Of a DNA stretch of 33,350 nt, positions 1 to 33,350 are shown piece by piece (the first letter of the stretch is position 1; every line of letters starts with the position of its first letter). Location of the stretch: positions 1 through 33,350 of the forward strand of contig JAAXIB010000035.1 in NCBI GenBank assembly GCA_012270585.1. Direction: 5' to 3'. Under the pieces are notes generated by a model, which saw only the letters and a program-made list of their open reading frames with translations, had not been told where the DNA came from and searched no databases. The position numbers were made by a program, and so were the translations under genes. Source of the stretch: Nitrospirales bacterium (GTDB lineage: Bacteria > Nitrospirota > Nitrospiria > Nitrospirales > UBA8639).

Positions 1-527
1 TCCACCTTCACCACCCGCCCATAGGCATCTCGCGTGGTGCGGGTCTTGTGCTGATTGGCATCGATTGCCACCGTGACCCCGACATCATAACAGGCCCGGG
101 TCTGGCTCCCATCCGGGTACGTGATGCGCGTCACCCGACCTAGGGCATCATAGCGAAAGGTGGTCCATTGCGTTGCCGGAGAGGTGGTAGACGCCGACAC
201 CCTCGGGCGCGTGACCAGGGGCTGAGGCGCGGCCGCCAGACTGCGCGTGGTGCTGGGGCGGCTGACGCCAGCGAACGCGGTGCCAGTGGCCGGCCCCAAA
301 TAGGACGCCGGGCGCCCGGGCGGGCTGCCGCCCGGGCCGAAGCCAGTGGTGCGGGACGTGGTCCAGACCCCAGCCGGCTGGGGCACCTCCTGCTGCTCCT
401 GCCAGGGGCCGGCCTGTGGGACAGGCGTGGTCGGCCCCCATTGGGCGTGACTGGCGACAGAAAAAGCCAGCCCGAATATTATTGCAATAGACAAAACCCT
501 CGCCAGGCGGAAACATTGACGCATCAT
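1..527 (-). CDS. Secreted RHS/YD-repeat protein, N-terminal fragment (runs off the left edge)
   Basis: This is the N-terminal ~175 residues of a secreted RHS-type protein; the rest lies outside the window. Reading the minus strand from 527 gives an initial MMRQCFRLAR, a hydrophobic stretch and a probable signal-peptidase site after ASHA. A low-complexity Pro/Gln/Gly/Thr-rich region of ~100 residues follows. Then come RHS/YD repeats: FRYDALGRVTRITYPDGS and, ~40 residues later, TRDAYGRVVKV. YD repeats form the shell of RHS/teneurin-type proteins, which often carry a polymorphic C-terminal toxin, but no toxin end is visible here. The start is uncertain. ATG 527 or 524 has a GAGG just upstream and puts the signal peptide at the very N-terminus. 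An in-frame ATG at 599 has a much better AGGAGGT (607-613) but adds 24 residues before the signal peptide. The frame stays open to the window edge. Confidence 0.72.
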   Translation of the reverse strand, partial: MMRQCFRLARVLSIAIIFGLAFSVASHAQWGPTTPVPQAGPWQEQQEVPQPAGVWTTSRTTGFGPGGSPPGRPASYLGPATGTAFAGVSRPSTTRSLAAAPQPLVTRPRVSASTTSPATQWTTFRYDALGRVTRITYPDGSQTRACYDVGVTVAIDANQHKTRTTRDAYGRVVKV

Positions 528-1823
528 GACCTCAAAAAGAGGTGGGGTGTAAGCTGACCACGCAGGACAGTCCCCCCAAGGGACACATGCCGACCACATA
601 GAACGCACCTCCTGACAAAATAGTGGATCTACGATGAGACAGGGCATTAAAAAATCGCTGAAACTGCCTCCTCTTCTTGGTCGAATGAGCTTTCTTGTCG
701 GGCCTCGCCCCAGCGTGTGCCCCCCATGAATTCAGCCCCATTGGGGCACTAATCTATGCAATCCTCCCAGTGTTTGTCAAGAATGAAGCAAGCCTGGGGG
801 GCAAAGGCTCCCTGAAGGCGGAAGCCCCCCTTCCTTCGCTCAGTATGACAAATGACTGGATTCCCCTCGGGACATAGCTAAACACTAGGGGAACCACCGA
901 AGAGAAGGGCAGGAGTGTCAACGAATTCGAGAACCTTTACAATCTTCGCGGAGGCATTCGGAGTTTTCGCAAACCAAAGACCGGTTATCTCAGAGCAGGA
1001 CGATTCCGAAATCTTTCTCTGAAAGTAACGTTTTAACTGGCAAAGAATTTAACTGGTCTGGCAGGAAATTCAAAATAGATTGATTTTTCGTCAGAGCTTT
1101 TTTGACGAACTTTAACGGTATGGCTCTCGGATAGTTTCTGCTAACTTGGGGGCAAGAACCAAGGAGAAATTTTTGTTCATCTTGAAATGTAAATAACCCA
1201 TAATCACAAAAAACCACAAACCCTGATACAGACGCTTTGCAAACTTGTTAAAGCAACTATTGTTGTCGAAAGCGGATTGCACGGAATCTACAGCAAGCAA
1301 TGGAATTTCACGGTCATTGACGCACGAAACTCTCCTCTTTCCCCCAACAGCCTACGAGTACTGCAGGCACATACGAAACTCGGCCAAACGGCACCCTGAC
1401 TGAACTCACGGTCGTGGCTTCTCCCTGCCCGGGGGTCTATTTATTGTATGACGCGCCAACATCTGTTGCCAGGGGAGACACATCTTTTCGACGGAAGAGA
1501 CAGGCCCCACTGCGATGGACAGGTGTTGGTCCTGTATGATTGCTCGCCTTGTTTGACGAATTTGTTTCAAAATCCGTCGAGCCTTATGCCCACCAAAGTT
1601 GACATCCCTCAAGCCTCGCGGCGTTTCAAGGAAGAAGTGGAATGTCAGAAGTTTCCCACCGATCAGGAAAGCTATCAGTAAACAGTTTTGGGGTGGGTCT
1701 AAGCGGCCGTCCTGAGCCTCGCCGAAGATGGTGGTCCCATACAGGGAGCTTGACACCCTCCTTTTGATTCAATAAATCTAATAGGACTAATAGGAATTAC
1801 AATGAAGCTTAATATCATTTTAG
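528..1823. other. Long intergenic region without a convincing gene
   Basis: About 1.3 kb with no ORF that looks coding. Short ORFs on both strands lack ribosome-binding sites, recognisable domains and normal protein composition. The stretch 950-1300 is noticeably AT-rich compared with its surroundings. A G-rich/C-rich inverted repeat (GGGGGGC near 797, GCCCCCC near 823) could form a hairpin. Near 842-868 a short TGACAAATGACTGGATTCCC stretch resembles the ends of the dispersed repeat seen at 13832-13912. Around 1708-1728 the text CGTCCTGAGCCTCGCCGAAG looks like a fragment of an intergenic repeat. This region must contain the promoter of the RHS gene, but I could not place it. Confidence 0.5.
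1750..1778 (+). promoter_or_regulatory. Possible sigma70-type promoter upstream of the zinc-ribbon ORF and secretion locus
   Basis: A perfect TTGACA (1750-1755) is followed after 17 bases by TAAATC (1773-1778), a poor match to TATAAT, in an AT-rich setting. It is the only promoter-like signal I noticed ahead of the secretin gene at 2166. Weak evidence. Confidence 0.22.
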
Positions 1824-2102
1824 TTGTGCGGCCAACTTTTTGGAGGCCGTAAGTGCACTTTTTGTGGCTCCTTTCAGGTGTTGCACACCCGTTGCGGGTA
1901 TGTGAAATGTTCGCGGTGTGGCAAAAGCAACAGCCTCCAGCGGTTGCGCCTAGAAATCCAGATCCTGCAAGGCCTCTCTCAATGGCAACCGGCCTATCGG
2001 TTGAGTCAGGACTTGGGACTGGACATGCAAGCCGTCACCCGTGTCTATCACCGCGGACGCGAAGCTTTGTACCATGTGACGGAATTGGAAGCGGCAAACT
2101 GA
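1824..2102 (+). CDS. Small zinc-ribbon plus helix-turn-helix-like protein, possible transposase N-terminal remnant
   Basis: A 92-residue ORF with a clear zinc ribbon: CTFC at about residues 11-14, then CGYVKCSRC, giving paired CxxC knuckles. It is followed by a ~50-residue helical region (QWQPAYRLSQDLGLDMQAV) that reads like a helix-turn-helix. Zinc ribbon followed by HTH is the layout of the N-termini of IS1595-type transposases, and no catalytic DDE part follows, so a remnant of an insertion sequence is the likeliest explanation. A small standalone DNA-binding regulator of the secretion locus 63 bases downstream is the alternative. The start is poor: the frame opens at a TTG directly after a stop codon, with no Shine-Dalgarno sequence, which fits a truncated gene. 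I do not recognise a specific family. Confidence 0.4.
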   Translation: MCGQLFGGRKCTFCGSFQVLHTRCGYVKCSRCGKSNSLQRLRLEIQILQGLSQWQPAYRLSQDLGLDMQAVTRVYHRGREALYHVTELEAAN

Positions 2103-2165
2103 AAAGGGCGATTGAAATAGACTTGCCGGTGTCCATTAGCACAAGATGAACGACCGTACCAGCCA

Positions 2166-4505
2166 ATGAAGACACGATTGTTTCAATTGCATGGAGTGTG
2201 CCTCCTACTCTGTACCGTCATGGTCTCGTGCAGTTCGGCCACCTCTCACCTCCGATTGGGAGAGGAGATGATCCAACAAGGGAACTGGGACGGGGCCGTG
2301 GCCGCTTATCGCGAGGCCTTGCGCGAAGATCCGTTTAACGACGATATCATAAACGTTTATTCTGAGGCCAAAGTCAAGGCCGCTCAAGCCCATTATGAAA
2401 AGGGGCGGGAATTCCTCAAAACCAAACGGCTTCCAGAAGCCATGCAAGAATTTGAAATCGCCTTGGGTCTCGATCCGACCAAGCCCGAGCACCATGCTGC
2501 GCTTGGTGACGTCGTTCGCCTCAAAGATGCACGACATGCCTTGAAAGATGCCCACAAACTTCTGAACCTTGGCCGTCTCGATGAAGCCATGACCGCCTAT
2601 GAACGAGCCATCGAACTCGATCCCAACCTCACGGAAGCCCTGGAAGGGATCACGGCCGTTGCGCAGCAGCAACAAGCACAGCACGCACTGGGAGGGACCG
2701 CCGAGCCGGTTACCCTTCGGTTTCAAAACGCCAACCTCAAACAGGTTTTCGAAATTCTCGCGCGGACGGCACACCTCAATATTCTTTTCGAAAAAGACAT
2801 GAGCGACCGCCCCGTGACTATTTTCACTCAAGAGACCTCATTCGATGAAGCCCTTAAGTTAATCCTGGCCACGAACCAACTGTTTGCCCGTCCCGTGGCA
2901 CCGGATACGTTACTCATCATCCCGGACACCAAACAAAAACGAGAACAATACCAGGACCTGCAAATCCGAACCTTCTATCTCTCCCATGCCAAGGCAGAAG
3001 ACATGGCCAAGCTATTACGCACCATCCTGGAAACCAAGCGGGCCTACGTAAACGAACCCCTCAACGCGGTGGTCCTGCGGGATCTGCCGGAAAAGCTTCA
3101 GTTAGCCGAACAGATCATCTTCGCCAATGATCAACGGGACTCGGAAGTGGTCTTTGATATCGAAGTGCTGGAGGTGAACCGCACCAAGTCCCGACGCTTG
3201 GGCGCACAATTTGCCAAACAAGCCGGGGCTGGAATTTTTCCCGAAACCGACAACCTGAGCTTCAGCACGAACAGACACGCCTTCACCTTTCAACAATTAA
3301 CAAGCCTTGGGAAAGATTCCTTGCTCTTTACCTTTCCTTCAAGCGTGTTATTGGAATTTTTTAAATCTGAATCCGATGCCAAGATCCTGGCATCTCCGCA
3401 GCTTCGTGTGCTCAACAAGCAAAAAGCCTCGATCAACATTGGCGATAAACAACCAATCCTGCTGTCGACGACCAACGTGAATCCGGGCGTCGGGACGGGC
3501 ACCGTCCCCACAACCTCTACGGCCACGTCGGTTGAATTTAGGGACACGGGAGTCAAGGTAAACGTGGAACCTTCCATTCACCTCACGGGTCAGGTGACCA
3601 TCAAACTCAAGGTTGAAGTCACCCGCTTAGGAGATCAGGTTACCCTTCAAGACAATCCATCGATTACTCAATTTCGGTTCGGCACTCGAACCGCTGAAAC
3701 CACACTCAATCTTCGGGACGGCGAAACCGTGATTCTGGCCGGATTGATTCAAGAAGAAGATCGAAGAACGCAGGATACGATTCCCGGCCTTGACGAGATT
3801 CCCATTGTGGAAGACCTCTTTTTCAAGACCAAGGAAAAGATTCAGACAGAAGTAATGATTGCCATTACACCAAAAATCATTCGATACGTGACACCGCCGA
3901 ACGTGGCGAAACAAACCTTATGGTCGGGCACGGGCACGCACTATGCCACCACACCACTCTTTTCCACACAAGAACAAATTCCGACGCTTGACGTTTCCAT
4001 GGAAAAGCTAGGCCAACTCGAATCGGCTGCTGCCGGGACGCCTCAGGACATGACCCCACAACGAGCCACATCAGCCGGCCCAAACCAAACACGTTCGACC
4101 GCCGGCATCGCCGTCACACCCGATGAAATGATCACCGGACCAGGTCAGTCGATCCAAGTACGCCTTGTTGCGAATTCCTTCCCTGACGTTCGCAATGCCC
4201 AGATAACCGTGACGTATCATCCCGAGCAACTGACATTCGTGAAGGCTCAACCTGGGGATTTTTTCCCGGATCGAGCAGACCGTTCATCTCTTGCGGTTTC
4301 CGTTTCACCGGCTGCCGGAACGATTGTCCTTAAAATTGGTCGAGATAATGTGATGGCCAAGGGGACGGGCGTGCTCGCCGTCCTGACGTTTACCGCGAAA
4401 GGCCAAGGGCAAGCTCCCTTGGTCGTCAAACAATCCACGGTGATCGACGCCTCCGGGCAGACGGTCTCCGTCACGGCCCGACACGGCCTGATCCATATTT
4501 TATAA
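2166..4505 (+). CDS. TPR-secretin-cohesin lipoprotein (GspD/PilQ/MshL family outer-membrane channel)
   Basis: This is the outer-membrane secretin through which a type II secretion or type IV pilus-like machine exports its substrate or fibre. Signal peptide with a lipobox-like end and Cys22 suggests lipidation. Three TPR-like repeats follow (about 28-61, 73-110, 125-158), each with the typical ..A...Y..AL..DP pattern. The small N0/STN-type domain is at about 180-254 (VTLRFQNANLKQVFEIL) and an N1-type domain at about 264-323. The secretin core is at about 325-575, with DIEVLEVNRTKSRRLG, the VEFRDTGVKV strand and the family signature GETVILAGLI near 519-528. After a ~70-residue linker, residues ~645-779 (ITGPGQSIQVRLVANSF, then ITVTYHPEQLTFV) look like a cohesin-type beta-sandwich. 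The 779-residue length fits a secretin plus these additions. It is the first gene of the locus, and the next gene begins one base after the stop. Confidence 0.9.
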   Translation: MKTRLFQLHGVCLLLCTVMVSCSSATSHLRLGEEMIQQGNWDGAVAAYREALREDPFNDDIINVYSEAKVKAAQAHYEKGREFLKTKRLPEAMQEFEIALGLDPTKPEHHAALGDVVRLKDARHALKDAHKLLNLGRLDEAMTAYERAIELDPNLTEALEGITAVAQQQQAQHALGGTAEPVTLRFQNANLKQVFEILARTAHLNILFEKDMSDRPVTIFTQETSFDEALKLILATNQLFARPVAPDTLLIIPDTKQKREQYQDLQIRTFYLSHAKAEDMAKLLRTILETKRAYVNEPLNAVVLRDLPEKLQLAEQIIFANDQRDSEVVFDIEVLEVNRTKSRRLGAQFAKQAGAGIFPETDNLSFSTNRHAFTFQQLTSLGKDSLLFTFPSSVLLEFFKSESDAKILASPQLRVLNKQKASINIGDKQPILLSTTNVNPGVGTGTVPTTSTATSVEFRDTGVKVNVEPSIHLTGQVTIKLKVEVTRLGDQVTLQDNPSITQFRFGTRTAETTLNLRDGETVILAGLIQEEDRRTQDTIPGLDEIPIVEDLFFKTKEKIQTEVMIAITPKIIRYVTPPNVAKQTLWSGTGTHYATTPLFSTQEQIPTLDVSMEKLGQLESAAAGTPQDMTPQRATSAGPNQTRSTAGIAVTPDEMITGPGQSIQVRLVANSFPDVRNAQITVTYHPEQLTFVKAQPGDFFPDRADRSSLAVSVSPAAGTIVLKIGRDNVMAKGTGVLAVLTFTAKGQGQAPLVVKQSTVIDASGQTVSVTARHGLIHIL

Positions 4506-4506
4506 G

Positions 4507-5019
4507 ATGAACAACAAGCATGGCGTGACGTTAATCGAACTCCTGATCACACTGGTGATTATTTTTATTCTTGCGTCGATCGCATTGCCCTTAACCAAGG
4601 TGAATGCCAAGCGCGTCAAAGAATTGGAATTGCGACAGGCCCTGCGAACCATGCGAACGGCAATCGACAATTTCCGAAACGATTGGGCCCGTGACCAGAA
4701 TATCCTGTTGGGGCGACTCTGCGTGAAAAATCAGACTTCGTGTAAAGAATCCACGGGGATCACCGGCTACCCCAAAACCCTCGAAACCTTGTTGGCCATT
4801 GAATTAAGCGGAGCGGAAGCCACCATTGAAGAAGTCAACCCGATTCGCAGGTATCTTCGTCATATTCCTCTCGACCCCGTCACCAATTCAACCGATTGGG
4901 GATTGCGGTGTTATCAGGATGATCCGGATACGGAACGTTGGTGCGGTGAGGACGTCTTCGACGTCTACACGACAAGTAAAAAAACGGCGATTGATGGAAC
5001 CTCGTATCGTGATTGGTGA
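4507..5019 (+). CDS. GspG-like major pseudopilin 1
   Basis: Type II secretion/type IV pilus pseudopilin, expected to be cleaved and N-methylated by a prepilin peptidase and assembled into a periplasmic or surface fibre. A short positively charged leader MNNKHG is followed by VTLIELLITLVIIFILASI. The Gly at -1, Glu at +5 and ~20 hydrophobic residues are the class III prepilin signature; the +1 residue is Val rather than the common Phe or Met. The C-terminal part (HIPLDPVTNSTDWGLRCY, then FDVYTTSKKTAIDGTSYRDW) matches the GspG pattern of a P-x-DPW-type loop and a terminal DG..Y.dW. Two Cys pairs (CVKNQTSC and CYQ..RWC) could form disulphides. It starts one base after the secretin stop. No prepilin peptidase gene is in the window. 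Confidence 0.9.
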   Translation: MNNKHGVTLIELLITLVIIFILASIALPLTKVNAKRVKELELRQALRTMRTAIDNFRNDWARDQNILLGRLCVKNQTSCKESTGITGYPKTLETLLAIELSGAEATIEEVNPIRRYLRHIPLDPVTNSTDWGLRCYQDDPDTERWCGEDVFDVYTTSKKTAIDGTSYRDW

Positions 5020-5029
5020 TGAAGATTAT

Positions 5030-5410
5030 ATGCCGGAATGCCCCAAGGGTTATTCTCTCATCGAGTTAATGATTGTGGTGGCCATTATCGGCATTTTGGT
5101 GGCCCTTGCGGTTCCTTCCTTTCAACAATCGGCTGTGAAAGCGCGAGAGGCGGCATTGAAACAGAATTTACAAACGATACGAACCGTACTCGATCAGCAC
5201 TATGCGGACAAGGGGTTCTACCCTCCATCGCTTGAGATCTTAGTCGAAGTAGGATATCTTCGACAGGTCCCCAGGGACCCTTTCACTGAAACGGCCGATG
5301 CCTGGGTCATAGAATTTGAGGAGAATCCCGACGCGCAAAGCGGTATTTTTGACGTTCACAGTGGCAGCGACGCTCTGAGCACGAACGGCACTCCATACAA
5401 TGAGTGGTAA
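5030..5410 (+). CDS. GspG-like pseudopilin 2
   Basis: A second, shorter GspG-type pseudopilin of 126 residues. I chose ATG 5030 because it gives the compact leader MPECPKG directly before YSLIELMIVVAIIGILVAL, with Gly at -1 and Glu at +5. The same frame extends upstream over the previous gene, but that would give a very long leader. The body carries the GspG landmarks PRDPFTETADAWVIEF and a terminal SGSDALSTNGTPYNEW, close in pattern to the end of pseudopilin 1. The start lies 10 bases after the stop of pseudopilin 1, so the two are surely co-transcribed. Tandem GspG paralogues could be a major and a modified subunit of one fibre; that is inference. Confidence 0.88.
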   Translation: MPECPKGYSLIELMIVVAIIGILVALAVPSFQQSAVKAREAALKQNLQTIRTVLDQHYADKGFYPPSLEILVEVGYLRQVPRDPFTETADAWVIEFEENPDAQSGIFDVHSGSDALSTNGTPYNEW

Positions 5411-6203
5411 CAGCTTTTGCCATACGGAGGTGAGCCTGGCTTTTCGATCATGCGTCTTCGGCACGGCATTGCTTCTGCTCGGGTGTTTTCAGCAACCCAA
5501 GGAGGTTGTTTCCCCTAGCCTTCCCTCTACACCGCCGAGCCGGACGACCCTCATGACGGAAGCACTCGCAGAAGCCGAGGACCTCAGAACCGCCATGGCT
5601 GCAGAACGCATCAAAGCGGCCAAACAGACCGCGACGCTTCGTACGGCCCACAATCAGGTTTCCGCCCTACGAAATCGTGAAATCGAACACGTGGCAACTA
5701 TCGCAAATCTCGAAAAAGCATTGTCAATGGTCAAGACGGAACGCGACGAACTTCAAAAGGAAGTCGCCGAACTCCGCGTCCAAGCGGAAAACGTCCCGCA
5801 ACTCCTGAAAATGGTCGCCCACGTTCGTATCCTGGAAACCTCCCTGAAAGGGATGGTGTCATCCATTGACGCCCTCTCAAATGAGACGGCTCAACTCAAG
5901 AAACAAATTAAACAACAACGGGCCACGGCGGTGAATACTCAAAGATCCATACCATCCGGCCAAGCGGAGCATGGGCTTCACACCGAGGATAGAGACTTCA
6001 TCGTGGTCAAACGGGGAGATTCCCTGTGGCGACTGGCCCATCGCTACGGCACAACGGTAGCCGAACTCAAAACCCTAAATGACCTTGATCGTGACTTGAT
6101 CCTCGTCGGACAATTACTCAGAATTTCCTCTCCTGCGCAATCCCTTGACGAACCAGATCCCGTTGAGTCCTTGAAAACAAAAAACCAACCTCACGACGAA
6201 TAA
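5400..6203 (+). CDS. Coiled-coil LysM lipoprotein of the secretion locus
   Basis: A predicted lipoprotein with a hydrophobic leader ending ALLLLGC (Cys29 as the lipid site). Residues ~50-175 are a long charged heptad-like coiled coil (ALAEAEDLRTAMAAER, then LEKALSMVKTERDELQKEV). The C-terminal LysM domain is at about 200-242 (FIVVKRGDSLWRLAHRYG, ending LILVGQLLRI). LysM binds peptidoglycan glycan strands, so this protein probably ties the secretion machine to the cell wall in the periplasm, comparable in role to LysM proteins such as FimV in pilus systems. The ATG at 5400 overlaps the pseudopilin gene by 11 bases. An in-frame GTG at 5430 would give a tidier 18-residue lipoprotein signal, but its GGAGG lies too close, so the start is unsettled. 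Confidence 0.82.
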   Translation: MSGNSFCHTEVSLAFRSCVFGTALLLLGCFQQPKEVVSPSLPSTPPSRTTLMTEALAEAEDLRTAMAAERIKAAKQTATLRTAHNQVSALRNREIEHVATIANLEKALSMVKTERDELQKEVAELRVQAENVPQLLKMVAHVRILETSLKGMVSSIDALSNETAQLKKQIKQQRATAVNTQRSIPSGQAEHGLHTEDRDFIVVKRGDSLWRLAHRYGTTVAELKTLNDLDRDLILVGQLLRISSPAQSLDEPDPVESLKTKNQPHDE

Positions 6204-6215
6204 GGCAAGGTCCCC

Positions 6216-7421
6216 ATGCCGCAGTTTCACTACCGAGCCGCTCGAAGTGACGGAAGTATCGTCGAAGGGAAGACGAATGGTCTGAGTGAGTCAGCGGTTC
6301 GATCGGAACTGGAAACTCAAGGGCTTTTTGTTTTTCAACTTAAAGGCTCCAACATTTGGCGGGATGCGACCGTGGCATGGAAACGTAGAGGCCACATTCC
6401 CCTACGGGACTTTTTGATCTTCAACCAGCAGTTCGTCACGTTGGTGAAGGCAGGATTGCCGATTTTGCGAACATTCGATCTGCTCACCGAACGAGCAGTC
6501 AATCCGACGTTCCGGAAAACCTTGGAAGAGGTACGCGAGGGCATCAGGGGCGGCGCTTCCATCTCCGATGCCATGGGTGCGCAGCCGCACTTTTTTCCGG
6601 AATTATATCGGGCCACGATTCAATCCGGCGAACATACCGGCAATCTCATCGACGTCCTTCAGCGTTATATCGCGTATATCAAACTCTTGATCGCCATCAG
6701 GGAAAAAGTGGGCAAAGCCTTGGCCTATCCTGCTTTTCTGATGGTCCTTGGAATAGGTGTGGTTGCCTTTTTGATGATTTTCGTGATCCCCACGTTTGTT
6801 GACGTGTACGCCCAGAGCAACGCCAGCCTGCCGGGGCCGACGCAAACGCTCCTCGACCTCGTGACCAGTGCGGTGCTTTGGGGGCCATGGGCTATTGGAA
6901 TCTTTCTCCTTTCAGGAATCGGAGGCTGGCTTTGGTCAAAAACGGAACAAGGGCAATACCAGATACATCACGTGCTCCTCACGTTCCCACTCATCGGCGG
7001 CATCGTGTCCAATAATCAAATCATCCGGCTGTCAAGAACCCTGGTCACGATTCTTGCCGGCGGGCTTCCTCTCCTCACCGCGCTTTCAATGACCACCAAT
7101 GCCATGACCAATAAAGTATTTTCCCGAGCGCTGGTTCGTGCGACCTCGCGAGTACGAGAAGGCATGGGCCTTGCCGCTTCTCTCAAAGAAGAACGATTTC
7201 TACCCCGCATGACGGTAGAAATGATTGAGGTCGGGGAATTGACCGGAGCGCTCGAATCCATGCTCGAAGAAGTGGCTGACTTCCATGAAAGTGAAATCGA
7301 CGTCTACCTGAATCAATTGAATTGGCTGGAGCCGATCTTGCTCCTCTTCATGGGCATACTCGTCGGAGGCATCGTGGTGATCATGTATCTGCCGATTTTC
7401 AATATTGCGGGAACACTTTAA
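6216..7421 (+). CDS. GspF/PilC-family inner-membrane platform protein
   Basis: The polytopic inner-membrane platform that couples the assembly ATPase to pseudopilin insertion. The 401-residue length is normal for GspF/PilC/MshG. The N-terminus FHYRAARSDGSIVEGKTNG is the family's opening. Two T2SF domains follow, about residues 65-190 (FNQQFVTLVKAGLPILRTFDLL) and 270-392 (LSRTLVTILAGGLPLLTALS), each ahead of a membrane segment: about 165-195 (YPAFLMVLGIGVVAFLMIFVIP), a second near 215-240, and a C-terminal one (LEPILLLFMGILVGGIVVIMYLPIF). The start ATG at 6216 lies 12 bases after the LysM gene. The stop is 13 bases before the likely ATPase start. Confidence 0.93.
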   Translation: MPQFHYRAARSDGSIVEGKTNGLSESAVRSELETQGLFVFQLKGSNIWRDATVAWKRRGHIPLRDFLIFNQQFVTLVKAGLPILRTFDLLTERAVNPTFRKTLEEVREGIRGGASISDAMGAQPHFFPELYRATIQSGEHTGNLIDVLQRYIAYIKLLIAIREKVGKALAYPAFLMVLGIGVVAFLMIFVIPTFVDVYAQSNASLPGPTQTLLDLVTSAVLWGPWAIGIFLLSGIGGWLWSKTEQGQYQIHHVLLTFPLIGGIVSNNQIIRLSRTLVTILAGGLPLLTALSMTTNAMTNKVFSRALVRATSRVREGMGLAASLKEERFLPRMTVEMIEVGELTGALESMLEEVADFHESEIDVYLNQLNWLEPILLLFMGILVGGIVVIMYLPIFNIAGTL

Positions 7422-7434
7422 CCTCGCACGTCTC

Positions 7435-9174
7435 ATGGCAACCCCCGTCAAACGATCCTCGCTTGAAGAGATTCTCGTGACGCGAAACGTGCTCACGTCG
7501 GAGCAGCTTGCAGAGGCGGTTCGCCAAGCGCGAACCGACCATCGTCCGCTCTCGAACGTCCTGTTGGAGAACGGATTGCTCACGGAAGATTACTTGGCCC
7601 GGGCCGTGGCCGATCAATATGACCTCCCCTATGATCCGCTGTATGAATATCGCGTCGCCCCGGAGTTTTTTTCGCTGATCCCCGTGGAATGGATGCATCG
7701 TCTGCCCTTCGTCCCTCTTTCCGACGAGGACGGACTGTTAACCATTGCCGTTGCCGACCCGCACGATCTCAAAGCTGTTGATGAACTTGAAATCGTACTG
7801 GATCGTGAAATCCGTTTGGTCGTCTCGACAAAAGCAGCGATTGAGGATGGACTGGCAGTCAGTGAAGGCAACAAGCAAATGCTCACGCGCATTCAGAAGG
7901 AACTCCATCCCGTTCTGGTCACGGAAGATGAGCTGGGCGAAGAAGTCCTGTCCGTCGAACGGATTACGAAAGATCAAAGCCCGGTCGTTAAGCTGGTGGA
8001 TACCATTATCCTAAGCGCGCTCCAAAAACAGGCCAGCGACGTTCACATTGAAGCGGGGGAACAAGGCGTCGAGGTGAAATTTCGAATCGATGGCGTCCTG
8101 TATCAGGCCATGGATCCGTTGTCGTCCTCCGTGCACAATGCCTTGATCTCCCGACTCAAAATCATGTCCGAACTGGATATCTCCGAACGGCGCATTCCCC
8201 AGGACGGCCGTTTCAAACTCCATGTGGAAAAACGGACCATAGATTTCCGAGTCTCGATCCTGCCCAGTGTCCATGGCGAAGCCGTGGTTATTCGGGTTCT
8301 GGACAAACAGCATATCGCCACGGGAGTCAGAGGATTACAATTGGACTTATTGGGATATGTTCCGGAAGACCTCCGCCGGTTTCGACGCGCCATTACCCGA
8401 CCGTACGGGATGGTGCTCGTCACCGGCCCGACCGGCAGCGGGAAAACCACAACGCTCTATGGTGCATTGAATGAGGTCCATACGCCTGAAGATAAGATCA
8501 TCACCATCGAAGATCCCGTCGAATATCAACTGCAGGGAATCGTGCAAATCCCGATCAATGAAAAAAAGGGACTTACGTTCGCCCGGGGACTCCGTTCAAT
8601 CCTGCGCCACGACCCCGATAAAATCATGGTGGGTGAGATTCGGGACGCGGAAACCGCCCAGATCGCCATTCAATCGGCCCTAACCGGTCACTTGGTCTTT
8701 ACGACCGTACACGCCAACAATGCCTTCGACGTAATTTCTCGATTCGTCAACATGGGCATCGAACGATACAATTTTGTTTCTTCCTTGAATTGTATCCTTG
8801 CCCAGCGATTAGTCCGCACCGTTTGTCCATATTGCAAGGCCGAGGTCAAAGTGGACCCGGAATTCTGTCAAAACCTGGGAATCGATTTTGAGAAAGCCCA
8901 ACGGATCACCTTCTATGAAGGGCAGGGTTGTTATGAATGCAACGGCCTGGGCTACAAAGGGCGACGAGCGATTACGGAATTTTTGGATTTCACCGATACT
9001 ATAAAAGAAATGATTTTAGCCGGCCGGTCATCGTCGGAAATTCGTACCGCTGCCTATGTCCAAGGCACGACGACGCTACGGCAGGCCGCGGTGCAAAAAG
9101 TCATTGATGGAGAAACCACGCTTCGAGAAATCAATCGTGTCACTCCAATAGAAGAAGCCGCTAACGACGAATGA
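7435..9174 (+). CDS. GspE/PilB-family assembly ATPase
   Basis: The cytoplasmic hexameric ATPase that powers fibre assembly. Numbered from ATG 7435 (579 residues), an N-terminal MshEN/GspE-N-type domain covers about 1-140 (LEEILVTRNVLTSEQLAEAV). The Walker A motif GPTGSGKTT is at about 331-339, the Walker B-region IMVGEIRDAETA from about 397, and the His-box LTGHLVFTTVHANNAF just after. The zinc-binding tetracysteine is CPYC (464-467) with CYEC (499-502), as in GspE/PilB. These motifs make it an extension ATPase rather than a PilT-type retraction ATPase. A TTG at 7405 would add 10 residues and overlap the platform gene. I prefer ATG 7435, though no strong Shine-Dalgarno is visible for either. 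The stop overlaps the next start as ATGA. Confidence 0.93.
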   Translation: MATPVKRSSLEEILVTRNVLTSEQLAEAVRQARTDHRPLSNVLLENGLLTEDYLARAVADQYDLPYDPLYEYRVAPEFFSLIPVEWMHRLPFVPLSDEDGLLTIAVADPHDLKAVDELEIVLDREIRLVVSTKAAIEDGLAVSEGNKQMLTRIQKELHPVLVTEDELGEEVLSVERITKDQSPVVKLVDTIILSALQKQASDVHIEAGEQGVEVKFRIDGVLYQAMDPLSSSVHNALISRLKIMSELDISERRIPQDGRFKLHVEKRTIDFRVSILPSVHGEAVVIRVLDKQHIATGVRGLQLDLLGYVPEDLRRFRRAITRPYGMVLVTGPTGSGKTTTLYGALNEVHTPEDKIITIEDPVEYQLQGIVQIPINEKKGLTFARGLRSILRHDPDKIMVGEIRDAETAQIAIQSALTGHLVFTTVHANNAFDVISRFVNMGIERYNFVSSLNCILAQRLVRTVCPYCKAEVKVDPEFCQNLGIDFEKAQRITFYEGQGCYECNGLGYKGRRAITEFLDFTDTIKEMILAGRSSSEIRTAAYVQGTTTLRQAAVQKVIDGETTLREINRVTPIEEAANDE

Positions 9175-10340
9175 AACTCTTTCCGTTTACTCGCCCACGA
9201 ACGGGCCTCTATTTTTCTACGGATACTCTCTGCGTTGGCCATCTCCGGCACGGACTGGGAGGCCCAACGCTGGGGAGTTACCGGGAACAATCTCTTCCTA
9301 CGGGCTCCATCCGCCTGTCCCCGATTGAGCAGAACGTCGCTTGCTCCGAGCACCTTCTCTCGGCTTTGCACTCAACCTTTCCTCCAACCCGGCACCCCCA
9401 TTCAGTTGCCGTGTGTCTTCCGGACTCGTGTGCCCGAACGGCGGTATTTGAATTCGCATCTCTACCGAAAAACAAACAAGACCAAAAGGCGTTGGTGGAG
9501 TGGCGGCTGCAAAAAGAGTTGAACCTCTTGCCGAAACCGCGACGGGTGTCTTATCAACGCTTTGGCACCATGCCATCCCGGTTCTCACTCACGCGTTCGC
9601 CATCCACGCCGATTCGCTTCCTGGTCGTGGCGTTTCAAAACGATATTGTCGAACAGTACGAAACCCTCTGTGTAGAGTCGGGAGTCATTCCCGTATCAAT
9701 CAACGTTGCCGGGCTGGCAGTCTTCAACCTGTGCCGACCGGTCATTGAATCGACCCTACAACAACACCCGCGTGATGTTTCGTTTGTCCCCGACACAGTC
9801 ATTTTTTTGTACGTCGGGGATTGGGGATTTTCGTTGATCGTATGGAATGAGGGCCAACCGTGTTTTGTTCGAGTGAAACCCCTCAAGCGGCTTTCCACGG
9901 TGATGGTCTTACCATCTCAAGCCCTCATCAAAGAGACGCCGGCCAGCCCGAGTTCCCAAGCAGGGTCAAGCGAGCAAACGACGTCCCGTGAACCCGACGA
10001 CTTCGACTCGCCTCGGGACCGGGAGCCGACATCACTGCTTGCCGAAGAACTGCTGGGAAGTTTGCAATTCTTCTTTGAAACCGCGGCACCGCCGGAACAT
10101 CGAGCCCCCGTCTATCCCCTTTTTCTCGTCGGCGGTCCGCAACCTGAAATCATGCTTCCCCGGATTGCCGAAACCATTGAGCGGGCATTTCCACTGAATA
10201 AGGAGACCGACGTCCCTCAAATCAAGGCCTTTCCCATGTTTCCTCAGAATCCTGCGGTGCAGGCCAAGACCCTCTCGGCTCTCCCCCAATGGACAGGCAC
10301 GACGTTAGCCACGATCGCTGCGGGGTATCTTCCTTCATGA
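9171..10340 (+). CDS. PilM/GspL-like cytoplasmic actin-fold protein
   Basis: A PilM-type protein of 389 residues that should sit on the cytoplasmic face and bind the short tail of the PilN-like protein that follows. The sequence is divergent. Recognition rests on position (between the ATPase and PilN), length, and the pattern of an N-terminal GLYFSTDTLCVGHLRHG, the VEWRLQKELNLLP segment typical of PilM/MshI, and the SVAVCLPDS and FLVVAFQNDIVEQYETLC stretches. There is no membrane segment, so it resembles PilM or MshI rather than full-length GspL. A ~50-residue Ser/Pro/Glu-rich insertion (about 255-288) interrupts the fold. It starts by an ATGA overlap with the ATPase gene and ends by one with the next gene, so translation is probably coupled. 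Confidence 0.72.
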   Translation: MKLFPFTRPRTGLYFSTDTLCVGHLRHGLGGPTLGSYREQSLPTGSIRLSPIEQNVACSEHLLSALHSTFPPTRHPHSVAVCLPDSCARTAVFEFASLPKNKQDQKALVEWRLQKELNLLPKPRRVSYQRFGTMPSRFSLTRSPSTPIRFLVVAFQNDIVEQYETLCVESGVIPVSINVAGLAVFNLCRPVIESTLQQHPRDVSFVPDTVIFLYVGDWGFSLIVWNEGQPCFVRVKPLKRLSTVMVLPSQALIKETPASPSSQAGSSEQTTSREPDDFDSPRDREPTSLLAEELLGSLQFFFETAAPPEHRAPVYPLFLVGGPQPEIMLPRIAETIERAFPLNKETDVPQIKAFPMFPQNPAVQAKTLSALPQWTGTTLATIAAGYLPS

Positions 10341-10927
10341 AGCTTCCTCGTCTTCACTTGCCGTTGACGGCACCAGGCTTAGCTGGCATGAAATATTTGC
10401 AAATCCTCTTAGCCGCTGTCAGCGTGCTGTTGCTGCTCACAAGTATTTGGCTTTGGAATACAGCACACAACGTTGAAGACCACATGGCAGAATTGGAAAC
10501 AGCCATCGTTCAAGCCCATAACGCTTACCGGAAGTTTCGACACCAATCGGAAACAGAGGGCTTCGATTTATCACCGGCTCGACTCCAAGTCCTTCGCCAA
10601 GAAGTTACACTTGCGAAGCAAGTGATCCGACGTCAACGTTTCTCATGGACACGGCTTCTTAATGATCTGGAACGCGCGATCCCTCACCGCATTTCCCTAG
10701 AATCCATCGTATTGAACAAAGAGTTCCTAGCGTTGAGCGGAGCAGCCTTGACCTTACAGGATTTGACAACCTTCGTGGACCGCTTAAAAAACCATCCCGC
10801 CTTTCAAAACGTCGAAATATCGAGTCATACATCACAACAGAGGCCCGGAAATATCAAAACTGGCCCCGCAAGCTTTATTGCGTTTGACTTGGCAATATCC
10901 TATGACCCTTCACGGAATTCAGGGTAA
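10337..10927 (+). CDS. PilN-like inner-membrane protein
   Basis: A bitopic membrane protein of 196 residues in the PilN position. A short cytoplasmic N-terminus (MKLPRLHLPLTAPGLAG) precedes one membrane helix at about 20-42 (YLQILLAAVSVLLLLTSIWL). A helical periplasmic stretch follows, then the ferredoxin-like region typical of PilN: FSWTRLLNDLERAIPHRISL, ALSGAALTLQDLTTFVDRL and FQNVEISSHTS. I chose ATG 10337 because it overlaps the PilM stop as ATGA and puts the conserved N-terminal tail just before the helix; an upstream in-frame ATG at 10289 would sit deep inside pilM. The protein should pair with the PilO-like protein to link the cytoplasmic complex to the periplasm. Confidence 0.78.
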   Translation: MKLPRLHLPLTAPGLAGMKYLQILLAAVSVLLLLTSIWLWNTAHNVEDHMAELETAIVQAHNAYRKFRHQSETEGFDLSPARLQVLRQEVTLAKQVIRRQRFSWTRLLNDLERAIPHRISLESIVLNKEFLALSGAALTLQDLTTFVDRLKNHPAFQNVEISSHTSQQRPGNIKTGPASFIAFDLAISYDPSRNSG

Positions 10928-11105
10928 CCGCAACACAAATGGCGACCCACTTACCCTCAAGACAGAAACGCTTTGCCGGTGTACTGTGCTTCTACCGCAT
11001 TGGCCTTCCGAGCGAAGCGAGGAATCTCAGGTCCATGAACCGGCTCACAAAAAACCTTTTACTTTCTCGTGACGTTCGGGAAGGAGCCGCACGACGCGTT
11101 TCAGC
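10928..11105. repeat. 178-bp gap inside the operon carrying a repeat-like fragment
   Basis: All other junctions in this operon overlap or are spaced by at most 13 bases, but the pilN-pilO junction is 178 bases. It includes CCGAGCGAAGCGAGGAATCT (11008-11027), a phrase typical of dispersed intergenic repeats. I see no ORF in it. It looks like an insertion of a repeat fragment between formerly coupled genes. Confidence 0.4.
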
Positions 11106-11678
11106 ATGAATAACCCTTTCTCGTTTTCCACGACCGCGACCAAAACCCTTCGGTTCTTACAGCCCATCATGTTCCTAGCCATTGCCGTCCTGTTGGGCTG
11201 CATGGCAATCTATGTCGGTCTTGTCCTCCCAACGCAAGAACGGCTGGCAAAAACACGGGAAACCTTGAACGCACTTCGCCAGCAACACCTCTCTGAAGAA
11301 ACAGCCAAAACAACCCAGCAAGTCTTGAGTCGATTCTGGCAGGATCTGCCGACCCAACAGGAGTTCACGCACTTGGGTGTCCAGATCAGCACGCTTGCGA
11401 AACAAAACAAGGTCACAATCCCCGGCATGGATTACCAAGTCCAGGCATCGAAAAAGAAGATGGCTCCCAGGGGCTCGATCACCTTTCAAGCGCTTGGATC
11501 GTATGACGCAATCCGCCGCTTTATCTATCAACTGGAAAAAACCGGACCCTATTTGATTATTAAAAAATTAACGGCAGAACGAATCAAGAAAACGGATCAC
11601 GTGGCCTTTACGTTGCAAATCGTGACGTTTTTCCGGCCCCCATCGTTCCATGCAGGAGCGAAAGAGATGACCTCGTGA
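11106..11678 (+). CDS. PilO-like inner-membrane protein
   Basis: A bitopic protein of 190 residues. A short N-terminus is followed by a membrane helix at about 20-41 (IMFLAIAVLLGCMAIYVGLVLP) and a coiled coil (~43-85, ERLAKTRETLNALRQQHLSEE). The periplasmic ferredoxin-like domain shows the PilO patterns FTHLGVQISTLAKQNKVTIPGMDYQ, then ITFQALGSYDAIRRFIYQLEKTGPYLIIKKLTAE. PilO dimerises with PilN and contacts PilP in type IV pilus and MSHA-like systems; GspM is the type II secretion counterpart. The stop overlaps the next gene's GTG as GTGA. No good Shine-Dalgarno precedes ATG 11106 (a GGAAGGAG lies ~20 bases upstream), which fits the altered 5' junction. Confidence 0.8.
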   Translation: MNNPFSFSTTATKTLRFLQPIMFLAIAVLLGCMAIYVGLVLPTQERLAKTRETLNALRQQHLSEETAKTTQQVLSRFWQDLPTQQEFTHLGVQISTLAKQNKVTIPGMDYQVQASKKKMAPRGSITFQALGSYDAIRRFIYQLEKTGPYLIIKKLTAERIKKTDHVAFTLQIVTFFRPPSFHAGAKEMTS

Positions 11679-12283
11679 GTCGTCAAAGAGAGAAAACCTT
11701 ATTGCTAGTAGGCGGCGTCCTAATTGTCTGTACCATGGCTTTCTCGGAATGGCTGGAACCTCCGAATCCGTCAAGTCCGCCACTCCACGCCGGGCAGCCC
11801 ATGAACAATCCGCCTGTCCCTCAATCCGGGTTTGCCCTAAACTTTCCGGAAGCCAAGCGAACGACGACCTTGAAAAATTCAAGAAATATTTTCGCCCCCC
11901 TTAAAAACCCCGTCGCACCCAAAAACGTCCAAGTTTCCACCAAAACGCCTGATCCCATCACATTCCCACCCATCCCCTCACCCATCCCCTCACCCACCGC
12001 CGCAACCGGTCCTTCGCCCGCAGAGGTGGCAACCAGACAAGCCAAAGAAGCAATGCAGCAATACAAATTTCTCGGCTATCTGACGAAGGAAGGCGTACGG
12101 CAAGGGTTTTTGAGCAAAAATGAAACGATTTACATTGTCAAAGAGGGCGAAACCTTGGAGAAGGGCATTACCATTCAGTCCATAGACCCCACGGAAGTCG
12201 TCCTTTCCAGACACGTCAAGCAAACCGGCACAACGGTCGAAGCCACCCTGTCATTAACAAAAAACAAACAAGATGCATCATAA
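11675..12283 (+). CDS. PilP/GspC-like periplasmic linker protein
   Basis: The last gene of the locus, 202 residues, starting at GTG 11675 inside the pilO stop. An N-terminal membrane segment (LLLVGGVLIVCTMAFS) lacks a lipobox Cys in the normal place, so it seems anchored like GspC rather than lipidated like classical PilP. A Pro/Ser-rich linker (PPIPSPIPSPTAATGPSP, about 97-114, coded by short tandem CCCATCCCCTCA units) precedes a compact C-terminal domain: YKFLGYLTKEGVRQGFLSKN, YIVKEGETLEKGITIQSID, VVLSRHV. That beta-rich pattern matches the PilP and GspC homology regions that dock onto the secretin N0 domain. It would complete the bridge from the PilN/PilO complex to the TPR-secretin. Confidence 0.72.
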   Translation: MSRQREKTLLLVGGVLIVCTMAFSEWLEPPNPSSPPLHAGQPMNNPPVPQSGFALNFPEAKRTTTLKNSRNIFAPLKNPVAPKNVQVSTKTPDPITFPPIPSPIPSPTAATGPSPAEVATRQAKEAMQQYKFLGYLTKEGVRQGFLSKNETIYIVKEGETLEKGITIQSIDPTEVVLSRHVKQTGTTVEATLSLTKNKQDAS

Positions 12284-12485
12284 ACATTGCGGTGTTCCTT
12301 CGCAAAATGAGACTTTCTTTGGATGTCTCTCGAAACCATCCCATGTTCTCCGAGAAAGATTGGGCTTGTATTGCCGGCTAACTATGACTATTTTCCAGTA
12401 CGGTTTAGCCATTGCCGCCAAAGCCAGCGGATTCCGTGTAACGGGTATGCCCTGAGGGAGGGAGCATCTGCAACCGCTGTCCCGT

Positions 12486-13511
12486 CTACTCGCGCACGGG
12501 ACCAAGGGCGCCCAGGTAAGGAAACTCGCCGATGCGCAGGAGTGGAGAATCAGCCTGCAATCGGTAATCTCCACGATGTGGCGCGACAAATTTCGGGGCA
12601 ATATACACGTCTGAAAAGACATGGGGCTCCAGGGAAGCAGCCCCAGCTTGACCGTCGACCTGATATTTCACGTCGATATTATGCAATCCGTTATGCGCTA
12701 TGTTCACGGGATTCTTGACTGACCACCGGATGCCTACCTGGGCTTCGTCAATAATATTGCCGGCAACCGTCCCCGTCGCATCGTCCTGAAACTTCACGCC
12801 TCCCCGATTCTTGACAAGGGTATTCTGAATCAGCGTGGCTTCGGCTTGATCGGCCACCAGGACGCCTTCAAACAAGCTTCGCGTGATGACGTTCCGTTCC
12901 AGATGCACGATCGACGTCCCCCCAATCGACACACCATGGTCATTATCGTGAATCAGATTGTCGATCAGCGTTGCCTGAGAATCCGCAAACGCGATGCCCG
13001 TGGTTTCACTGCCGCCCACCACGCAATGCTCGATGTACACGTTTTGAACCTGTTGACCGAAAACGAAGCCATCGACTTTGAGATTCTTGAGGGTCACTCC
13101 TTCACCGTTAAAAATACCGACGCCCAACCCGCCGTGTTGGTGAACGGTCAGCCCGCGAATTTCCACGTTCCTGGCCCCATAGGGCCATTTTCCAATATGC
13201 AACGTGCCGACCCGTTTCAGGCCCGCGAGCAGGACTTTTTCCCGACCTTCCCCAATGACCTTGAGTCCCTCTTTACTGTGGACCGTGACGTCCTCGGCAT
13301 AGCGTCCCGCCTTGATGAAGACGGTATCCCCATCCTGCGCTTGATCGATTGCCTCTTGAATGGACGTAAAGTGCCCGGACCCGTCCAAGGCCACGTACCA
13401 GGTTGATCCTGAGTCGGACGTTCTCTCACGAGATTCGCCCGGTTCTTGAGCGAGCAACGCGCTTGTACCGCACAAAACAAGCAAGACACCAATGGCCACA
13501 ATGGGTTTCAC
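12486..13511 (-). CDS. Secreted right-handed parallel beta-helix (NosD/pectate-lyase-like) protein
   Basis: A protein of 341 residues with a signal peptide (VLLVLCGTSALLA, probable cleavage before QEPGES). The region FTSIQEAIDQAQDGDTVFIKAGRYAEDVTV (about 48-77) is the standard opening of pectin-lyase-like beta-helix proteins. About ten short coils follow with the repeating pattern of N/D-x-I/V and G-x-x-x: VEIRGLTVHQHGGLGVGIFN, TLIDNLIHDNDHGVSIGGTS, VHLERNVITRSLFEGVLVA, TLIQNTLVKNRGGVKFQDDA. It probably lies in the periplasm or outside the cell. The fold is clear but the substrate is not, and no catalytic residues can be assigned. The start is GTG 13511, with GGGAG about eight bases upstream. 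It is convergent with the secretion locus, leaving ~200 bases between them in which I see no clear terminator. Confidence 0.82.
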   Translation of the reverse strand: MKPIVAIGVLLVLCGTSALLAQEPGESRERTSDSGSTWYVALDGSGHFTSIQEAIDQAQDGDTVFIKAGRYAEDVTVHSKEGLKVIGEGREKVLLAGLKRVGTLHIGKWPYGARNVEIRGLTVHQHGGLGVGIFNGEGVTLKNLKVDGFVFGQQVQNVYIEHCVVGGSETTGIAFADSQATLIDNLIHDNDHGVSIGGTSIVHLERNVITRSLFEGVLVADQAEATLIQNTLVKNRGGVKFQDDATGTVAGNIIDEAQVGIRWSVKNPVNIAHNGLHNIDVKYQVDGQAGAASLEPHVFSDVYIAPKFVAPHRGDYRLQADSPLLRIGEFPYLGALGPVRE

Positions 13512-13831
13512 AAAAAAACTCCCGTCATCAGGCTTGGTTGCTTATTGTTGACTGCAATTCGTCTTTTTCCGTTTCTGCCCCGCCAGACTCTTTGCCGAAG
13601 ACATAGGGGACATACAGGAAGCGCCTTTTCCCGGTCAAGCCAACGACCTCCTGATACGACGGCTATGGTGAGAGAGCTTCCTGATTCCATCAACAAATGA
13701 ACAACCACATTCAGGAATCTCTCATGCAGGCTTGCCGCCTGCACACCAAGGAATGAAAGTGGGGACGCCTCTCCAATCTGGCATCCTCGACGCTTGTCCC
13801 CGACTCGATCGGGGATCCAGACAATCTATAA

Positions 13832-13912
13832 AGGATCCAGGGTTTTTGTTTTGTTCTTCGTCCGTGAAGCCAAAAGACACTGGATTCCCGATTACTAATG
13901 TCGGGAATGACA
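13832..13912 (-). repeat. Dispersed hairpin-ended repeat, copy A
   Basis: Read on the minus strand it starts TGTCATTCCCGACATTAG, with an end hairpin ATTCCCGA/TCGGGAAT (13884-13891 with 13901-13908). Then comes a core containing TTCACGGACGAAGAAC, and CCCTGGATCC at the far end. The same order of parts occurs at 17018-17120 and, truncated by the window edge, at 33299-33350. Confidence 0.6.
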
Positions 13913-13989
13913 AAAGTGGCTATTTTCGTATCAATGACGATCCTTTATCCCATGTGACTTTCAGAGATCGGCAAAATTTTCTATACTAA

Positions 13990-14131
13990 GGAACCTCTGA
14001 TTTCTTGTGATAGCGGGATGCAGGGCAAGGCGTCCCGCAGCGAAATCCGAGGCTTATCACAGAGATAGGCGAGGGTTGAGCGAGGACACAACGCCGCCAT
14101 GCGCCCGATAGTGCAATAAATCAGAGTTTCC
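13990..14131. mobile_element. MITE-like element with 18-bp terminal inverted repeats, directly upstream of coaE
   Basis: The left end GGAACCTCTGATTTCTTG (13990-14007) and the reverse complement of the right end, GGAAACTCTGATTTATTG (14114-14131), match at 16 of 18 positions. The outside flanks are CTAA and CTAG. Both fit a YTAR-type 4-bp target as used by IS5-group elements, though they differ by one base. The 142-bp body has internal symmetry (GCGGGATGC against GCGTCCCGC) and no ORF, so it would be non-autonomous. It ends 12 bases before the coaE start codon. Confidence 0.6.
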
Positions 14132-14143
14132 CTAGAAGATAGA

Positions 14144-14788
14144 ATGCTATTGGTAGGCTTAACAGGAGGACTTGCTTCAGGAAAAACAACGGTCGCAGGC
14201 CTGTTTCAGGAATGCGGCGCGTTCGTCATTCAAGCCGACCGGTTGGCCCGAACCGTGGTGACGCCTGGCAAAACGGCCTGGAAGGAGATTGTCAAAACAT
14301 TCGGGACCCATGTACTGCAAGCCGACCGCACGCTGGATCGAGAAGCCTTGGCCAAACTGGTCTTTCAACGTCCCCGGAAGCTGTCGGAGCTGAACTGTAT
14401 CGTGCATCCTCGCGTGGCACGCGAACAGGTCCGGCAAACAAACGCCATCGCCAGGCGACATCCGAACGCCGTGATTATTTACGACGCGGCGCTCCTGATT
14501 GAAGCGCAGGCCCATGAACGAATGGATCGTGTCATCGTAGTGACAGCCAATCAGCCCATCCAACTTCAACGCGCCCGGCAGCGAGACGGCCTGACAAAAA
14601 AAGAGGCATTGGGACGTATTCGCGGGCAACTGCCCTTGCGAACCAAACGTCGATTTGCGGATTATATCCTGAACGGCACGTTGCCGGTTACCCGGCTCCG
14701 ATCGCAGGTTCGACAACTGTATCAGGAATTTCTTCAAGAGGCTGTTTTGCCGCGCCGGATGCGACCAGGCAGGCCGCGTCACTCCTGA
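14144..14788 (+). CDS. coaE: Dephospho-CoA kinase
   Basis: Catalyses the last step of coenzyme A synthesis, ATP-dependent 3'-phosphorylation of dephospho-CoA. The N-terminus MLLVGLTGGLASGKTT carries the CoaE P-loop (GGLASGKT, residues 8-15). The family pattern continues with GAFVIQADRLAR, LNCIVHPRVAREQV, VIIYDAALLIEA and VIVVTANQPIQLQRARQRDGLTKKEALGRIRGQLPLRTKRRFADYILNG, split over the expected positions. At 214 residues it is slightly longer than usual, owing to a basic C-terminal tail (PRRMRPGRPRHS). A MITE-like element ends 12 bases before the ATG and leaves no clear Shine-Dalgarno, so expression may depend on sequence supplied by that element. It is followed by trxB after 34 bases. Confidence 0.95.
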   Translation: MLLVGLTGGLASGKTTVAGLFQECGAFVIQADRLARTVVTPGKTAWKEIVKTFGTHVLQADRTLDREALAKLVFQRPRKLSELNCIVHPRVAREQVRQTNAIARRHPNAVIIYDAALLIEAQAHERMDRVIVVTANQPIQLQRARQRDGLTKKEALGRIRGQLPLRTKRRFADYILNGTLPVTRLRSQVRQLYQEFLQEAVLPRRMRPGRPRHS

Positions 14789-14822
14789 CTATATTCACTT
14801 TTTTCACAAAGGATAGATCTTC

Positions 14823-15740
14823 ATGCACGACGTAATCATTGTGGGATCAGGTCCCGCCGGACTCACCGCCGCCATTTACACGGCCCGGGCCAATCTTTCA
14901 CCGCTCATGATTGAAGGCTCGCAAGCCGGCGGGCAACTCACGTTAACGACTGACGTTGAAAATTTTCCCGGCTTTCCACGGGGCATTATGGGGCCGCAAT
15001 TGATTCAGGATATGCGTGCCCAAGCCGAACGATTCGGCACGGTTTTTCAAACGGCCGACGTGACCAAGGTTGACCTGAGCCGCCGCCCTTTTGCCGTCAC
15101 GATCAATGATGAAGACACGGTCCACGCCCGATCGCTTATTATTTCCACCGGCGCTTCGGCAAACCTCCTGGGCCTGGACTCGGAAAGTCGACTCCTCGGC
15201 CACGGAGTTTCGACGTGTGCGACCTGTGACGGGTTCTTTTTTCGGGAGCAGCCCATTGCCGTCATCGGCGGGGGCGACAGCGCCATGGAAGAAGCCACAT
15301 TTTTGACGAAATTCGCATCTCAAGTGACCATCATTCACCGTCGGGACAAACTGCGGGCGTCCAAGATCATGCAGGACAAGGCCATGAAGAATGAAAAAAT
15401 TTTGTTCCGCTGGAATTCGATGGTGGAAGAAGTGTTGGGCGACGACGTGGTCACCGGACTTCGCCTTCGTGACAACGTCACCAATGACACGGCGACCTTG
15501 GATTGCAAAGGGGTATTCGTAGCCATCGGGCATACGCCGAATACGCACATCTTCAGGGGACAAATCGAGATGGATGCCAACGGCTACATTCGAACCTCCC
15601 ATGGGACGGCAACCAGTGTGCCCGGGGTCTTCGCCGCCGGCGACGTCCAAGACCCTCACTATCGACAGGCGATCACGGCCGCCGGCACCGGCTGCATGGC
15701 CGCGATGGACGCCGAACGGTTTTTGGAGGCTGAAGGGTAA
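14823..15740 (+). CDS. trxB: Thioredoxin reductase (NADPH, FAD)
   Basis: A flavoprotein that passes electrons from NADPH to thioredoxin in the cytoplasm. FAD-binding GSGPAGLTAAIYTARA is at residues 8-23. The redox-active pair is CATC (Cys132 and Cys135), and NADPH-binding GGGDSAMEEA is near 148-157 with HRRDKLRASK after it. The C-terminal FAD motif is GVFAAGDVQDPHYRQAITAAGTG, split here as GVFAAGDV and the residues after it. The 305-residue length is typical of low-molecular-weight TrxB. AAAGGA lies ~10 bases before ATG 14823. The TAA stop overlaps the thiI start (TAATG), so the two are translationally coupled. Confidence 0.95.
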   Translation: MHDVIIVGSGPAGLTAAIYTARANLSPLMIEGSQAGGQLTLTTDVENFPGFPRGIMGPQLIQDMRAQAERFGTVFQTADVTKVDLSRRPFAVTINDEDTVHARSLIISTGASANLLGLDSESRLLGHGVSTCATCDGFFFREQPIAVIGGGDSAMEEATFLTKFASQVTIIHRRDKLRASKIMQDKAMKNEKILFRWNSMVEEVLGDDVVTGLRLRDNVTNDTATLDCKGVFVAIGHTPNTHIFRGQIEMDANGYIRTSHGTATSVPGVFAAGDVQDPHYRQAITAAGTGCMAAMDAERFLEAEG

Positions 15741-16921
15741 TGCCCTATGCCTTAATTCACTATCACGAGCTGGCGCTCAAGGGCCGCAACCGTGGATTTT
15801 TTGAACAACGATTGATTCAGCACCTCCGGAACTCTCTCAAAAAAGCGAACATCACCGAAGTCCGACCGCTTTCCGGTCGCATCCGGATCACCTTTCCGAA
15901 TGAATCGGCCTGGGAAGACGTACAGGATCGCATCCGTCATACCTTCGGGGTGGCGAATTATTCCCTGGCCCATTCCCTGCCGATCGACTATGAAGCGCCT
16001 GATCTCAAGCCGCTGTGCGAAGCCATTGCCAGGGCACTTCAATCGAAAACCTTTGAGACCTTTCGCGTCACGACCAAACGTGCGGATAAACGTTTTTCAA
16101 AGACCTCCGTTGAACTGAACAGGGAAATAGGCGCGTACCTGTGCGCCGCGACCGGGAAACGCGTGCGTCTGAACGGGGCAGACGTGAACATTGTCGTTGA
16201 GGTTGTCAGTCACGCCGCGTACTTCTCGCTCGTCAAATACCCGGGGCCGGGAGGGCTCCCCACGGGCATCAGTCGCAACGTACTTTGCCTCATCTCGGGA
16301 GGCATCGACTCGCCGGTGGCCGCATACCGGATGATGAAGCGGGGCTGTAAGGTCATCTTCGTTCACTTCCACGGCCGGCCCTATCTCTCGCGGACCTCTG
16401 AAGAAAAAGTCCGCGATCTCGTCTCCCTTCTCACGCACTATCAATTGGCGGCTCGCTTATACCTTGTTCCGTTCGGGGAGATTCAACGCCAAATTGTCGT
16501 CGGCTCTCCCGCCCCCGTTCGCGTCGTCCTGTACCGGCGAATGATGATGAGAATTGCAGAACAACTGGCCGAAAAAGAACACTGTTGGGGATTGGTCACC
16601 GGTGACAGTCTCGGACAAGTCGCCTCCCAAACTGCAGAAAACCTCCAAATCGTGAGCCAGGTGACTCACCGGCCTATTCTCCGTCCATTGATCGGTATGG
16701 ACAAAATCGAAATTACCAATGAAGCACAACAAATCGGAACCTTTGAAACGTCCATCGAACCGGACCAGGATTGTTGTACGTTGTTTGTCCCACCTCATCC
16801 CAATACACGCTGTCGGCTCGACGCCATTCAACAAGCTGAACATGTGCTGCCCATTCAAGAGATGGTCCAGGAAGGGATGGAAGCGGCAGAACTCGCTCAA
16901 TTTTCTTTTCATGCTTCATGA
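15740..16921 (+). CDS. thiI: tRNA 4-thiouridine synthetase ThiI, short form without rhodanese domain
   Basis: Adenylates tRNA U8 for sulphur insertion; in some bacteria ThiI also takes part in thiazole synthesis for thiamine. The N-terminus YALIHYHELALKGRNRGFFE is the NFLD/THUMP start. THUMP continues to about 165 (FRVTTKRADKRFSKTSVELN). The PP-loop pyrophosphatase motif is SGGIDS at 186-191, followed by SPVAAYRMMKRG. Motifs GLVTGDSLGQVASQT and PLIGMDKIEI are also present. The protein ends at 393 residues, so it lacks the C-terminal rhodanese domain of the E. coli enzyme and must take sulphur another way, as many ThiI proteins of this length do. It is coupled to trxB by a one-base overlap, an apt pairing since the thiolation chemistry needs reducing power (inference). 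Confidence 0.94.
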   Translation: MPYALIHYHELALKGRNRGFFEQRLIQHLRNSLKKANITEVRPLSGRIRITFPNESAWEDVQDRIRHTFGVANYSLAHSLPIDYEAPDLKPLCEAIARALQSKTFETFRVTTKRADKRFSKTSVELNREIGAYLCAATGKRVRLNGADVNIVVEVVSHAAYFSLVKYPGPGGLPTGISRNVLCLISGGIDSPVAAYRMMKRGCKVIFVHFHGRPYLSRTSEEKVRDLVSLLTHYQLAARLYLVPFGEIQRQIVVGSPAPVRVVLYRRMMMRIAEQLAEKEHCWGLVTGDSLGQVASQTAENLQIVSQVTHRPILRPLIGMDKIEITNEAQQIGTFETSIEPDQDCCTLFVPPHPNTRCRLDAIQQAEHVLPIQEMVQEGMEAAELAQFSFHAS

Positions 16922-16932
16922 TTCCTTCAACC

Positions 16933-17017
16933 TGTCATTGGTATGAAAACAGCCTGAATCTGTCATTCCTGCACCCCCAATTGTCATTGGTATGAAAATA
17001 GCTAAGACACCCCCGAA
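16933..17017 (+). repeat. Two direct copies of a TGTCATTGGTATGAAAA motif
   Basis: TGTCATTGGTATGAAAACAG starts at 16933 and TGTCATTGGTATGAAAATAG at 16982, 49 bases apart. Each is followed by a TGTCATTCCTGC (16961 and 17019), the second of which begins the full dispersed element at 17018. This looks like stacked partial copies of one repeat family downstream of thiI. Confidence 0.55.
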
Positions 17018-17120
17018 CTGTCATTCCTGCGAAAGCAGGAATCCAGGGTTGTTCTCTTCACGGATGAAGAAAAAAAGCAAAGACCTGGATCCTCGATTAA
17101 AAATGTCGAGGATGACAGAT
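17018..17120. repeat. Dispersed hairpin-ended repeat, copy B (complete)
   Basis: The element runs from CTGTCATTCCTGC to GTCGAGGATGACAG and has CTGTCAT/ATGACAG at its two ends. Each end is itself a hairpin: TTCCTGC-GAAA-GCAGGAA on the left, and ATCCTCGA against TCGAGGAT on the right. The core includes TTCACGGATGAAG. The family also occurs at 13832-13912 and 33299-33350. The TTCCTGC hairpin could act as a weak terminator for thiI. Confidence 0.65.
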
Positions 17121-17147
17121 TGGGACAATGTCCCCATTTATGCCGGC

Positions 17148-18095
17148 ATGCATTTTTTGCTCAAAGTGAGCTTATTCCTATCGCTCACGTCCGGCGTTTC
17201 ATTGACAGGACTTTCACACGGTCGATATAGTTCCTCATATCTATTTCCCATCCATTCAGAAAGAAAGTCGAACACCGTCATGTCGGATCACGTCACACCC
17301 TTTACCGTGGACCAAATCGGGTACAGATCCGTTCGTTTTTCCAGCAAGGGAATTTTCGACACCCATAAAGACCAGATGGTCGATCCCTATGCTGCTACGA
17401 AAATCCCAAAAGAACATCAAGTCCAAGGGTTTCAATTCTGGCCCCAGGAAAAAGGAAAGTTCCCTTCCATTGTCCTGCTTCATGGAAAATGGGGGTTGAC
17501 ACCGGACTCGAAAGACCTGGCCATGCGGCTGGCATGTGAGGGATACGTGGTCATTGTCCCGAACTTGTATGGCCGGCAGGGAGGCATGGTCACGGCCAAT
17601 GCCGAAATTGCCGATGCTCTGTCGGAAAGAATCGACCTCACCACAGTCCTGCAGGATGTCAATGCCTCCTGTGAATTTTTGAATGCGAATCTACCCGAAG
17701 ACCCCACCATGGAATTTACCCTGCGGAACGCGCATGCCGCGGTCGGGTTGGGCTTGGGTGGCACCGTAGCCATTCTCTTTGCCCTCAAACGAAAGCGGTT
17801 GCGGGCCGCCGTCTCCTTTTACGGGAAACTCCCCGACCCGCTCGATTCGATCAGGAACATGTATTGCCCTCTCCTGTACCATGCCGCTGAATCAGATGAT
17901 ACCGTGACCGCCGAGGAACTTGCACAACTGACAAAAGTCGCGCAGGAATCGGGGAAAACCGTAGAAATACGTCAATATTCCGGCACAAGCAACGGATTTT
18001 GTGATCAGGTGCAACCCGACCTCTACAATGAATCAGCAGCCAAGCAAGCCTGGGACGCCACCATCGCTTTTCTCAAAAAACAATTACCCGTTTAA
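17148..18095 (+). CDS. Dienelactone-hydrolase-family alpha/beta protein with a degenerate catalytic triad
   Basis: Dienelactone hydrolase-like alpha/beta-hydrolase fold. The region GKFPSIVLLHGKWGLTPDSKDLAMRLA opens the fold, followed by GYVVIVPNLYGRQGG. The nucleophile elbow, normally G-x-C-x-G-G, reads GLGLGG, so the catalytic Cys is Gly. The acid region AAESDDTVTAEEL keeps Asp. The usual His of HGF/HAF near the C-terminus is Asn (GTSNGFCD). Two of three catalytic residues are therefore missing, and hydrolase activity is doubtful. The frame is open from 16992, but those first ~45 residues are merely a translation of the repeat element. I chose ATG 17148, which gives a signal-peptide-like N-terminus (HFLLKVSLFLSLTSGVSLTG). 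ATG 17280 would give a cytoplasmic form. The next gene follows after 36 bases. Confidence 0.72.
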   Translation: MHFLLKVSLFLSLTSGVSLTGLSHGRYSSSYLFPIHSERKSNTVMSDHVTPFTVDQIGYRSVRFSSKGIFDTHKDQMVDPYAATKIPKEHQVQGFQFWPQEKGKFPSIVLLHGKWGLTPDSKDLAMRLACEGYVVIVPNLYGRQGGMVTANAEIADALSERIDLTTVLQDVNASCEFLNANLPEDPTMEFTLRNAHAAVGLGLGGTVAILFALKRKRLRAAVSFYGKLPDPLDSIRNMYCPLLYHAAESDDTVTAEELAQLTKVAQESGKTVEIRQYSGTSNGFCDQVQPDLYNESAAKQAWDATIAFLKKQLPV

Positions 18096-18131
18096 CGCTT
18101 CGTCGAGGCTCACTCGAAGCCACAGCGCACC

Positions 18132-19316
18132 GTGAACATGTGTGCATCAAATGGCATTCCGAACGTTCCTCGCGTCGTGGGAGCCAAATCGCCCGATTCG
18201 AGTCGTTACGTGAGACGTTGGGCTTTCCTTGTCGTGGCCTTCCTGGCATGGCCGCATATTCTCTCAGCAAAAGATGCTGATTTTACAGATTTTCTACGGG
18301 AAACAGGTTCTCAAACACACGCGGTGGCTTCTGATAAAGACGCCACTGCCTTTTTCCTGAAAACGTTCGGATCCTCCCTCGAACTGCCAAAAAGACTGCC
18401 ACAACGCGGGCAACTCCCCTCCATCCCGAATAAGATCACACAACACATGTCACTCTTCACGGCAAATCTCGCGACGTGGCATCTCGCAAACGACCTCCTG
18501 ACCGCTTTGGATCACGGAGAAACGGCCATGATTCAATCTATTCTCGATAGCCGGCAACAACAATTCGAGTGGCTCAAGCAATCACAACCGGACCTGCCTG
18601 ATACCCTGGCCCTGGTGAGGGCCATTGCACAATTGCAGCCCCCGGAACCATTAACGCAACCACTCTCTCCACACTACCCCTTATTCACCCAATTCCTCCA
18701 TGAACAATACCCGGACTGGGTCGGCACTGAGAACAGTTGGTTGACTCTGGCGCAAACCGAAGGCGCGGCAGGGGTACGGAAACGACTACGGGAAGCCTGG
18801 GATCGCCAGCCTGCGCGGGATGGCCGGCACGAGAAGCCACTTCAGGGTGATCCTGCTCCATCCATCAATCGATTTCTCCGGCAGTCTTTTCTGCCGATCA
18901 TCACGGCATCTGTCCAGGCCACCCTCCTGCAATTACACGTCAGGAATGAGCAACAAGCATGGAGACAATGGCAGGCGATTCAAAAATGGAGTGAGGATCA
19001 AAAAAACGAAAAGGGACTTCGACGACTGTGCGGAACGTGGCAATGGCTCATTCATAATCACCAGAACCACAGCGACCATAAAACGGTCATGGTCTACCCT
19101 CCTCCATCACAATACTACCGGATGGATCCTCAACCAGCCACAATTCGGGTCCAAGGGGATACCGTCTACATCCGATGGGAATTTCCACGAGGAATCGTGC
19201 AGGAAGAAAGCCTGCTGCTGAGTGAAAAAGATCAACTTCTCTCAGGCACCTTTGTGAACAACCTGGGGCCCAACGGCAACATCACCGGCCGCCGGGTCAA
19301 GCCGTGCCGAGAATAG
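18132..19316 (+). CDS. Exported protein of unknown function
   Basis: I do not recognise this protein. It has 394 residues from GTG 18132, or 392 from ATG 18138. An N-terminal basic region with paired Arg is followed by a hydrophobic segment (RRWAFLVVAFLAWPHILSA, probable cleavage before KDADF), so it should be periplasmic or outer-membrane associated. The body is mostly helical and rich in Gln, Leu and Trp (about 60-300). The last ~85 residues change character to beta-rich: LRRLCGTWQWLIHNHQN, ATIRVQGDTVYIRWEF, QLLSGTFVNNLGPNGNITGRR. This resembles small lipocalin-like domains that begin with a GTW motif, but only by eye. It lies 36 bases after the degenerate hydrolase and probably forms a two-gene unit with it. 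A REP hairpin follows within ten bases of the stop. Confidence 0.68.
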   Translation: MNMCASNGIPNVPRVVGAKSPDSSRYVRRWAFLVVAFLAWPHILSAKDADFTDFLRETGSQTHAVASDKDATAFFLKTFGSSLELPKRLPQRGQLPSIPNKITQHMSLFTANLATWHLANDLLTALDHGETAMIQSILDSRQQQFEWLKQSQPDLPDTLALVRAIAQLQPPEPLTQPLSPHYPLFTQFLHEQYPDWVGTENSWLTLAQTEGAAGVRKRLREAWDRQPARDGRHEKPLQGDPAPSINRFLRQSFLPIITASVQATLLQLHVRNEQQAWRQWQAIQKWSEDQKNEKGLRRLCGTWQWLIHNHQNHSDHKTVMVYPPPSQYYRMDPQPATIRVQGDTVYIRWEFPRGIVQEESLLLSEKDQLLSGTFVNNLGPNGNITGRRVKPCRE

Positions 19317-19322
19317 CAGATT

Positions 19323-19354
19323 GTCGGGTTACGCCTTTGGCTAACCCGACCTAC
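19323..19354. repeat. REP sequence 1
   Basis: Stem GTCGGGTTA/TAACCCGAC around CGCCTTTGGC, with CTAC at the 3' end (GTAG on the other strand), the tetranucleotide typical of RAYT-associated REPs. It sits directly after the stop of the exported protein and could also work as a terminator or mRNA stabiliser. Confidence 0.8.
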
Positions 19355-19489
19355 GATGACTGACGTTTCAAAGGTGTGGCAGAATTGGTGTATTTTGGAT
19401 CTGAATTGATGCTATTTATGGACTAAATAGTGCCTAATAAGGCACAGATTGATGCAATAATGTGCCTTTACTAATCATTCCTAGTCCAA

Positions 19490-19559
19490 GTAGGTCGGGT
19501 TAGCGCAGCGTAACCCGACAATTCAGCGTAATCCGACAATTCAGCGTAATCCGACATTA
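19490..19559. repeat. REP sequence 2 (inverted) with a tandem array of its half-site
   Basis: GTAGGTCGGGTTA to TAACCCGAC (19490-19519) is a REP in the opposite orientation to REP 1. Its right half is then repeated: CAGCGTAACCCGACAATT at 19506-19523, CAGCGTAATCCGACAATT at 19524-19541, and a third copy from 19542. The 18-bp array ends 16 bases before the transposase start. Between REP 1 and REP 2 lies an AT-rich stretch with a GTGCC-TAATAA-GGCAC hairpin (19430-19445). Confidence 0.75.
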
Positions 19560-19575
19560 TATTTAGGCCGACGCC

Positions 19576-20034
19576 ATGCAGTATCGACGAACGTTCGTAC
19601 CCGGCGGTACTTACTTCTTCACCGTCGTCGCCGCACAAAGACGAAAGCTGTTCTGCGATGAGGGGACCATTCAGCTCGTGCGTCAGGCCTTTCACCACGT
19701 CAACACCAATCGCCCGTTTATGATCAACGCAATGGTAATCCTGCCCGACCATCTCCACTGTCTCTGGACCCTCCCGGCCACTGATGATGACTATCCGACC
19801 CGGTGGCGATTAATCAGAAACGAGGCTGACAGACACTCTGCCCGATGGACCTTGGCCCCCCGAACAGCCACAAACAATTTGGAGGAGAATGCGGTACAAA
19901 GAGAAGAAAGGGCCAGAAACGATTTCAGGGTCGGCACTGCGCGGGAAGCAAGCGGGGCAGGACACGCCTGCCGTCTCTCCAGTCGTCCCCGTTCGAGTAC
20001 GACCATTGGCGAACTCGCGGAATCCGAGTATTGA
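19576..20034 (+). pseudogene. REP-associated tyrosine transposase (RAYT, Y1_Tnp/HUH), decayed
   Basis: The first ~80 residues are a good RAYT: QYRRTFVPGGTYFFTVVAAQRR, then RPFMINAMVILPDHLHCLWTLP with the HUH-type His-x-His (DHLH), then DDDYPTRWRLI. RAYT proteins are single-strand nucleases thought to mobilise or maintain REP sequences. After residue ~78 the similarity stops. The expected C-terminal block (WQRRFWEH, the catalytic Tyr in the HVDYIHYNPVKHG region) is absent from this frame, and I did not find it in the other two plus-strand frames downstream. The remainder (ASGAGHACRLSSRPRSST) looks like non-homologous sequence. The gene therefore seems to have lost its catalytic Tyr half through deletion or recombination. 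REPs lie on both sides, the nearest 16 bases upstream. Confidence 0.78.
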
Positions 20035-20044
20035 AGGATAGCTT

Positions 20045-20308
20045 CTACAGTACCTTGACCAGCGCCACGATCAGCCCACCCTGCGCAATCATGGCCGTCA
20101 CCATCCATTTCAATAATTCGCCTTTGACTGCTTCGATCTTTACCTCCAGATCGCCCTTGACAACCATGATGTCAGCTTTGGTGGCCAGATTGGCGTTGAG
20201 CAGTTGGACCTGTTCATTCGCCAGTGCCTCGGCCTGTTTCTCCGTAAAGCCGCTGGCCGTCAGGTTCTTGACGAACCGGTGGGTATCAAAGGCAATCGCT
20301 TCGCTCAT
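20045..20308 (-). CDS. Small DUF1640-like coiled-coil membrane protein
   Basis: An 87-residue protein. The N-terminus SEAIAFDTHRFVKNLTASGFTEKQAEALA is the characteristic start of DUF1640-type proteins. A short coiled coil (LLNANLATKADIMVVKGDLEVKIEAVKGELLKW, broken by the repeated TKAD/KGDLE pattern) leads into a C-terminal membrane segment (MVTAMIAQGGLIVALVKVL). Bacterial members are often found next to mobile elements and have no established function. It converges on the decayed RAYT, with 10 bases between the ends. It appears intact. Its upstream region contains two adjacent hairpins. Confidence 0.72.
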   Translation of the reverse strand: MSEAIAFDTHRFVKNLTASGFTEKQAEALANEQVQLLNANLATKADIMVVKGDLEVKIEAVKGELLKWMVTAMIAQGGLIVALVKVL

Positions 20309-20337
20309 CCGATGATTATAGGGTCCGAGGCCACATC

Positions 20338-20380
20338 ATGCAAGACTTTGCATGGCGCTCCTCCTGCTTCGAGGAGCGCC
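20338..20380. terminator. Two adjacent hairpins between the autotransporter and the DUF1640-like gene
   Basis: CATGCAA-GACT-TTGCATG (20338-20355) and GGCGCTCCTC-CTGCTTC-GAGGAGCGCC (20354-20380) are both perfect inverted repeats and share two bases. They lie ~70 bases past the stop of the minus-strand autotransporter. No U-tract follows, so a classical intrinsic terminator is not proven; a regulatory or mRNA-stability role is possible. Confidence 0.4.
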
Positions 20381-20451
20381 AAGGGTTTCTGAATTGATAC
20401 TCGATTCTGTGTGATTTCCAACGTCAGGATTGTACCAAGACGACGAATCAC

Positions 20452-21579
20452 TCACCAGTTCACCTGATAGAAGACACCAACGCGTGAATGGGTACGACCC
20501 GGTTCATGCCCGGCGTCCCACGCATGAGCTGCGCTGAACACGCTCCGACCGGGACCTATCGGCGTCTCATGCGTGAAGGCAACGGCAACCTCTCGACCTT
20601 CCGGAGCCAGGGACACCGTTGCATGGTCGTAGTACTGAGCCCCGTCCCTGAGGCCTGCGAGATACGTGAACCTCCCGCGCCCCGATTCCGCACGCAACGG
20701 TTGAGACACCGAGAGCCGCGACCACGTGCCATGCCCGCGCTCTCCACGTTCGATACCAAGATCCCACGACGACAGGGCATGAGTATCAATATCCAACATG
20801 CTCCCGGATTGAAGAAACACGCGCCCGAGTGCCATCGTCGCAGAGGCTCTTACCGTCCACTCATCGTTGATGGCAATTCTACTGCCACGCCCGACCCAGG
20901 CCGTCATGGAACGCACCCGATCCCCGAAGGCGCCGGAGGCCTGCCCGCCCTGCCACGAGGCACCGTCCCACAACATGCCCCACCGGAACCCGTCAGAGGG
21001 CGCGCGTTCCAGGCCGATCCGGTCCTGACCGAGCAGGAACTGAACGCCGTTCACGGCCATCGGTCCGTCTACGGTCCCTGGGGTGAATCCCAGATGCAGA
21101 GCCCCGCGGTTCCTGGACTCCGGCTCGACAAACGTGGGGATTGCCAGGGTGGGGAGCCACGTCGTATACACGAACTGCTCAGGCGTCGACCAGAAGGGTG
21201 CACCCAAATCGTCCAGACTCGCCACTTCGACCCCGCTCGCCGCAAGCCGGTGCCCAAAGGCGCCCATGGCCGCGGGCATCCGCAACCCCGTGACCATCGC
21301 ATCCCCGTTCCGCGACGGGGTGCCGGTGACGAGGGTCCCCACGGGCTGCAACGCCGCCCGGAGATCCAGTAACCCGGCTCCATAGATTTCAAGTTGGGCG
21401 TAGCGCCCTCTGTTATTGGCCGTGTTCACCACACGCTTGACGATTTCGGTATTTCCGAGTTGCCCTCGGAAGTGCTCCATGAGCAGCGCAATCGCCCCGG
21501 TGACCACCGGCGCCGCGAACGACGTGCCAGGTGTTTCGTGTTTAACCTCGCCTTTGCCACCACTCCCGGCTGCATTCAC
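20452..21579 (-). CDS. S8 autotransporter protease, C-terminal part: catalytic Ser and beta-barrel (split gene)
   Basis: The second part of a split subtilisin-type autotransporter, 375 residues if read from GTG 21579. GTSFAAPVVTGAIALLMEHF (Ser20) is the S8 catalytic serine motif, followed by GNTEIVKRVVNTANN and YGAGLLDLRAAL, which close the protease domain. From about residue 75 the sequence is beta-rich with alternating hydrophobics (MTAWVGRGSRIAI, FTYLAGLRDGAQYYDHATVSL) and ends VGVFYQVNW, with an aromatic final residue as in outer-membrane barrels. Upstream in this frame, codons for TALAAPGLVNAAGSGG continue the protease domain before the GTG, so this is the natural continuation of the other part rather than an independent gene. 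GTG overlaps the upstream TGA, so coupled translation is conceivable. Confidence 0.82.
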   Translation of the reverse strand: MNAAGSGGKGEVKHETPGTSFAAPVVTGAIALLMEHFRGQLGNTEIVKRVVNTANNRGRYAQLEIYGAGLLDLRAALQPVGTLVTGTPSRNGDAMVTGLRMPAAMGAFGHRLAASGVEVASLDDLGAPFWSTPEQFVYTTWLPTLAIPTFVEPESRNRGALHLGFTPGTVDGPMAVNGVQFLLGQDRIGLERAPSDGFRWGMLWDGASWQGGQASGAFGDRVRSMTAWVGRGSRIAINDEWTVRASATMALGRVFLQSGSMLDIDTHALSSWDLGIERGERGHGTWSRLSVSQPLRAESGRGRFTYLAGLRDGAQYYDHATVSLAPEGREVAVAFTHETPIGPGRSVFSAAHAWDAGHEPGRTHSRVGVFYQVNW

Positions 21580-23081
21580 CAGCCCCGGTGCCGCCAGCGC
21601 TGTGCATCCCAGTCCGATGGGAGTGCCCCGCAGAAATTCGTGTAGTCGGCGTGGCGTCCGTCGTGATCCAACGCCATGACCGACAGATGATGGCCCCTCA
21701 CATGGGGTTCATAGAAAGGAATTTGTGCTCCACTCAGATGCCCCAAATCTGCGCTATCGTTGCCCGCTGCATACACTACCACCGTTCGATCATCGGGGTG
21801 TATTCCCGTCTGCATGTATGCTCGCCAATATCTCGGAAGGATATTCCGCAACTCATTCCCCCACCAGTCTGATGCCGCATCCTGAAGCTCCAAAATCGAC
21901 GCTCCATCGATGAGTGGGATCCCATAGCTCCGGTTGATCACGTCGTACTTGGCGTAGTCCGACTGAATTTGCTCTGCCAAGTCGGCATCAAGCTTCTCTC
22001 GCTCTCCTCTAGGCAACCCTTTGACCCATTGAAGGAGTGTCTGTTCCGCCTTGCTTTGATCATGCTGTCCCGAGCTAAAGTCCGTGGCGATCGGAATGAT
22101 CGTCGCACCAGGGGCCACTCCAAAATCCCGACCCGCGGCCACCGAGGCCACGATCGTCCCATGGTCATTGATGCCAGTTACATGTGGAATCTTTGTCCAT
22201 CGGAACAAACCGCCCTCCTCATGGGCATCGTTACGGAGGTACCAGTTTTCTCCCTCTTCCGGCCATCCATAGTTGGCAACGACCCACCGCACTGCCAGCG
22301 TATCGATCTGATCCGGTGAAAGCGCCTCACTATCATCACCGTATTCGAATGCATACGAAAACACCTCGCATCCAGGCGACGCAAAGACGCTCCCCTGCTC
22401 ACAGAGCTTGGAGTCCGAGAAAGGATCATCTCCATAGGGGACCGGATAAGTCAGTTTTGCCCCGTCGAACGAGATGCGTCCGGCAAACTCGGGAAGCTGA
22501 TAGTTGACGATACTGTCTTCAATCGCGATACGCACCCCTTTCCCTGTGAGTCCCTTTGCATAGGCATGATGCACTCCAACCATTTCCAGCACATGCGGCT
22601 GAAAGACCGTGAACCGCTCGTTACTCAGGAAGCTTGTCGGCGAACAGTACTGCGTACCGCACCGGGCAATCTGGTCTCTGACCGCGAATGAATCGAACTG
22701 CGCCTCATAGTCGTTCTTGTATTGTTCCAGCCAAATGGCACCAATTTCCCACGCCTTCTCCGCTTCCTCGACTTCCCGGACTTGCCAAAAATGCGCGTTA
22801 CTCCATTTATTCCATTCGTCCACGGCCGCATTGACATTCCACCATGCGTTGTTCAGAGCATCGGGATCGCCACTCAACTCGACCGCACTGAAGGCTTGCT
22901 CTGCCTTCTGCAAGTCCACTTCCGCGGCGTTCAGGGAGGTCTCAATTCCCGCAAGGGTGGTTTCCCGGCTCTTCACGCCAGCCTGATACTCCGCAGGTCC
23001 GATTGCCTGAGCGTATCCGGAACGTGTACCCAGGAATAACACACACACTACAAATACGATGATCGTGCCAGTCCGCAACAT
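21576..23081 (-). CDS. S8 autotransporter protease, N-terminal part: signal peptide, catalytic Asp and His (split gene)
   Basis: The first part of the split protease, 501 residues. Signal peptide (TIIVFVVCVLFLGTRSGYA, cleavage before QAIGPAEY). Residues ~28-130 are a helical, coiled-coil-like region rich in Glu and Trp that is not part of the usual protease domain and may be a propeptide. The S8 domain then begins: GKGVRIAIEDSIV (Asp189), INDHGTIVASVAAG (His307), VVVYAAGND (oxyanion Asn441). The last conserved block is YTNFCGALPSDWD at about 480-492; after it the frame reads AQRWRHRGW and stops. The sister frame (-1 relative to this one) continues with TALAAPGLVNAAG, as expected of the family, so the frame change lies near 21605-21625. 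No Ser motif is present in this part, so it could not be active alone. Confidence 0.83.
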   Translation of the reverse strand: MLRTGTIIVFVVCVLFLGTRSGYAQAIGPAEYQAGVKSRETTLAGIETSLNAAEVDLQKAEQAFSAVELSGDPDALNNAWWNVNAAVDEWNKWSNAHFWQVREVEEAEKAWEIGAIWLEQYKNDYEAQFDSFAVRDQIARCGTQYCSPTSFLSNERFTVFQPHVLEMVGVHHAYAKGLTGKGVRIAIEDSIVNYQLPEFAGRISFDGAKLTYPVPYGDDPFSDSKLCEQGSVFASPGCEVFSYAFEYGDDSEALSPDQIDTLAVRWVVANYGWPEEGENWYLRNDAHEEGGLFRWTKIPHVTGINDHGTIVASVAAGRDFGVAPGATIIPIATDFSSGQHDQSKAEQTLLQWVKGLPRGEREKLDADLAEQIQSDYAKYDVINRSYGIPLIDGASILELQDAASDWWGNELRNILPRYWRAYMQTGIHPDDRTVVVYAAGNDSADLGHLSGAQIPFYEPHVRGHHLSVMALDHDGRHADYTNFCGALPSDWDAQRWRHRGW

Positions 23082-23305
23082 GACTTTTCTCCTCTCGAAG
23101 GAAAATGGATAAATCCCAGCATAGGCCGGGCCGGCCCATCCATCAAGGCAAGAGACTTCCTGTGTATTTACTGGTTGGTAATCCCTCGGCTCCGACTGGG
23201 AGCGACCCAGGCCAGCCGAGACAGTTCTTGTATTTCACAGGCAGCCCGACAAGGGCAACCTTGATGGATGAACAGAGGGAAGTTAGCAAAAGGAAGAAAT
23301 CGAAA

Positions 23306-23587
23306 TCAACTTGGTAAAGGCGTACAATGAAGGTGGAAGGTTGCCATGCACGCGAAAACGCTCCTGGTTAAGGTGATGGGACCATCCCCTTTATGAACCG
23401 TTGTGGACGATGGGGTCTTCGCCCACACATAGGTTCGTCCTTTCGTATCGGTCCCTCGACAGTCTGCACCTTGGACATTCAGGACATCGACTAAAATAGA
23501 TTGTGCTGTTCCAGTCGTGAGGGTTGCACAAGCTGGTAGAAACACAAGAGATAGCAGAACGACGGGAAAGAGGACGAACCGTGACAT
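23306..23587 (-). CDS. Small lipoprotein with a foreign C-terminal tail
   Basis: A 93-residue protein. Signal peptide with lipobox FLPAC (Cys20), then ATLTTGTAQSILVDVLNVQGADCRGTDTKGRTYVWAKTPSSTTVHKGDGPITLT, read in two parts around Cys43. The pattern of a conserved Cys and GDGP motif is one I associate with a family of short outer-membrane lipoproteins, in which the motif is normally followed by a Cys/Lys/Gly segment. Here it is followed by about 20 residues (RSVFACMATFHLHC...) that are the reverse complement of a copy of the putA leader (23319-23370). The natural end thus seems to have been replaced. ATG 23587 has GGAGG eight bases upstream; the frame continues further upstream without a signal. 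Function unknown. Confidence 0.62.
   Translation of the reverse strand: MSRFVLFPVVLLSLVFLPACATLTTGTAQSILVDVLNVQGADCRGTDTKGRTYVWAKTPSSTTVHKGDGPITLTRSVFACMATFHLHCTPLPS
23319..23370 (+). repeat. Diverged copy of the putA leader and first codons
   Basis: GTACAATGAAGGTGGAAGG and the following CATGCACGCGAAAACGCTCCTGG match 24743-24790 (GTACAATGAAGATAGAAGG, CATGCACGCGGAAGACCTCCTCG) at roughly 80% with no gaps by eye. The copy covers the ribosome-binding site and about the first eight codons (MHAKTLLV against MHAEDLLE). Upstream and downstream the two diverge completely. Confidence 0.6.
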
Positions 23588-23911
23588 AACAGAACCTCCG
23601 TGTATGAAGAGAGATGAATGAGCGGCGCGACACGATAAACGGTCGGGCCGACTTCCATCGCCCAAGCATTGTGGGAGATCCTGCGTATTTGCCGTTGGTA
23701 AAACAATCTGCCGAGCACGGGGGCACAAAAAGAAGCGGGAAAATCATCAACGAATTAATGAACCTATAGAAGGATGGCAAAAAAGGACCTTGCTGCGGAA
23801 AGGGAAATTCAAACTGGGACACTACCAGTCAACAACGTGTATGGATTCACTACTCCCCGATGACAAATGGTGGGGACAGGCTTGGTACTTGGGTTGAGGT
23901 TGGAGCTTCCT

Positions 23912-23941
23912 GTCGGATTACGCTTCGCTAATCCGACCTAC
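23912..23941. repeat. REP sequence 3
   Basis: Stem GTCGGATTA/TAATCCGAC around CGCTTCGC, ending CTAC. Same family as REP 1 with a compensating A/T pair in place of G/C in the stem. Confidence 0.8.
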
Positions 23942-23978
23942 ACACAACAGTCGAACGGACGTGGGTGTGCACGCTCTC

Positions 23979-24008
23979 GTCGGATTACGCTTCACTAATC
24001 CGACCTAC
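23979..24008. repeat. REP sequence 4
   Basis: Same orientation as REP 3 and 67 bases from it, with one loop change (CGCTTCAC). The intact stem GTCGGATTA/TAATCCGAC ends CTAC. It lies 33 bases beyond the toxin stop. Confidence 0.8.
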
Positions 24009-24040
24009 TGAAGATACGATGAGCAACGAAAAATTTTGCT

Positions 24041-24328
24041 TTATTGTATGGATTGTTTCAGGCTGCGGTAAAAATTTTCATGCGTGCCGATCGCCAGCAA
24101 TGTAAGAGTGAGCGTATGGCCTTCGTAGATATAGGCAAGCAAGGCGAGTTGTTTGGCCATTTTGAACTTGTAAACGCGCACTCCGGCCAAGTCTCCTACT
24201 TTGGCTTCACCAACATGTGGGGCAGCCATAATCACGTTCACAGCCTCATCAAGGTCGCGCTTCTGGTTGGTGTGCAACTTTTTTACCGCCTTACGAAAAG
24301 TGGTTGTCTGCAGGACCTGCATGTTCAC
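24041..24328 (-). CDS. RelE/ParE-superfamily toxin of a type II toxin-antitoxin pair
   Basis: A 95-residue protein of the RelE/ParE fold: VLQTTTFRKAVKKLHTNQKRDLDEAVNVIMA (helical hairpin), PHVGEAKVGDLAGVRVYKFKMAKQLALLAYIYEG and LTLTLLAIGTHENFYRSLKQ, each a recognisable strand or helix of the family. Such toxins cleave ribosome-bound mRNA or inhibit gyrase; the sequence does not say which. The GTG at 24328 overlaps the antitoxin stop (GTGA). An ATG two codons later (24322) is an alternative start. The order antitoxin then toxin is the usual one. Confidence 0.85.
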   Translation of the reverse strand: MNMQVLQTTTFRKAVKKLHTNQKRDLDEAVNVIMAAPHVGEAKVGDLAGVRVYKFKMAKQLALLAYIYEGHTLTLTLLAIGTHENFYRSLKQSIQ

Positions 24329-24543
24329 CCAAACTCATACGGTGTTACCTCTTTATCGACAACTTCCTGTCTGGCAATAAGAATGTCCTTGATAAAACGA
24401 TAGGGCAAGTCAGGATTTTCCTCGGCAAGTTTGCCTATACGAAACCAGTATTCGATCTGCTTGGGCGCAGAACGGCTATACACATCGCCGTAGCGACGTG
24501 CCGCAGCAATTACTTCGTCTGAAAGCTTGATGGTTGTTGACAT
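24325..24543 (-). CDS. ParD-like antitoxin
   Basis: A 72-residue antitoxin. STTIKLSDEVIAAARRYGDVYSRSAPKQIEYWFRIGKLAEENPDLP is the ribbon-helix-helix-like DNA-binding pattern of the ParD_like group, and IKDILIARQEVVDKEVTPYEFG is the toxin-wrapping tail. I chose ATG 24543 because AGGAG lies eight bases upstream and the family starts here; the frame is open 18 codons further upstream. It probably represses its own operon from the region 24544-24684. The pair lies between REPs 3/4 and REP 5. Confidence 0.82.
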   Translation of the reverse strand: MSTTIKLSDEVIAAARRYGDVYSRSAPKQIEYWFRIGKLAEENPDLPYRFIKDILIARQEVVDKEVTPYEFG

Positions 24544-24684
24544 ATTTTGACTCCTTTTGAAACTCAAAGTTTTAATATATGCCAAAAGGCGTATCATTGC
24601 AACCTATTGGCAGCATCTCATCCAGTCCTTGTTGTCGGGGACAAGCGTCGGGGATTATTGGCCCCACAAATTAACAGCCTAATC

Positions 24685-24714
24685 GTCGGGTTACGCTTCG
24701 CTAACCCGACCTAC
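24685..24714. repeat. REP sequence 5
   Basis: Stem GTCGGGTTA/TAACCCGAC around CGCTTCGC, ending CTAC. It lies 52 bases before the putA start codon and upstream of the antitoxin, in a 223-base spacer where I see nothing else. Confidence 0.82.
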
Positions 24715-24766
24715 CCGAATCGGATTGCTGAGCGGGAAAGGAGTACAATGAAGATAGAAGGCTGTC

Positions 24767-27742
24767 ATGCACGCGGAAGACCTCCTCGAACCGTCCATCC
24801 GGCATATCGGCCGCACGTTGGCCGAGCACTGTAAGACCGGCACCCCGGCCATACTGAGTCAACGCTGGTGGAATGACCTGCTCATGGACTGGGGCATGCA
24901 GGATGAGGATTTCAAGGTTCAACTCTTCCGCTTTGTGGACGTGCTGCCCACGCTCAAAACGGATGAACAATTTACCCGACTCCTTGCCGAATACTTCAGT
25001 CACACTCCGATTCTTCCCCAGTCTCTCAAGTGGTCTCTGCGGAAACTTCCCACCACCTGGATCGGCGCCCACGTCGGCGCCCTCGTGTTGCGCCGGCAAT
25101 TCACGCGTATGGCTTATACGTTCATTGCCGGAGACTCCATATACGGCGCGATGCCGGTTCTGAAGGATCTGTGGCGATCGGGACGCTCCGCGTCCGTGGA
25201 TCTGTTGGGTGAAACGACCGTCAGCGAAGCGGAAGCCGATGGGTATCGGGATCGGTGTTTGGATGCCCTTCGCGAATATCACGAACACGCCCGAGGTTGG
25301 CCAGGCCGGCCGTTGCTCGAACGGGATCACCTTGGGTTTATTCCGCGCGTCAATCTGTCGGTGAAAATTTCCGCTCTGTATTCACAGTTGGATCCGGCTG
25401 ATCCCGGCGGCAGTTTTGAGGGGGTGGCTTCACGGCTTCGTCCTGTTCTGGATTTGGCCTCGCAACTGCCGGCGTCTCTGACATTCGACATGGAACACTA
25501 TGAACTCAAGGATTTGACCTATGAAATTTTCATGCGGATTTTCTCCGAACCCGCGTATCGTGACTATCCATGGGCGGGCATTGCCCTCCAGGCCTATCTT
25601 CGGGATGCCGACCACACTCTGAATCGCCTCATGGATTGGACCCGACAACGCGGTTCACCCATCACCATCCGGCTGGTCAAAGGCGCGTACTGGGACGCGG
25701 AGAACATTCAGAACACGCAACGCGGTTGGCCCGTCCCCGTGTTGAGCCGGAAAGCCGAGACGGACGTCAACTTTGAATATCTCAGCAAAAAGTTGCTGGC
25801 CTATCCGTCGCTGTTCCGCCCGGCTTTCGGTACTCATAATCTGCGAAGCCTGGCTCACGCCGAGGCCGTAGCGCAATCTCAAGGCCTCTCTCCGGAGACC
25901 TGCGAATACCAGTCGCTCTATGGCATGGCCGATGCATTGCAACATGCCATCGTCCGCCATGGGCGTCGCGTGAGAGTGTACACGCCGGTCGGACAACTTT
26001 TGCCCGGCATGGCTTATCTCGTCAGACGGTTGTTGGAAAACACCTCCAACGAATCCTTCCTCTCACAGCAGCGGAAGCAGGAAACGCCTCTTGAGGTCTT
26101 GCTCGCTCCACCGGAGACAACGGTGGCCCACGCGGATTCTCTCTCTCAACCGGGCTTCAGCCCACGGTTTCACAATGAACCGCATACGGATTTCTCGCGC
26201 GAGGCTTCGCGTCAGGCGATGACTCAAGCCATTGAACGGGTCAAACAACAACTGGGCCAATCCGTTTCCTTCCCCGTACCGTTGACGGTCGGACAGTTGA
26301 AAGACGAACTGGTTTCGACCAACCCCAGCCGGCCGGACGAGGTCATTGCCCGGGTTCCGTGTTATTCCCCTGCTGAATTGGAACCGGTGATTCAAGCCGC
26401 GCTTGAAGCGTGTCAATCCTGGCGTGCCACGCCGGCCGGCGCGCGCGCCGATTATCTTTGTGCCGTGGCTGAACTCATGAGGCAACGCCGGGTTGACCTG
26501 GCCGCATGGGAAATTCTCGAAACGGGGAAACCCTGGAGAGAGGCTGATGCCGACGTTGCCGAAGCCATCGACTTTCTCGAATTCTACGCGGGCCAAATGC
26601 GGCGACTGGGACGCCCGCAACTCCTGGGCCATGAACCGGGTGAACTGAATCACCTCGAATGGATGCCGCGCGGAGTGGCCGTGGTCATTTCCCCGTGGAA
26701 TTTTTCGTTGGCCATTCCCACGGGGATGGTCTCAGCGGCCTTGGTGACGGGGAATACCGTTCTGTTCAAGCCGTCGGAACGCTCGCCGATGATGGGCTGC
26801 AATCTGTTTGCCCTCTATCAGGAGGCAGGGCTCCCTGAGGGTGTCCTGCATCTCCTCCCGGGCGGCCCTGAAATCGGGAAAGCGCTCGTCGCCCATCCCC
26901 GAATCCAGGTGATCGCCTTTACCGGGTCAAAAGAAGCCGGGCTCCGGATTATCCAACAGGCCGCAGAGGTGTCACCCGGCCAATCTCACGTGAAACGTGC
27001 GATTGCGGAAATGGGTGGCAAGAACGCAATCATCGTCGACGAAACCGCGGATCTGGATGAAGCCGTGAGCGGGGTCCTGTCCTCTTTCACCGGGTATCAA
27101 GGCCAAAAATGCTCGGCCTGTTCCCGGGTCATTGTACTCGAACCGGTGTATGAGGAGTTTATCGAGCGTTTGACGCAAGCCGCGCAAAGCGTGCTCGTCG
27201 GTCCGCCGGAGAATCCTGCCCATCACATGGGACCGATGATCGACGAACGCGCCCTCCGGAAGGTTCGGACATACGTCGATATCGCCCGGCAAGAAGGGAC
27301 GGTCCGGCTGGACCGGAAGATGACCGGCGAGGGCTGGTTCCAGGGTCCGGTCATCGTAACCGGCATTCAACCACACCATCGACTGGCACGGGAAGAAATT
27401 TTCGGTCCGGTGGTTGCCGTGTTCCGTTGCTCAACGTTCACGGAAGCGTTGCACGTGGCCATGCAATCGGAGTTTGCGCTGACCGGCGGGATTTATTCTC
27501 GAAGCCCCTCAAACATTCACCGGGCTCGGGAAGCCTTCGACGTGGGTAATTTTTATATCAACCGCCCCATCACCGGATCGCTGGTCGGACGACAACCCTT
27601 TGGCGGCCATCGCCTGTCAGGGGTGGGGATCAAGGCCGGAGGGGAAGGATATTTGGAACAATTCATGGTTCAACGGTTGACGTGCGAGAATACCATGCGC
27701 CGGGGATTTGCGCCGGCTGAGCAGGGCCGTCCCGCCCTGTAG
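24767..27742 (+). CDS. putA: Bifunctional proline dehydrogenase / delta-1-pyrroline-5-carboxylate dehydrogenase
   Basis: Oxidises proline to glutamate in two steps, FAD-dependent then NAD-dependent, with channelling of the intermediate. The proline dehydrogenase barrel covers about residues 50-440: INLSVKISALYSQLDP-type strand (here VNLSVKISAL), MEHYELKDLTYEIF, ITIRLVKGAYWDAE, FGTHNLRSLA, VYTPVGQLLPGMAYLVRRLLEN. The aldehyde dehydrogenase domain covers about 500-980: VAVVISPWNFSLAIPTG, LFKPSERSPMMG, AFTGSKEAG, catalytic Glu748 (AEMGGKNA) and Cys782 (GQKCSACSR), EEIFGPVVAV. At 991 residues there is no N-terminal DNA-binding domain and no C-terminal extension, so it is a minimal PutA that should not self-regulate. 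AGAAGG lies about six bases before ATG 24767. The 3' end overlaps a convergent gene by 126 bases. Confidence 0.95.
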   Translation: MHAEDLLEPSIRHIGRTLAEHCKTGTPAILSQRWWNDLLMDWGMQDEDFKVQLFRFVDVLPTLKTDEQFTRLLAEYFSHTPILPQSLKWSLRKLPTTWIGAHVGALVLRRQFTRMAYTFIAGDSIYGAMPVLKDLWRSGRSASVDLLGETTVSEAEADGYRDRCLDALREYHEHARGWPGRPLLERDHLGFIPRVNLSVKISALYSQLDPADPGGSFEGVASRLRPVLDLASQLPASLTFDMEHYELKDLTYEIFMRIFSEPAYRDYPWAGIALQAYLRDADHTLNRLMDWTRQRGSPITIRLVKGAYWDAENIQNTQRGWPVPVLSRKAETDVNFEYLSKKLLAYPSLFRPAFGTHNLRSLAHAEAVAQSQGLSPETCEYQSLYGMADALQHAIVRHGRRVRVYTPVGQLLPGMAYLVRRLLENTSNESFLSQQRKQETPLEVLLAPPETTVAHADSLSQPGFSPRFHNEPHTDFSREASRQAMTQAIERVKQQLGQSVSFPVPLTVGQLKDELVSTNPSRPDEVIARVPCYSPAELEPVIQAALEACQSWRATPAGARADYLCAVAELMRQRRVDLAAWEILETGKPWREADADVAEAIDFLEFYAGQMRRLGRPQLLGHEPGELNHLEWMPRGVAVVISPWNFSLAIPTGMVSAALVTGNTVLFKPSERSPMMGCNLFALYQEAGLPEGVLHLLPGGPEIGKALVAHPRIQVIAFTGSKEAGLRIIQQAAEVSPGQSHVKRAIAEMGGKNAIIVDETADLDEAVSGVLSSFTGYQGQKCSACSRVIVLEPVYEEFIERLTQAAQSVLVGPPENPAHHMGPMIDERALRKVRTYVDIARQEGTVRLDRKMTGEGWFQGPVIVTGIQPHHRLAREEIFGPVVAVFRCSTFTEALHVAMQSEFALTGGIYSRSPSNIHRAREAFDVGNFYINRPITGSLVGRQPFGGHRLSGVGIKAGGEGYLEQFMVQRLTCENTMRRGFAPAEQGRPAL

Positions 27743-28510
27743 TCTGGCTTCTTCCAATTCCTCGGTAATTTCGATCAGCCGGTCCTTTCCGGCGCCGACC
27801 ATCGGAATCATCTGACGTTCGATATACTTGACCAGGCCCACGCCTTTCACCAACCACAGCGTCATCGTGTCGAATCCGGAGATCCGCGTGCCGTCCCCGG
27901 ACAAACGCACCAACAACTCCATGTGTGCTTCCATGCGAATCGCCTTTTCATACGTCCCCAACGGCACCGTCACGGACTCCTGCCCTTCGATATCCACCGT
28001 GGCCTGAACGTCCACTGTTTCCGCCTGTCCATCACGATCGAGATCCAAGCCCAAATTGAGGGCTTTTCGATCCAATTGATGAAAGGAACTTGGCATTTCA
28101 AGAGGAAACCGCACAATTTGATAGGGGATCAACTGCCGTTCCAGGATCGTCCCGGGTTTGGAGCCATAATAACGAATTCCTGCGGCATCACGAAGATAAT
28201 AACTGTCGGTCGGCCCTTGGTCTCCGGGATTGGTATCGTGAAACACCGTAACCATGACACCGTCCTTCTTTTCTCTTCCCGTGACCTTCGAGACGTTGAC
28301 AAACGTCTTATCCTCGATCTGATTGACGACTCCTTCGGTTATACGCCCCTGATACGTCCACTCATTGCCCGTTTGATCGGGAAAATAGACGCCCGCATCA
28401 TGGATCACAATTGGCGGGCCCTGCCCAAACGCATGACTGCTCCAGCCCACGACAAGGCCCAGGAGCACCAGTACTTTCAACCCGGTGAATCTGACCACGG
28501 TTCGTCCCAT
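27617..28510 (-). CDS. Secreted protein of unknown function, C-terminus overlapping putA
   Basis: A 297-residue protein with a clear signal peptide (LKVLVLLGLVVGWSSHAFG, cleavage before QGPP). The body reads VYFPDQTGNEWTYQGRITEG, then YYLRDAAGIRYYG, VTVPLGTYEKAIRMEAHMEL and TLWLVKGVGLVKYIER. The Y-F-P-x-x-x-G-N-x-W-T-Y opening, the P-x-G-T-Y-x-x-A/C motif and the closing W-x-x-x-G-V-G-x-V-K are typical of a family of periplasmic beta-rich proteins, but I know no function for it. The conserved part ends around residue 255. The last ~40 residues (LLSRRKSPAHGILARQPLNH) are simply the antisense of the putA 3' end, so the gene seems to have lost its stop and read on, or to have been placed there by rearrangement. 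A GC-rich hairpin (28529-28550) lies just upstream of the start. Confidence 0.7.
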   Translation of the reverse strand: MGRTVVRFTGLKVLVLLGLVVGWSSHAFGQGPPIVIHDAGVYFPDQTGNEWTYQGRITEGVVNQIEDKTFVNVSKVTGREKKDGVMVTVFHDTNPGDQGPTDSYYLRDAAGIRYYGSKPGTILERQLIPYQIVRFPLEMPSSFHQLDRKALNLGLDLDRDGQAETVDVQATVDIEGQESVTVPLGTYEKAIRMEAHMELLVRLSGDGTRISGFDTMTLWLVKGVGLVKYIERQMIPMVGAGKDRLIEITEELEEARLQGGTALLSRRKSPAHGILARQPLNHELFQISFPSGLDPHP

Positions 28511-28528
28511 TTTTCCGTTTTTACACGA

Positions 28529-28550
28529 GGGACGGCACGGGGGCCGTCCC
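28529..28550. repeat. GGGACGGC/GCCGTCCC hairpin in the divergent intergenic region
   Basis: A perfect 8-bp stem with a 6-base loop between the secreted-protein gene (minus) and the SDR gene (plus). Together with the surrounding text it looks like a fragment of a dispersed repeat; a regulatory role is unproven. Confidence 0.4.
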
Positions 28551-28704
28551 CTACTTTCACCGTATCATAGCCCCCTCGGCACGGCAAGACAGCGTCGGCA
28601 TCATCCATTTTTTGAAGTTTGCCTCACGGTGTTTCGTTCGGGATAATCACCTCAGCATGCCCCCGGCATTCAAGCAACCGTTCCGGCATCAAAGTCAGGA
28701 TTCC

Positions 28705-29427
28705 ATGGATCCTCCGACGGTGCTCGTCCTCGGAGGCTCCGGGGTCATCGGGGCCGCGGTTTGTCTTCGATTCGCCCGGAATGGGTGGAACGTCGGCGTC
28801 CATTATCATGCCCATCATGACTCGGCGGCCGACGTTCTTCAAAAAATCGAGCAACTTGGACGAGAGGGCAGATCCTTTCAAGCGGACATGAGTGACTCAC
28901 GTCAAATCCACGCCCTGTTCGATCAGGTCCAGGCCGTGTGGCCTGAACTCGACGCGTTTGTGTGGTCAGTGGGCACAACCGTCAATCGTCTCACCGTCCG
29001 CATCGCGCCATCCGAGTGGGAACGTGTGCTGCACACCAACCTCACCGGCCTGTTTCTCTGTCTTCAAAGAGGGCTGCCGCTGTTTCCCGAGCGACGTGGA
29101 GGTGCCGTGACCGTCATGAGTTCCCTGAGCAGTGCCTGGGGTGGGGAGGGACAGGCAGCCTATGCGGCTTGTAAAGCCGGAGCCTTGGGATTGGTCAAGT
29201 CGGCGGCTCGGGAATTCGGCAAGGCCAACGTCCGCGTCAACGCGGTCTTTCCTGGCTGGCATCGCTCGCCTCTGGCCGGAGACGCGTTTCCTGATCCCGA
29301 CCAACTCCATACCCACGTCCTGGGACGCACTCCTTCGCTCGATGACGTCACTGATTTCATCTACCGCTTGACCACGACTCGGGATATCTCCGGTCAGGTG
29401 TACAACATGGATAACCGGATCTGGTAG
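28705..29427 (+). CDS. Short-chain dehydrogenase/reductase, FabG-like
   Basis: An NAD(P)-dependent SDR of 240 residues. Numbered from ATG 28705, nucleotide binding is GGSGVIG (10-16), Asp61-Met62 in FQADMSD follows, and the central strand is DAFVWSVGTTVN (the usual NNAG replaced by SVGT). Asn112 is in LHTNLTGLF. The catalytic set is Ser140 (VMSSLSSAWGG), Tyr153 and Lys157 (YAACK), all present. The closing VRVNAVFPGWHRSP and ISGQVYNMDNRIW are typical. I chose ATG 28705 because CAGGA lies five bases upstream and the fold begins at once; ATG 28657 or TTG 28612 would add a non-conserved tail. It lies four bases before bioD, so a role in acyl-chain or pimeloyl precursor metabolism is attractive, but that is inference from position. 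Confidence 0.85.
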   Translation: MDPPTVLVLGGSGVIGAAVCLRFARNGWNVGVHYHAHHDSAADVLQKIEQLGREGRSFQADMSDSRQIHALFDQVQAVWPELDAFVWSVGTTVNRLTVRIAPSEWERVLHTNLTGLFLCLQRGLPLFPERRGGAVTVMSSLSSAWGGEGQAAYAACKAGALGLVKSAAREFGKANVRVNAVFPGWHRSPLAGDAFPDPDQLHTHVLGRTPSLDDVTDFIYRLTTTRDISGQVYNMDNRIW

Positions 29428-29431
29428 AGAC

Positions 29432-30163
29432 ATGCCCCACCGGCCACTGAAACCACAGAAAGGAGTGTTCATTACCGGAACGGATACGAACGTGGGGAAA
29501 ACCGTGGTGACTGCCGCCTTGGGCATGGCCCTGCAACAAACCGGAGGCACGGTCGGTATCATGAAGCCCGTCGAGACGGGCGCCACGCCGGACGAAACGA
29601 CTTCGGACGGGCACCGCTTCAGGGGATTATTTGCACCTTACAGGAACGTGGACGTGCACAGGCTTTATTGCTTTCCCCCACCCGTGGCTCCACTCGAAGC
29701 AGCGCGGCTTTCTCAACAATCCATCGCCGTTGAAGCGATCCTCGATGCCTACCGAACCTTTGCCGTTCATCATGATTACATGCTCGTCGAAGGCGTCGGC
29801 GGCATTCTTGTGCCCCTGACCCAAACACAGGACGTTCTCAACCTGATTGAGCTTCTGGGACTTCCATGCCTGATCGTGAGTCGCACCAGCCTGGGTGCAA
29901 TTAACCATACGCGGTTAACCCTCATGGGGCTTCAGCAGGCAGGTCTCCCGATTGCAGGGATTCTGCTCAATCATACGGACACCACCCGGGAAGAGCAGCA
30001 GGCGTCCACCGCCACGCTCATCCGCGAACTCAGCACGGTGCCCGTTTGGGGCCCCCTTCCCTTTCAACCCCACCTGCATTCACGGTGGGAAGACGGCATC
30101 ACGACACTCGCGAGCCATTCCGCTATTCGGGAAGTGACGAGGATGATGCGGGAAAGTGACTGA
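29432..30163 (+). CDS. bioD: ATP-dependent dethiobiotin synthetase
   Basis: Closes the ureido ring of dethiobiotin from 7,8-diaminopelargonic acid, CO2 and ATP, the penultimate step of biotin synthesis. P-loop GTDTNVGKT is at residues 16-24. KPVETGATPD is the substrate-binding segment, YCFPPPVAPLEAARL matches the Y.f..P.sPh.AA pattern, YMLVEGVGGILVPL is the Walker B/catalytic strand, and LPCLIVSRTSLGAINHTRLTL follows. The 243-residue length is typical. The other biotin genes (bioA, bioB, bioF) are not in the window. It is coupled to the upstream SDR by a four-base gap, and its last 41 bases overlap the convergent thiE. Confidence 0.93.
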   Translation: MPHRPLKPQKGVFITGTDTNVGKTVVTAALGMALQQTGGTVGIMKPVETGATPDETTSDGHRFRGLFAPYRNVDVHRLYCFPPPVAPLEAARLSQQSIAVEAILDAYRTFAVHHDYMLVEGVGGILVPLTQTQDVLNLIELLGLPCLIVSRTSLGAINHTRLTLMGLQQAGLPIAGILLNHTDTTREEQQASTATLIRELSTVPVWGPLPFQPHLHSRWEDGITTLASHSAIREVTRMMRESD

Positions 30164-30773
30164 CAAAATCACGTATCGTCTGCTCGATGTTTGAAGCATT
30201 GAGCACGGCGGAGGCTACGGCGACGCCATTCGCTCCTGAGTCAACGATCTCCTCAAGGGAATCCACGGTGATCCCTCCGATCGCGAATACCGGCAGCGGC
30301 GTGAGCGAGCGAATCTCCCGGAGTCCGGCACATCCCACGGGCGCCTCGTGAGCTTCTTTGGTCGTTGTGGGAAAGAGAGGGCCGTATCCGATATAGTTCG
30401 CGCCTCCCCGGGTTGCTTGCGTCACCTCTTCGGATCGATGGGTGGAGATGCCGATAATCTTATGGCGTCCCATGACTTGTCTCGCCAAATCCAGAGGAAG
30501 ATCATCCTGGCCCAAGTGTACCCCGTCCGCCTCCACCGCCAAGGCTACGTCGCACCGGTCATTCACGATGAACAATGCACCCAATCGAGCGGCAACTTCT
30601 CGCAATTCCCGGGCCTTGGCAAACACGTCTCGCGGAGATCCGATCTTGTTGCGATATTGAAACAACCGGATGCCGCATCCGGCTGCCAGTTCCAGAACGG
30701 TCGACAGATTATGCCTGGGAGCCCACTGCTCATCCAACAACAGATAGACACCGGAAAGGGAAGGCTGAAACAC
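30123..30773 (-). CDS. thiE: Thiamine-phosphate synthase
   Basis: Joins the pyrimidine (HMP-PP) and thiazole phosphate halves of thiamine. A TIM-barrel protein of 216 residues. The conserved strands are QYRNK (39-43), FIVNDRCDVALAVEADGVHLGQDDLP (68-93), IIGISTHRSEEVTQA, NYIGYGPLFPTTTKE (127-140) and VFAIGGITVDSLEEIVDSGANGVAVASAVL, read in separate blocks. QYRNK, where QYR(D/N)K binds the pyrophosphate, and GP.FPTTTK are diagnostic. GTG start at 30773, 11 bases after accC, with no strong Shine-Dalgarno, so it probably relies on translational coupling. It is the last gene of the efp-accB-accC-thiE operon. Confidence 0.93.
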   Translation of the reverse strand: MFQPSLSGVYLLLDEQWAPRHNLSTVLELAAGCGIRLFQYRNKIGSPRDVFAKARELREVAARLGALFIVNDRCDVALAVEADGVHLGQDDLPLDLARQVMGRHKIIGISTHRSEEVTQATRGGANYIGYGPLFPTTTKEAHEAPVGCAGLREIRSLTPLPVFAIGGITVDSLEEIVDSGANGVAVASAVLNASNIEQTIRDFVSHFPASSSSLPE

Positions 30774-30784
30774 GGGGGGAAACG

Positions 30785-32134
30785 CTAAAACCTGCGGCCG
30801 GCTAACAACCGGTCGAGAAAATTCGTGGATACTCCGCCTTTTTGAAAGTCGGGATCACGCAAGATGAGTCGCTGCAATGGAATCGTCGTTTGGATTCCTT
30901 CCACGGTAAACTCATCAAGGGCGCGTTGCGCTCGGGTCAGCGCGTCCGCACGATCCTGTCCATGCGCAATCAACTTGGCGATCATGGAATCGTAGTGAGG
31001 ATGGACCCGGTCCATCGCTTCCAGGGCCGTATCCACTCGAATTCCCGCTCCACCCGGAACGTGAAATCGTGAGACGACGCCGGGACTCGGGACAAAGGTC
31101 TCCGGAGACTCGGCATTGATTCGACACTCGATACTGTGGCCGTTCAACTGAACGTCCTTCTGTCGAAATCGTAACGGCACCCCGGCGGCCACGCGGATTT
31201 GTTCCTTGACGAGATCAATGCCGGTGACCATTTCGGTGACCGGATGCTCGACCTGAATCCGGGTATTGACTTCCATGAAATAAAACTTTCGATTTTGGTC
31301 AAGCAAAAATTCCACGGTTCCCGCGTTCCGATAGTGCACGGCTTTGACAACCTTGAGGGCCACTTTTCCCATCTCCCGTCTCAACGAGTCGTCCACGACG
31401 GGAGACGGGGATTCCTCTACCAACTTCTGGTAACGGCGCTGGATAGAGCAATCCCGCTCTCCCAGATGAACCGCATGCCCGTGATCATCGGCCAATACCT
31501 GAATTTCGACGTGCCGGGGTTCAGGAAAATACTTTTCAAGATAGACGCCGTCGTGGTCAAACCCCGTCCTCGCTTCCACCTGAGCCGACAAAATGGCTTT
31601 CCCCAACTCGGCCTCACGACTGACGACCCGCATGCCCCGGCCTCCTCCTCCGGCCGAAGCCTTCACCATCACGGGGTAACCGAGTTCACCCGCGACCTGC
31701 ACGGCATGATCGAGGTTACGCAGTTCACCGTCGCTGCCCGGCATAACGGGAATCCCACACCGGAGCATGGTTTCTCGAGCCTTGGATTTGTCGCCCAGCA
31801 GGGCGATATGCTCGGAACTCGGACCGATGAACGTGATGCCGATCGATTCGCAGATCTCGGCAAAATGGGCATTCTCCGCGAGAAACCCATAGCCGGGATG
31901 GATGGCATCCGCCCCGGTGATCTCCGCCGCGCTCAACACGTTGGGAACGTTCAGGTAGCTCAAGGCGCTGTCGGCCGGACCGATGCACACCTGCTCATCC
32001 GCGTGTCGCACGTACAGGGAACGCGCATCGACTTCAGAGAAAACGGCGACCGTCTTGATCCCCAGCTCTCGACAGGCACGGATGATGCGAAGGGCGATTT
32101 CTCCACGATTCGCAATCAGAATTTTTTTGAACAC
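30785..32134 (-). CDS. accC: Acetyl-CoA carboxylase, biotin carboxylase subunit
   Basis: Carboxylates the biotin on AccB using ATP and bicarbonate, the first half-reaction of malonyl-CoA synthesis. The N-terminus FKKILIANRGEIALRIIRAC is diagnostic. IHPGYGFLAEN is near 79-89, the ATP-grasp glycine loop GGGGRGM at 162-168, HVEIQVLADDHG near 208-219, and the catalytic EVNTRIQVEHPVTE at 288-301 includes Glu288 and Arg292. The 449-residue length is normal. The ATG at 32134 follows accB by 27 bases. A long plus-strand frame (31199-32359) runs antisense to this gene and is an artefact of its codon use. Confidence 0.96.
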   Translation of the reverse strand: MFKKILIANRGEIALRIIRACRELGIKTVAVFSEVDARSLYVRHADEQVCIGPADSALSYLNVPNVLSAAEITGADAIHPGYGFLAENAHFAEICESIGITFIGPSSEHIALLGDKSKARETMLRCGIPVMPGSDGELRNLDHAVQVAGELGYPVMVKASAGGGGRGMRVVSREAELGKAILSAQVEARTGFDHDGVYLEKYFPEPRHVEIQVLADDHGHAVHLGERDCSIQRRYQKLVEESPSPVVDDSLRREMGKVALKVVKAVHYRNAGTVEFLLDQNRKFYFMEVNTRIQVEHPVTEMVTGIDLVKEQIRVAAGVPLRFRQKDVQLNGHSIECRINAESPETFVPSPGVVSRFHVPGGAGIRVDTALEAMDRVHPHYDSMIAKLIAHGQDRADALTRAQRALDEFTVEGIQTTIPLQRLILRDPDFQKGGVSTNFLDRLLAGRRF

Positions 32135-32161
32135 GGGTTTTCCTCGTGGAGCGAACGGGAT

Positions 32162-32608
32162 TTAAGGAAGAGGTTCGATGACCAACAAGGGTTGTCCATA
32201 TTCCACGCTGGCCTCATTCTCAACCAGAACTTTGACAACTCGACCATCGACTTCGGCTTCGATTTCGTTCATCAGTTTCATGGCCTCGACGATGCACAGG
32301 ACTTGCCCCCTGCTCACCAGGTCTCCTTCTTCCACGTAGGGCTCGGCATCAGGCGATGATGATCGGTAGAACGTCCCCACAACGGGCGAGGTGATCGTCA
32401 ACAAGGACTCTCTTGACACGGAGTCCGCAAGCGTGTCAGTCAAATGACCGGGCTCCGTGGAAGAGGACGCCGGCACACTCACCGGAGTAGTGGATTCACG
32501 TCGTATCCGGACGCGCACATCCCCGCGTTGGACCTCAATCTCGTTCAAATTCTGCTGGTTCAGAATTTCAACCAGATCTTGAATGTCTTTTCTTTGTTCG
32601 CTGTCCAT
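32162..32608 (-). CDS. accB: Acetyl-CoA carboxylase, biotin carboxyl carrier protein
   Basis: The swinging-arm carrier of acetyl-CoA carboxylase. The short N-terminal dimerisation segment is [23 protein letters not shown] Ser/Thr/Pro linker (about 38-68) leads to the biotinyl domain at about 70-148: [60 protein letters not shown], read in blocks. Lys111 in EAMKLM is the biotinylation site. 148 residues is normal. It starts three bases after the efp stop. BioD, encoded ~2 kb away on the other strand, helps make the cofactor this protein carries. Confidence 0.96.
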
Positions 32609-32611
32609 TCC

Positions 32612-33175
32612 TCACACCCGGACACGTTCGACGTATTCCCTGGTCCGGGTATCGACTTTAACCACCTCACCCGTCTCCAAATATAACGGCACCTTGATGG
32701 TCGCTCCCGTCTCAACCATCGCGGGTTTCGTCCCTCCCGAGGCCGTATCTCCTCGAACACCAGGATCGGTTTCTACGACTTCCAACTCCATAAACGTCGG
32801 CAAAATCATGGAGATGGGACTGCCTTCGTAGAGCAGGATTTCCACTGTCGTGTTTTCTTTGAGGAGATCGGTATCGTCTCCGAGTTGCTCTCTTTGATAG
32901 GTGAACTGCTCATAAGACGAGGTATCCATGAACGTGTAAGAATCACCGGCCGAATAGAGGAATTGCATTTCACATTCCTCCAAATCGGGTTCATCAAATT
33001 TTTCACCTGACCGAAACGTCTTTTCCAGAACCTGACCGGTTTTCAAGTTCTTCAACTTGGTCCGCACAAACGCACCGCCTTTGCCGGGTTTCACGTGTTG
33101 AAATTCCACGATATAATACGGCATGCCCTCCAACTCCATCCGAGCACCATTCCGAAATTCTGCTGTTGAAATCAC
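32612..33175 (-). CDS. efp: Translation elongation factor P
   Basis: Relieves ribosomes stalled on polyproline stretches. The N-terminus ISTAEFRNGARMELEGMPYYIVEFQHVKPGKGGAFVRTKLKNLKTG, read in blocks, is the KOW-like domain I with its loop PGKGGAF; Lys32 is the residue at the tip that is modified in many bacteria. The Lys (not Arg) and the lack of the downstream Pro typical of other types leave the modification system open. Domains II and III follow (MQFLYSAGDSYTFMDTSSYEQF, then GATIKVPLYLETGEVVKVDTRTREYVERV). 187 residues is standard. GTG start at 33175, with AAAGGA about 10 bases upstream. First gene of the efp-accB-accC-thiE operon. Confidence 0.95.
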   Translation of the reverse strand: MISTAEFRNGARMELEGMPYYIVEFQHVKPGKGGAFVRTKLKNLKTGQVLEKTFRSGEKFDEPDLEECEMQFLYSAGDSYTFMDTSSYEQFTYQREQLGDDTDLLKENTTVEILLYEGSPISMILPTFMELEVVETDPGVRGDTASGGTKPAMVETGATIKVPLYLETGEVVKVDTRTREYVERVRV

Positions 33176-33298
33176 GAGTTACGTATCCTTTCTCTAACGA
33201 CAAAACATAAGGGACTGCCTACATCATCTCTGTCATTTGTATGTGTTCAGTAATTCGTTGACAGAATACGGGGCTTAGTGTCCTCCTGCAGGCCTCTC

Positions 33299-33350
33299 CT
33301 GTCATCCTCGACATTCTTAATCGAGGATCCAGGGTTTTTGCTTTTCCCTC
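33299..33350. repeat. Dispersed hairpin-ended repeat, copy C (cut by the window edge)
   Basis: CTGTCATCCTCGACATT with an ATCCTCGA/TCGAGGAT hairpin is followed by CCAGG and a T-rich core, matching the reverse complement of the right half of 17018-17120 with very few differences over the first ~35 bases. The rest of the element lies outside the window. It sits ~125 bases upstream of efp; I see no other feature in 33176-33298. Confidence 0.6.

Follow-up and report, generated by a model that had tools for sequence, protein, structure and literature searches.

A conserved type II secretion-like locus of Nitrospirales, probably a pseudopilus-driven exporter of the Geobacter Pul/Oxp type

The window (the whole stretch of 33,350 nucleotides that was analysed) is all of contig 56 in a 2.5 Mb Nitrospirota genome. 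Ten co-directed, intact ORFs are found at positions 2166-12283, in the order D-G1-G2-LysM-F-E-M-N-O-P and with the coordinates first listed for them (Table 1).

Table 1. Features of the locus. The start column is filled only where the probable start differs from the start of the listed ORF.
Feature	Description	Position	Strand	Basis	Start
D	Secretin lipoprotein: lipobox Cys22, TPR repeats, Secretin_N, secretin, C-terminal cohesin	2166..4505	+	Pfam/NCBIfam, family alignment	
G1	GspG-like pseudopilin, leader MNNKHG/VTLIE	4507..5019	+	N_methyl 8e-8; GspG best match	
G2	GspG-like pseudopilin, leader MPECPKG/YSLIE	5030..5410	+	N_methyl 2e-7, T2SSG 0.001, GspG TIGR01710 2e-13	Probably 5030 (read from the sequence); listed ORF begins upstream, at 4826
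LysM	Lipoprotein: coiled coil, C-terminal LysM	5400..6203	+	LysM 6e-13	
F	GspF/PilC-type inner-membrane platform protein	6216..7421	+	T2SSF 1.5e-52; GspF 316 bits, cut-off 424; tree	
E	Assembly ATPase with MshEN domain	7405..9174	+	T2SSE 1.6e-134	Probably 7435 (from the sequence)
M	PilM-type cytoplasmic protein	9171..10340	+	Family profile against PilM structures	
N	PilN-type protein	10337..10927	+	PilN 2.8e-11	Probably 10337 (from the sequence), giving a 4-base overlap with M; listed ORF from 10289
O	PilO/GspM-type protein	11106..11678	+	PilO 9e-6, T2SSM 1e-4	
P	PilP/GspC-like protein: N-terminal membrane anchor, proline-rich linker, conserved RNIF motif	11675..12283	+	Profile, alignment	
tenA remnant	Decayed tenA-like remnant left of the locus	1205..1469	+	73.9% DNA identity to tenA of contig 34	

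The combination of GspG-type pseudopilins with a PilM-PilN-PilO-PilP-type inner complex, the latter as in the type IVa pilus, had been proposed in the first-pass annotation and is borne out by domain calls and by the family profiles of M and P. As single sequences, M and P have no confident Pfam match. The M family profile matches PilM of Myxococcus xanthus (3jc8, 9e-24) and another PilM structure (2ych, 2e-19), and PilM_2 is detected in 5 of 19 family members; the P family profile matches PilP (4av2, 3e-7; 2ivw, 7e-7). P has no lipobox (by eye) and starts with a membrane segment; GspC likewise begins with one. The two GspG-like genes and the cohesin-bearing secretin of that annotation are also present: N_methyl is found in G1 and G2, and their best NCBIfam match is GspG TIGR01710 (30 and 51 bits; equivalog cut-off 89). 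The window contains no PilT, minor pseudopilin or prepilin peptidase, as had been reported, and no further pilin. Two local features were seen. A gap of about 180 bp with repeat-like sequence (10928-11105) separates N from O, which are adjacent in relatives; a tandem repeat with a 12-base unit (11967-11996) lies within the proline-rich linker of P.

D consists of TPR repeats, Secretin_N, secretin (5e-36) and cohesin (2e-11) domains. The lipobox Cys22 is invariant among 22 family members; at 1e-3, the secretin domain is detected in all of them, TPR repeats in 21 and the cohesin domain in 12. Similarity of the TPR part to Tgl and PilW, both pilotin lipoproteins, suggests, at the level of sequence, that the pilotin is built in. 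Capture of substrates by cohesin-dockerin pairing is rejected: dockerin (PF00404) is absent from this genome and was found in 2 of the 9 genomes searched.

The gene between the pseudopilin and platform genes, singled out earlier as a LysM lipoprotein, is conserved at the locus in Nitrospirales: the LysM domain is present in 18/18 aligned proteins, and the lipobox Cys29 is invariant in the 18 loci. It was not recognised at related loci outside Nitrospirales. TsaP is a LysM protein with a secretin-anchoring role in the type IVa pilus (PMC8811193), and GspB is given as an example of the cell-wall anchoring of secretins (PMC9239104).

A strong match to the secretin was counted by hand from the match table (E < 1e-70) in 65 of 198 Nitrospirota genomes. 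The survey of gene order proposed in the first-pass annotation gave two arrangements. The order seen in the window is conserved across Nitrospirales; other Nitrospirota have E-M-N-O-P-D-G1-G2, with a third pseudopilin often coming next. Nearly every related locus contains a G1 orthologue. Plasmid replicons of Aliiroseovarius, Aquabacterium and Janthinobacterium have the same set and, behind G2, a third pseudopilin; on Cupriavidus and Paraburkholderia replicons D, E, G1 and G2 can be recognised. The locus is thus a real, intact and conserved system, and not a one-off hybrid. Some loci have notable neighbours. Second, partial copies with no recognised G1 or F occur in three genomes (L050, L052 and L054, in G127, G112 and G094), two of them (L050, L054) near RHS-repeat genes, and RHS and FG-GAP genes border the locus on the Janthinobacterium plasmid (L083). 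These RHS and FG-GAP genes are possible candidate substrates or mere neighbours.

Comparison with reference sets, also proposed earlier, was carried through with trees of the ATPase and the platform protein. The 20 ATPases from such loci form one group on a long stem, apart from GspE and PilB (SH-aLRT 99); when the set was cut down to 18 and its longest outside branches were left out, the same clade was obtained (SH-aLRT 100). The clade unites E of the locus with the ATPases of similar loci in other Nitrospirota and on alpha- and betaproteobacterial plasmids. The F tree agrees, with weaker support (91-94). Both are quick trees without bootstrap, in which the placement of long branches, Aliiroseovarius among them, is less sure. 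D and E fall under all NCBIfam equivalog or subfamily cut-offs for GspD, PilQ, MshL, GspE and PilB (E: PilB TIGR02538, 575 bits, cut-off 676; GspE TIGR02533, 538 bits, cut-off 630. D: GspD TIGR02517, 146 bits, cut-off 351; MshL TIGR02519, 97 bits, cut-off 250). The claim that the system stands apart from classical Gsp, T4aP and MSHA is upheld by the separate ATPase clade and by these scores. On sequence grounds, the supposed hybrid is more aptly seen as a separate lineage, widespread but little studied, and sister of the classical systems.

The third pseudopilin, G3, is a conserved pilin without Glu5. It follows G2 at many of the loci that lie outside the main Nitrospirales set, and it matched no Pfam family. 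Among the genomes searched, 12 locus-bearing ones gave a strong profile match. In Nitrospirales loci G3 is upstream of D in the family of the source genome and downstream of P in the sister family. In the source genome, a profile search places it on contig 34, directly after an intact tenA (the two together at about 49.0-50.3 kb; tenA at about 7.0-7.7 kb in stretch L230). Counting this displaced G3 along with G1 and G2 of the window, the system has three pseudopilins and is not short of a third; the idea that the LysM lipoprotein replaces G3 is rejected.

In other genera of the source family the order is tenA-G3-D...P-nosD-coaE. The left flank of this ancestral locus is on contig 34 and the right flank on contig 56. 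Transposase-like genes were seen by eye near the end of contig 34; the split of the locus and the break in the assembly are probably due to an insertion. For the source family, the locus is an ancestral feature. It is missing in 13 of the 14 genomes of the source genus: in most genus mates examined tenA adjoins nosD, with neither G3 nor the ten genes between them. In a tree of four flanking genes the source genome is nested inside the genus, which implies either several losses or regain of the block by this genome. The GC content of the block is slightly lower (0.525 versus 0.55) and, together with the tenA remnant, keeps the option of regain open. Contamination of the metagenome-assembled genome is rejected: the flanking CoaE occurs in a single copy that shares 82-89% identity with CoaE of the closest genus mates, and other genera show the tenA-locus-nosD-coaE order too.

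Other pilus-type parts are dispersed in the genome. Two PF00437 proteins are encoded, E of the locus and an ATPase on contig 16 that groups with PilB in the tree; both are of assembly type, and this search found no PilT in the whole genome. A scan of genome contigs with the D secretin gave one distant match; one other secretin is present, on contig 22. A second PilN gene is on contig 47; locus-bearing genomes have two PilN genes, and genus mates without the locus have one. A second pilus-type system is scattered over contigs 16, 22, 47, 55 and 77 (L013, L014, L015, L016, L231), without PilT. The search for a second locus supplying peptidase and minor pseudopilins, proposed earlier, found a single prepilin peptidase (PF01478) in the genome, on contig 55, which must be common to the locus and the other system. 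It lies beside three minor-pilin-like genes. The one tested, GspH-like, is present in 14/14 genus genomes, including the 13 that lack the locus. The three are rejected as dedicated parts of the locus, and the cluster probably serves mainly the other, dispersed system.

The locus is probably a complete, non-retracting, T2SS-like exporter of protein, driven by a pseudopilus, from a lineage apart from classical Gsp and likely of the type of the Geobacter Pul/Oxp "atypical T2SS". Gene content, conservation, lineage and the lack of PilT were read directly from the genomes; the export step, the substrate and the role of the LysM lipoprotein are given here as predictions. E would power the addition of G1, G2 and the Glu5-less G3 onto F. 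M-N-O-P would form an inner alignment ring docked to the N domains of D, and the pseudopilus would push a folded periplasmic protein through D. The lipid anchor and TPR domain of D may stand in for a separate pilotin. Anchoring of the secretin to peptidoglycan is probably the task of the LysM lipoprotein, by analogy with TsaP or GspA/B. The prepilin peptidase of contig 55 would process pilins for both systems. Export is the best-supported function, judging from composition, the lack of PilT and the resemblance to Geobacter Pul. The joint absence of G3 and the locus, at the collapsed tenA-nosD site of genus mates, speaks for it; the absence of minor pseudopilins H, I, J and K from the locus speaks against it.

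The Geobacter Pul order F-E-M-N-O-P-Q-OxpG-PulG is presumably that of the non-Nitrospirales loci described here. Like the locus, the Geobacter system has three pseudopilins; the Nitrospirales locus differs in its permuted order, in the position of G3 (upstream of D or downstream of P) and in the added LysM lipoprotein. The Pul/Oxp system, an atypical T2SS found in Geobacter and Pelobacter, has the pseudopilins PulG, OxpG and TklG and is needed for OmpB export (PMC3543383); the known substrate there, OmpB, is of multicopper oxidase type. The letters P and Q in pulGPQF (PMC10599522) imply PilP/PilQ-type parts. By composition and published description, the locus is most probably of the same kind; going by that description, Pul/Oxp may be a subtype already characterised, in which the gene order agrees and the substrate is established. 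The unorthodox T2SS of Ralstonia solanacearum, likened here by description, has compact clusters, each of seven core genes, alongside a classical Gsp system (PMC5080846); the related loci on Cupriavidus, Paraburkholderia, Aquabacterium and Janthinobacterium replicons are part of this likeness.

A surface pilus, serving adhesion or electron transfer and not protein secretion, is unlikely, although it would account for the pilus-type M-N-O-P and MshEN-containing E; some pili lack a retraction ATPase of their own, and a short surface pilus would need nearly the same parts, which counts against the exporter reading. The type IVa pilus with TsaP shares with the locus a PilMNOP-type inner complex and a LysM protein that, by analogy, possibly anchors the secretin. 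Unlike that pilus, the locus has no PilT, its pseudopilins are GspG-like and its ATPase is outside the PilB clade. Against a pilus also stand the protein export by the best described likely relative (PMC3543383) and the lack of an adhesin or PilY1-like gene among the locus ORFs and the flanking genes scanned.

Loading of cargo onto outer-membrane vesicles is very unlikely. It is proposed by likeness to the non-canonical T2SS-like translocon of Shewanella vesiculosa HM13, whose reduced cluster has a similar layout: G2-E2-F2, several pilins, four unnamed genes and D2, with the extra pilins and unnamed genes near the secretin (PMC6971210). Compared by description, that cluster differs from the locus in having a GspK-like gene and a gene for vesicle cargo; no P49-like neighbour was recognised at the locus.

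It is highly improbable that the locus is a plain classical T2SS, T4aP or MSHA member with shuffled genes. Every core part is homologous to those systems and, as in classical Gsp, GspE, GspF, GspG and secretin homologues would serve export by a pseudopilus. However, the ATPases form a separate, long-stemmed clade outside GspE and PilB (support 99-100), and D, E and F are below the NCBIfam cut-offs. No GspL fusion is found at the locus, M and N being separate genes; the secretin is a TPR-cohesin lipoprotein; GspH, I, J, K and PilT are lacking. A DNA-uptake pseudopilus, for which a secretin with PilMNOP-type parts and the Pelobacter pul sets near DNA-uptake genes (PMC3543383) could be cited, is highly improbable as well: no competence gene was recognised in the flanks examined and the genome lacks PilT.

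The exporter reading connects the Nitrospirota locus to an experimentally implicated Geobacter system. It also supplies a testable putative exporter for a phylum whose nitrifiers matter in the environment and about whose secreted proteins little is known. In surveys of the type IV filament superfamily, many systems are classed as "generic" (PMC6668835). It is possible, as a tentative extension, that the loci are an unnamed, separate branch of that superfamily: an eleven-gene exporter of Nitrospirota and Pseudomonadota whose lipoprotein secretin pilots itself. Geobacter Pul would be at most one member of this branch, and the nitrite-oxidiser order would have added a dedicated peptidoglycan clamp to the exporter. 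A clade with a consistent part list, compositionally between T2SS and T4aP, bears on the origin of secretion systems from pili.

Two other features of the window are on the minus strand. A subtilase (S8) gene (20452-23081) is in two overlapping frames and has an autotransporter-like C-terminus by eye; it is absent between the 394-aa gene and putA in the genus mates G203 and G198 (L171, L183). It is an unlikely substrate of the exporter, because of the apparent frameshift split and the autotransporter-like end. Two small overlapping genes (24041-24603) are toxin-antitoxin-like by eye.
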